NCBI GenBank assembly: GCA_963565915.1
Contig: OY751490.1
Span: 2,604,001 to 2,668,000 of the forward strand
Origin: Entoloma clypeatum
Taxonomy: Eukaryota > Basidiomycota > Agaricomycetes > Agaricales > Entolomataceae
Direction of reading: 5' to 3'
Length of the DNA stretch: 64,000 nucleotides
Part shown: positions 1 through 64,000 of the stretch, one piece after another
How positions within the stretch are numbered: position 1 is the first letter of the stretch
Layout: every line of letters begins with the position of its first letter
The notes under the pieces: model-generated
Told to the model about the DNA's origin: nothing
Seen by the model: only the letters and a program-made list of their open reading frames with translations
Database searches by the model: none
Made by a program: the position numbers and the translations under genes

Positions 1-500
1 GGTCATCTCTAGGTACACATCCCCCCGGACAACGCCATCAACATCGAGGCTCACCCATTCTGTAGATTCCATCTTAGGCTCAATATGTCTCTGTATGCGG
101 AAAGAAGGCTTACCGTCGAACTCTCCTGTTTTCAGGGTTTCGGAAATGTCGACTGTTCCTTTACCTAGGAGATCGTCTGACTTGCGCTCCTGTGCGAAAC
201 AAGCGACTTCAAGTTTTCTGCTCTTCTCTGTGACCTGCTTCAAGATTGGAAATCTCAACTCAGCATCCCACATGGGATGCTGGCCGCCTTTGATCTCAAC
301 TGGAGTCTTCTTGGTGACACCTGACGTATTGATGAGTTTACCCTTCCAACAGAGGTATTACATGCAACGAGGAATCATATCGTACCATTCAAGGTTGCCT
401 GTGCAAAGACATCTTGCTTGTAAAAGGAATGTTTGTCGTTCAAGTTTCTTGCTTTGAGGACGACAACGACCAAAATACCCAGCTCGGCCTCCTTGGACAT
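1..500 (-). CDS. C2-domain protein, N-terminal part (runs off window)
   Basis: Exons 500-386, 320-114 and 59-<1. The start ATG is at 498-500 and the protein begins MSKEAELGILVVVVLKARNL. The reading frame forms a single C2 domain of the calcium/phospholipid type, with the successive elements TLNGVTKKTPVEIKGGQHP, WDAELRFPI, VACFAQERKSDDLLGKGTVD and GDVYLEM. A C2 domain at the extreme N-terminus is the arrangement of the fungal Inn1/Fic1 cytokinesis proteins, which continue into a proline-rich tail, but the tail is outside the window, so that assignment is only a suggestion. Both introns have GT-AG ends and restore the frame. An in-frame extension upstream of the chosen ATG (578-501) encodes a GST-rich stretch from a short repeat and is probably untranslated leader. 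Confidence 0.75.
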
Positions 501-510
501 GGGATGGGAG

Positions 511-540
511 CCGGTTGAGCCAGTTGAGCCAGTGGAGTGG
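511..540. repeat. Short imperfect GAGCC(A/G)GTT tandem repeat
   Basis: About three copies of a nine-base unit reading gagccggtt / gagccagtt / gagccagtg lie just upstream of the C2-gene ATG. It is probably leader sequence of that gene. No function is implied. Confidence 0.5.
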
Positions 541-693
541 TGTTGGAGGCTGTTGACTTCCTCAAAACATTTAATCATTAATCATTATCAACGACATCAC
601 TTGCATCTGACTTTATTTATATATCTAGGAGGAATCTGATATGCCTTGCACAGCATCAAAATAAGGTGGACATTGAGGTTTGGAAGAGAACAA

Positions 694-1032
694 TAGAGCG
701 TATTTGCAACGGCCTTTTCGACGGTTTCACTTTTCAAAAGGTTACCATCAGCTGCTGCAGTGGAGGCCCATCACACGGTAAAATCCGTATATCAGTGATG
801 GTTGATTCGACGCATCTACGGTTAGACGTGTCTTGATTGCTTTCCCTTGCTTTGCGAACACTGGCAAGGATTATCTTACAGTGTCGGTGCGTGTCCATGG
901 TCGGCGCAATGCTTTCACGTGCTGATGCGCTGATCACTCAGCCAGCTTGTGGAGCCATCACTTTTAAGCGAGTTCTCAACAATTTGTTTGAAAAGTGGCC
1001 CAGGAGCCGTTGCAAATAATTAATACGCTCTA
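694..1032. mobile_element. MITE-like inverted-repeat element (about 340 bp)
   Basis: The left end, tagagcgta then tttgcaacggc then cacttttcaaa, recurs as an inverted copy at the right end, where 984-1032 read as the complement give tagagcgta, a short insert, tttgcaacggc and cacttttcaaa. The arms are therefore about 45 bases long and imperfect, with a 6-base insertion in the right arm. The interior has no open frame of transposase size. If the TA at each end is counted as target duplication, the ends look Tc1/mariner-like, but that is inference from two bases. The element lies between the C2 gene and the hypothetical gene at 1271. Confidence 0.6.
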
Positions 1033-1270
1033 ATAGGTACTTCCGAATAAATCAATAAATCAATGATAGACGAACCAGTCGTTTTGATCAGAGGTATATA
1101 TATGTTTATCCCGACGTAGGTTCCCCTTCGCCACGAATAAAGGATGTCAAGAAAGAACAGTAAACTCGGAAAAGCACTCACAAACCTGTACACGTTTCGC
1201 ATTCTCATGCGCAAAAGAGACTTGAATAGCACGTTTTGCTATCAGGCCTCAGTATCGCAGCGGCAAGGCA

Positions 1271-2218
1271 ATGTCCGAGTCAAAACTAGATATTAACACC
1301 AATGAATTGGCGACATGTTTCGGGATGTACACGAAGGCCGCCTCACTTGCGAATCATGATCCCCAAGAGTTCTTCGGTTATCGATCAACGGAGGGAGAGG
1401 CCCCCGATACGCCATCCATCAGAGGTACCTATTTGCGATAAAGATCAGAATTAGTTGGATATCGGAGAGATGTTACCTGTCAGGAAACGCAGCACGTTTG
1501 TCGGATATATCCAGATTGTAAACATGTTCGACAGCTGGTACATATACCTATCAGCGCTCCGGCATGGTCTGTTTCGAGAGATGCCGCAGAGAATCAGTGC
1601 CTCGCCTTCCTTCGTTTCTCCGTTCAATGCTTGACCACTTCTGGATCGGCCGATCTCGAAACTGCTCTGGCATTTTCCCGTGCATTGAAAAGGATTTTTA
1701 CGGTCGATGCTTCAGTACGCTTTCGCCATGGAGTGTGAGGTGGTTCCAAGGGGGAGGGGGGGTATTTTGACCCGGATTGCCATCTTCAACGCCATTCCAG
1801 GTAGTTCGGACATTGAAACAGTTCGGGGATACCCTCAGCATTACAAGGGGCACCAAGGCGGGCCATCAACAAACCTGATAGTAGTTGGCTGCGCGAGGCC
1901 ACGAAAGTTAGGGTCATCGGGCAGATTTCGATCCAGAAAGTTCCTACATACTGTATATTGGAATTTCGCAGCTCATCTAAGGCCATAAGGGTCATTAGAG
2001 AATTTATTGCCCGGTTCCTCACCCACCGATTCTGCGAGGAGGCGGATCTAATATTCAAAGGGCCCAGAGATGTAAAATTTGGATCAGGCGATGCGCACGA
2101 AACGAACTTCAAGACGTGGTCCCAAACGTTCTGGGGAAGCATCCTGGCACGCTCTACTCCCAACCGATGGGAGAGGAGGTCAAAGACGGACATTTCGGAG
2201 ATGGAGATATGCCACTAG
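1271..2218 (+). CDS. Hypothetical protein, about 254 residues, four exons
   Basis: I do not recognise the family. The exons I infer are 1271-1424, 1484-1517, 1555-1734 and 1822-2218; they sum to 765 bases, exactly 255 codons with the stop. Three introns of 37-87 bases have GT-AG ends (gtacct, gtaaac and gtgagg donors). Joined, they remove every in-frame stop between ATG and TAG, which is the main support. The protein starts MSESKLDINTNELATCFGMY, is polar, and has a helical middle (SRDAAENQCLAFLRFSVQC, ADLETALAFSRALKRIF) and a basic region (SKAIRVIREFIARFLTHRF). There is no signal peptide or membrane segment. A 135-codon frame on the opposite strand (1786-2193) overlaps the last exon and is an alternative I judge weaker. 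The last part could hide another intron. Confidence 0.45.
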
Positions 2219-2995
2219 TACTGCAAATCTCAGTCAGGGGGCGTAGATGTAGGTGAGGAGCCTACGCTGATATTCAAAAGAGCCTGAAATCTCGTTTTCA
2301 AAGGCGTTGCGCAAGGCATCCTGGATGATGAAACGGACGAATTTGTTCCGGAGATACACAGGGTCTGCGACTCGTGAACGACAATGAGGCAGCGCAGCTC
2401 CCAGAAGGGCGGACTTAGACATGAGATTATTTTGACTTGTGGCTCCATTCGAACAAGGGAAACGAAGTGAGAACAGAGAACATTTTTGTGGTGGTGATAT
2501 CTTTTGAAGAAGCTTCGGAAAGTTCAAATACTCCAGGATACATGCCTGATGGGTCGACAAGACAAACCGAGAGCCCATATTGGTAGGCCGAATGCCCAGT
2601 GACATTGGAGAGGAAAATGCGGTCCAATTGATGGGTGGCTCACATAGAATTGATCGATAGTACGGTGGACTGAATGGAGGATGTGCAGATGTACTGTTCT
2701 GTTTCAAGACATGAAATGAGACGGCAAAGGCTGCATGCTCCGATGGTGGCGAGAGCAAGAAGATGGAGTGAACGCCTTGTGACGATAGCTGTAGACTGGT
2801 TGTCGCGCAGGCTAAGAGAACATTGAAATGTGCTGATTGCAGCTCGACGAGTAGAAGTTGAATCGGAGAACAAGGACAGATTCGACACTGGTCACCCTCT
2901 CCGGTCGTTTTCGCGTATCAGTGCCGTTCTGCAAGGTATTCATCTTGTCGTGTATATTGTATATGACACGGCTATCACAAGATGGGTGTGCTACA
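2219..2995. other. No supported gene; possible decayed minus-strand coding
   Basis: The minus strand holds protein-like fragments in two frames. One runs 2888-2427 and is broken by TGA at 2640-2642; it includes DRIFLSNVTGHSAYQYGLSV. The other ends RFIIQDALRNAFENEI near 2234. No set of GT-AG introns I tried joined them with a start codon. It may be a decayed gene, or a gene whose exons I cannot resolve. Confidence 0.3.
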
Positions 2996-3829
2996 ATGTC
3001 CACGCCGTTCCCTGAAAACCTGCCCCTAGAGGTGAGTGAGCAGCTCCTATCAATGATCATCCGATAACGACTGGTACAGTTGCTATATGAGATCCAGTCC
3101 TTCGCCTTGTCCGACTCATTCCCCTTGACATCGCGATATCTCTTCGGGGTGTTCAACTCGGCTCCAACATCCTTCCGCGCGCAGTATCTCTTAGGCCGAG
3201 TACTACCAACAAAGGATCCATCAAATATCTTCACAAAAGCCCTTCGTTACCCACTCTGCACACAGGAGGTCCTGGATTCCTTCTCCCGACAACTCCCCGA
3301 TGAACATCGCCCTCAGCGCAGCGACTTACCCAGACGATTGTTTCGATCCTTGGTACCCAAGACTAGATCCGCCAAGTCGAAAGATCTGGACCACCCATTG
3401 CCATTCCTCCGATATTTATACGACTCACCACTGATTCCATCTCCGAATGCAAATGCTAACGAAGGTTATGCATTAACGAAAGCTGTCCATGCCAAACATT
3501 TGTCCCTTATTCGATTTCTCCTCGAACGTGGCGCTTCTCCCCAATGTAAAGATGGCCTTGCCGTTTTGGTCGCTATACGACAAAAAGATCTGCCACTCGT
3601 AAAATTACTCATTGAGCGAGATGATACACCTTTCGATGACCGTGCTGCGAACCCGAAGAAGAAGGGCAAAAGAAAAAGGCGGAAACTTGAGGATAGGTTG
3701 GAAGTGAATCGAGAGATGCTTAAGACGGCGGTACGATGTGGCGCAAGAGATATCGTGGATTATTTAACACACGAGAAAGGGTGTATTCCTGATATTCAGA
3801 CTTTGCATATGATGACGCAAAGGCCATAG
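2996..3829 (+). CDS. Ankyrin-like (F-box-type) hypothetical protein
   Basis: Exons 2996-3031 and 3080-3829 with a 48-base GT-AG intron give 261 residues. The first exon is only MSTPFPENLPLE; this with the next residues LLYEIQSFALSDSFPLTSRY resembles the F-box-like N-terminus (LPxEL...I...L) of basidiomycete F-box/ankyrin proteins. The middle has two ankyrin-like units: ALTKAVHAKHLSLIRFLLER, then GLAVLVAIRQKDLPLVKLLI, followed by a lysine/arginine patch KKKGKRKRRK that could be a nuclear signal, then another weak unit ending at residue 261. If it is an F-box protein it would recruit substrates to an SCF ubiquitin ligase, but the F-box is too weak to be sure. Confidence 0.6.
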
Positions 3830-3934
3830 CATTGCCTTGGACAAATGATCAACTCCTCCTGCTAGACTTCATATTCAGGCCTCATGAAATGTTACCAGCG
3901 ATAGCTCCAATTCCATTCCTCACCTACCATTTAT

Positions 3935-4909
3935 CTACACCAAGTAGCCCATGGCATAACCTAAGCCCTTTCCGCCACATCGCGGATCCGGTTTCCAGAA
4001 CGTTGGCTGAGGTCGTTCTCCTTGCGCTAACTTTCGACGTCTCCGTTTCCTCTTCGTCCTGGCGGGGATGTTATGTGAGGGTGGACTCACAACACGTATT
4101 TGCGAAATATGCAGGCTCTCGACTGGTGGATGTGTCTGCGGAAAGATCCCACTGTTGCTGTATGGGCGGTGGATCAACTGGCTTGCTAGGACGGGCGGAC
4201 GTGTCTTTCGATGAGGTTGATCACGTTCAAGGATCATGAATTCAGGCACCGGTGTCGGTAACTGGGCGGTTACGTGGATAACCTTCCGCCTAAGCCAAGG
4301 TGGCGGCTAAGCAGGTGTGTTTGGTTTTCAAACCCGACTAAGAGGATGGCAGAGCCGTACGGTAAAAGTGGCGCGGGACTCTTGGGAGATCCAAGAGACG
4401 CCCACTGAAGCAGCTTCGGCACGCGCCTTACGTTGATTGGCTTGTTTTTCATTGTCTTCACATTCGGGTTCGCGCGACCTGTGCAAGTTCATCAATAGAG
4501 ACTATGATGTCCATCAATATACTCTTACTTCGGAGGCGGAGGCGGTTTCGGGTGAAGTAGAATCGGTTGTGGAAGTGAACAACTGGAGACCAGACGAAAC
4601 ACTGCCTTTCTCTGAATGGCAATATCAGTTATTTGAGAGTGATCACACACGAATCGGTTCCAAGTTCCCATCTGACCCCCTTTCCATCTTTTGGCGCTTT
4701 CGACGGTGTCCGGGTCCAGCTTCGTGCGATGGAAACATGTGTTCCAGGAGTGCACGTATCTGTGTGTTTAAGCCCTCGAGCGCCTCGAAGTTTTCAGAAC
4801 TGTCTCCCGCATCTTTATCATCGTCGTTTTCATCCGAGAAAATTTTTCTCCGAGGCACGATGACGGTAGATTGTAGCTGGAAGCGGTGGTTCCCAAAGCG
4901 TGGTGCCAT
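3935..4909 (-). CDS. Conserved fungal hypothetical protein with PKPPPPPK motif
   Basis: Inferred exons 4909-4649, 4611-4529, 4478-4334 and 4261-3935. The protein starts MAPRFGNHRFQLQSTVIVPR and has an acidic stretch (SDENDDDKDAGD), the segment KAVFRLVSSCSLPQPILL followed by PKPPPPPK, then EDNEKQANQRKARAEAA, a basic patch KRKRRRRK and the ending FWKPDPRCGGKGLGYAMGY. The order acidic - proline - basic - aromatic tail looks like a small nuclear or nucleolar protein, but I cannot name it. The third intron is the least certain: donors at 4360 (gtacgg) and 4333 (gtttga) both keep the frame. The gene is divergent from the RRM gene at 4986, with 76 bases between the ATGs. Confidence 0.5.
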
Positions 4910-4985
4910 TGAACAAGTGGCTGGTTATGGTTTGTTTATCAAGGACACAGACCCAACAGCCCCGGATTCTGCTCGCTCGACTGCA

Positions 4986-6336
4986 ATGCCAACAGGAAAC
5001 CCTATCAAATCATCCTCGAAAAAGGATAAAAAGTCAAAGTCAGGATCCAACCATGACCCGACAGCACTCATTTCCACTGCTCATGTGGTGGAAACATCTG
5101 ACCCCGCATCGTCTTCAAAACTAAAGAAAAATTCTGCACATAAGCAGACTTCAAGTAAACCGACCAAACTGCCTCAAGCACAACACGAGAAATCGGATTC
5201 GGAGAGGCAGAAAGGCAAGAAGGTGAATCTTCACATCAGCTAAAGCACGCCAACAACAACCCTAAGTTCTTCAGGAGGGCCCTGGCCCTGCTGGGCCCGA
5301 GCCCCAATCGAGATTGGGTCCGCGTAAATCGATGCAGCAAACGAAGTCCACCAGTTCTGTCAAGGCACTGAAAAAAGCGGCAGCCCCGCGAAAAGCCTCC
5401 CCGGCTCCTGAAACTTCAGATGAAGAGAATGAAAAAGTCCCTGACGGCGACGAGGGCTCCGAGCATGATGAGGAGGAAGATATGCATCTTCACGGCTTCT
5501 CAACCGATGACGATGACTCCTCCGATGAAGAAAATTTCATGGAAGCCGAGCTCGACATCAGCAAACTGCCGACAATCGCCAAGGACGATGCGACAGTTCA
5601 ACAGAAACTTGAGAAGGCAAAGCGACATCCCGTGCGTTTATTTGTTTCCACCATTTTTTCTCTCAGAATTCACCTCCCTCTTCCTCATTATAGACCGAGG
5701 ATCGAGGAGTTCTATACCTCGGCCGACTTCCTCATGGTTTTTACGAAGACCAACTAAAGGCGTACTTTTCTCAATTTGGAACGGTTACCCGGTCAAGACT
5801 TTCGCGGAATAAAAAGGTCTCCTCTCTTCTCCGCCGTTTCATTTATCTTTTGACAGTGGATTCGATTAGACCGGGAGGTCAAAACACTACGCTTTCATCG
5901 AATTCGATTCGTCCTCCGTCACGCAAATCGTCGCAGAAACGATGGACAATTACCTTCTCATGGGCCATATCCTGCGGTGCAAAGTTATTCCGAAGGATCA
6001 AGTCCACCCAGAGCTCTGGGTTGGTGCCAATCGGAAATGGAGGGCCGTTCCACAGGATCGTCTGGCGCGTGTGCAGCATAACAAAGTCAGCTTCTCCGAA
6101 ATCGTCTTCATGTTGGCGCCGCTTACGCTAGTTGGTCAGCCACGCACCGAAGAGGAACAGATCCGTGCTGCCAAACGACTATTAAAACGCCAGAATGAGC
6201 GCAAGCGCAAATTAGCGGAGGCTGGAATAAAATACGACGTCGAGGCTGTCAGCTATGTGAGTCTTTCCATTCATCGAGGATTGTCTGCTAGAGAGACCAC
6301 GACGCGCAGAAAAAATCAAGAGGGACAAAATCGTAA
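4986..6336 (+). CDS. NOP15: Nucleolar RRM protein, NIFK/Nop15 family
   Basis: Ribosome biogenesis factor of the 60S pathway in this family. Exons 4986-5222, 5275-5631, 5694-5816, 5870-6085 and 6140-6249, then a short last exon at 6310-6336 if the GTGAGT donor at 6250 is used; without that splice the frame ends at 6397. The N-terminal third is lysine-rich and then acidic ([27 protein letters not shown]). The RRM follows, with RNP2 [12 protein letters not shown] and RNP1 KHYAFIEF, then the family-specific helix after the [17 protein letters not shown], and a basic coiled tail ([19 protein letters not shown]). Introns split the RRM at three points. Start choice: the ATG at 4986 is the first in frame after the divergent gene's start; ATG 4860 in the same frame would overlap that gene. 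Confidence 0.85.
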
Positions 6337-6654
6337 TACCTGTCCGGTGTTTACAATGTATGCCCTGCACTGTTTGCGAAATGAGGTACATACATAGACT
6401 AGATGATGAGATTCAAGTAGGGAGGCCCTCTGGAATCATGCCCTCCAGTTTATATAAGTTGAACCATGTCTTTAACTATTACAAGTGAAGTACGTCACTA
6501 CAACGCAAGAAATGCAGAAGATTCGTGAATACGCGTCGAAAAATATCCAATCCTTTCATGGTGCATCTTGCCTGGAGGAAACGATTACCCCATCTTTAAC
6601 TTCAACAACTCCCGAAACACCTGGAAGTTTCCAGTCAGGCAGCTCAAACGAATG

Positions 6655-8762
6655 TCAAGTGTTCGAAGCTTTACCTGAAACGAATCCCTCTTGGTTTTCG
6701 TTGGAGAGATCTTCGAGACTCCGGCCCTTTGTCTCAGGTATAAGGAGCGTAGAACCGATACCAGTTAACATGAACAAGGCAAAGATCTCCAGACTGCAGG
6801 ACGAGTTGGTCAAATCGTTGGTCAAATGATCATGAAGGAGAGACGATAGTAAGCGTACATATGCTTGATGAACTTTCCGGTTCCGCCGATATTTTGTAAC
6901 TTTGCGAAGCCAACCTGCGCTATAATGGCGCCGAGCTTGCCACTCGCAGCAGAGATACCATGGGCAGTTGAGCGGTAGCGAGTAGGGAATACTTCTCCAG
7001 GAATAATGAATGTCGTCGTATTGGGACCAAAATTCTGGAAGAAGTTGGCAAGGCAGTAGAGCACCACAAAGCCCTTCTTGCCCGCAACGGTTGCTGTCAA
7101 CTTGTCATAACCGAAACCTACACCGACATGTGCCTATGAGTTTCGCTCGAGATATTAGAAGATAGCAATGCCTACCAAGGATAATGAACAAGATAGTGAG
7201 GATGATGAAACCCATCAACTGGATGGGCTTGCGACCCCAGGAATCGACGAATAAGAAAGTGAAATAGTATCCAGGAAGCAGACCACCAGCAGACAGAATC
7301 AAGTTGCCCGAGCAGATGTTACGCAAGCTTTCATAGACACCTTGTGTACCTTTGGCGGTTGATGACCCGTAACCGATGGTTTTGAGTACAATGGAAGAGT
7401 TGAGGCCTAAGCCGTAGAAGGCAACCTGGGGCGGGTGTTGGGTAAATCACTGATCCAAACTGAAGAACACCTACATCAAGGGCGAACCAAGACCACGCGC
7501 AACCAATAAGAATCTTCAGGTTCTCCCATTCGCTAAAATGGAGCCTGAAATCTGCCCAGGAAGCTTTAGGTGCATATGCACGCTGAACGGGAGCGTCAGG
7601 GTCGACAGCAGCCTTGCCGCTGCCAACAACATTGTCTATATCAGCGGCTGCTTGGACGATGTTACGCTCAATATCCATGGTGAAACGGGGGGTCTCTGGG
7701 ATCGTGAGACGGAAATAAAGGGCGACTACGCCGGGGACGCAACCAAGGCCAATAAGAATGCGCCACATATAATCAACGTGTGCGGGAGACGCAGGGTTAG
7801 GATCGTGCAAGATTGCATCTTTATAGGCGGCAGTGATAATAAAAGCAATAAGGGCGGCAGCTGAAGGAACACCTTAACAAAGGCATTATTATGGGGTCAG
7901 GAGATGTGGCGTACCCAAGTTGCCCCAGCCCTGAGCGGCAAAGACAGCAGTCATAAGGCGTCCGCGTATTTTTGTGGATGCAAACTCTGATGTGATCACA
8001 GCGCTCAGGGGATAATCGCCACCGATGCCGATTCCCATCTGAAAGGCAACATGGGGGATGAGGGAAGAAAAGTAACGGTAGAAAATGGAGAATACAAACC
8101 AAGAAACGCCACACGACGAGGACGCCGATGATACCAACGGCGTGTCCAGCTCCAGAAAGAGCTTGCCCGAATGTGGTGATAATGATGATCATGAGCTCAA
8201 CACCGTCTGAGCAAAATGTTGAGGCCGGTTGAGCCGGAACAAAAAATAGCATGACTTACACATTCTCTTACGGCCGACTCGATCTGCCAACCAGCCAAAT
8301 AGAAGTTGGCCTACCAATGTGCCAACTGGAGCGGCGACCTTGATACCCAAATCTTGCGAGGTATTCAATTTTCCACCTAAGGGTATGTGGTTAACCTTGT
8401 GGTCATTTAGAGATCCCTTATGAACCTTTTCCATAGACGTAGCCCAACATGACTGAAGCGATATTGATAGCGAATAAATCGTACCTGAGACATTCCTTAG
8501 TATAGATCCATCGAGGGGACATCTAACTTACGCGTCGGTGAAGAAACCTACTCCAGCCACTAAGCAAACCTTGACATGAAACCATCTGAGAGAGCGTTTC
8601 AGCAAAAGGCCAAAGCCTGAGACGAGCCAAAAGGACACACGAGAAACTGGCATTGTCGATTTCTGACAGAGCAGCGCGACGGCGCTCGTCAAGGACGTAG
8701 ACAGCGTTTGTTCTGCCTTCGGGGGTGGACCTCCCCTTGGATGACTTTTCGAGGTCAGACAT
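6655..8762 (-). CDS. PHO84: Pho84-type H+/phosphate symporter (MFS)
   Basis: Plasma-membrane importer of inorganic phosphate coupled to protons; this family also senses phosphate in yeast. Ten exons: 8762-8641, 8585-8532, 8484-8426, 8376-8260, 8206-8100, 8038-7915, 7872-7475, 7425-7176, 7117-6859 and 6793-6655, giving 542 residues, normal for the family. Seen in order: cytosolic N-terminus, [16 protein letters not shown] in helix 1, the MFS loop signature [12 protein letters not shown], the phosphate-family signature [19 protein letters not shown], a central cytosolic loop after [45 protein letters not shown] and the C-terminal [15 protein letters not shown]. All nine introns are GT-AG and 41-65 bases. 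It is convergent with the RRM gene and divergent from the LYR gene at 9013. Confidence 0.93.
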
Positions 8763-9012
8763 GGGGCAGAAGGGAGTTCCGATGTGAAAGGCGGGGCAGA
8801 TCCATTTTATAAAGAGAGGGCCATAAAAACGTGAATGTCGAGTACTGTACTGTACCTCGCACGTTCGCGGTGAAGATGACCGTTTTTGGATGGACTGTGG
8901 ATTGAAACGTGCGCGATACTCGGCAGTTGCTTGGCAGGCATGCACCGCAAGGAGCTGGAGTGGAAGTCTGTCATATCAATCTTGTAATGAGCTCGTGACA
9001 CCTTCGCCCTCG
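8763..9012. promoter_or_regulatory. Shared promoter region, phosphate transporter and LYR gene
   Basis: The 250 bases separate two divergent ATGs and must carry both promoters. I see no TATA box placed well for either gene and no CACGTG Pho4-type site, so phosphate control cannot be read from the sequence. Confidence 0.4.
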
Positions 9013-9415
9013 ATGGCGACACGCATACGTGCCCTTGCCCTCTACAAGGAACTTCACAGACTTGGCCGAGACTACCCCGATCCCTCGTATGGCCCATGTT
9101 TGGCGACACCTTGATTATGAACTGATTCCTCACAAGGTACGACTTCCATGGCAGAATCAGAAGAATGTTTGAGAGTGAGCCATTGAGCTAAACCCGCCAC
9201 CTTTATTCATGTGCGAGGAGGCTAGAAAACCGGCATCTGACGGACAGGGAGGAAATCGAGAAGGCTTTGAGACTGGGTGATTACATTAAGAAAGGTAATC
9301 TTGTAGTAATCCAAGTACAACCGACTTGACTTTTTATCCAGAAACCCTTGCGTTGTACTCGTTGCGAAAGTATCGACACCTGAAGCGAATGTACCCAGAG
9401 GCACCTACTACATAG
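9013..9415 (+). CDS. LYR-motif protein, LYRM5/ETFRF1-like (84 aa)
   Basis: Tiny mitochondrial-matrix adaptor of the Complex1_LYR family. Exons 9013-9086, 9137-9174, 9226-9294 and 9342-9415 sum to 255 bases, that is 84 residues and a stop. The N-terminus MATRIRALALYKELHRLGRD carries the LYK/LYR tripeptide, followed by YPDPSYDFHGRIRRMFEKNR, the conserved F of the family, REEIEKALRLGDYI and ETLALYSLRKYRHLKRMY. The PDPSYDF...R pattern is that of LYRM5/ETFRF1, which binds electron-transfer flavoprotein; other LYR proteins serve complex I or Fe-S delivery, so the partner is inferred. All three introns are GT-AG. The stop lies 58 bases before the ATG of the next gene on the same strand. Confidence 0.8.
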
Positions 9416-9473
9416 TTATAATATACCCTTGAAACAACAATAAATAACTACTTATACGTTCCTCTTCCACCTC

Positions 9474-12344
9474 ATGCCCTCTACCCCAGTTGGATCACAG
9501 TACCCAATCCCCGCCATCCCTCACCTGCCTTCTCCAACAGTTTCTCGTCACCGCGGTTCCATTGGCTCTTCCTTCTCCTTCGGTCCACAACATCTGGTGG
9601 ACTCATACCTCGATGCTAACTCTAGTGCCGTGTCCAATACTTCCCTTGCCCTCGACCCAAATCGATCTGTACTGCAAACTTCCCCTTTGCGGTCTTCTCC
9701 CCTTCGCTATCGCAGACACAAAGAAAGCACCAGTCGACCCCCACACCCCCTAGCAATGGACACTACAGATGTTTTCCAAGAATCGGAAGATGACCCGGAT
9801 GAAAGCGAATATGAGTGGGGCATGGTTGATCGTATGAGATTATGGCGCCACGACGCGCTTATGCAGCATCTGTACGAAACAGCGGCATTCTGGGGGGATA
9901 AGATTCTCAGCTGGACAAGTAAGTCCCTTTGCCTCCATCTCCTTTCCCTGACGATTCCAACATCACCAGATGATCCCAACGATGCCTTCTGGCTGGCGCA
10001 AACGTATTTCATGACACATCAATACTCCCGCGCCGAACGTCTTCTTACTCGACCTTTCCCCATGTCCCAACCAAAACGCCTCTCAGCACAGCCTAAAAAA
10101 ACCAACGGCCATGTTTCTGATGTTTTCCTTTCTCCCAAGGGAAAAGGTCGCGAACAGGATCCATCAGAAACCGCGCCAATGTCCATTCCTCGACTCCCCA
10201 TGGGTTCAGGAGGTATGATTGAGGTACCACAGGAACTGCAGGAGCGCGTCTCGCGCCTCGTAGATATGAGTGTGGCGTGTAGATATCTAGCTGCTCAATG
10301 TCAAGTAACTTGCCAAGACCTACAGCTTCTGCAAAACCGTACTTACCGTCCCTGTAGGTCAGACAAGGCAACTGGGCCGAAGCGACTGAAATGCTGGGGG
10401 AATCGAACCCTTTCCGGGACTCTGGTCGGTCCATTTGGTCTTCATCGTGATGTTGAGCTTAGTGTCTATCCTTCAGGAAGGAGCGGGGCTTCTGTGCCCA
10501 ACATGGACGGCGGCATCAAGGTCACAACAAGCTTTAGAGACAACGTCCCAACTCATTCATTGTCTACGACAGGTTGAGGCGTCTATGTGTCACCTCCGGG
10601 GGATCCTCATGCTCAAACTGAACCGAGGGAGCCAAGCAAAACAATGTTTCATGGAGGCATTGGCATTGGATGTGAAATGCTATGACGCATTTGAACAGCT
10701 TGTCACCGGAGAGATGATGACTCCTGATGAAGGTCAGAAACCGGTCATTTCATTTTCCTATTCCGCCTTCATGAACCCGAGGTTAGAATGGGAATTTGTT
10801 CAAGGCCTCGCGTATGCTTCACAGACCCAGCAAGATGCTGCATTTGTACAGCTTATCTATACTTGCCGCCTACGAAAGTACAAGCATGCAGCTGAACATG
10901 CAGTGGCGCGCCAGCGGCTGGTGGATGAGTTTGGTTTGGGCGATAATCCCGATGTCCTGTATAGTTTTGCCGATGCATTGTATACCAATTTTCGCTGGGC
11001 AGATTGCTTTGTGATCACGACAAGGTGTGTATCAATTACCTACAATTCTTATTTTTGCTACCCCGCTACCCCTGGTGATTTTTTGGCGATTTAGAATCCT
11101 TGGACTGGTGTCCATCCATAATGCCACGATGCCACTGCATATCGCTTGCATGTATCATCTCCAGCACCTCCATTCCAAACTATTCATCCTTGCACATGAG
11201 ATGGTCGACCGTGAGCCTGAAAATCCCATCAGCTGGTATGCGGTTGGGGTTTGGTACTTGAGCAAGGGAAAATGGGCACAAGCGCGGCAATATTTCAGGT
11301 ATGGAACGGTGGCTTGCATTTGAGCTTCGTGAGGGCGAAATAACATGATGGAATAGTAAAACGTCGCTCATGGATCCGCGGTTTGGTCCTGCATGGATCG
11401 CCTTCGGGCACACTTTTGCTCTCGAAGGAGAGCATGATCACGCAGTCACTGCATATTCTACCTGTGCAAGGATGTTCACGGGGTAAAGTCTTTGCAAATC
11501 GAACTTGCTTCCTTCGCGAGCTGAGAACACGTCATTCGTCATCTTCAGGTCACATCTACCACTGATGTTCGTTGGCATGGAGAACATCACGCTCTCAAAT
11601 CACGCTCTAGCAGATGAAGCTCTCAATGCTGCGAATTCCATGTGCGATGGCGATCCGTTACTCGCAAATGAGCGCGGCGTAATGGCGTTCAATCGCGGAG
11701 AGTAAGAACTGTCAATGGTTACCACCCTGTCCGTCTGCCCATCCTTCTTTTTCTTTCAGTTTCGAGGAGGCGGCTGCACTCTTTCAAAGGGCGCTTGAGC
11801 TCGCGCAGGTCACTCAGACTTCTCAAAAATCTTGGACAACAACCTATCTCAATCTTGGCACATGTTTGCGGAAATTAAAGTTGGTTTTCTCTGATGCCCT
11901 TTGGTTGCTCCGCATGAGAGCTTATGGGTACTCAGACGTTTGCAGGAGGCTCGAGACACGTATCAAAAAGTATTGGAACTTGATTCGCGGCACTCAATGG
12001 CACTCGGTTTCGTTGGACTTGTCCATCACCTGGTGGGAGATATCGATAAAGCCATCTTGAAATATCATGAGGTACGCAGTGCTACCTCCCATTCACAGCT
12101 CTAGTTATTCTTCATCCATTGATAGGCTTTGAGTGTCGACCCAATCAATCCGCACCTCCTCGAATTGTTGAACATGGCACTCGAGTCAAATATATACACC
12201 AAGGCACTGAATGGGACGGAAATCCACAAGACGGTGAAAATCCTCAAAGTGAAGTATTCCCGAATCCGTGAAAAAGCACAAGATAGGGCTTCGCGAGATG
12301 TCCCATTGGGCGTTGATAACGCAGATAAAATGAATTTTGGATGA
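9474..12344 (+). CDS. CUT9: Anaphase-promoting complex subunit Cut9/Cdc16 (APC6)
   Basis: TPR scaffold of the APC/C ubiquitin ligase that drives anaphase and mitotic exit. Eleven exons: 9474-9918, 9970-10304, 10358-10424, 10477-10520, 10573-11024, 11095-11298, 11357-11482, 11549-11701, 11760-11879, 11936-12071 and 12126-12344, giving 766 residues. The first 120 residues are serine/proline-rich. The conserved part starts MRLWRHDALMQHLYETAAFW, then NDAFWLAQTYFMTHQYSRAE and a run of TPRs: CQVRQGNWAEATEMLGE, EASMCHLRGILMLKLNR, QAKQCFMEALALDVKCYDA, ENPISWYAVGVWYLSKGKW, FGPAWIAFGHTFALEGEHD, ERGVMAFNRGDFEEAA and RLQEARDTYQKVLELDSRH. Splice sites were fixed by these repeats, and the sum is exactly in frame. 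An unusually short 44-base exon encodes part of the PNMDGGIK segment. Confidence 0.92.
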
Positions 12345-12915
12345 TTAGATTATGATCACTGTTATATGTCTACCGTTGCGAACAGGCAAACAAGCTACTG
12401 CGTGCTGAAATTGCTAGAGACGGGAAAATCAAGGAAGGGTGTCGTCGAGTTGGGACAGCGACGTGCAGGCATTCAACATATTTATCGTGATCCAATGCCG
12501 CCGTCACGTGATGCGTTTCTGTGTTGACTCGAAAAACTTTTACGCGATCTCATCCTCGACAGCCATCGACAACTCGGGGCGAGACTCAGTCGTACTCTGA
12601 TTCAAAGCTTCCTTGCTTCACACTGTATGTTTCTCCCAATGCCTCATACAAACCGCCAGTTTACGATCCCACAAGATTTATCTTATGAACCAATCGCATT
12701 CATTGCAGAGGTATCAATCATTAAGGGCTATACAGACATAGGAGAAGAAAAGGTGTACAAGATCAGGTCCATCACGCCATTTACAGCGGTCGGTCACTTA
12801 TCAGCGAAGGCCTCGAGAAGTCATGAAAGCTAATAATCCAGAGCAGGAGACGTCATCGGTGAGATGGAACCTGCCATTCGAATCCTTGAGTGATGCTCAC
12901 CAGTCAGTACCTGAG
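12345..12915. other. Intergenic 3' region between CUT9 and MAF1
   Basis: Convergent 3' flanks of both genes. Open frames such as 12627-12833 have no recognisable features. There is a tcacgtga palindrome near 12507. I see no gene here. Confidence 0.4.
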
Positions 12916-14010
12916 TTAGTCGACCGAAGGTTCCAAACCCATCGCTCGGGCACCGGTACCAAAGGCACCCTCCCATACAAGGAACCTCTCCTTAGCGTCA
13001 ATCTCCTTTGAAGTCGACACGCTGTAGAGATCGTCATCTGACGAGGATCTGCCTATTCCTCGCGAACGCGCCCACACAGACGTGTATAGGATGCGCTTCA
13101 GCTTCCGATTCAAGAAAAACCAGTGTGATGACCAAAGCAGGGCACCGCAACGCTTCAAGCGGATGTGCGGGTGCAGATACGGCGACTCATCATCGGATAA
13201 GTAGTCTGGTTCCTTCCGGGGTGGTAATGTCATTCCTTTGGCTTCTCCATAACTCCGTGGTCTCATTTCGTCAATATCATAGTCATCAAACTCGAACGCC
13301 CCGTCATCGTCGGAGGAATCCTCATCAGCAATGGGCGCTATGTCGTCTTCATCGTCAGAAAAGTCGTTTGCATGGGGGTCCGAGTCAATTTCAGGTGCAT
13401 AGGAATAGACTTCGCAATCGGATAAACCGATGACGTCGTCAATAAGGCGAAAGAGGGTCGGATGGGTACCAGTCACTATCGGAGGCGGTGCAAGAGGGCT
13501 CGTGATGATTTGGCTATACGGTGACGACGAGGTCGGAACGGATGAAGGGAAGAAGTCAGACGATGTAGGAGGGTACGATGAGTAAGTGCGAGGTGCATGA
13601 CTACCAGCCCGATGGGGTGAGACAAGGGTGTTGCTCAACGCATTGAGTACACCAGCACCGCTCTCCTCCCTATTGAAGTGTGAAGGGCGCACATCAGAGA
13701 AGTCGTAGTCAGGGAAAGCGACGTTGAGTGTCGAGATGAGGAGGTACAATGTCTTTCTGGAGCGTTGTTGGTCAATGGGACCAAATGGAGTCATTTCGCT
13801 CTCGTGGTCGAGTGCAAGCCATGAGGGAAGGGGTGGAGAATGGGAAACCTCGTCTTGGTATGCGGTTTCGAGGGTTTTAAAGAGTTTCTTGTCGCGTTTG
13901 ATGTTCTTGCAGCTGTACGCCTCCATGCGTGTGTGAACGGAGCATTCTGGACCTTCATGGGTAAGGGACTGTGCCAGCCGCGACAGGGCTGGGTTCTCTA
14001 TATACTTCAT
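12916..14010 (-). CDS. MAF1: MAF1, repressor of RNA polymerase III
   Basis: Nutrient- and stress-responsive repressor that binds Pol III, normally kept cytosolic by TOR/PKA phosphorylation. A single uninterrupted exon encodes 364 residues, rare in this window. Conserved blocks: N-terminal ENPALSRL and RMEAYSCKNIKRDKKLFKTL (A box), DYDFSDVRPSHF (B box) and LLWSSHWFFLNRKLKRILYT (C box). Between the A and B boxes and after the B box are serine/proline-rich stretches (SDFFPSSVPTSSSPYSQ), plausible phosphorylation regions. An acidic region (SDDEDDIAPIADEDSSDDDG) precedes the C box. It is longer than the human protein because of these low-complexity parts. Confidence 0.95.
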   Translation of the reverse strand: MKYIENPALSRLAQSLTHEGPECSVHTRMEAYSCKNIKRDKKLFKTLETAYQDEVSHSPPLPSWLALDHESEMTPFGPIDQQRSRKTLYLLISTLNVAFPDYDFSDVRPSHFNREESGAGVLNALSNTLVSPHRAGSHAPRTYSSYPPTSSDFFPSSVPTSSSPYSQIITSPLAPPPIVTGTHPTLFRLIDDVIGLSDCEVYSYAPEIDSDPHANDFSDDEDDIAPIADEDSSDDDGAFEFDDYDIDEMRPRSYGEAKGMTLPPRKEPDYLSDDESPYLHPHIRLKRCGALLWSSHWFFLNRKLKRILYTSVWARSRGIGRSSSDDDLYSVSTSKEIDAKERFLVWEGAFGTGARAMGLEPSVD

Positions 14011-14176
14011 CCTTTGAACTAGACTGGGACAGGGGAACGTGAAAGGGGGGCCAGTAGTAGACCCAAGCTTTGTTTGTTGCCCCTGAGTTACGAAACATCG
14101 ATTATGTTTATACGATAAAAGTAATGAGCGTAGGTAATTGTAAAAGAATGCAACGATGCCAATAGGCCTTCATAGA

Positions 14177-15907
14177 TTAATCACAGATGTTGGGGTGCAG
14201 GCGAGACGCTGGGTTCTGGGGAATCCATCCGTTCGCCAAACCCGCCTGGTAGGACCATTCGTCCGCAATTTCCGCCTTCCAGGTCCATTGAATCCAACCT
14301 TTCCCTGCCATCTCAAACGTGCTTGTCTGAGCCTCCCAGTATTGCCTTAGGAATGCCTTGTAACTCGGACTGAATGTCGAGGCTCGGCCGGTCTTGCCGA
14401 AGCAAGTGCCGTCGGGGTTCCCACCGCCATATGAATGATCGTACCGTGATCCAACAAATCGACCATTCAGCCATTGGGCGCAGTCCGTTGCCGCGGGAGC
14501 CCACTCGCCAACCACGATCGGGAGTGAAGAGTTACGAAGGTCGGATGCCTTGTCACATGCTACTCGGATGTGTTCGCTGTCGGTTCTGTTATTCTCCTGC
14601 ATACATGTGAGGCCCAGAATTGAAATGTCAAACACCAAACCCACCGCGTCGGAGAACATTTGATAAACGTGGGTATCCATAAAAACTCCATCATATTGGG
14701 GGGAGGGCATGAAGCCATTCCAATAAGCAACGGGTTGGAAGGCGTCGTGGATCAGTTGGATGGTGTTGCTTTGAACTGTCGGAGAGTCGTAAGGATAGCT
14801 GGGTGGCGAGCGGTAGTAATCAGCACCACGGACAGATTTATTGAAAAGGGCTCAGACGCACCGAATGCTCTGGTAACTATCTCTCCAATACTACGTATAT
14901 TTGTTATGTAAATTCGAATTTAAGAACGGGGGAAAGCCAACCTGCTTGGTGACTGTGAGAATATCTTGACCTTGGAAGCCTGCGGGTCTGCAGATCGTTA
15001 AACAACTGGTGTAAATTTTTATAGAAGACGCACTCGTTCAAGGGGGCGATTGCAACAACCACCGATGTCTTGTCCTTGTAAGCAGCCGCCATCTGCTTGA
15101 TAACAGCATTCGTTCGAACTATGTTAGACGTCTTTTGTTGCCAAGACCTTCAAGGTTCGTGAGTAACTTCTTGGTAAGATTTCGCAAGTGGCTTACGGAT
15201 AGGGTAACTTCTGGCCTGAGTTGTCAAAACTATGTAAAATGAACGATCTCGGACGATGGAGAACATGGGTCTAGTCAACATACCCGTTTTGGCTTCCGGG
15301 AGCACCTATATCAAAACGAGTGTGTAAGTCGATACGTGGTGATCTTGAGGAAGGCCGCACCATGAAGATCGACAATAACCTTGATATCGTACTGGGCAGC
15401 CCAAGTTATTGCCCGTGTCAAATATGGGATTTGGCCTTGAATATATGGTTCGTTTGCCGAAACGTCATATGCCCAATACCCGATAGGAATTCGAACGTGA
15501 TTGAGGCTGGCAATCTTGAGTCATATATTGCTAAGAGCATTGAGTGGAGGCATACCCCGCCAAAGCAATCGCTGCGAAGTCGTCCTGTGTGATCCACGTG
15601 TCCCAATGGTTCTTCAGAGTTCTGGTGGCAACATCACGATCTTGATATTGGCCAAATGTATACTCGTCGATGATGCGCGGGTCACCAGTATTCTCAAATA
15701 AAGAGGGCGTGATCCATGGCTAGATATTGGATGGTTAGGCGTACACATAAGCCAAAGGAAAGCAGGCTGAACCTCAAGCACAAGCCAGCCACCTAAGTTA
15801 ACACCCCGGATCTTCTGTGTGTCATAAGGAAAGCCAGGAGTTACAGCAGCGAATGCGAAGGGAGATAGGGCGAGATAAAGCGAAAGCATGAAAGCGAGCG
15901 ACGCCAT
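14177..15907 (-). CDS. GH5 exo-beta-1,3-glucanase, secreted
   Basis: Wall-active or extracellular glucan 1,3-beta-glucosidase of the fungal EXG family (glycoside hydrolase family 5). Ten exons: 15907-15773, 15719-15556, 15506-15361, 15305-15284, 15229-15197, 15147-15034, 14987-14942, 14890-14862, 14798-14645 and 14596-14177, giving 420 residues. A signal peptide ([19 protein letters not shown]) is followed by [42 protein letters not shown], the acid/base glutamate in [16 protein letters not shown], and the nucleophile glutamate in IVVGEWAPA. The C-terminus [11 protein letters not shown] is typical. Exons 4, 5 and 8 are only 22, 33 and 29 bases, set by frame and by the motif [15 protein letters not shown], and would easily be missed by a gene finder. 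Confidence 0.92.
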
Positions 15908-15999
15908 GGGGACGCGAGTTGGAAGGAAGGAGGGAAAAAGAGTGGTTGACTAGAGTTTGGGAACCTTGAGGGTTTTTGAGGGAGGCGGCTTTCAGTTTA

Positions 16000-16268
16000 T
16001 TATTCGTCACGTTGCTCGGCTGCAGCTTCGTTGACAACGCAGAAGCCTGCTTCCGCCTTCGCGGGGAATGCAGGTAACCGACTGCGCATTCGTCCTTCAT
16101 CGCGAAGCTCGACGGAAAGGCGCAACATACTTGGCTGGTTACTTGGTACGAACAGTTAAAAAGCCAGTGTAGGCGTGAGATTCCAATTGCAAGGTTGTAG
16201 CTCAAAGACCGTAGACTTACCGGGGACGTAGGCATGATAACTTTGAAAGTGCGGCGCATCGGGTTCAT
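16000..16268 (-). CDS. Possible small protein (60 aa), unknown
   Basis: Two exons, 16268-16221 and 16134-16000, joined by an 86-base GT-AG intron (gtaagt donor), encode MNPMRRTFKVIMPTSP, then LRLSVELRDEGRMRSRLPAF and a C-terminal GFCVVNEAAAEQRDE. The basic start could be a mitochondrial presequence. I do not recognise it. It is supported only by the good splice donor, an in-frame join and its divergent position 98 bases from the SCP2 ATG. Confidence 0.35.
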
Positions 16269-16366
16269 GGTACCAACGGTCACGTGCTACAACAATCATA
16301 TGTCTTACGGCTACAAGTACTGGCACTACTTAATCCTTTCTCTCTACAGAGACAGACTTGCCCTCC

Positions 16367-16978
16367 ATGTCTGACCTCAAAGTACCCGGGTTCAAAGTTA
16401 GGCAATGATCATATTTCCATATTCCGGATAAGCTCACATTCTTTCGATAGGCCTCTGAGCTTGTAGCAAGTCTAGATGCCACTTTCTCGTCCTACAGCGA
16501 TGCAGAGAAGCAAGCGCAGATAAAGAAGGTCGCATACACTGGGCATGCGCGTCAACTGTATAGCTAACTTGCGCTCTTTTTCTTTAGACGAATGGCATCT
16601 TCGAGCTCCAGGTCACCAACGAAGCTAAAGAGACAGCAACGTGGACCATCGATCTGAAGAAGACTGGTACTATATACAAGGGTCCTGCCAAGCCTAAGGC
16701 AGACGTTACCATTGTCCTCAGTGATGGTACTTTGACAGACTTGGCGTCAGGCAAGGTTCGTATCGACTGGTCATGTAGGATACAATCCCACATAGTCACA
16801 TTTTTTCAGGTGAACGGTCAAAAAGCATTCATGACTGGTAAGCTCAAAGCAAAGGGCAATATTATGCTTGCCACCAAACTGGATGCTGTCCTCAAGGTGG
16901 GAATGAGATACAACGTTCGAAGATGTGGATTGTAACTAATATGCATCTTAGGGTGCGACCACAAAAGCAAAGCTTTAA
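16367..16978 (+). CDS. SCP2 sterol-carrier-protein domain protein (129 aa)
   Basis: Small lipid-binding protein of the SCP2 family, usually peroxisomal or cytosolic, carrying fatty acyl-CoAs or sterols. Exons 16367-16396, 16451-16528, 16588-16755, 16810-16896 and 16952-16978 give 129 residues. The SCP2 fold is covered end to end: NGIFELQVTNEAKETATWTI, DLKKTGTIYKGPAKPKADVT, IVLSDGTLTDLASGKVNGQ, KAFMTGKLKAKGNIMLATKL. The C-terminus is ATTKAKL; AKL is a recognised variant of the peroxisomal PTS1 tripeptide, so peroxisomal import is likely by inference. The first exon is 10 codons and the last 8 plus stop. Confidence 0.92.
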
Positions 16979-17126
16979 TCAGTGATATCAAATTATTCGC
17001 TTCATGTAATATATATCCTGGTTTGTGGCCTGCGGCCATCTATATTGTCCGTCAATAGAGTGGAGCTGTTTATGGAATCAGGAATGACATGGAGAAAACG
17101 ACTCCTAATTACATGACATTGAGGAT

Positions 17127-20100
17127 TCAGAAAATGTTGCCAAATAATCCACGGTGTTGACGAGGTGCAGGTTGTGGGTCAGCTCGAAGCGTCGATAAGC
17201 TGTTGAGCTGCTTCATAACCTATTCGAAAACATGAACCTGAACATTCCGGGCAGTGCACAGAAAAGTTACCTCTTCCAATTTGTCTTTACGTTCTTGCAA
17301 ATCGAGATGTCCCCTAATTGCAGGATTTTCCCGCGCAAATTCAATGATTTCCCGACGATCGAGGTCATACAGTAATCGCGTGTCAATTTCACGGGGGAAC
17401 TAAACGCGGTTTGTTCATGTCAGAGCATCGTGTACGGCATCTGGTAAATAATATGCTCACTTGATAGAAGAAATGATCAAGGAGTTCGATATTGATGAAC
17501 ATTGCGGAGGTATATGCGAGCTTGTCCGCCACAACGTCCAAGAACGCTTCCGGGCACACAACGTCATTTTCTGGGCCAGCCCGACATCGTTTAGACTTGA
17601 GAGCAAGAAGTCTGAGTTTTAGGATGCTGAGCCTATCGCTGTAAAGCATCGCATGTCGGGCTATAGTCATACATATCAGTTCGCAACAACAACCGACGGC
17701 GCCTTGCTCACCATCGATGATTTGGGCAGCAGGGTAGCGATAGGACTCCGAAGTCTGTTCTGATTCTTCGGGCTGCAGATTGGGATTTTCCAGCAGGCGG
17801 AACTTCCTCTCCTTCTCTTTCTCCTCCAGGGACTTGGCATACATGATCAAGTTTCCCAACCTCCTCGAGCCACCAACCTTCTTCTGTATCTCCTTCAACT
17901 TTGACTCACACATCCCCACCTCCTTCTCAAATAATTCGATCGCCCTTAGTCTTCCAAGCTCCCACTCCCTCCCTTCAACTTCAATATCATATTTGTACGG
18001 CTTTATACAATTCTCAACCTGGTCCGAGGTGACACCGATACGATCCCGCAGGATCATGTGTGAGAATTGAATTAACCGCTCCGAAGCTCGGGAATGATGT
18101 GTGAATGGCTCTCCTGCCGCTATCGAGTCAATTAATAACCGCAAGCCATCCGCGACGAGAATCGTCGAGTCCCGTCCAACGCCAGATTTTGTGAGTAGTG
18201 ATGACGCAGCTTCGAGCTTGTGTCTCCAATAGGGCTCAACCTCTTCAGGTTTGAGCTTGGGATCAGCTGCGAGAATACCCAGTTCCGGCGATCGCTTGTC
18301 CAGCCAATACAACTGTTCGAGGACATCCATAACTTTCTCATCCAGCATCCCTTTCAACTTGGCTCGGATCACTGGCCGACGAAACTGTTCTTTGAATTCC
18401 TTGAACCGTAATTTAAGAGCATCCATGGTTTCTGCAACATATGACTCGGCAGTGATCCGTCGATCGTTGTACTGAACCTTGAACTGATAGGTGGCCTCTT
18501 CCAACTCTAGTTGCACAGCATTGGTGATGCCGTGAAGTGACGAGGCCATGGATGACTCAAGGACTTCCATGAGCCGTCGGCGCAACGTGCCCGTTCCTGT
18601 CATCAAAGATGTCGAGCTTCCGAAAACGTCCCTGTGGGCCTTAAAATAATCTTCCTCCGCCCGTTGAGCAACTACCACTTGCAGGTCCTTCACGCTTTTA
18701 GACTTCGAAACAACTCCAACGTATCCCAGATGCAGTGGATATCGATTGCCGGCGAGTATTGAAGCACCTTGCTCGGGAGGTACAAGGTCCATCTTCGTCA
18801 CAACGCCGATGGTACGCAGGCCCAGCGGATCAACCTTTCTACTCGCCCTTAGCGCTGGGGAATTTGCAAGGTCGACATCGGCTGCACACACTGCCAGGAT
18901 GATATTGGGTTCACGGATATATTTATCGCAGAGCGAGGCAATTTTGGCTTTGAGAAATTCGGGCTGGTCCAAGGAAGATATTTGGACATAGCCAGGTAAG
19001 TCAATGAGAGTAAGGTCGGGAACATTAGATGAATAGATTCGAAGGTCGATAGGGTCGTCGGAGACGGCGTCGGAGGCAGGCACAGCGAGGTTGAGGTCCG
19101 TCAGAGTCCGTTGGATATCGGTAAAATTGGTCATCTTCCCGAGCCCTAACCCAGGGAACTCGCCGTACTCGGTTGGCAGTTGGCCATTTGTGGGAGGGGT
19201 ATGAATGAGCGTTAGTTCGATGGGTCGTCGGGTCACCATGTTGTTGCCTCTGATTGAGTTTGTCAGGATAGCGCTTGTGAAGACGTGGAGCTAAACATAC
19301 TTTGGTAGAAATTCTTGTCCTACAATGGCTTCCAAGACAGAGCTCTTTCCAGAGCTCTGGCTTCCAACAACAACAATACTGGGTAACTTGAGAGCGTCAC
19401 TCTGGTCTATGCTCAGCAGCATAGTCCGAATTTCTATGAGCTTCTTTGTCAGGTGCATCAAGCCATTTTGTCGCCCATCTATGCCGTTGTTCTCATCTGC
19501 TGCTTTGGAATCCGACGGAGATGGCATTGTCGCAGCAAGGAGGGCGGCGACAGCAGCGTGATCCTGTGGGGTTCTCCTGTTCTTCCGCTCTGCCCCTTCG
19601 CCATCCTGTTGTTCTCCCCTTTGGCCTTCTCTAGAAGCGAACAGATCTTTAAAAAAACGAGGGGTCTCAAAGTTAATGTCTGGGAGTTCGACATCAGAGA
19701 CACGCGACGACAGTGACCTGAGTCCATCTGAGGCCGTGCCATATATCTCTTGTGCTGCATCTTGTGCCGAAGTTATCCATTCTGAAGTCGTTCTGCGGAG
19801 CTCTACGTCGTTGTTGTCAGAACCTCTCCGAGCAGCTGAAGCTATCACCAACCCTCGAATTTATAATTCGCATATCCGAATCCACCTGCACCAATCGTCG
19901 CCCCGGCTATTGGGACCCTGAAAGCTCTGGCGACGAATCGTGGTATAGAGGAGTAAGAAATGGCGCGTATGTGCATATGTCGAAGAGTAGCCGGGGATGG
20001 GACCACACAACGTCGCCTGAGTGAGCCAGAGGCAAAGAAAGTAGCATGTTGGCGATGTGTGGGTCTGCCAGCCTCTCTCCCCGAAGTGCCCAAGCCGTAC

Positions 20101-20159
20101 GAGACGGCCTTTCGCGCAGCCAAGGCGGAGGACATCCGGCGCTTCAGGACCGAGTACAT
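17127..20159 (-). CDS. MGM1: Mitochondrial inner-membrane dynamin Mgm1/Msp1 (OPA1)
   Basis: GTPase that fuses mitochondrial inner membranes and maintains cristae. Exons 20159-19853, 19802-19301, 19249-17712, 17660-17461, 17399-17271 and 17219-17127 give 922 residues. A basic presequence ([17 protein letters not shown]) precedes a transmembrane segment ([16 protein letters not shown]). GTPase motifs: P-loop GSQSSGKS (about 249-256), DLPG (353-356) and TKMD (421-424). The stalk follows, then a C-terminal GED-like helix [20 protein letters not shown] and the end [13 protein letters not shown] 33 bases upstream would extend the frame, but 20159 is the first ATG. In yeast, rhomboid cleavage makes long and short forms; the second hydrophobic cleavage segment is not obvious here. 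Confidence 0.95.
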
Positions 20160-20580
20160 GACCACGTTATTATGAGGCCGGCTGGCAAGCACGAAGCGAG
20201 TTCTGCTGTGCGTCAGACAGGGACGGCGAGCTGGAAGTAGAATGTGGCTTTGTCACTGCGAGGTGTGACCGCAAAGTTAATCATGCCGCATGCACGTGCT
20301 GCAGTTCGAGCTCTGAGGATCAAATGAAAATAGTTCATTCTCAAACTTTGGTTTACACGAGGAGGGACACCAACATTATGCTGTGTTGAGTAGTACAAGG
20401 AGCATGAATCGATTAGTTTCGTATCACATAGTGAAGCTAAAAAGGATCATTGTTCGGAGAATATGTAAAAAGAGAAGCGCAGGATTCCACAATGTGCCAA
20501 TGCATAGATAAATTCTTGGTGGAAAAGTCATATTTGGCCACAGTTGCCGCGAGAAAGCGATGTTATGGCAATGGGGAGAT
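20160..20580. promoter_or_regulatory. Upstream region of MGM1 and 3' flank of the RAD51D-like gene
   Basis: About 420 bases with no supported gene. It must contain the MGM1 promoter. Short open frames here lack splice support or motifs. Confidence 0.4.
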
Positions 20581-21825
20581 TTATAAAGTGTGCCCCAGAA
20601 TCTTGCCTCGAGATATTTTGAACGTACATCGAGTTTTCGACTGCTTCGAAAAGATTTATGATATTCATATGTTGAAGTTTACACGAGCAAGCGGGAATGA
20701 AAATACCATGCTTTTGGATTTTAATACTTGTGCGGTATGGATTGAGTATGGCTCGTCGTTGATACTGGAATCTTCGACCTTCGACAGCCAAAGTGTGCTA
20801 TCGGACATGAACGCGAATGAAGGGCCGAGCGCTGGCTTCCGAGAATTCAAATAATTGGGGACCATTGGATTGCCAGGCTTCGAAAAAGTCGAATTGTTGA
20901 GAACCTTGTAGTAGACGATGAGAAAAAGCAGTAGGAGTGACGAGAAACTCACAAGCACAGGACAGGAATGGTTTTGAGACAAAAGGCGAAGTTGCCTCAT
21001 GAATCCCGTCATGATGGCATGGCCCTGGGCCGATTTGGCACTCAGAAGCGGTGCAAGTAATGTTGTAATTGTGTCGATTATGACGCAGTGAATCTTCGTG
21101 GACCCTGACTGCACATGGATGGTGGTACTGAATTTTTACGGATCATGGACACCCTTACAATAGACTCTATTTCCTGAAGTGCAGCAAATGCTGCGTCGAT
21201 ATCAAGGGTGAGCGAAACTTGAAGTCTTTTTAAGGCGGTGGAAACGGCCTGATTTCATGAGTGAGATTTGTTCGTTCAGTCAGGGGGTCTTGTCATGACC
21301 TCAGAACCATAGGAATCCAGCATTTCCGTCACTCTGTTGATAGAAAAGTCTCCAGTAGCATCAAGCCAGGCAACGCAACTTTGCGGGTGACCGGATAAGT
21401 GGCGAAGAACGATGTTAAGAGCCAGTACCTGGCACACCAAAGTAAGAGGATTGAACAGATAATGATGGCCATACCGTTTTACCAGACTGGCCATTCCCAG
21501 AAATTTCCAAGACACGACAACCACCGAAGCCACCGAAGAGATTGTCGAGTTCTGTGTTTCCGGTGCTGAGACGGATGGCATTTTCTCGAGTTTCAGTCTC
21601 GCGCTGCAGGAGTTCAAGTCCAGAAATTCCAGCAGCAGATGCAAGTTTAGCAACATGGTCTATGAGGTGTTCCAGATCAACGAGGCTGATAGAGCCGACA
21701 GGGAGCCGCCGATAGGTTTCAAGAATTGGCGAGAAGAGGAGATCGGTGTCAGTCCTGATGCCACAATTTCCCAACGCAATGACCAAGTCGGAGGTTATCG
21801 TTGGTACGAGAGCGGCAAGACGCAT
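20581..21825 (-). CDS. RAD51-family recombinase paralogue, RAD51D-like
   Basis: RecA-fold ATPase assisting homologous recombination. Exons 21825-21475, 21428-21300, 21248-21159, 21108-20953, 20904-20707 and 20640-20581 give 327 residues. The N-terminal helical domain (LVPTITSDLVIALGNCGIRT) is followed by RLSTGNTELDNLFGG, the Walker A loop GNGQSGKT, VAWLDATGDF, Walker B IHCVIIDT, AIMTGFMRQLRLLSQNH, ALGPSFAFMSDSTLWLSK, and the C-terminal strand RCTFKISRGKI. The long N-terminal domain and the pattern LSTG..ELD..FGG fit RAD51D rather than RAD51 itself, but assignment among paralogues is inferred. The C-terminal exon was placed by the RxxCxFKI motif and fits in frame. It is divergent from the gene at 21886 across 60 bases. 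Confidence 0.8.
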
Positions 21826-21885
21826 CGAGATGAGTGTACCACGGAAATATTCGCGTTATGTAAGCTGTATTCCCTCGATTCACTC
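21826..21885. promoter_or_regulatory. Very compact bidirectional promoter (60 bp)
   Basis: Only 60 bases separate the ATGs of the RAD51D-like gene and the 79-residue membrane-protein gene. Both leaders must be very short or overlap. Confidence 0.5.
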
Positions 21886-22332
21886 ATGGTGAGTATCTCG
21901 CCCAGGATTTGTTCATTCCACTCTTACTGACCACTTCAAGGGTGGAGGTGCTAGATATCCTTATCCCAAACACGTCTGGTCTCCAGCAGGTGCATCCTGC
22001 GTCGAGCATCATCTTAGCGTTAATCCTGTTAACTCTGGGTCGTCATCTAGGTGGCTGGTGGACACGACCTTCTAATTGGAAGTCCAACACACTCATCGCT
22101 TTTGGAGGAATATTTGCAGTGACATATGCGGTTTGGTCTGTGAGTGCGGAGAAGGAGGTGAGCTACCCCTGGATATTTCATGGTCCTTCTTGACATCATA
22201 GCTGCAGCATCGGCCTGTTGCCCCAAATCGACCCATACCATCGATGAGGGTATGCCCTTTCTTTATGAAGCCTGGCAGGGTTTAATCTCCTCTTTTTAGT
22301 GGGCGAAACAATATTCAGAAGGGCAAAGTTAG
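21886..22332 (+). CDS. Small single-membrane-span protein (79 aa), first exon is only ATG
   Basis: Exons 21886-21888, 21941-21989, 22051-22157, 22202-22249 and 22300-22332 give 79 residues. The first exon is just the ATG, followed by a GTGAGT donor. The protein reads GGGARYPYPKHVWSPAGGWW, then TRPSNWKSNT, one hydrophobic segment LIAFGGIFAVTYAVWSV, and a polar tail with NRPIPSMRWAKQYSEG. The layout (short N-terminus, one helix, proline/tryptophan-rich tail) looks like a small inner-membrane protein of a respiratory complex, but I cannot name the family. All four introns are GT-AG. Confidence 0.65.
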
Positions 22333-22557
22333 CAGCCCTCAGCTTTGTTACACATAGTTGTACGACAGCAATTCAGCTCTTTCGTTCCATCCTTCAGAAT
22401 TGTTCCTTTACTTTTTTGGACTGTCAGCGGCATGAGAAACGTAGCAATGAATGAGAAGCTGGTTCCGATTTTGACTCATGTACGGTAATTTACACAATTA
22501 CTTACTTGACTCTGTATGTGCTTATTTGTGACCTGGTGTTCTATTCACCAACTCACC

Positions 22558-23482
22558 ATGTTGCCTTCAGATTCCACTTCTCTCCTCATACAAGCCTTCT
22601 CGCCCTTTCCTTCGCTCACCCTCACTGTACCATCATTGACGCCCTTCTCCGACATTCCGTCGCTGTTGACAGATCGCTACCATGATCTACCTCACCCTTC
22701 CGACTATATCCTGTCGACTCATGGGGGCAAAGTCATTACTCCGACCTCTCCAATATCCTCTCTTCACTCACCAGATCATGCCTCAATTTCCGGCTGTAAT
22801 CTCGTAACCCTCCGCCTTACGCCCCGTCTTGTTGGTGGGAAAGGTGGTTTCGGGTCGCAGCTTCGAGCAGCCGGTGGCCGGATGAGCAGTCAGAAGACAA
22901 GCAACAATGACTCGTGCAGGGACCTAAATGGCCGGAGGTTGAGCACGATCAAGGAAGCGAAGAGGCACGTCACTTTCCAAATGCGGTCGACCTATCTAGT
23001 CTAATCATTCGCGTCGTAGACTGGCAGCATATCTGGAATCAGAGCCAGAGCGACTTTCGCAGAAAGCCGAAGCTCAGAGAGCTAAATTAGAGGCTCTCGA
23101 ACGCAAGCTCGGCATCGAACCGCCTTCATCATCTTGTTCACCTGCAACAGGCTCAAGCAAATCATTACCAAATAGTTCAACGACAGACACGTCAGCTCCT
23201 CCGACCCTTGCTGGTAAAAAGCACCGATTTGATGACACTGAGTATTTGGAGCAAAGTAGAGAATTAACAGAAAATGTTAAAAATGCCGTCTCCGCAGGTG
23301 ATTTTTCTCTCCTGATAGATGAATATACATAGCTGAGATTTTCTATAGGTCTGTTGAAAAAGAAGAAGGCGAAAATGTCGCATAATTTGACTGAGTTGGC
23401 CAGGTCTCAAGACGCAACTAAAAAAACGGCAGTCGAGAAGCCCCTCCAGTCAGCGCCTATTGCGGATGCTGTTGGAGTATAA
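22558..23482 (+). CDS. SDE2: SDE2 splicing/genome-maintenance factor with ubiquitin-like N-terminus
   Basis: Sde2 is made as a precursor with a ubiquitin-like domain; cleavage at GG/KGG releases a C-terminal fragment that joins the spliceosome. Exons 22558-22964, 23020-23297 and 23349-23482 give 272 residues. The ubiquitin-like part ends RLTPRLVGGKGGFGSQLRAA, placing the cleavage after Gly94. The conserved block GGRMSSQKTSNNDSCRDL then GRRLSTIKEAKRLAAYLE follows, with a charged helix (SQKAEAQRAKLEALERKLG) and a lysine-rich tail. Intron 1 (22965-23019) starts with GC (AG|GCACGT) and ends TAG; the nearby GT choices break the frame. So a spliceosome gene itself carries a non-canonical intron. 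Confidence 0.9.
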
Positions 23483-24191
23483 TATGTGTTTTCTCGGCGT
23501 CAGCGACGACTGGGCTTGGCTATCTTCGCCAGATTGCACGTAAAGCTTTTGTGTAAAATGCATTTTTGTGAACTGTCAACAGGTGGAATCGGGCCCAGCA
23601 AAAAAAGTCACGCGAGCGAGTAATTTCCGGGCTCCCCGCAAGGACTTGGTTCACCTCGCATCGGCTGAAGGAATCATAAACGCGTGGCATCTATCTCGTC
23701 TCCACTTCCACCACCGCCATCCTGTATCCCTGTCATGCCTTCAATGGTGTAGATTTTGTTCCATATTCATATTCTGTATTTTCGACTGCTCCGCCTCCGA
23801 ATGGTCCATTAGATGGCATTCTCATCAAACAGTCAGCCAAAATTCGTTGTATGCAAGCCGATCTCCTCTCTCCCCTGTTCTGTTATCTCTTTCACATCTG
23901 CAAACCTATGTCCGGAAGGATTATTTTTTCTCAACTTATCTGGTGTGATTTACCGACCTTTTGGCTGATGGGAAAAACCAACTTATCCATTTTCGATCGA
24001 CGGATAACCTGTGGCTTTTTTGCTGGGGCCGATTCAAATATTCATGTCTCGCCCACCTCTTGGTTTTTCCAGCATTTGCAAAAGAAAGTCGGTAGTCTTT
24101 ATGTTCTACTCCAACACACAACCAGAAAATTACATACATACTATCCATGCCGCAGTGCGAGCAACTAGCATTCGGCCGCCTCATCGAAGTT
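23483..24191. other. Convergent intergenic region, no supported gene
   Basis: About 700 bases between the stops of SDE2 and the protease. Open frames of up to 126 codons (23568-23948) show no motif, no splice pattern and skewed composition. Probably 3' untranslated sequence. Confidence 0.4.
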
Positions 24192-26136
24192 CTAGACAAG
24201 TTTAGCCAAACTAACTGTGTTTTTCCCGACATCCGTTGAAAGATAGGCATTCTTCAAGAACACATCGCCGACCTAAGATGAAATCAAATTAGCCTGATGA
24301 AGCTCACGAGGTCCAGAATATTGTCGATACATACCAACCACTCAGTAGCTCCACCGATATTCCCAGACGCGATGCCCGAGACACAATCGCCTTTGGGATT
24401 GTTGGCATCGACGGGTTGGACCAAGAGATCGCGCGTATCGATGTCAAATGATTGCTTGCCGAATGACAATGCGACTTTCGCTGTCGAGGTGCACGGGATT
24501 GTGAACCCACCCTGGCCATCCGGGGCTGAGCCTGGAATGGCGGCATGAACAGCAGCAGCGTCTTTAGCAGGCGCTATGATCAAGGTGGTACCGGTATCGA
24601 GGATAGCCGTGCGACCTTTCAATCCGACGTCCTGACCATTGACAGTGACGGCATCCAGATTGGCCTCCCAGAAACCTTGTGGACTAACATTTTTGAGGGT
24701 GACAAGAGTATTTGGATCAAATTTGGAAGTATCCAGAGAACTGGAGGGAAAATGAATGAGAGGGAAAGAAAACAGGGAGAACCACCATACCCAAATGTTA
24801 TCTCGCCGTCATTCTTGTTGTCAGCGACCCGAGAGATCTTAAAAGAGGTAATAGCGTCAGGGACCAACTTCGCAGCTGCCAATGCTTCGATGGGAGTCGG
24901 GGTTTGTTGCTCGGAGAGTAACTTGAGGCGATAGTCATCAGACCCATTTGATACAACACAAGGAAGGAAGAACGGCTCACAGATTGTGCCAGACCCATAA
25001 GACCATCAAAAGGAGTGGTATCACCAGAAAATTCGACGCTCTCGGTCGTCGCAACACCAAATGTATGTCCCGTCAGTTGAAGACCTGCGAGCGATATATC
25101 ATCTTGGATGATGTTACCACTGACTTGACCCGTCCCATACGTCACGCTGAAAGGCTTCCCGGTATCTTGGAAAGAGCTCGAGCTTTGACTGCCAAGGAAT
25201 CGATGTTTCCCCTGTTGAATTTTTGCAAGTCAAGACCGAATGTAAAGCGCTGGGGTGCCTATAGGACACATACACAACCGCCTCCATTTTGAGATCGACA
25301 GTCCTCACTGCCGGTCCAGAAATCCGCGGAACCAGTGTCCATCAAAATCAAAAAGTTCTGCGGCGGTGTACCCATCTGTATAGTGGCGAGGTAACCGACA
25401 TCATTTGCCCTATAAGACGCGATTGTTAATGATGGTGGGGGTGGTGACTACCCATCACATACTCAATGTCAAGTCCAAGGGAATTATCAGTCTGAGGTTC
25501 GTTGGCAATAGTGACGCTGTTTTGTGAGCTAGAAGAACGCGATGCCTGTAAATTAACCCATCTGGTGCGCAGAAGATGGGCACTCACTCAGGACCACCTA
25601 TAGCCCCACCGGAATTTGCGGTCGAGTTTGGGTCAGCACCGCCCGCATTCGTCTTCCCCATCTTCTTGCGATTATTGGACACCAGGGAATCTAATAAGAC
25701 GTTCAATCATGATTCACCTGAATCCTGTGACGGTTTACCTGACTCCAGGAAGGATTCACCCGTCTTGGCCGCTTTGGGTAGACCGACGCGATTATATCTC
25801 CTCCCTAGTCCCTCCGCACGCTCAAGAGCTAGAACGCGCTTATGCAGATTGCTGGTCATCTCTTCAACGGACGGCTCGGCACAGCCAGACATGCGGGCCA
25901 AGCGGCGCTGACCACGGTTGATGTGTTGTTGGAGAAGCTATAGTGAAAGTGAAGTGAGTTTATGAAAGGGCATCGAACTTAGATATACGGACGATCAAGG
26001 GATGCAGATCTGAACGTTGCTGAATGCGCGTCAGGGGAAGAGTGATGGAGCGAGTTTGAGGGACCGCGATTGGGACCGCATCGACGGAAACGGCTACCAA
26101 GAGGCACGCCAGCAGGGCGGAGAATCTAACTTGCAT
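24192..26136 (-). CDS. Secreted pepsin-family aspartic protease
   Basis: Extracellular or vacuolar A1 endopeptidase. Nine exons: 26136-25993, 25937-25739, 25690-25588, 25528-25463, 25409-25274, 25211-24981, 24921-24791, 24740-24335 and 24272-24192, giving 498 residues. A signal peptide (SALLACLLVAVSVDAVP) precedes a long basic, glutamine-rich propeptide and a low-complexity linker. The mature enzyme begins near GYLATIQMGTPPQNF; the catalytic aspartates are in LMDTGSADF (Asp195) and ILDTGTTLI (Asp385). The flap tyrosine lies in VTYGTGQVSG, and CVSGIASG supplies a C-terminal-lobe cysteine. It ends VSLAKLV with no GPI signal. Splice sites close in frame; the exon 4 acceptor (25529) was chosen over one 17 bases earlier because only it keeps the frame. 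Confidence 0.92.
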
Positions 26137-26954
26137 GTTGGCCTATCTGGTTGTGAAGGATCGATGTAGAGTACTAGAATGACTGCCAGCAGGGGAACGG
26201 ATGGGAAGAAAGGAAAGGAACGGAAAGGAAAGGAAGGAGCCCAACCAGTGGCAACGAGTGGCAGAAGGTCGTAAGAGTTGAAGGAAACCCATCTATATTA
26301 CCTGCGGATTAAATAGTGCACTAGAGTGAAAGTCGCAACCACCCGCTGGTTACCGATGATCGATATCGATTTCTCCTTTGACAAAGATGGGGTTGCCAGT
26401 CATGTGACGGGAGGATATAACTCCAAGAAGAACAGAGACAGCAGTCGAGATCCCGGTTTCCCTAGACAACAGATGAAAGTAGTCATGTGTGTCGAAGCTT
26501 TGGCACGGTAGGGTAGTAAAGCAGAAGGCACGACGCCGCAGAATATTACAAGGAGATCTAGCGTTCTGTAGATGAGCGAGATCACTCACATATGCTGATG
26601 GAACGTAGAAGGTTTTTGTTAGTAGTTACAATGACAACACCTCTCCTGTGGCCAAAGATAGCTTATCACGCTGTAACAAAAAGCACTATTACTGTGTATC
26701 TGGTCGGAGGTCAGCATAAAGGATATCAAATGAAGCACGATATGTTCCAACCTGCAACTGAGGCGCGAGCTGTCTTGAATAGTGCGAATATTGAACCAAC
26801 TATGAGACTCAGTGGTACTAACATCAAAATCCAATGGCCAAGTGTGGTCGGGGTGGATAGGAATGACCCGGATATTGCCGCTCAACCAGCACCATTTATT
26901 TGTTCTCCAGCGTCTTTGTGACTTCGTCTCTAACACGCCTCTTTACAGCCCGAG
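26137..26954. promoter_or_regulatory. Divergent intergenic region, protease and ATP synthase d
   Basis: 818 bases between two start codons. A purine tract of repeated ggaaa units lies at 26206-26240, close to the protease start. No gene is supported; the rest has scattered short frames. Confidence 0.4.
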
Positions 26955-27744
26955 ATGGCTACAAAAGCAACTGCTGTCGTGGTCGTAGGTTTCGCAGCTT
27001 CCCCGAACTTGAACATACCTTTTCTAATAGCCCATCCAAGGATTTTGCCCGCATATATACCTCGCTTGGTTTAGGGAAAGGTTGTTGCAATCCCACATGG
27101 TACTCGCTTTCTCTTACATATGTATACCTTCAGAGACAATATCGGCGCTCCAGGCTTTCCGTAAACGCAACACCGAGGCCCAACGTTTGCATGCCCAATA
27201 TACTTCGCAGCCTACGACGGTGGACTTGACGCACTACCGGTCGGTGCTGAAGAATAAGGCTGTTGTTGATGAGGCAGAGAAACTACTGAAGGATTTCAAA
27301 CCCGTCACGTACGACGCGAACACCTACATAAAAGCCATCGAGACTTTTGAGGCTAAAGCTGTGAGAATTTGTCTGTACCCATCTTCTTCGGTTGGTTCTT
27401 ACTTGTCCATAGGTGGCAAAGGCTAAGGAAACGGAGGAAAAGATTGACATCGAATTGAAAGAGCTCCAGGCAACCCTTGCGAACATCGAAGATGCTCGAC
27501 CATTCGACGAACTAACGGTTAGTTTCAATCTCAATTATGTGCTTACTCACCTTCACCGCACTACTAGGCGGAGGACGTCGCAAAAGCACATCCTCGCATC
27601 GTCGAGGTTGTTGAGACAATGGTCAAGAAGGGCAAATGGACAGTACCAGGTGTGTCCTTACACTGTCTATCGGACCTTCCAGGTTGAAATATCTCGATAT
27701 TTTCAGGTTACAAGGAGAAGTTCGGTGACCTTAACCTCATGTAG
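26955..27744 (+). CDS. ATP7: Mitochondrial ATP synthase subunit d
   Basis: Peripheral-stalk subunit of F1Fo ATP synthase. Exons 26955-26984, 27041-27080, 27134-27360, 27413-27517, 27568-27649 and 27707-27744 give 173 residues, the usual size. The start MATKATAVVVDFARIYTSLG is conserved, with ISALQAFRKRNTEAQRLHAQ, VDLTHYRSVLKNKAVVDEAE, AKAKETEEKIDIELKELQ, NIEDARPFDELT, and the C-terminus KKGKWTVPGYKEKFGDLNLM. The 40-base second exon is fixed by the motif DFARIYTSLGLGK. All introns are GT-AG and 49-60 bases. Confidence 0.95.
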
Positions 27745-27971
27745 TCTGTTGCATATGTATACAAATACAAACGGCATTTTTCGTTTGACCAGCGTCCCGT
27801 GTATGATTCTAGTGTCCATGTTCTCTTGCGATCGAGCGCCCCGTTGGTGCCTCATGAAACTCAAGATGCCCATATTTCTCATCTTGGCAGATTGAGTCTC
27901 TTCGTATAGAGAATTTGAAACTACCCACTAAACAGAGCAAACAGCCAGACTTTTCCTAGTAAACCGATCCA

Positions 27972-30900
27972 TTATACATCCGCAAAAACCAGTAAGCTCC
28001 ACAAGAATAAAGGCAGCGTCAAGTTATCATTCTGATCCGAGACTGCCTCTAAGACCGACGAAATCCCCACCATTGCAGTATATGAGAATGTCTTCAGATT
28101 TCAACAGTTCAGATATACGAAGCCATGGTACAAATGACAGAACTCACCGAAAATCCTCCTGTGATCCCAATTAACCGTAAAGCAACAGCACATGCGACAA
28201 TGGAAATTGTATATGCGATACTCCCCTCCAACGTCTTTGACGTCGTTGGAGACCACCGATGTGACCCGAGGCGCTTGCCGACTATGGATGCCTATTCCCA
28301 ATGTCAGAATTCAGTCATCCGCGCCGTCCTGATTGAATTTGAGAACAACCCACCATAGCATCTCCAACTCCAAGCGTAAGAATCCCTGTGAACTGTAGCA
28401 AACGCGTGGGCCTGAAAAATAATCTCAGTACCTGGAACGATCTGGAATCAAGAAAACAGACCCTTCAAGCCAAACAGAACCAGCACACCCGGTCAATAGG
28501 TAAAAATGGCTGAGAATGGCCGTTCCTCGATCACGATGATCCAGAAATTCGTTCATGAACAGATGAACCGTCGCGCCGAAAGGATAGACCGCAAAATAGC
28601 GAACATATTCCGTGAAAATAAACAATGCAAAAGCAGCAGTGAATGAGAAATGTGTAAAAGCTGGCTGAGATATTCATTATATATATAATAACGAGATAGT
28701 AAGGACGAGACTTACATCTAGGGCTACACCCGGAATGAACATGACGACAGCCAGCGCATGAAAAAATTTCCGTCGTGCGTTCAGGGTCAACGTCGGCACA
28801 TGTTTATCAGCAGCATCCAGAAGGTCTGTAGCGACATTTGTTACTTGTGCACCATTCGGAAGGTTTGGGAGGGCAGGCAGAGTGGGCAAATTCGAGAATG
28901 TCATTCCCAATGCGCCACCCATGGTCGTTGGAGTCGGAATGGAGGAGAATTGAGAGATTGCTTGTTCCTCATATGGTGAAAGAGCTTGCGGCGCCGATAC
29001 AGAGGGAGCATCGCAAGTCCCCGGTGACACTACGCTGTCACCAGTTGAATTTCGCGGCCAAAAACGCCTTGACCTCGCCAGCTGCCGGTTCCAAGCTGCA
29101 ACGCTTAAAAAGCCGAGCCCTGCCCAATATCCTAACAAGGCCGGACGCGTCCATGGCCTTTGGCCCTCAAGTATCCAGAAGATGACCCACAACCAGGGAT
29201 CACGCTTCCCAAGGCACCAACGGGTCCACATTCCTATCATGCCTACAACAATGATGATGGTCCCAACGTAGAAACCAAGCGCCAAGAAACGCCGTCTGCG
29301 CTGCTTTTCCTGAGGAAAACGTATACGGCGAACGGGGAGTTGGGCGATGTTCCGCGAAGAAACAAGGAAGGGGGCAAGGAGGAAGCCCGTTAAGAATGAC
29401 CCTGCTATTAAAGCAACTTGGAATACGAGGAGCGGTGTAGGAAGACGGTAGGTTTTGACGAACGGCGTGGACACAGGCCACAGCTAGAAAACCCGCGTTA
29501 GGAAAGAAGGAGAAGTAGATGGATGCATTTGTCATACCCTGGCTATGGTTAGGTTCAGAAACTCCATACAGAGAGCTGTGCCACCAAAACAGACCAGGCT
29601 CAACTCCCCGAGAGTGAACCCTTGGTGGGCGAGGCGAATGGCAACATAAAGAGCGAACTGATAAAATAACGAACTAAATATGATATCGAAATAGGTTAGA
29701 TCTGGGGAACAATATCAGGCCCCACCGTGTTAGACACAACTCATCACGTACGTTGCCACAGTCCATATCCCTGCCAATCAAGCAGCATTTTTGCCCCCAA
29801 GGTTCCAAGGCTGACCCTCAGCATGAAGGTTACATAGAACCAACATCTCTGGGATTCGCTGCGAGGCACGGATGCCCTCTCTCCCTCTGGAAGGTTTTCA
29901 TCTTTCCGGCCTCTCGATTCCAACCACCAAGAGGAGCATACGTGCACAAGCAAGATAGTTGAACACAAGGTGGAAAGGTTCACCAAATTTTGGCGTGATA
30001 AAACAAGAGCTTGAAGAGCTGTCATTTTTTGCGAGTTGTAAAGCTCGATTGGGGGCTCTATTCTCCAACCCTCAGGAAGATAATCGGTATGTGAGGGAGA
30101 ACCGTGCCACGTCCGAAGGGCACAAAGGAGCAGCGCGGTTGCGATAATAGGTCCAAGTAGCAGCCCAGTAAAAACACCATCGTCAAGTGACTCCCTGAAC
30201 GGATAATTCAGTTACTGTTGAAAGGAACGGTATCTGCCTCTTGCCTGTAATTCTTCGGGACAGTCATCCATATGAAGCCGAAATCTGTCTTCTGTGACGG
30301 AGACAGGGTACAATTACGTTTGGGCTCTCTGTTATCCGCAGAGCGGGGCGATGATGGTACAGGAGGTGGGGTGGATTGTGGCGCAGATGGCGTTGGTGAT
30401 GATGATGATAATGATGCAAAGGGCTTGAGATTTAATAGAGCACTATGTGTCCATATACTATAAAAAACGACAGAGATGCTGAGGAAGAGAAGTTCTATAT
30501 TGAAGAAAATTCAATATTGGGAGAAAGGATTGTGAAAAACCTACCCCTGATGATCCATCTATTCGCATCTGAATAGGGTGATACAGGGGATAAACCTGAA
30601 AATGCCACGGTTCCATAGAGGATAGCACCAAGCAAAATGTGGGATTCACCACATTTTCTGAAATCCGCAGAAAATGTCCAAGTCCATCTAGCCGGGATCA
30701 AGGGAATATGAAATTGAAGAGTGGCAGGGAAGAAGGTGAACGGGCGAAGGGGCGGCCGGCGTGATGAGCGTGATACTGCGGGGGACATATGCCTTTTCGA
30801 CATGGCCGATCGAGTGACGACTGGAGAGCGCGAGCGGGTGAAAGGTGCGCGAGGAAGCAACAGCTTGAATCCGCCGCCTGAATCGCCGGAAGAGCCGTGA

Positions 30901-31382
30901 GGACTCGCATGTCGCCTGACAGAGGAAGACGCCGCGTTGGCATCTTCTATCGCTGCAACCTTGCTGCTGGTCTGCCCTACAGGCCTTCCACGAAAGGCAG
31001 TTGGGAGGTCCTCCTCAGTCTCGGAATCGTCGTCACTACTCCTCGACCCCGAGCTGGTGGAAAGTTAGATTGATACGACAGATCGAACAAGGAAGACCTG
31101 CCTAGATGAGCCTGCCTGGTAGCTCGTGCTCCAATCCAAACTTTTGACGTCTTCCAGCACATTGGGAGGCCCAGTGGAGTTGCCATTGATCGAATTGAGT
31201 CTGCGGTGAGAGCCATGTCCATGTCCATTTTGTGCTGGTCGACGTGTGTCACTACGCCCTGCGACCACCTTGGACGCTGGCGGCGACGGAGATGAATGTG
31301 ACCGGGCCAGCTTCGTAGAGGTTTCAAAGGCGAGTGGGCAATCACTGCAACCAAGACGTGTTTGGTCATGTTTAGAATCCAT
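27972..31382 (-). CDS. SEC59: Dolichol kinase (Sec59), long N-terminal extension
   Basis: ER membrane enzyme that uses CTP to phosphorylate dolichol, making the lipid carrier for protein glycosylation. Ten exons: 31382-31102, 31053-30545, 30494-30245, 30194-29752, 29701-29538, 29483-28716, 28664-28462, 28411-28354, 28291-28148 and 28091-27972, giving 979 residues, about twice the yeast enzyme. The catalytic C-terminal part is clear: LTLNARRKFFHALAVVMFIP, FPFGATVHLF context, LDHRDRGTAILSHFYLLTG, VGDAM/ASIVGKRLGSHRWS and TTSKTLEGSIAYTISIVACA. Many hydrophobic helices precede it, and the first 230 residues are polar and disordered-looking. Two introns begin with GC: AG|GCAGGT at 31101 and AG|GCAAGA at 30244; both are needed to keep the frame. 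Confidence 0.92.
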
Positions 31383-31456
31383 GTTTCCCCATTACCGAAT
31401 AGTTATGGCACATATAAATACGGGACCCTGGACCCCTCCAGACACCACTTTCTGTC
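31383..31456. promoter_or_regulatory. 74-bp bidirectional promoter, SEC59 and UNG1
   Basis: The two start codons are only 74 bases apart. A TATA-like catataaata lies at 31411-31420, about 40 bases from the UNG1 ATG and oriented for it. Confidence 0.5.
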
Positions 31457-33007
31457 ATGACCAAAGAGGACACCGTGTACCTGGAGGACGTTCAGACGAA
31501 GCGTGCCGCTCAGACGAGTGAGGAGCCGTCGTCCAGCCAAGAAAAGACGAATGGCGCGGCGACCGCTGGCATGAAACGCCAACTCACCCTTGCCGACATG
31601 TTTTCAGGCTCTCGAGGAAAGGCCACGTCCGAACCTCTTTCGAAAAAGTTAAAGCTTTCCACATCCTTTTCCTCCACCTCGAGTAAACCCTCCAACGCCT
31701 TAAGGGCGTCCGGTGTGCATCCCAAGCTGAACTCGATACCCTTCTCAGTATCTTCTTTCGAGGAAACATTGACTCCGGAACAAATAAAGCTTCTGAGACT
31801 AGAATGCGAAGTCATGGGGAAAAGCTGGTAAGTTCAGGACTACATTGTGGCGACCGACTTGACTTGAGGTGCAACCCAGGCTTAAACTCCTGAAAGACGA
31901 AATCAAACAGCCTTACTTCATCACTCTCAAGAAATTCCTCTGGGACGAAGGTGTAAGAGGGCCGGATGACACCCCTCCGACATGTAAAGTATACCCTCTC
32001 GGTAAGCCTTCCGAACATCATGCATTTTACAAATCATCAGACTACTCCCACTAGCCCGGAACATCTACGCATGGTCGAACACACCTCTAGGGAAGGTCAA
32101 AGTGGTTATATTAGGCCAGGGTGAGTGCAAAATATTGCGATTGGACCCACGAAAGGGCTTGAAAGTCAGGTTAGATCCTTACCACGGAAAAGGGCAAGCA
32201 CATGGTATCGTAGCGTATGGCTTAATGATGGGAACCTTTGTTGAACTGATCTCTGTGCTCTCAAGGACTTTGTTTCTCTGTCCCCCCAGGTGTCACGGTT
32301 CCGCCTTCCTTGAGAAATGCACGTATGACATGATTTCTGACACATTATCAGAATCGCTTATCCCAGCTCAAGATCTATACAGAAATCAAGGCAGAATATC
32401 CAGAGTTCGAGGTCCCCAGTCACGGGTAAGTTCCAGAACTACATTCGTCACAGTTTTTCATTGATCTCCAACTTCCAGGAATCTTTCAGCATGGGCAGCG
32501 AGTGGTGTTCTTATGCTAAATACCTGCCTCACTGTTCGTGCTGGCGAAGCAGGTTCTCATTCCAATAAGGGTTGGGAGCAATTTACCGATAGGGTTGTCG
32601 ACGTCGTGGACAAGTACGGAGGCGCAAATCTCGGCGGATCCGAAAGTAGTGGCATCGGCCGTGGGGTCGTCTTTCTCGCTTGGGGTTCTTGGGCCGGCAA
32701 ACGGGTCGCAAAGCTGAGCAAGGTTTGCGAGCCACTTACATGACCGACTGCTTAAACTTGACTCGTTGGCATCCTTGCATTCAGGGAAAGCATCTCATCC
32801 TTACGAGTGCCGTGAGTTGATATTTATGGACATATCTTGACCCTGATCTTCTCTTTACCCTTATAGCATCCATCACCTTTCTCTGTCGACCGTGGCTTCC
32901 GTGGAAACAACCACTTCAAACGAGCAAACGAATGGCTAGAGAAAAAGTACGGGGCCGACGGCAAGGTAGATTGGTGTAATCTTGAGGCAGGCCACAGGCA
33001 ACTTTGA
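31457..33007 (+). CDS. UNG1: Uracil-DNA glycosylase
   Basis: Base-excision repair enzyme removing uracil from DNA. Exons 31457-31827, 31880-32001, 32055-32120, 32175-32204, 32266-32318, 32373-32425, 32479-32722, 32785-32811 and 32867-33007 give 368 residues. Catalytic motifs: VVILGQDPYHG (general-base aspartate about 187), [42 protein letters not shown] and LTSAHPSPFS (histidine about 323). The N-terminus has [16 protein letters not shown], a PIP-box-like PCNA-binding motif next to basic residues, and KKLKL, a possible nuclear signal. A fungal insertion ([18 protein letters not shown]) sits before the uracil-binding strand. The intron at 32319 begins GC (AAT|GCACGT); the only nearby GT breaks the frame. 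Confidence 0.95.
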
Positions 33008-33469
33008 GTTTTTGAGTTTTGTGTATTGCAGTGCCATAACGTAAAGTAATATACATAGTGATGGATTGATTGGGGTTGATATTAAAATATATCATGAGTC
33101 CCTGATATGATGAAGGATTCGACGCCCGTTCCTAGATGGTGCTGGATACCATCCTTATCAGCAATGGCAAATTGCACGAGTATTGCACGTGTGGCTTAGA
33201 ACGTACACTGCGAGACCACTCCAATCATTGGCAAGCAGAATTTTACAGCAGCCTCGAAGGTACGCACCAATAGTAGTGTCATTAGGACTAAGTAGATTAC
33301 ACTACAAGTTTTACTTGTACACTTCTAGGTATATACATTAATGATACACTCTGATCAGCTGCTTTGGTAATTAGTTCTTCTGACCATATTCATTGGTCCT
33401 AATTATTGACTAGAGGTATGTACAACTTGAAGACTTGGAGGCGGGGAAAGCGGGAAAGGGGATAATTGT
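33008..33469. other. Convergent 3' flank, no gene seen
   Basis: AT-rich region between the UNG1 and bZIP stops. No open frame with features. Confidence 0.4.
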
Positions 33470-34507
33470 TTAATTGATGCGGCCGTCGGGTCCATACGCA
33501 ATTCGGTAAGCATGAAGGGCACTGTCCTGCACGCGATGCGCGTCAGGCTGGCGCAAAGTCTGGTGTTGGTGCATCTGCGCAGAATGCGGCAAGTGGGGCA
33601 TTCCTTGCGCAACCGTGTACTGCTCTGTAAAGGATCGCCTGTGAGTGGGAGGCATGTTAAGGGCGGGCTCGCGCTGTTGATGATAATGACTGTGGGACGG
33701 CGCTGGGGTGGATGAAGGGGAAGGAGGGCCTTCGGAATGCATGTTTGGATCAGGATAGGAAGGTTGGGAGTAGGAATAGTGTGTGCGAGGAGGGTCCTCC
33801 TGTAACTCGGCTCCTCGCATGACGAAGCTTGGACTGCCATAAGAGCCCCCAATTTGTCTTTCACCAGGATGAGAGTAGCCGGGCGAAGAACTGACATACA
33901 TATTGAGTGTGGGAAGGGGGTGGCGGGAAGAGGATGACGCATACGAGTGGGTGTAGGATGAATACACAGGCTTCGTTGGCAGAGGGGCAGACATCGGTGG
34001 CATAGCATATGGCGATTGGGGTTCTGGCTGATCGTGAGGGTCGGACATAGTAAGGGCGTTCTCCCAGACGTCGCTGTCGATGACGTGCATGCCGGTGGTC
34101 ATGGTGGACGGAGAGAGGGAGCCCGTGCGGGTAGAAGAGGAGTCCGCAGCGGGGGAGACCGACTCACGACTGGTAAAGAAGTCGACGGGGTGGATGGAGG
34201 CAGCGTCGAAGGGTTTTGGCTTGTCTTTACCAGTCGGTCCTTTACCCAGGGGAGGACGATCATCGGGTGGCCAGCCGACCATCTTTCTGAGACGTGCATT
34301 TTCCATCTCGAGGTCGAGGACACGCTGCTCAAGGGCCTATTTTGAAAATCGAGTAAATCGAACTTTGAACGTGGAGTGTAATTTGATATGTGAATGATGG
34401 CTTACGACGAGATGCGCAGCGCGTCTGGCGCGAAATGCTCGCTGAACATCGCGAGCACGGTTGGGCGGGAGGTTGTCGTTCCTCTTGCGGCCGCGCTTGG
34501 AGGACAT
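33470..34507 (-). CDS. bZIP transcription factor with variant basic region
   Basis: Nuclear DNA-binding regulator. Exons 34507-34406 and 34336-33470 with a 69-base intron give 322 residues. The start MSSKRGRKRNDNLPPNRARD runs into VQRAFRARRAAHL and a leucine zipper, VALEQRVLDLEMENARLRKM, only about three heptads long. In classical bZIP proteins an invariant Asn and Arg are spaced N-x7-R; here the nearest Asn is nine residues before the matching Arg, and the position of the usual Asn is not Asn. Downstream are GWPPDDRPPLGKGPTGKDKP and a long serine/proline/tyrosine/histidine-rich tail without a known domain. The family (AP-1/Pap1-like versus a basidiomycete-specific group) cannot be settled. 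It starts 363 bases from the XPB stop. Confidence 0.85.
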
Positions 34508-34869
34508 GGCGAGAGCAGCCGAAAGGTACGGAGGAAGGGGGGCTGCTAACGGGGAACCATCCAGACATTTTTTTTTTAAAGATGTCCGACTCCGATCTCT
34601 TGTCCCCGTTTGGCTTCCACGATCGACACTGTCAGATCTCTGCCCGATCCCGACCCTGCTTCTTCTCCCCATTTGCGCCCCACGCTGCATTGTTTCACGC
34701 CCTCCTACATGCATGCCAAAAACCCATTCCCTCCTCGCCTATTCCTATTTTTTTTTAGGGTCCGACCCCCTTTTCACTCTCTTTCCCGTTTGGGATCAAC
34801 TTAGATTGTCTCACATTTAACCCCCTATTTCGCTTGCTACCGTATGCTATGACGACCTCCCGTCCGCAT
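34508..34869. promoter_or_regulatory. Upstream region of the bZIP gene, pyrimidine-rich
   Basis: The region contains T-runs (ttttttttt at 34568 and 34748) and CT-rich stretches on the plus strand and overlaps the 3' end of XPB. It holds the bZIP promoter and no supported gene. Confidence 0.4.
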
Positions 34870-38313
<3,444 letters not shown>

Positions 38314-38492
38314 GGCCAAAGTCGGTCGTGAGGAAGTTGAGGAAGTTACATTGCGTATTGAGTCAGCATCGATTTCGAGCGGAGCCGAAAATGTACGAGT
38401 ACAGGATCGTGGGATTTGTAAACTCGCCTTGTCGTCTTTTGCACCACCATCATCCTCTCTATCTCGCAGCTCGTTTTCTTGGTTAAATCACA
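38314..38492. promoter_or_regulatory. Bidirectional promoter, XPB and branchpoint-binding protein
   Basis: 179 bases lie between the two ATGs. No clear TATA box. It couples a transcription/repair gene to a splicing gene in a head-to-head pair. Confidence 0.45.
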
Positions 38493-40332
38493 ATGTGGAG
38501 GCCTGCAACTCGCCAGATCACTGGCACAAATGATGGTGAGCACCTTCCATTCTTCCTTCTCACTATGCAGCTCATATCGTTCATTCCCTAGTTCCCCTCG
38601 GCCAACCTCGCCGTTTCGGCCCCGCGCCTGTCGAAGACACGCCCCTCCCGCAGCTCGCCCAGCCTTCTCCATCCGCCTATCCGCGTCGCCAAAATCAGGA
38701 TAACGATAGCCCTGGTAAACGAGGCAGAGCAGAGTCTCCCTCAGATGGAGACCCTAAAGGTAAGCCAAACATTATCAAAGCAGATGATGTCGCCATTCCT
38801 CTCGTTGCTGCTTCAAGTAACTTCCGATCTCGCTTTCTCTTTCCCTCTCGAGACTCTGCCAGCTCGCTTGAAGATAGCGCTTGATTCTAACACCTACTAA
38901 CCACATTACTAACCCTCGCTCCTTCCCTGTTTCTCACTTACCTCAGTCGATTCTAATGGTCCTCGCAAACGGCGCAGCCGCTGGGGCGACGCTAAGACTG
39001 ATATCCCGGGATTACCGACCGCCATTTCCGCTGCTGGGGTATCTCAAGCCCAGCTCGATAATTACGCCATTCACCTTCGATTGGAAGAAATTAATCGCAA
39101 GCTAAGGCTCAATGATTTCGTACCCCCTGAACGAGAAAGGTATGTGCCATGTGATTATCTAACATTGTCGCGCATATACTGACCACCATATCATGAAGAT
39201 CTCCTTCGCCGCCACCCACATATGATGCCCATGGTCGACGAACCAACACCCGAGAAGTCCGTTATCGCAAAAAGCTCGAAGATGAGCGTATTAGACTCGT
39301 TGACCGAGCTATGAAGAATGATCCCAACTTCCGCCCACCGGTCGAGTACCACCAGCAGAAGCGCTCTCAGCGTCCCTCAGATAAAGTCTACATCCCCGTC
39401 AAAGAGTTTCCTGAAATCAATTTTTTTGGTTTGCTCGTCGGTCCTCGAGGCAACAGTCTGAAAAAGATGGAGAGAGAGAGTGGTGCAAAGATTAGTATTC
39501 GAGGCAAGGGCAGTGTGAAGGAGGGTAAAGCTCGGCCTGACCAGTATGCGGATGATGCCGAAGAAGATCTTCACTGTCTTGTGCTTGCTGATTCTGAAGA
39601 AAAGGTTGCTGCTTGCGTCAAAATGATCAACAGAGTCATAGAAACCGTAAATATTTTATTACCGTGTGCAGCTTTTCCCTGCTGATCATATTACAGGCTG
39701 CTTCGACCCCCGAAGGCCAAAACGACCACAAACGGAACCAACTACGAGAGCTTGCCGCATTGAATGGTACCCTTCGCGATGACGAGAATCAAATCTGCCA
39801 AAACTGTGGTGGCGTTGGCCACCGCAAATACGATTGCCCCGAACAGCGTAACTTTACTGCTAACATCATTTGTCGTGTTTGCGGAAGTGCCGGTCACATG
39901 GCTCGCGATTGTACCGTTAACAAGGACCCCAATGCACCTCCTGCGCCCCCCGACGCTATCCAATCTCAAGGAAATAGGATTGGCTTCGATTCCGAGTACG
40001 CTAGTTTGATGGCAGAACTTGGTGAAGGAGGGAACGGTTCTACTGATCCAGCGATCTCCACTTGGAGTGCACCAACTATGGGACATGACATTACAGCAGG
40101 CGGGACCAATATTCCACCTTGGCGTCGTCCGGAGTCCTGGATCCAGCCTAACAACAACCAATCTCAGGGATATCGACCCCCTTCATACGGAGTAGCTGGT
40201 TACGGAGTTGCCCCAGGGAGCGGACAGTGGGCAGGCTATCAGCAGGGAGCAGCAGCAGGCTACCAAACTCAAGATTATTCCAACTACGCGTCTTACTATC
40301 AAGGCCAATACGCTCAACAGCAAACCAGCTAA
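38493..40332 (+). CDS. MSL5: Branchpoint-binding protein (BBP/SF1)
   Basis: Binds the intron branch site and U2AF in early spliceosome assembly. Exons 38493-38535, 38592-38759, 38947-39139, 39199-39646 and 39697-40332 give 495 residues. The U2AF-ligand motif RKRRSRWGD is near residue 75 and the SPSP motif (RSPSPPPTYD) near 135. The KH-QUA2 domain includes YIPVKEFPEINFFGLLVGPR then GNSLKKMERESGAKISIRGK. Two CCHC zinc knuckles follow, CQNCGGVGHRKYDC and CRVCGSAGHMARDC, with a Q/G/Y-rich tail (YGVAGYGVAPGSGQWAGYQQ). Intron 2 is 187 bases, the longest in the window, so alternative splicing there is conceivable. The antisense frame at 39742-40161 is a shadow. Confidence 0.96.
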
Positions 40333-40628
40333 TCAGATCGCCTCCTAATTATCCGTTCTTCACCTTCTAACGATCCATAGCATCGAAAAATCTTACAGGC
40401 TCTACGCTCCTATGACCTTTTGGCCCCAGCTTCTTTCTTCATCCTTACAGACCAACCCCTTCATGACAGGCAGTGACAGATAGCAAGTATTTACATGTGA
40501 CACCTCGTTCGCGCTTGACTTATTTACAAAGTGGACGACTGACAAAACCTGCAGCGACTCTTGACAACCTCATAGTACTTGTAGTCTTTCTCTCTGATTT
40601 GTACTTTCTACAACATGCATATGTTTGA
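40333..40628. other. Convergent 3' flank of MSL5 and RCM1
   Basis: About 300 bases with no open frame of interest. Confidence 0.4.
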
Positions 40629-42561
40629 TTAACTCAATCTGAGCGCTGTCAGATCGCTAGGTCTCACTACCCCGTTCTTGCTTTCCTTTTTTTTCCTTTT
40701 TTTTTCGCGGAGAGACATTTGCTCGGACGCTTCGTTGTCACCGGCTCTCCTCTTCTGCGTGGCTGGCGGATACCTGACAAAACAGGAAACGAAGAAACCG
40801 TTTGTTGCGTCTTCACCTGGCGAGCACCGCACTAGCGATGCGGCTTGCCCTTGCGAGTGCGCATTTCAGTGACGGAGAAAGTCAAGATTCAACAGTGCTT
40901 ACGCGGATCATCCAATTCAGCAGGTAATCCTCGGCGAAGCCATTGAGGGAGAACTTCATGTGGTTTAGCCAGAGTGAATTCTCGTGCTTTCGCTTCGACA
41001 GAGTCGAGACATTCACGGACAACATGCTCGTTCTCTATCGGGTGGATGCTACACGTCGAATAAACGATTTTCTGTACCCCAGGAACTGTTGATCATCGAG
41101 ACGGAAGGCCCCACCTCTGGATAGTGAGTCCTCGATAGGTGGGTGAATAAAAACTATGCAGACTCACACTGCATTGCATGTTTCACCATCATGGCTTGGA
41201 ATGCAGCTAGCCGTTTGAGTCGGTGTTCTTCATCACTATCATCCTTAGTTTCTACAGACCCATGAAATGTGGTCGACTCAAGAGGGCAGTAATGTCTGTC
41301 AAGAAAATTTACCCGTCTCGAGAAGATAGTCCAATCGGTTCACAATCCCTGATCCACTGCATGACGGGTCAAGTAGACTGGATACGTGGTGAGCGGGAAT
41401 TGGTATGAGTTAGAGTATAGAAGCTGACATGTGTGTCACTCTCTCGTATTTGGGATCCGAGGGGTCAACCGTCAAGAAATCGATATTCAGAGGTTCCACA
41501 TTCTTGCACCCAGCCTTTGAGAGCATTGTAGTAAGGGTCGTAAAGCGCCTTTTATCTCTTTCGAAAGCAAACAACTAACAAGAATACATTTCAATTGAGG
41601 TGCTGGTAGATTTCGAAGTTGCCTACCTTTCCTTTATTTTTCATGATTGCGCATAAAAGGGTTGTCTTATTTCCGGGAGCCGCAGTGGCGTCAATGACGA
41701 AACTATGGTTATTGGCAGGAGGAGATAGTACAACTGCAGGAAAGCACGAAGCCTTGTCCTGGAGGATAAACTTTCCTGCCTTATAAAAGGGGTCATCTTG
41801 GAACATCGTTTGCGGAGAGAAGGCAAGAAGGTCAGGAATATGATTGTCGATAGTGAATCCTTTACTGTCAAAAAGAGGGTAAGACTAAGAGGCATCTAAC
41901 AGTTTAATTCAGGCTCGAAGGCGGCGAGGCTTACTCTGAGTCAAAAGGACTTGACGAAGAAGTAAAGCCTCGGGATAACAAGGACGTGATAGCTTCATCG
42001 GTTGAACAAGCCAAGGTATTGATACGAACGTAACGAGGAATGCATGCTGAGTAAATTTTAAGGTTCGGATGTGAATCAGCCAATGCCATACATGCCCGAG
42101 ACATGACTAGCATACCTGCACGGTCCTCGCCAGCTTGTACTAGATCTGAATTCGATCTGACGCCTCTTTTTATTTTGATCTTTTGTAACTCGCCGTGAAG
42201 ACGAGTCTTGTGTCTGAGTATGGCTTGTTTGATCGGTCCATCTCCGGCCTGAATACCCCCAGATAAGAGGAGGTCGTGCACGAGGACAAGGACAAGATTG
42301 AATGACGTGAGCTTCTTGCGCTCTTCCTTGATAAGATTCGTGCGCTCGATAACATCCTTAAGTACAGGTTTATCTACACGGAAAAGGCATCAACTTTCAA
42401 CCCTTGCACAGACTTTTCTCCTTACATTTCAAGGTCTCTATCACAAGTGCTGCAGTTCTTTTCCGTTCTTTCTCTGGAAGGGTGGATAAGACACTTTTGA
42501 TGGAGCCTTGTTTAGCTTCCAGATGGTCCAACGTCTTGGCGGCTTCGAAGTAAAAGTTCAT
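40629..42561 (-). CDS. RCM1: 25S rRNA (cytosine-C5) methyltransferase Rcm1/NSUN5
   Basis: SAM-dependent m5C methyltransferase of large-subunit rRNA, acting in the nucleolus. Nine exons: 42561-42426, 42373-42116, 42046-41935, 41864-41627, 41574-41429, 41377-41313, 41251-41168, 41085-40903 and 40849-40629, giving 480 residues. Seen: the N-terminal helical part MNFYFEAAKTLDHLEAKQGS, PRYVRINTL, the SAM site VIDATAAPGNKTTLL, FAFERDKRRF, the motif IV cysteine in LLDPSCSGSGIVN, and the catalytic TCS in IVYSTCSIHPIENEHV. The C-terminus is lysine-rich (REKKRKKKESKNG), fitting nucleolar location. The acceptor at 41252 was preferred because it alone preserves the frame into ETKDDSDEEHRLKRLAAFQA. Confidence 0.94.
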
Positions 42562-43010
42562 CAAGAGGACGTGTTCGGAATCTCCACTGGATAGACACAA
42601 ACATATGTCAGAATTCGACGACAATTACGACATTGAATTATACATTGTCTAGATATCAATAGTCTACGCCCTCTTCGCAAGAACATCCTAGTCAAAGGAA
42701 GATAAGTCAGTATCAGCAGTCATAGGAAAGAAATAAGAAATCAGTAAGGAGACTCATCATAGCTGGCAGAACCAGTCAGACAATGTAGATAGAGTTGAGA
42801 CATCATGATGGAAAGAGATGGAAAGAGAGACTTACCAACTAAGTACTTGCCTGGTCGCAAACACGCAGCAGTTGGTGATTGAACACCACTGGAACTCCGC
42901 TTAAAATTTCCACGCGTGTGGGCCGAATATTGAGTACTGAGCGCCAGCGTTAACGTTCAACGTTCAACTTCCCTGAACCTTCCTCTTCTTTCTCCCCATT
43001 TCTTTTTCAT
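42562..43010. promoter_or_regulatory. Divergent promoter region and leader, RCM1 and DnaJ
   Basis: 449 bases. On the plus side the DnaJ leader is pyrimidine-rich and ends cttcttt...tttttcata|gtgagt, where an intron begins inside the start codon. Tandem gttcaacgttcaac occurs at 42950-42970. Confidence 0.45.
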
Positions 43011-44821
43011 AGTGAGTGCTTTCAACGCCCGTCACACACACTTAATGACAACGGTCGAAAACAGTGGCCGTGGAGACAGTATTGTATGACGTCTTGGGAG
43101 TATCACCAGATGCCACCGAAGGTGCTCTTCCACCTGAAATTTCGACGTTTTAGGTGACTCACAGTTTCAAAGGCGAAATTAGGAAAGCCTACATGAAAAA
43201 GGTGCGGTCAATTTCAGATTTGCGGTCGTGCATCACTGAGCTATCTCTCAGGCAAAGCTACATCATCCTGTATGCATCATGTACATCGCGTACGCCGACT
43301 TCACAACCGTAATTTCTGTAGGACAAAAACATCGATAATCCTGAAGCCAACGAAAAGTTTCAAGAGATGGCCGCCGCGTATGCCCAGCTCCCAAGTTATG
43401 TCTAATGCGTTATAATACAAGTCGTTGATAGCTATGAGATCCTCAATGATCCTCAAACGCGCGCGGCTTACGATGCACGCGGTCTCGAAGGACTTAATGG
43501 CGAACGTGGATCCCCAGGGATGGACCCATCAGATTTATTCAACCAGTTTTTCCCGGCCGGCGTGTTTTTCGACCCCGCCCGTCCAGGGCCAGGCAGGCGA
43601 GGGAAAGGTTCGGAGGTCGTGAAGCATCCAGTGACACTGGAAGATCTGTACAATGGAAAATCGATCAAAATGGACTTGGAGAAGGAAGCGGTTTGTGGGC
43701 AATGTCATGGGTATGGATGCGTTGGCCCAATCTGAGTCATGAAGCTACTAACATATCATTGAGGTCTGGTACGCGGGGAAACGCAAAACCTAAATCTTGT
43801 GCAACTTGTGAGGGGAAAGGATTCACGATTGCTTATAGTCAGGTTCGCCAGCTTCGATTTGGATCTACGCAAGCAAATGTCATCGGTTTTTAGATCTCTC
43901 CATCCCAGGTTGGAACTTCTAGAGTACAATGTCATGCTTGTTCTGGGACAGGAGAGATTATCCGGGTTAAGGATCGGTGAGTTTGTCTCGTTTCTTGTGG
44001 TAGACCCTCATTGTCCTGACAGGCATCAAGGTGCAAAAAGTGCAAGGGGGAGAAGAAAGTCACTCAAAGGAATCGGCACGAGATTTTCATCGAAAAAGGA
44101 ATGGTGGATGGGCAACGTATAGTCCTTGCGGGTGCTGGTGACGAAGAGGTAAGCGTCCACGATCGTTCAGCTCTGGAGACCATAAACCTGACAAGAAATT
44201 AGCCGGGTGTTCCCCCCGGTGATGTTGTCTTCGTCTTGCAACTAGCCTCCCATCCATCATTTGAACGATCTGGAAGCGATCTCCTCACACGCATCACAAT
44301 AACTCTGTCCGAAGCGCTTTTTGGTTTTTCAAGAATACTAGTGACACACCTTGACGGTCGCGGTATCGAGGTTACGAGTCCTCCTGGCAAAATTATACAA
44401 CCCAGTGACTCGATCGTATTGCGTGGCGAAGGAATGCCTGTTCATAAACGACCGTATGAAAAGGGCGATCTATACGTCATATTAACGATTGAGATGCCCA
44501 GCGAGCAGTGGTTGAGTACCGTTGATCGCCAGGTATCATACTAAATCTCAAGACGAGTATAGTGCTTGGCTCATAGAACTCGTATAGGTGCTTGAACCAC
44601 TACTTCCACCGAAACGGACCAGCACAGAACCACTTTCTGGGATTGTGGTGGAGGCCGATTTCGAAGAAAGTGACATTGTGGATGTGCGTTCCCGGTCCTT
44701 CCCGGCCAGCCCAGACTTCTTTGACCAGTTTACACCTCAGTTTGGTGGCGACAATGAAGATGATTGGGAGGACGAGGATGATGATGACGCCAATGGACAA
44801 CCCGATTGTCAACCACAATAG
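43011..44821 (+). CDS. Type I (class A) DnaJ/Hsp40 co-chaperone, start codon split by an intron
   Basis: Hsp70 co-chaperone of the Ydj1/DNAJA type. Exons 43011, 43065-43121, 43173-43201, 43252-43269, 43322-43377, 43432-43710, 43764-43842, 43909-43976, 44031-44148, 44203-44532 and 44588-44821 give 422 residues. The A at 43011 and TG at 43065 form ATG across a 53-base intron with a perfect GTGAGT donor; no in-frame ATG exists otherwise. The product starts MAVETVLYDVLGVSPDATEG. The J domain has HPDKN (split by an intron), then a G-rich part, four zinc motifs (CGQCHGSG, CATCEGKG, CHACSGTG, CKKCKGEK) and the substrate domain. It ends ANGQPDCQPQ; CQPQ has the spacing of a CaaX prenylation box. The segment 44689-44733 could be a 45-base intron. 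Confidence 0.9.
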
Positions 44822-45573
44822 GCCACTCTGTTAAACCACCTATCTGACTGTTTTCTTATATTGTGGTCGATCCACCGCTCTTTCCTGGGACCATATAATC
44901 GGTAATAGTAATCTGATACCCGTTTGTTCTGCTGTCGGGAATTTATCGGCACATGAATGTCCAGCGACAATAGGGTGTTTCACACGGCATTCAACTTTTC
45001 ATCAACTCTACACCTAACTTTCTCAAAGATCGGAGACAAAATAAACAGATCTACAAACTATGGCGAGCTTGATGACAGATTGGACAGCCCCCGGTCAATG
45101 AGGAAATAAATTTCTGGTTGTAAGGTAGGCACGACCAAATTTGGATGAAAGCAAGAGATTCTATGAAAGATTAGTCTGTATCCAGTTTATACCTAATCGG
45201 TCCCTATGATTGATAGTTATCTAGTCTAGCATACTAGATCCAGGATAGACTAACGATTGCATGAAATTTGAGCAAGAAGATAGCAAAATGGTCAAAGCAG
45301 TGGACTCACAACGGATACCATCTTTGAATATCCCTTTCATAGTCAACTCAGGGAAAGATTCATTAACTCGATGGACTGGAGGAATCGAAGTGTCATTGAC
45401 GCAAAACATGGGCAAACTATCGATGTGAAGTTGGCGGAAAATTTGACGTAAAGTTGATCAAAAGTTGGGCAGTGTGAAACGCCGTACAGTAACGTCCGAT
45501 AATCGTATCGGTTGTGTATCAGTTGGTTCTTTGGATCCACGTCGTCATCCGATATTTTCCTAACTTGACTGTC
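44822..45573. other. Intergenic, no supported gene
   Basis: 750 bases downstream of DnaJ and upstream of the ThuA gene. Minus-strand frames 45585-45343 and 45415-45221 look faintly protein-like but do not join by introns and overlap the next start. Promoter of the ThuA gene is expected here. Confidence 0.35.
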
Positions 45574-47016
45574 ATGGCCAGCCACCTCTTCTTCATACTT
45601 TGCCTGTTGTCAGTTTTATCTTCCGAGTCCAGCCAAAGGACGACGTCTCCTGCCATCATACCACGTGTCCTGATCTTCTCTGCGACCGCCGGCTTCAGAC
45701 ATGACTCTATCCCGACCGCGATCGCCTCGCTGCGAGCTAATGAGGCCTTGATTAATGTGCACTTCGACGCGACAGAGGACAAGAGCATGTTCAATGACTC
45801 GAGTTTGAGCGGTTTTGATGTTGTTATGTTTCTGAGTACGACCGGGGAAGGTATGAGTTATTTCAGCTCCTTGTGTCTCTGAGTCAAAGGACTGTTGATG
45901 CGGGGTAGCTGATTTGGAGAGTTTCCGTCGACAGTGTTGGACGACGCGGGAAAACAGGCGTTCCATAACTACCTGCAGCTGGGTGGAAATTTCGTTGGGG
46001 TTCATTCAGCCTCTGACACACTTGTCAACACAACATTCTATGGTCGTGAACTTGGTACATGTGTTGGAACCCATGTCTCTATGAACGCATAATCAAACCT
46101 TGTTAGGGGCATATTTCGATTATCATCCACAGCTGCAGAACGCGGTGAGTAACATATTATTTAGGTGCCCGTTGGGATTTTCTTTCTCTCTACTTTAGAC
46201 TGTGGAGGTCATAGGCCCTTCACATCCCAGTACGAGTAAGCTTCCTGCCGCGTGGGGGGTTCAAGATGAAATGTTCGTGCCCTGATGAGATCCTCATCAT
46301 CTTGATATACAATATATATCCCCATCAGGTACAACTTCAAGTCGGATCCTCGAGCCCTCGGAGCCGTTGTTATTCTTGCTGCCAACGAGTCCAGTTATGT
46401 AGGTATGTGGCGGCCATGCTTCCATGCATGCACACAAAGTTCACATATATCGCGAAGATAATGGACTCAAGTACAATCAGGGGACCCCTCATCCCATTGG
46501 TTTGTTTTCCTTTCTTGAACGGGACGGGAGCCAACCAACATCTTTCTTTGTAGCTTGGTATCAAACCAGTAGCACTGCTGTCGACGGTTCAGTCGTGGGA
46601 CGCAGTTTCTACACAGGCCTTGGACATTTGAATGAAACATGGAAGGTCAGTCAGTCCCTTGATCCGAGCAATGGTGCAGGGCTTCTCAACCGAGCTCTCT
46701 CAGGACCATCTCTTCCTATCACATGTTCTTGGGGGTGTGTCCTGGGTACTACAGGGAAACACAACGCGAGCCATGAATTCGTCTGCGGCTGTTGGAAATT
46801 CGGGCCCTGGCAGTCAAGGTAGCTCCGTGGCCACGACGGAGGCAGGGGCAGGCTCAGCGGCGGCATCATCGTCAGAAGTTCTTTCGCACTTTCTGAACGA
46901 ACGCTTATACAAAAGGCTGTTTCTTTCTTATTAGATCCCTGAGCGTGAGGGTTCCTAGCTGGAATGTCATGGTTGTTGCGATGATCGTTGGTTTCTTGGG
47001 ATTCGGGTGGGTGTGA
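45574..47016 (+). CDS. Secreted/anchored ThuA-domain protein
   Basis: ThuA-like fold (class I glutamine-amidotransferase type), linked in bacteria to trehalose use; its role in fungi is unknown. Exons 45574-45850, 45935-46054, 46107-46144, 46199-46272, 46329-46402, 46458-46499, 46554-46645, 46704-46870 and 46935-47016 give 321 residues. A signal peptide (ASHLFFILCLLSVLSSESS) is followed by RVLIFSATAGFRHDSIPTAI, FDVVMFLSTTGE, LGGNFVGVHSASDTLVNTTF, AWYQTSSTAVDGSVVGRSFY, TGLGHLNETWKDHLFLSHVL. A Ser/Gly/Ala-rich linker and a final hydrophobic stretch (VMVVAMIVGFLGFGWV) suggest a GPI or membrane anchor at the surface. The last donor (46871) was chosen because only it reaches this anchor in frame. 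Confidence 0.85.
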
Positions 47017-47194
47017 TGTTGGCTAGTGTCATGCGCATTAGAGGTCGAACCAATATTAGCAGGATATCGAGGTCGAATGCGCCGCAGATATGGTCTGAGT
47101 CCAAGGAGGCTCTTCCAAGCTAGTCCGTGTGTGGTTATTCTTTTCGAAAACTCGCGCGCGAAGAGCAAAATGCAGCACCGCGAGGAAATTACAT

Positions 47195-47539
47195 CTACAC
47201 GTCTATATGCTTGTACCCTTGCACCTATGCAGATCTCCAGCGTGAGCACAGGCAAGAAATAGCAGGGTGGCACAAACCCGATTCTCCTTCAACATTGTCA
47301 AGTACTTTTCCGCCAACCACTTGCAGTTCTCATAGTGGTTCACACCCTCTGCTTTCTGGCATTTTTCGAGTTCGTCGCGGACGAGACGGGCTTCCATGGT
47401 GCGGACCCAAGACTCTCGGAGGTGTTCATCACGTGCCTCGAATTTCGCTGGAGAGGAGGGTGAGGGTGCAAAGGAGAGAGTGGGAGGGACGATAGGGGGT
47501 ACCCTTTATTTCAGCTGCTCGGGATTCGTTGAGGCTCAT
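47195..47539 (-). CDS. Complex I subunit NDUFB10 (PDSW) homologue, 78 aa
   Basis: Accessory intermembrane-space subunit of mitochondrial NADH:ubiquinone oxidoreductase. Exons 47539-47503, 47447-47278 and 47224-47195 give 78 residues. The sequence MSLNESRAAEIKAKFEARDE, HLRESWVRTMEARLVRDELE, KCQKAEGVNHYENCKWLAEK, YLTMLKENRVQGYKHIDV fits fungal PDSW subunits, with two cysteines spaced CX11C. It is much shorter than the animal protein, as in other fungi. The 3' end is convergent with the ThuA gene. Confidence 0.75.
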
Positions 47540-47849
47540 CGTCGTCGTCAACCACGTTGTGGAAGTAGTTGTTGAATCTTGTTTGGATCAGACTGACAAG
47601 TGTTCACTCTGAATCTGATACACATTCCTTGCTTGGGTTCATTCTTTTTTCTCCCGCACAGCCTGGAGCCTTACGAGCGGGCCTCGATCTGAATTCAATC
47701 TACCTTGTGGCACAAACACTATCACAACTCCTTCCCAACGCCAGGTTGAGCTATCCGGACGCCGGAGTATCTCAAATCACATGGGATCTCCAACCGCTTA
47801 ACGTTGCCTGTACACAGAAGAGGACACCTACACAATCCGTCGGTCACCG

Positions 47850-48985
47850 ATGTCCTCTAAACTTTCCTCCCCCGTCAGTCTCCCCATAGACTCACCGCTC
47901 ATCACTCTTACACGTCGTAAGTTGAAAGCCCCTGTTATACATGAGTGAGATGTCACTATAACGATACAGCCAAACCATCGCTCTGGATTATAGAATTGCA
48001 CCATGGGCAGGACAACAGGTTGACGGTAGAGCTAATAGATGGGGGGTTGAAGCCCGCTTTAGATGTGGTAGAGAGGGAGTGGCGAGAGGGATGGAGGAAG
48101 GCGCAGAATATGAAGCACAAGAGCGGGGGCGGAGGGGCGGTCATCATTGTGGGAAGAAGGGATCAGGACAAGTTCTTTAGCAACGGTGAGTTGGAGTTTA
48201 CCGCCAAAATGCGGACTTCTGACAGAGGGAGTTGTAGGACTTGACCTTGAAAAGGCAATGAAGAATCCGAATTTCTTCCCCTGTGAGTTTTGGTCGGTTG
48301 TTTGGGAGGATGACTTTGACGCGTTGGCTAGTGACGTTCAATCCTCTCCTGTCGCGCCTGTTGAGCTTCCCAAGTGAGTCAGAGTCTTGTATGTCGGGCC
48401 GTGATTTGTTTCTGACACAGTTACCAGTTCCGACAGTAGCAGCCATCAATGGACATTGTTTTGCGGGGGGCTTGATGTTGGCGCTGGCGTGTGATTACAG
48501 GGTGGTAACCGACGGCAGCAAACGGAATGTGTGGTTGTGCATGAACGAGGTAAGTGGTCGGACAGGTTCCTAGCATCGGTTGTGACGCGACATCAGGTGG
48601 TATTTGGGTCCGTGTGGCCTCTGTCATTTGCGGCGATAGTGCGAGGCAAGGTCGGGGACCACCGGCTGCATCGAAAGATAGCCCTGGAGGGGCACCGATT
48701 CACGCCGCAGGAGGCATACGAGGCGGGGCTAGTGGACCACGTGGTTAACGGAAAGACGGCCGATGTGGTGGGCAAGGCGGAGGAGGTTGCGGAGAGGGTG
48801 GGGGGGAATGCGCGAGGGGGAGTGTGGGGGCTGATCAAGGTGGGTGTCTGCTGCTATTCTTATGGAGGGAGAGGGACTTATGGGAGCAGAACGATCTCTA
48901 CCGGGACACGCTCGAGGCGGTACGACGCGAGTACAGACCTGTGGATGCACAGATCGAGGATATGGCAGCCAGATCTAGATTGTAA
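47850..48985 (+). CDS. Peroxisomal enoyl-CoA isomerase/hydratase family protein
   Basis: Crotonase-fold enzyme, probably delta3,delta2-enoyl-CoA isomerase in oxidation of unsaturated fatty acids. Exons 47850-47916, 47970-48185, 48238-48282, 48332-48373, 48428-48549, 48597-48839 and 48872-48985 give 282 residues. Seen: SLWIIELHHGQDNRLT, VIIVGRRDQDKFFSNGLDLE with the oxyanion-hole SNG, and PTVAAINGHCFAGGLMLALA, the second oxyanion loop with HCFAGG. EALVD-like AYEAGLVDHVV follows. The C-terminal tripeptide SRL is a PTS1 signal, so peroxisomal location is likely. Isomerase versus hydratase is inferred from a single downstream acidic position I could not fix. Confidence 0.85.
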
Positions 48986-49082
48986 TATTTCTATAATAAG
49001 TATGACATCATTCCTCGGCAAGCGCCGCGGGTGGTGCTCGAGTCTTGAACCCGTCAGTTTGGCTCGTACGCGACGCTGAGCG

Positions 49083-52000
49083 ATGCCACCAAACGCCCCG
49101 TCCAGACCGTCAACCGCCCCGCCACAACAAGTCAAACCTATCCTCCCCTCCCTCCCCGCAGTCCGCCCCCCCATGACCACCGTTTCCGAAGACGTCCGCG
49201 ACATCTCGCCTGCCTCCGCTCTCAGTGGTCCGCCGCACCCTCGTCTCTCCTCCCTTCCGTGCTGACATTCTCTCTCCAGGTTTCCTCCCGTCTCCCCTCG
49301 GCGACAGCGACCTGCTTCCGTCCTGCTCCCACACCGGCGACACCGCCGCCGCCGATTACAACTGGGCCACCTTCATCCGCGCCTACGCCCTTGGCCGCTG
49401 GGACCCCAATCGTATACCTAACCCGCCCCGATCGCATGTCCCCCCGTCAGAGTATTCTGTCGTCTCGCACTCACCGCCTGATAAACAATTCGTCTCCGCC
49501 CCCTTCGGACCTGATGTGCTCTCTCGGCCCCACCAGTCTCCGTCCGACTCCCCCCAATCTGTCTTTCCCTCCTCGACGGATTCCCTTCCCTTTCCCCGCT
49601 TCCGCCCGGAAACCCCCACACGCCTCTCTCTTCCACCTCATCGTCTCCGCAACTCCTTCTCTACCCCCTCCGCCCCGACATCCGACCTCCCGTTCCCCTC
49701 CGCCATCACATCATCCCCCTCCAACGCCGACGTCTGCACAACCGCCGCAGCCCTGCGCTGGGCCGGCGCCAGCGTCAACATCGCTCCACTTGCCCTGCCC
49801 TCCCCCGAGCACGAGCTCACAGACCCCATGCGTGGAGTGACGGCCACTGTGCCTGGCTCCCACTCAGACCTTCGGCCTCATCATTCTGATCCCGTGATAG
49901 CCCTCAGCGCCCGCAAGCTTCGCCTCGGAAGTTTTTGGGCTGGCACCACCGACGTCGAGGAAGAGCATGACGGCACCGCCCTTCTCACTTCCTTTGCTGC
50001 TGCCGCTCCAGAGTGCTACTCTACAGCTATCTACCCAGGAGACCGCTCGCCTTTGGAGCCTTGCGATTCACATACCATGGATACAATGCACGCCGCGTCT
50101 GCGCCGCTCGTGAGATCGTTCCAGGACGGCGACCTCGATACTACCGACTACTTCCATGTCGACGCTGCTGGCCCTAGCGCCACGCAAGTCCCATCTCCTA
50201 TGGCTGACGATAAAGGAACCCTCAATACCCCCGCGGGCACTCTATCTGTCCCAACCCTTCCAAGAAAAGTCTGTCTGACCCGACAAGCCTCCTCACCGCT
50301 ACCCATTTCGTCGCCGCGAGAGCCGGCGTACACTAGCACAGTAGAAGGTATTTCGTCTGTAAAAGCAGCGCGCGCAGCGAAAGAGGAGCAGATGTTTGCT
50401 GAACTGGGGTTTTTGGCCCCACCGAATCCGCCAGAGGAACTCGAGCGGAGACGTGCCTTATATCAGTCAGTCTTTATCCCTCCTTTCTGTATCTTTTTCC
50501 TGATTCCGGGATCGTCGAAAGATTTAATATCTGGAACACTGGCCCCGATCTAAATTTTGATAGGATAGTCCACCTGTCGAAATTAGTTTTCAACACGAAG
50601 GGTGTGACCATCTCGTTGATTGATGGCAATGAGCAGTAATTCATCTCCTCTATATCTCAACAGTGTCAAACCAATGGTTTTTCCCCTTGTTTTCTATAGG
50701 TGGTTCAAATCAGAATGTGAGCTGGAAAAAATTACTTCCCGCGCAATTTTGGATCAATCTCTGAAAAGTTGTAGGGGGTATGACAGCGCCAGGGCATGCC
50801 AGAGCCCATTCCTTCTGTGCACATGTCATTTTGCAGCGGTGAGTACGACTTATATACTTTTCTCTTGACGCTTGGAGTTCATCACCACCTCACAGAGGAG
50901 ACGAGCCCATGGTAATCCTGGATACCCATGTAGATTGGCGATTCACAAAAAACGTGCGCTACGCCCACTGAACAAATTTAGTGTGTTTTCTGATCCGCCA
51001 CATCCTGCAGCCACTTGTTCAGGGTGTGCCACACATCCGGTTCTATGCCGGCGCACCATTGCGGACCCAGGACGGGTATAATATTGGAACGTGCGTCGAT
51101 CTACGACGGAATATGTGTCGACAGCTTATTGTCATGACCTCTATTAGATTGGCGATATTTGATGATGTACCACGGCAGGATTTTTCGCCAAGGCAAAGGC
51201 ATACGCTCAAAGAATTTGCGGTCGGTTGACCCTCCTATGAAATGTTGATTCACCAACCAATACTTTGGCCGTAGGCTATCACTATGCGCGAAATGGAATT
51301 ATGGAGAGACAAAGTATATCTTTATTCGTGCCAATTACCGTGATTCTCAATCTATGTCAAAGATCCAACTCCGCATCCGGGATCGGATACAGAACTCGGT
51401 ATCTAAACCTTTGATCCTTCTCTTTTCATTCTGGCACGAGCCCGATTACTTTGCCAATACAGATGGAACAATTCAGTCGTGAATGCCTGGAAATCGACAC
51501 AGAGCCCCATGGGAAACAAGTTCAACAGCAGAACCACGTCGACCTCATTGTTGGCTCATCTATGGACAAAGTTTATGATCACGCGGCGAAGCTCGTCAAA
51601 CGGACGCTGGACGTCGAAGGCGTCATTGTCATGGACGTCTCACACTGCGAAGTCCTGGAGAGCATGAGTGCTGAAGGCACAGTTTCAGTTATATTGCACT
51701 ATGGCGACCCCCAGATTGATGCGAAGGAGAGGCAGCTATCAGCAGCGGAATTCCACCAACTAAATGCATTCTTTGCAAAGCATCCAGACGGCAAGATCTC
51801 TGAAGGGATTATCCCGCCTTGTTTCAGGCCGTTTTTGCCGACGCATATACAGTACGCATTGAGTGAGTTTCTCTCTTCTTCTTCTACAGTTCCTGATTAA
51901 TTCCCCTCATCCGACCCAAAGCGGTGCCCATATTCAACATTGATAAGCGACCTTTCGCGTTGCTCTGTGCTTACAACGTGTCTGATCAAACCAAACGTTA

Positions 52001-55000
52001 TGTGAGTGGCAAGAAAGTAACGGAACATTCTTTTGATATCAATCAATCGTTACTCCGTAGCTGGAAGGCCACGAATTATCCTATTTGCGGGCAATTGGTG
52101 ACGCATAAACCACTTCATCTCCATCCTTCGACTCACGGCGGAGTTTAGGTGTTATTATTCTGTCGGCCGTGCTCAAACGCCGGATGATCCTAGCTGACAA
52201 GGCGAAGAGCTTGTTTATCTCGAAGTCTGCGATCTCACCAACTTCAGAGGTCGAGAACTCACGGTTCGCCGTTTTAGTATTTCTCATGAACTCCGCACAC
52301 CATTACACGGGATTCTGGCTGCTGCTGAGCTACTAAATGATACACTGCTGAACCATTCCCAGCTTTCATTTCTGCAGACAATTCAGGCCTGTGGAATCTC
52401 TCTTGTGGAAACTGTAAACCACGTGCTAGATTTTACCAAACTCAGCGGAAACACGAAGGCAGGAGGGGTGGAAAAAGTGATAGTTCTGACAAAGTACTTC
52501 TTCCTTCCTCTACAATTCGGATATCCTTTTATTATCTGTACTCATTCCCTTTGGCGGCAGTGTCGATCTGATGCAGCTTGTCGAAGAAGCAGTCGATGGG
52601 TGCTGGGTTGGACATCGGGCTCGGAGTGGTATCACCGGGGACTCTGGCATCGGAAGTGTGTACTCTCCACCGCAGCAGGAGGATGGTTCGACCGCCACGG
52701 CATGGAAAATACCCGTAGAAACTGTTATAGATATCGGGTACCGCGCGGAGGTATGTTGCCATCGTGGTGCTGACTGACGCAAGTTTACACTCGGACGCTT
52801 TATCCCACTTAGGGTTGGACATTGAAGTGCGAGAAGGGTGGGATTCGTCGGGTTCTGATGAATTTGTTTGGTAACAGCTTAAAGTTCACGGAGGTGCGTT
52901 TCGTCTTTCATTCGATTCGGTGATTGATGATTCCCACAGAAAGGTTTTATTCATGTTATGTTGCGCGAGATTCCTCTGTGCGAGACTGATCCACAGAACA
53001 AGATCAAAATCGAACTCGCTGTGATCGATACAGGAAAGGTCCGTCAAAGGGCCATTTTGTCAATAGGACATCGGTAACCTGGTCTGCTTGTAGGGTATAA
53101 GTCAGAACTTTCTCAAGGCAAGATGGCTGGTTTCGTCGGTGGTTTTCTGTGGCTAATGCTCCAACAAAGAACCAACTGTTTCATCCGTTCTCGCAAGAGA
53201 ATCCATTACAGACTGGGACTGGTCTTGGCCTTGCAATTGTGAACAGCATAGTCACCTCCGAAAGCGTAGGAGGAAAAGTTGATGTCTGGAGTGAAGAAGG
53301 TGCCGGCACGGAGATTAAAGTTACGTTTTTTGCCGAAAAGCCTGACGAAGACGATGGGAGTTGGCAAATAATGAGACCCTTAAAGACACACCCCGACCTC
53401 CCGAAAAAGCTGATGATTTCTCTGGTCGGCTTCGACGAACCACATGAAGGCATAAAGCTTCTCCAACGGGTCATCGAGGTATCCTTGACTTGTTGGGGGT
53501 TTGGTATTCTTAGGGAACCTGGGCGCGCGGATATCGTGATTGTCAACGACGACCCGTCTCTCATCGACGAGGCGACGCAACGACATGATACTTCCACTCC
53601 GTTCATCTTGCTTTCCGCTGCCCGCGGGAATCCTAGGGTAATGGCTATTGCGACTGATCACGAACACATAGGAGGATTCTGCCGCATTTTGTTCAAGCCT
53701 GGGGGACCTTCGCGGCTGCGAGCCATTCTCAAACTATCTCTTCATGCACTCAAGATTGGGACCAAAAAATCACGGGGGCCTTCTCCAAATGGGAGTACAC
53801 ANNNNNNNNNNNNNNNNNNNNNNNNNNNNNNNNNNNNNNNNNNNNNNNNNNNNNNNNNNNNNNNNNNNNNNNNNNNNNNNNNNNNNNNNNNNNNNNNNNN
53901 NNNNNNNNNNNNNNNNNNNNNNNNNNNNNNNNNNNNNNNNNNNNNNNNNNNNNNNNNNNNNNNNNNNNNNNNNNNNNNNNNNNNNNNNNNNNNNNNNNNN
54001 NGGGAGTACACATATTTCCAACGACGCCACATACTTTGGTTGCATCGTTAAGGATATACCAATTGATCACACATCTATTCCGCGAAGAAATTCGGAGGAA
54101 CATTGGCGCAAACAACATTCGTCGCGTCCCCAAATGGCTCTGCGTTCGTCGACGGCACATCCATTGGAAAGTTGGAAAGAGATTTCTCCAGAATGTAACA
54201 GCGAGAGAAGCAAAAGTCTTGAGGTCGATCCAAACGGGCCGACAGTGTCTATTGGTTCAGGCGGATCGTTGTTGAAAAAATCTGCCATCGGAACTCAAAA
54301 GCAACCGGAACACTGCTTTAGAGTACTGGTGGTCGAAGATAATGCCATTCTGAGGAACCTATTGTAAGTTTCGCTGCTGATAATTAGCAATCTGTTTCGT
54401 GATTTTCCCCCCTCTAGGATCAAGTGGTTAACTCAAAAGGTACCGTTATATTGATCCGACCCACCAATGACGATTACTCCTTCTATTTTTCTTCTCCTCT
54501 ATAGGGGTATGACCTCCGCGATGCTGCTGATGGGCAAGAAGGGGTCAACCTCTATAAAACCGATGGACCATTTGAGTACGTTACCCGTCATATTCTCAGC
54601 TATACTCCTTCTCCTCATGCATGTTCAAGCGTGGTCCTTCTGGACCTTTCAATGCCTGTACTTGACGGTGTGCCTTGAATTGTTGTACTTCACCGATCGA
54701 CGTTCTCTGATGCCATTTGTATCACTTCTGTTAAGGCGTTGCAGCGACTGCTGAGATTCGCCGCTTCGAGTCGACCCGCTTTTCGACGGAGGAGTCAATC
54801 CACGCACCTATAAAATCAACCCGGATTTTAGCCCTTACTGGGATGTCTTCCTTGGAGGATAAGCGGAGAGCGTTCGAAGCTGGGGTCGATGGCTAGTAAG
54901 TTTTCAAAGCTCATCGTAATACATTCAGGTCTTACATCTTTTTCTCAGCCTTGTGAAGCCAGTTGCTTTCAAAACTCTCGATGAGATGTTCCATAGATTG

Positions 55001-55012
55001 GGGATATATTAA
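49083..55012 (+). CDS. Hybrid sensor histidine kinase with GAF domain and receiver
   Basis: Signalling kinase. Twenty-five exons: 49083-49227, 49280-50465, 50522-50635, 50700-50716, 50769-50838, 50896-50953, 51011-51090, 51148-51220, 51275-51313, 51363-51398, 51463-51862, 51922-52001, 52061-52097, 52149-52224, 52278-52493, 52561-52750, 52813-52893, 52940-53038, 53094-53117, 53170-54363 (with gap), 54418-54439, 54505-54575, 54630-54667, 54736-54895 and 54949-55012. About 1452 residues if the gap is an artefact. Order: proline/serine-rich N-terminus; GAF ([20 protein letters not shown] ... [18 protein letters not shown]); H-box [13 protein letters not shown] (His about 807); N-box [29 protein letters not shown]; receiver VLVVEDNAI with phospho-Asp in VVLLDLSMP (about 1371) and VKP lysine. 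No membrane segment. The intron at 53118 is GC-AG; one exon is 17 bases. Confidence 0.9.
53802..54001. other. Scaffold gap of 200 N, probably spurious
   Basis: The bases before the gap end gggagtacaca and those after it start gggagtacaca, in the same codon phase. The round length of 200 is a placeholder. Overlapping the 11-base copies makes one continuous frame through the kinase, while 200 literal bases would shift it. Confidence 0.9.
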
Positions 55013-55306
55013 TATCCTGCACTCTCACCCTTATACCACTCAAATCTCGCATATCTCAAGTTGGGACATTTCATCACATTGAATCTACGGCTCAAGACCT
55101 GCATTTTTGTTACCTAACCTTCCCGCTACTGTCTTTAGTTGTATAACAGCTCTGCTACATTTGTGGAGTTCAAGTACCATTGTAATATCGATATCACTGA
55201 GGTCCAAACAATGAAACCTCCATTTTCTTAGCGTAGCTAAGTAGAGGGTACTACAGAATATCCTTTTGTCTAAAAGTACATAGGACGGTAATCCTGGTAA
55301 AACCGA
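55013..55306. other. Convergent 3' flank of kinase and homocitrate synthase
   Basis: About 290 bases, AT-rich, with no gene seen. Confidence 0.4.
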
Positions 55307-57223
<1,917 letters not shown>

Positions 57224-57266
57224 TCATATTGAAAGGACTTGGTTAAACAGAAATGTCCTCAGACCG

Positions 57267-57938
57267 TCAGACCACCCTCTTTTCACAGCGTGTTTCGGCA
57301 TGAACCCCCTCACAATTCCGATCGCAATAAGGCATGGCACAACGACGACACTTATACGTTCCCCAGTAGCCACACACAGAGCAAAGTAATCGCGACGGAT
57401 AGGTCGAGGCCGCCGTGAGAGCTGTGAGATACGTTGGGACGGATGTAGAAAGAGCTGCAATGCCCTGAAGGACATAAACAAATGGACAGCTTCAGTGGGG
57501 ATGAATCATCCATACAGATTCATCGAGGAGAGTAGCCAGGTTCTTGCGATAAAGTAACGCGGTCCGGACGTTCATGGTTGACTTTTTCTTCTTCCCTGCC
57601 GCGGAGTTGCCCAATATAACGAGATTGCGTTTATCAGAGATGGTTTGTCGTGCGCGTCCTTTTGCAAAATTTCCTCCTTCGTTATCGTCGTCAGCCAAGA
57701 AGGTAGGTTCAGCGTAGTTGGAGCGCTATGATTGATGGGTGTCATGTTCACGACGGGCTGATAACCTTACCTCGAGCTCGTCAAGATGTCGCTTGGTGCG
57801 TTTGGCGATGACTTCGGGGGTGATGCCGATTGCAGTGACATTATGCGCCTGCCGAACATCTGGGATGGTTTATGTCGGTCGGGATTAACTGGGAGGGAGA
57901 ATCAACATACACTGCTCCCTTGTTTTCTTGGGCGGCAT
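57267..57938 (-). CDS. VPS71: HIT zinc-finger protein Vps71/ZNHIT1 (SWR1 complex)
   Basis: Subunit of the SWR1 remodeller that deposits H2A.Z. Exons 57938-57911, 57859-57771, 57725-57516 and 57464-57267 give 174 residues. N-terminal MPPKKTREQYVRQAHNVTAI, then HLDELERSNYAEPTFLADDD, a basic stretch (SAAGKKKKSTMNVRTALLYR) and KNLATLLDESGI. The C-terminal zf-HIT is complete: CSVCGYWGTYKCRRC, then YCDRNCEGVHAETRC, seven cysteines and a histidine in the treble-clef pattern. All introns are GT-AG. It is divergent from the fusion gene across 120 bases. Confidence 0.93.
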
Positions 57939-58058
57939 CCTGATCGGCCGAGATGAAGAAAGACGGATATGAGGCCTGAGCACGCCATCGGGCGGTCACA
58001 AGCGGTCATCCGTGAATCATTTTGTCACTTACCTCAATCCTTCGTGACATCTCCCGAG
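57939..58058. promoter_or_regulatory. 120-bp bidirectional promoter, VPS71 and the fusion gene
   Basis: Measured between the chosen ATGs. An in-frame ATG at 57969 could start the fusion gene instead, leaving only 30 bases; the downstream ATG is preferred for that reason. Confidence 0.45.
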
Positions 58059-61000
58059 ATGGCACCCTCCATCGACCCAAACCCGTCCACAAAATTGCCC
58101 GTTCATGACTTGCCAACTCCTGACCCCGAGTCGCCGCCGCGGCCCAGGAAACCGTATCGGTTCTCGACCCTTTGTGCGACGGTCGAGAACCCAGACATGA
58201 AGGACCAGTACGGCAGTAGTTCCGTACCTATCTATCAAACAGCCACCTTCAAGGGCGTAGGTAACCAATATGATTATTCGAGGAGTGGTAATCCTACCCG
58301 GAGCCACCTTGGTACGTGACTCACTTTATACTTTGAAGGCAATTTGACAAAATCGTCGGGGCTAGAACACCACATCGCCAAGATCTCCTCGGCAGACCAT
58401 GCCTTTGTCGTTGCATCTGGGATGGCCGCTCTTGACATAATACTGCGAATGCTGAAGCCTGGGGATGAGGTAATTGCAGGTGACGACCTCTATGGTGGGA
58501 CGAATCGCCTCCTCAGCTACATCCGTACGCATGTCGGAGTAACAATTCACCATGTCGATACAACCGATCCCGAAAGTCTGGATGCATATGTACACCCAAC
58601 GAAGACTGTCATGGTTCTTCTCGAATCCCCGACCAACCCATTACTCAAGATCGTCGACCTTGCGACAATCAGTAAAAATGTCAAGGAGCGCGCACCGAAC
58701 GCGATTATTGTCGTCGACAATACCATGATGAGTCCTTATCTTCAACGGCCGCTTGAACACGGCGCCGACATCGTATACGATAGCGCTACCAAGTATCTGA
58801 GTGGGCACCACGATCTTATGGCTGGAGTCATAGTCTGCAATCGAGATGACCTGGCCAAGGTAGACCATATCGTAGATCTTTATTCGTTTTCTCTCAAATG
58901 TTTTTTTGTTTGAGCAGCACATGGCATTCACGATCAATTCTGTTGGAAATGCTCTTGCGCCCGTCGATGCCTTCCTTCTCCTCCGCGGGATCAAAACACT
59001 TGCTCTGCGCATGGACCGTCAGCAAACCACTGCCAGTGCTGTTGCTGAATACCTTGACGCATTGGGGTTTCATGTGAACTATCCGGGGCTTGTCGACCAT
59101 CCAGGACGCGACATCCACGAGAGAATTGCCGACGGAAATGGCGCAGTATTGAGTTTTGAAACCGGAAACAAGGCTCTGAGTGAACGAATAGTTGCTGCTA
59201 CAAGGCTATGGGGCATTAGTGTAAGTTTTGGATGTGTAAACAGTCTAATCAGCATGCCTTGCGTGATGTCGTGCGTCTCTTCTTTCTCTTCACATACGAG
59301 GTGGCTCAGAATCCCTTTTGGCATTTAATCATAGACATGCCTCCATTGACGCTGCTACTCGAGCAGCTCGCGGTCTTCCCGAAGACCTAATTCGTTTGTG
59401 CGTTGGCATCGAAGCTGTCCAGGACCTCTTAGATGACCTTGAACGTGCCCTTATTGATGCGGGAGCTATCGAATTCAACACAGCCCGAAACAGATATGCA
59501 CGACTCTTTGCCTCGGAGACTGGCGAAGCAATCACCAGGGCTGTCGAGCACTTGGCGTTGAACAGCTCACAGAGAGGGGGGGTAGAATGGTTTGTGAGCG
59601 CTCCCGGAAAAGTCATTTTGTTCGGCGAGCATGCTGTTGTGCATGGCGTGGTGAGTTCCTTTTTTCCGTCTTGAGCTCGACTCGCGAACACAAGTTCCAT
59701 CGCCCCTAACTCGAATGTTCTTGCACACGACTATCCGGCCTTTCTCTTGTCATGATGCTCACAACTACCTTCAGACCGCGATTGCAGCGTCAGTCGATCT
59801 GCGGTGTTATGGGCTTACGACGCCTCGACAGGATGAAAAAGTGTCTGTGCATTTCCATGACATCGATAACTTCTATCATGAATGGGATATAGAAGGGTTA
59901 CCTTGGGATTTGGTGACTCTTGTGGCTGCGGGCGACAACCAACCGGAGGCTCTTGATCAGAATCTAATCAGTGCTATCGTTGAAGGGCCATTGGCTGGAA
60001 TCGACCTGAGCAAGAAGCAGGCTCGTGCTGCAGCTTTGGCATTTCTTTACTTGTATCTGACCCTTGTGCATGGTAGTGAGAGGTAAGCATCACGAACACC
60101 GCGGACCAGCGCGTTTAACATTCTTACCTCAGGTTGTCATTCGATTTTTCTGCTCGATCAACTCTTCCAGTTGGAGCGGGCCTCGGTTCTTCGGCGTCGT
60201 TTTCTGCCTGCGCAGCTGCGGCATTGCTTCTACTCTCAGATAAAATTATCCTTCCAGAACCCACGGCTCCTACACCGGCTCCTACAGGCCACGTCCATGT
60301 TTCACATCAAGACCGGCGAGCCATTCCTCCAAGAATAGCAGAAGAAGTAAATCGATGGGCATTCATAGCAGAGAAGATTCTGCATGGTAATCCAAGCGGC
60401 GTAGATAACAGCGTTTCGGTCTTTGGTGGTGCCTTGGCCTACACTCGTGCTGGATTCCAAAGGAAAGATGGCATGGAACCAATTGAAGGGCAAGTTCCTG
60501 CCGGTCCTTGCTCCTTAGATCTTGTGCCTGACGGATCACATACCTCCTAGATTCAAGTCCTTAGGATTCCTTTTGACCAACTCGAAGAAACCACGGGACA
60601 CGAAGAAGCTCGTCGCGGGAGTTGGACAAAAAAAGACGGATGTAAGTCTTTCCTCATGGGTTTCCATGGAAGGTTGTTTAATAAGGGGCCGATTATACAA
60701 TCTTTCTTCTTCCAGGAACCCGAACTGGTTGAGGGTATCCTGGAGGCCATCCAGAGCATCACCGACGAAGCTAGGAGAGCTCTGGCGGATCCGGAGTTGC
60801 CTCGCGAGACACTGTTATCTGTCTTGTCGGTCAGCTATCACCTTACGATCGATCTGGACGGAGATTCTCACCACATCGACTTCTCACAGGCGCTTATCCG
60901 TGAAAATCATGGACACCTCGTCACCTTAGGTGTCTCGCATCCCTCCTTAGAGGCAATCAAGAGCACGACCGCCGCTGAACCCTATCAATTGAGTACGAAA

Positions 61001-61447
61001 CTGACTGGTGCCGGCGGGGGAGGGTGTGCGGTGACCCTAGTACCGGACGGTACGCATCCTGCTCTCCAGTCGAGAGGTAATCGATCTCACATCCGACGTC
61101 CATTTCTAGATTTTGAAGCACACCTCCTTCAAAATCTGATCGCTGAATTGATCCGCGACGACTTCCAGCCATATCTCACATCTCTAGGAGGGAGTGGACT
61201 CGGTATCTTGTCGCCATATACACATCATCGTAACCGCAAATCTGCTGTGCCTCGTCCAACTCGTTCCGCGGGGCAAACAACACCCCCTGAGACACCAGTG
61301 CCCAGTGCTCATCAGGAGCTCTCTTTGGATGCCAGGGATGGTAATGGCATCGTTGAATCCGATGACCTCCGAATGCCGCTCGAAACGAGTTCAATTGCGG
61401 AACTGCCTGCCTGGGCAGACAGTCTTGGACGTTGGTTGTACGTTTGA
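58059..61447 (+). CDS. Fused cystathionine beta-lyase - mevalonate kinase
   Basis: Exons 58059-58311, 58366-58859, 58918-59270, 59335-59650, 59775-60082, 60133-60489, 60551-60641 and 60716-61447 give 967 residues. Residues 1 to about 445 are a full PLP-dependent cystathionine beta-lyase (cystathionine to homocysteine): YDYSRSGNPTRSHLEHHIAK, VVASGMAALD, GDDLYGGTNRL, VVDNTMMSPYLQRP, the PLP lysine in SATKYLSGHHD (Lys227) and SLISMPCVMSHAS. Residues 454-967 are a full mevalonate kinase (GHMP family): VSAPGKVILFGEHAVVHGV, LPVGAGLGSSASFSA, GNPSGVDNSVSVFGG and KLTGAGGGGCAVTLV. The junction is inside exon 4, with no stop and no methionine before the kinase. A run of seven G (59576-59582) sits there; six would give a TAG. 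The intron at 60490 is GC-AG (GG|GCAAGT). The 33 bases 61079-61111 are kept as coding. Confidence 0.85.
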
Positions 61448-62028
61448 GCGCGCGGTGGATCCGTACGTAATTTTCTGGTTGGGCGCGTCGGGAGGTGTGT
61501 ATTGGACTGGATTCTTACTGACATGGTCTCTTCTTTATATACGCTTAGTGTAGATACCACGATGCCGACCTGAATTTTTGGAGAACAGGAAAAACACCTG
61601 GGGGGAGTCGAATTATCGTTGCCTCGTGTGTTTCAACATCTGTCCAGTCAGCGGTATTGACGTCATGACCGTCGCTTGTAAGTCAAAAGATCGACTCAAA
61701 GTGTAAGCATGGGGCGTCCCTGATCTACAAGTCGATCTTCTCTTCCAATCTGATCCTTGAGGATTGCCTACTATCGGCAACTCAATGAACCCCGGTGTTG
61801 AACGCAATGAATAGTTCGATTTTTCAGAGATACAGTGATAAACGGCAGTGCAAAAATACATATACTATGGTGCCATCCGACAATGTTAGAAATACAATTT
61901 ATGTGATCAGTAGGAAAGAAGGTTTTATGGGGAACATACTAAATTATATGTCGATATTACTAGGGTAGTTGGTGCACAAAAGGAATTTTGGTATCATTTT
62001 AGCGACGTGCGCAGCAGAATTGTTGTTT
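61448..62028. other. Convergent 3' flank, fusion gene and terpene synthase
   Basis: 580 bases, AT-rich, no gene seen. Confidence 0.4.
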
Positions 62029-63278
62029 TCACTCAAAGTCCGAATCAGAATCGAGCTCCTCGGGACCTTCGCGTGCTCGAAGGGTCACAAGGCGAGTGTT
62101 TTTGATTTCAATGTACATGTTCCCGAAGTATCGTTGGGTTTCAAAGCTCCAGCTAGGAAGAGCATGAGTAAAAAGAAACTTTTTCCAAAAAGGAAACGTA
62201 CTCAAGGTTGCCCTTAATCCAAAAGCCTAACCCCCGGATATAGCGTGCTACCTCGGAATCAACTGAGGGACCCCAAGAGGGAAGACGAGATTGCGCTGAG
62301 ATATAGCGGCTTGTGAGCTCTTCACAATGGGCGCCGACGTAGTCAGCTGCTTCCTGGAGGGTCATATTCCTCTCCATCATCAGGACGGTGACGACGTTGT
62401 TGCCTGCAATCCCTCTGCTTTGTTCCATGTCATAAGAATACACATCCTTCGCAGAGGTGGATTCAGGATCGGCTGCAAGCATGGAAAACGACGTCTACGA
62501 CTTACATTGGCCCAACAGACTAGGTCCACAGCTGACCAATAAATTTCTTGGAACGCCGAGTTTTCAAAAACCTCCTCCGGTAGATTCGCCCCAATGCAAT
62601 ATTCGATTAGGTCAAAACAGAGGCGAACGGCGCTATTTTCACGGCGCAAAGCAAGGAACGGTTCTACCGCCAGAATCTGGCCAGCCTCGCGCAGTTGAGC
62701 CTCTTTCACAACGGCGGCGCAGTATGTTTCCCAATGCTTCAGGAAGCGTGCCGTGGCCCTCGGACGAGCACGGCGGAGAAAGCGCGCGCGAAACCTAATA
62801 CGCCATCATGAGCCTTTCACGCCAGTAGCAAGCAATCGATGCTCACTGTTTAGTCATTTGGGAAAAGGCTGAATGATCGTCATGGTTGGAATCCTGCATG
62901 GCATTCAGAAATATATTCCCAGTCGAGAGGGCATCTTTCCCATCCTGTTCATCGCTGAGCTCATCAAAGACAAAGAGAACGTTGACCTGCAGGCAGCGCG
63001 TGAGATAAAGTGAGATAGGAAGGTTAAAGATATAGACTTACGAAATCACAAGCGGTCCTGAACTCTTCGTCCCCAGCATAGGCATACACGTGAGAGACGA
63101 GTAGCTCGTTACAGCCTAATATGAAGAAAGCGCGTTTTCGATCTGTGAAAACATCGTAGCTATTGATCCATGCTCGAGCTTCCGCAACTACTCTTTCATA
63201 GTGGGGGTTGGTCCCGCCCTCCAATGGGCACGAGGACAAAAGGTCAGGAAGCATGAATGAAATGGGTCTCGGGATCAT
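62029..63278 (-). CDS. Sesquiterpene synthase (class I terpene cyclase)
   Basis: Cyclises farnesyl diphosphate to a sesquiterpene. Exons 63278-63042, 62986-62847, 62794-62506, 62446-62202 and 62152-62029 give 344 residues, normal for the Cop-type fungal family. Seen: [40 protein letters not shown], the metal-binding aspartate motif [13 protein letters not shown] (Asp87, DxxxD form), [20 protein letters not shown], the NSE triad [10 protein letters not shown] (Asn222, Ser226, Glu230), [20 protein letters not shown] with the C-terminal RY pair. All introns are GT-AG. Start choice: [12 protein letters not shown] fits family N-termini; an in-frame ATG at 63368 would add 30 hydrophobic-rich residues. 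The product cannot be predicted. Confidence 0.93.
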
Positions 63279-64000
63279 AGTCAGTGAGACGCGACAGAGG
63301 GAAAGAAACGAGAGTAATGAGAAGACGTCTGGGTGATGCGAAGTGAGTGTTGGGGACCCATAGGACATGCTTTATAGAGATGGCCAGCTGCAGGGGAATA
63401 TCCTCTCGGGAACTAATTCACAAAACCACAGAGCGGCCCCGATCTCATCTCCACGAAAATATTGTAGCACCAAGGGAATCGGTAGGTTGGCCAAGCGATT
63501 CACGGCATGGTTTCATCTGCAATCCGCATCAAGTAGGAGAGTTGACAAGAATTGAGCCCGGAATCTCCATGACGGGAGAGACGCCCATTGACGCAAGGGG
63601 ATAGACACACAAGCGAAACAGCGGATTAAGAACAGTGGAAGGAGTCTATGTATAGGTGGATCTCGTACTTGATGGAACGTGTTACATCATGCCACCATCC
63701 GGTTTACGCCTATTTGGTATCCCTTGTGAGGGTACTTATGATCAATGAAGAAAACGTGGTGGACACAGAAGAATTTTCGACTTCCCTGAAAGCAATGTCA
63801 TAGCATGATCGAAAGCTGTATAGCGGTGGACCTTGTTAGGTTTTACCCGATAAATCGGGTCCTAAAGACTTTGGGGTCCGAAAAAAGTACCGTCTGACAC
63901 GAAGGGCCGTTCCTGAGGCCTGAGGACAAATGTATGGAGGTGAAATGCAGCAGTCATTTGCAGACAGTGGCAAGCCACGCGATAGATGAACGAGATTATC
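63279..64000. promoter_or_regulatory. Upstream region of the terpene synthase
   Basis: No gene supported. It contains the terpene-synthase promoter and a palindrome at 63845-63860 described separately. Confidence 0.4.
63845..63860. repeat. 16-base palindrome with CCG-N6-CGG
   Basis: The sequence acccgataaatcgggt has 7-base arms around aa. Its inner part CCG-N6-CGG has the form bound by fungal zinc-cluster (Zn2Cys6) regulators. It lies about 570 bases upstream of the terpene-synthase ATG. Regulatory function is inference. Confidence 0.35.

What the first reader, a model, noticed from the sequence alone, without database searches (positions are those of the whole stretch)
58059..61447. Cystathionine beta-lyase and mevalonate kinase in one open frame
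Two complete enzymes from unrelated pathways (methionine and isoprenoid biosynthesis) share one continuous frame in exon 4. Between the last conserved lyase segment (LPEDLIRLCVGIE) and the first kinase motif (VSAPGKVILFG) there are about 60 residues with no stop, and the kinase half has no in-frame ATG nor room for a promoter. Either this is a true bifunctional protein, which I do not know to be described, or translation of the kinase depends on something unusual such as cleavage or re-initiation.
Basis: partly seen in the sequence, partly recalled or inferred. Interest (0 to 1): 0.9.

Follow-up and report, generated by a model that had tools for sequence, protein, structure and literature searches.

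The report
Known mushroom lyase-kinase fusion enzyme
This gene really does join a methionine-making enzyme and a sterol-pathway enzyme into one protein, but the same fusion occurs widely in mushrooms, smuts and related fungi and was described in 2012, so it is a genuine but already known feature.

Summary
A 10-exon gene at 58059-61447 is predicted to encode one 927-residue, 100 kDa protein: a cystathionine beta-lyase, a 43-residue linker, and a mevalonate kinase. The junction lies inside exon 4, without a stop or an in-frame ATG.

It is not chance or a frame error: 120 of 120 listed homologues run from lyase tail to kinase head in one chain, with conserved sequence on both sides of the suspect G-run. 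No second mevalonate kinase was found in this genome. The fusion is present in Agaricomycotina, Ustilaginomycotina and Pucciniomycotina. The kinase tree separates fused from stand-alone kinases by one supported branch, so a single ancient origin is the simplest reading.

It is already in print: Liu et al. 2012 named it metC-MVK, a Magnaporthe paper of the same year found it independently, and two later mushroom papers report it.

Best explanation: an ordinary bifunctional enzyme from one mRNA. A hidden kinase start or re-initiation is unlikely; cleavage is untested. My nine paper searches turned up no enzyme assay of the fused protein, so why it has been kept is open.

The parts
58059..61447 (+). 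Whole fused gene, cystathionine beta-lyase / mevalonate kinase, 10 predicted exons, 2784-base coding sequence, 927 residues
   Evidence: Gene model by splice junctions and comparison with relatives; Pfam and NCBIfam
58059..58311 (+). Exon 1, lyase, start codon at 58059
   Evidence: GT-AG junction; same start as the Lyophyllum shimeji protein P0002
58366..58859 (+). Exon 2, lyase, includes PLP-lysine motif SATKYLSG (residue 224 on)
   Evidence: the motif label is recalled
58918..59270 (+). Exon 3, lyase
59335..59650 (+). Exon 4, lyase tail, linker and kinase head in one frame
59465..59593 (+). Linker, residues 411-453, from the end of the TIGR01329 match to the residue before VSAPGK
59576..59582 (+).
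   Evidence: flanking residues conserved in frame
59594..59650 (+). Kinase head VSAPGKVILFGEHAVVHGV
59775..60082 (+). Exon 5, kinase
60133..60489 (+). Exon 6, kinase, includes PVGAGLGSSAS (residue 587 on) and HGNPSGVDNSVS (residue 659 on); followed by a GC-AG intron
60551..60641 (+). Exon 7, kinase
60716..60829 (+). Exon 8, kinase
60830..60889 (+). In-frame 60-base GT-AG intron, read through in my first model
   Evidence: Absent from P0002
60890..61049 (+). Exon 9, kinase, includes KLTGAGGGGCAV (residue 799 on)
61110..61447 (+). Exon 10, kinase end and C-terminal tail ending LPAWADSLGRWLYV, stop codon

Best explanation
The gene is the basidiomycete metC-MVK fusion. One promoter makes one mRNA, which is spliced and translated from the ATG at 58059 into a single chain. 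The N-terminal half is a PLP-dependent cystathionine beta-lyase (cystathionine to homocysteine). The C-terminal half is a GHMP-family mevalonate kinase (mevalonate to 5-phosphomevalonate). The linker only joins them. Shown here: one conserved reading frame, both families at full length, catalytic motifs intact, no second mevalonate kinase found in the genome, presence across three subphyla, trees that agree with one origin. Inferred: both halves are active, the chain is not cut, and the fusion arose once in the basidiomycete ancestor.
For: Pfam PF01053 at residues 44-406 and GHMP kinase domains; TIGR01329 eukaryotic cystathionine beta-lyase 538 bits against a cut-off of 487.5; kinase half aligned end to end with solved mevalonate kinases 1kvk and 2r3v. 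120 of 120 listed homologues are continuous lyase tail to kinase head, 118 of them 800 residues or longer (the list is the best 120 of 769). Named fused proteins outside Agaricomycetes: 22 Ustilaginomycotina, 18 Pucciniomycotina and 3 Dacrymycetes rows that I picked, 43 of 43 continuous and with a PLP-lysine motif. Kinase tree of 59 chosen rows: 44 fused against 15 stand-alone is one branch, support 100/98. Lyase tree: the three subphyla each need one change, in 100% of 200 bootstrap trees. The window differs at 4 of 392 strongly conserved columns, median for the set 2, so it is under selection along both halves. All 6 kinase matches in the 60 Mb genome lie in this gene. Eight of the 120 hits sit on contigs only 180-433 bases longer than their coding sequence, which fits spliced cDNA. 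A Pleurocybella mycelial unigene carries the fusion (passages).
Against: No cDNA, proteomic or enzyme data for this organism were available. The type of the short contigs (cDNA or not) is not stated by the tool. Stand-alone lyases of other fungi were not sampled, so a single origin is tested only for the kinase half, with hand-picked rows. The lyase tree's only outgroup sits on a branch of length 10 and its root means nothing. The predicted structure is shallow and mediocre (61 sequences, mean pLDDT 73.6, pTM 0.54) and its lyase half superposes poorly (TM 0.50, rmsd 14.9 to 1ibj) although its kinase half fits (TM 0.81 to 1kvk).
Confidence: 0.92

Rival explanations
1. One precursor is made and then cut in the linker, giving separate lyase and kinase proteins.
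For: The linker is the least conserved stretch, 40 to 59 residues in the Agaricomycete set, and in the Ustilaginomycotina rows the distance from VGIE to the kinase head runs from 55 to 153 residues, as expected of a flexible or cuttable stretch. The model has low confidence at 429-445.
Against: A flexible spacer explains the same facts. In Agaricomycetes the linker is not free: most rows keep a pattern like ISRAVEKLA and EWFVSAPGK. I did not scan for protease sites.
Confidence: 0.05
2. The kinase is also made on its own by re-initiation or an internal start.
For: 27 of 121 aligned rows have a Met somewhere in the linker, and 12 of 22 Ustilaginomycotina, 4 of 18 Pucciniomycotina and 3 of 3 Dacrymycetes rows do too. 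Polycistronic transcripts are reported in up to 8% of transcribed genes of some Agaricomycetes (PMC4503453, abstract and outline only).
Against: The window has no Met between the lyase tail and the kinase head, its frame has no stop that would call for re-initiation, and the linker Mets of the 27 rows do not line up at one place.
Confidence: 0.02
3. Two separate genes have been joined by sequencing errors at the G-run.
For: Removing one G would bring a TAG into the lyase frame (59582 region, my reading), and homopolymers are error-prone.
Against: The residues before and after the run match the relatives in the frame as read, including independently sequenced genomes. A separate kinase would need a second error as well, since no ATG is in the kinase frame of exon 4.
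Confidence: 0.01

Closest known systems
metC-MVK fusion of basidiomycetes (Liu et al. 2012, PLoS One 7:e36146, PMC3342255; section on triterpene synthesis read in full, other passages seen)
   Same: N-terminal cystathionine beta-lyase, C-terminal mevalonate kinase, mean length about 886 residues, only mevalonate kinase homologue in the genomes analysed
   Different: Nothing of kind. This copy is 927 residues and in an organism near Lyophyllum shimeji. They reported 12 basidiomycetes with Laccaria bicolor lacking it; here it is also seen in many named smuts and red yeasts
Basidiomycete STR3 orthologues with a C-terminal mevalonate kinase region (PLoS One 2012 7:e47392, PMC3468542; passages and one methods section read)
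   Same: Same fusion, found independently among 81 fungal genomes; no stand-alone mevalonate kinase in the basidiomycetes; stand-alone only in ascomycetes, where the two genes are not clustered
   Different: They name Postia placenta as an exception; a 909-residue Postia placenta protein with both domains is listed, so that exception was probably a gene model
Stand-alone fungal mevalonate kinase (ERG12 type)
   Same: Same kinase family and motifs, 39-44% identity for most listed stand-alone rows
   Different: Begins with its own Met a few to about a hundred residues before the SAPGK motif and has no lyase
Arabidopsis cystathionine beta-lyase 1ibj
   Same: Lyase half matches residues 35-405, E 1.1e-105
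   Different: Single enzyme, no kinase

Membership tests
metC-MVK fusion | N-terminal cystathionine beta-lyase | tested here: met
   TIGR01329 538.1 bits, cut-off 487.5; PF01053 E 1.9e-129
metC-MVK fusion | C-terminal mevalonate kinase | tested here: met
   Best solved relatives are mevalonate kinases 1kvk and 2r3v, E about 1e-60; PF00288 and PF08544 over cut-off
metC-MVK fusion | Both in one uninterrupted reading frame of about 900 residues | tested here: met
   927 residues; 120 of 120 listed homologues continuous
metC-MVK fusion | No other mevalonate kinase homologue in the genome | tested here: met
   All 6 matches of the kinase query lie in this gene; the query then still held a 20-residue read-through of intron 60830-60889
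metC-MVK fusion | Only gene best matching cystathionine beta-lyase in the genome | tested here: inconclusive
   4 of 8 lyase matches lie in this gene. The next best, C10, scores 289 bits with TIGR01329, below the cut-off, and best with cystathionine gamma-synthase. The matches on C6 and C13 were not examined
metC-MVK fusion | Host is a basidiomycete | tested here: met
   By gene tree only: sister to Lyophyllum shimeji in both halves (lineage)
metC-MVK fusion | 16-residue conserved insertion in the kinase of some members | not tested
   The insertion's letters are in a figure that is not held
metC-MVK fusion | Both enzyme activities | not testable with these tools
   Motifs intact; no assay possible
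Bicistronic gene pair | Stop codon between the two coding regions and a separate start for the second | tested here: not met
   No stop and no in-frame ATG in the junction

The most novel reading that the evidence does not exclude
The fusion is a deliberate coupling rather than a frozen accident: related fused proteins have kept the two halves together in all three subphyla sampled. It could tie sterol precursor supply to methionine and S-adenosylmethionine supply, which ergosterol synthesis also needs, or, because solved lyases of this family are tetramers and mevalonate kinases dimers (both recalled), build larger assemblies in which each half affects the other. None of this is shown.
Probability: 0.15. 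Interest if true: 0.55.

Novelty: already known. Interest (0 to 1): 0.22.

Why it matters
It settles a striking observation as real and already reported. The remaining open point is worth a note: two essential biosynthetic enzymes from unrelated pathways have apparently stayed fused since the basidiomycete ancestor, and my paper searches found no test of whether both activities work in one chain or affect each other. For annotation, pathway tools that label these proteins only as cystathionine beta-lyase hide the mevalonate kinase of these fungi.

Tried and rejected
Frame error at the G-run: rejected, because conserved sequence on both sides is in the frame as read. Separate kinase with a hidden start: rejected for the window, which has no Met in the linker. 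Stand-alone basidiomycete kinase: looked for with a kinase-only search (best 120 of 6835 shown). By my reading of that list 13 rows bear a basidiomycete name; 8 hold lyase sequence or the lyase Pfam domain (P0115, P0124, P0128, P0131, P0139, P0154, P0156, P0174) and 5 lack the kinase start motif and look truncated (P0136 Inonotus, P0141, P0167, P0177 Rhizoctonia, P0228 Phaffia), so none is an intact stand-alone kinase, but Tremellomycetes and rusts are not decided. Of 54 proteins with a kinase head and no lyase motif found upstream by my script, 9 are cut pieces that still show lyase tail or fusion linker, and of the other 45, 24 bear species names, none of them basidiomycete; 21 bear none.

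Structure: AlphaFold gave a usable kinase half and a poor lyase half; it adds little. The viral fold search gave only generic PLP-enzyme matches and was not needed. Rfam and tRNA scans of the window found nothing. Paper searches: nine; two searches returned no paper. PMC11590231 was searched for the terms and has none; PMC9810662 and PMC4393869 were seen as passages only and do not mention the lyase. A C-terminal W-x(3-8)-W tail was present in 195 of 200 full fusions, but the pattern is loose and some stand-alone kinases end in similar W-rich tails, so I make no claim from it.

Rows dropped: the lyase tree left out P0128 and P0131, whose lyase halves are short models. Tree rows were picked by hand from the listed hits. 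Two of the 120 listed homologues, P0017 and P0115, lack my PLP-lysine pattern.

Full report
The predicted gene starts at 58059 and ends at 61447. Splice junctions were placed by hand and then checked against the Lyophyllum shimeji protein P0002. That comparison showed that 60 in-frame bases, 60830-60889, are a GT-AG intron that my first model had read through. The corrected model has 10 exons and 927 residues, 99,989 Da. Exon 4, 59335-59650, contains the end of the lyase, the linker and the head of the kinase in one frame. Between LPEDLIRLCVGIE and VSAPGK are 60 residues without Met or stop. These splice sites are predictions; no cDNA of this organism was available.

The N-terminal half exceeds the cut-off of TIGR01329, eukaryotic cystathionine beta-lyase (538.1 against 487.5 bits), and matches PF01053 with E 1.9e-129. 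The C-terminal half matches GHMP kinase domains, and its best solved relatives are mevalonate kinases 1kvk and 2r3v along the whole length. The motifs SATKYLSG, SAPGKVILFGEH, PVGAGLGSSAS, HGNPSGVDNSVS and KLTGAGGGGCAV are intact; that these are the PLP-lysine and kinase catalytic motifs is recalled. Among 392 columns at least 97% conserved in the homologues, the window differs at 4, against a median of 2 and a maximum of 17 for the 121 rows, so neither half looks decayed.

The fusion is not an accident of this assembly. The homologue search gave 769 hits, of which the best 120 are listed. In 120 of 120 the lyase tail is followed by the kinase head in the same chain, and 118 are 800 residues or longer. 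The alignment shows conserved residues before the G-run (the ISRAVEKLA region) and after it (EWFVSAPGKVILFGEHAVVHGV), in the frame as read in the window. A one-base error in the G-run would break one or the other. The linker is 40 to 59 residues in this set. 27 of 121 rows have a Met somewhere in it, at varying places, and the window has none.

It is old. A search with divergent members found named fusions in Ustilaginomycotina (Sporisorium, Ustilago, Tilletia, Malassezia, Exobasidium and others), Pucciniomycotina (Rhodotorula, Sporobolomyces, Microbotryum and others) and Dacrymycetes (lineages of four checked). Of those I picked 22, 18 and 3 rows, and all 43 run from lyase tail to kinase head. 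In these groups the linker varies more, and Mets in it are commoner: 12 of 22, 4 of 18 and 3 of 3. In the kinase tree of 59 picked rows, 44 fused and 15 stand-alone kinases lie on two sides of one branch with support 100/98; Ustilaginomycotina, Pucciniomycotina and Agaricomycotina are each supported groups among the fused. The lyase halves give the same three groups, each with one change in 100% of 200 bootstrap trees. The simplest reading is one fusion before the three subphyla parted. Limits: rows were hand-picked, stand-alone lyases were not sampled, the lyase outgroup was far too distant, and Tremellomycetes and rusts were not decided (the Phaffia row P0228 lacks the kinase head).

It appears to be the only mevalonate kinase here. 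All 6 matches of the kinase query in the 60 Mb genome lie in this gene. For the lyase, 4 of 8 matches lie in this gene; the next best, on C10, fits cystathionine gamma-synthase models better and fails the beta-lyase cut-off; matches on C6 and C13 were not examined. In the kinase-only search I saw no intact stand-alone kinase with a basidiomycete name. The named stand-alone kinases belong to ascomycetes and early fungi and begin with their own Met shortly before SAPGK in many cases, or after a longer N-terminal extension.

Transcript evidence is indirect but points the same way. Eight of the 120 hits sit on contigs only 180 to 433 bases longer than their coding sequence, and three more on contigs 888 to 1007 bases longer. 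Since this gene is rich in introns, such contigs are most likely spliced cDNA; the tool does not say so. The Pleurocybella paper reports the fusion in a mycelial unigene (passages).

How it most likely works: one mRNA, one chain, two enzymes joined by a spacer. Lyase: cystathionine to homocysteine. Kinase: mevalonate to phosphomevalonate. That both are active is inferred from motifs, from conservation and from the lack of another kinase. Cleavage after translation is possible and untested. Re-initiation or sequencing error is unlikely.

It is in print. Liu et al. 2012 (PMC3342255; section on triterpenes read, other passages) named it metC-MVK, found it in 12 basidiomycetes and not outside them, and placed its origin in the basidiomycete ancestor. 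PMC3468542 (2012; passages, one section) found the same among 81 fungal genomes, with the kinase never alone in basidiomycetes and the two genes unclustered in ascomycetes. PMC4129116 and PMC3720577 report further cases (passages). The 2012 papers each name one exception, Laccaria bicolor and Postia placenta. One search lists a fused 909-residue Postia protein; Laccaria I could not check. Nine paper searches in an open-licence library found no enzyme assay of the fused protein; papers outside that library were not searched.

A structure prediction on P0002 with 61 sequences had mean pLDDT 73.6 and pTM 0.54. Its kinase half fits 1kvk (TM 0.81 by the target) and its lyase half fits 1ibj poorly (TM 0.50, rmsd 14.9) although it is found. 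It says nothing firm about how the halves are placed.

Verdict: confirmed, real, conserved and already known. The interest left is functional: whether the two halves influence each other after such a long time together.

Noticed in passing
57270-58050, - strand: A divergent neighbour with a HIT zinc finger (PF04438; Vps71/ZNHIT1-like by recall). Its candidate start codon has its A at 58050, only 8 bases from the fusion gene's ATG at 58059, so the two genes would have overlapping leaders or promoters inside each other. The neighbour's first exon is my guess.
   Followed up: partly
62153-62805, - strand: Pieces of a terpene synthase (PF19086, E 2.3e-26 and 2.7e-9) lie about 700 bases downstream, convergent with the gene that holds the mevalonate kinase.
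   Followed up: partly
56555-57223, - strand: HMGL-like domain (PF00682, E 8.7e-22); homocitrate synthase-like by recall.
   Followed up: no
60490-60550, + strand: Predicted intron with a GC donor instead of GT in the fusion gene.
   Followed up: no
61110-61447, + strand: The C-terminal tail ending in W...W is shared by 195 of 200 full fusions under a loose pattern; stand-alone kinases often also end in W-rich tails, so its meaning is unclear.
   Followed up: partly
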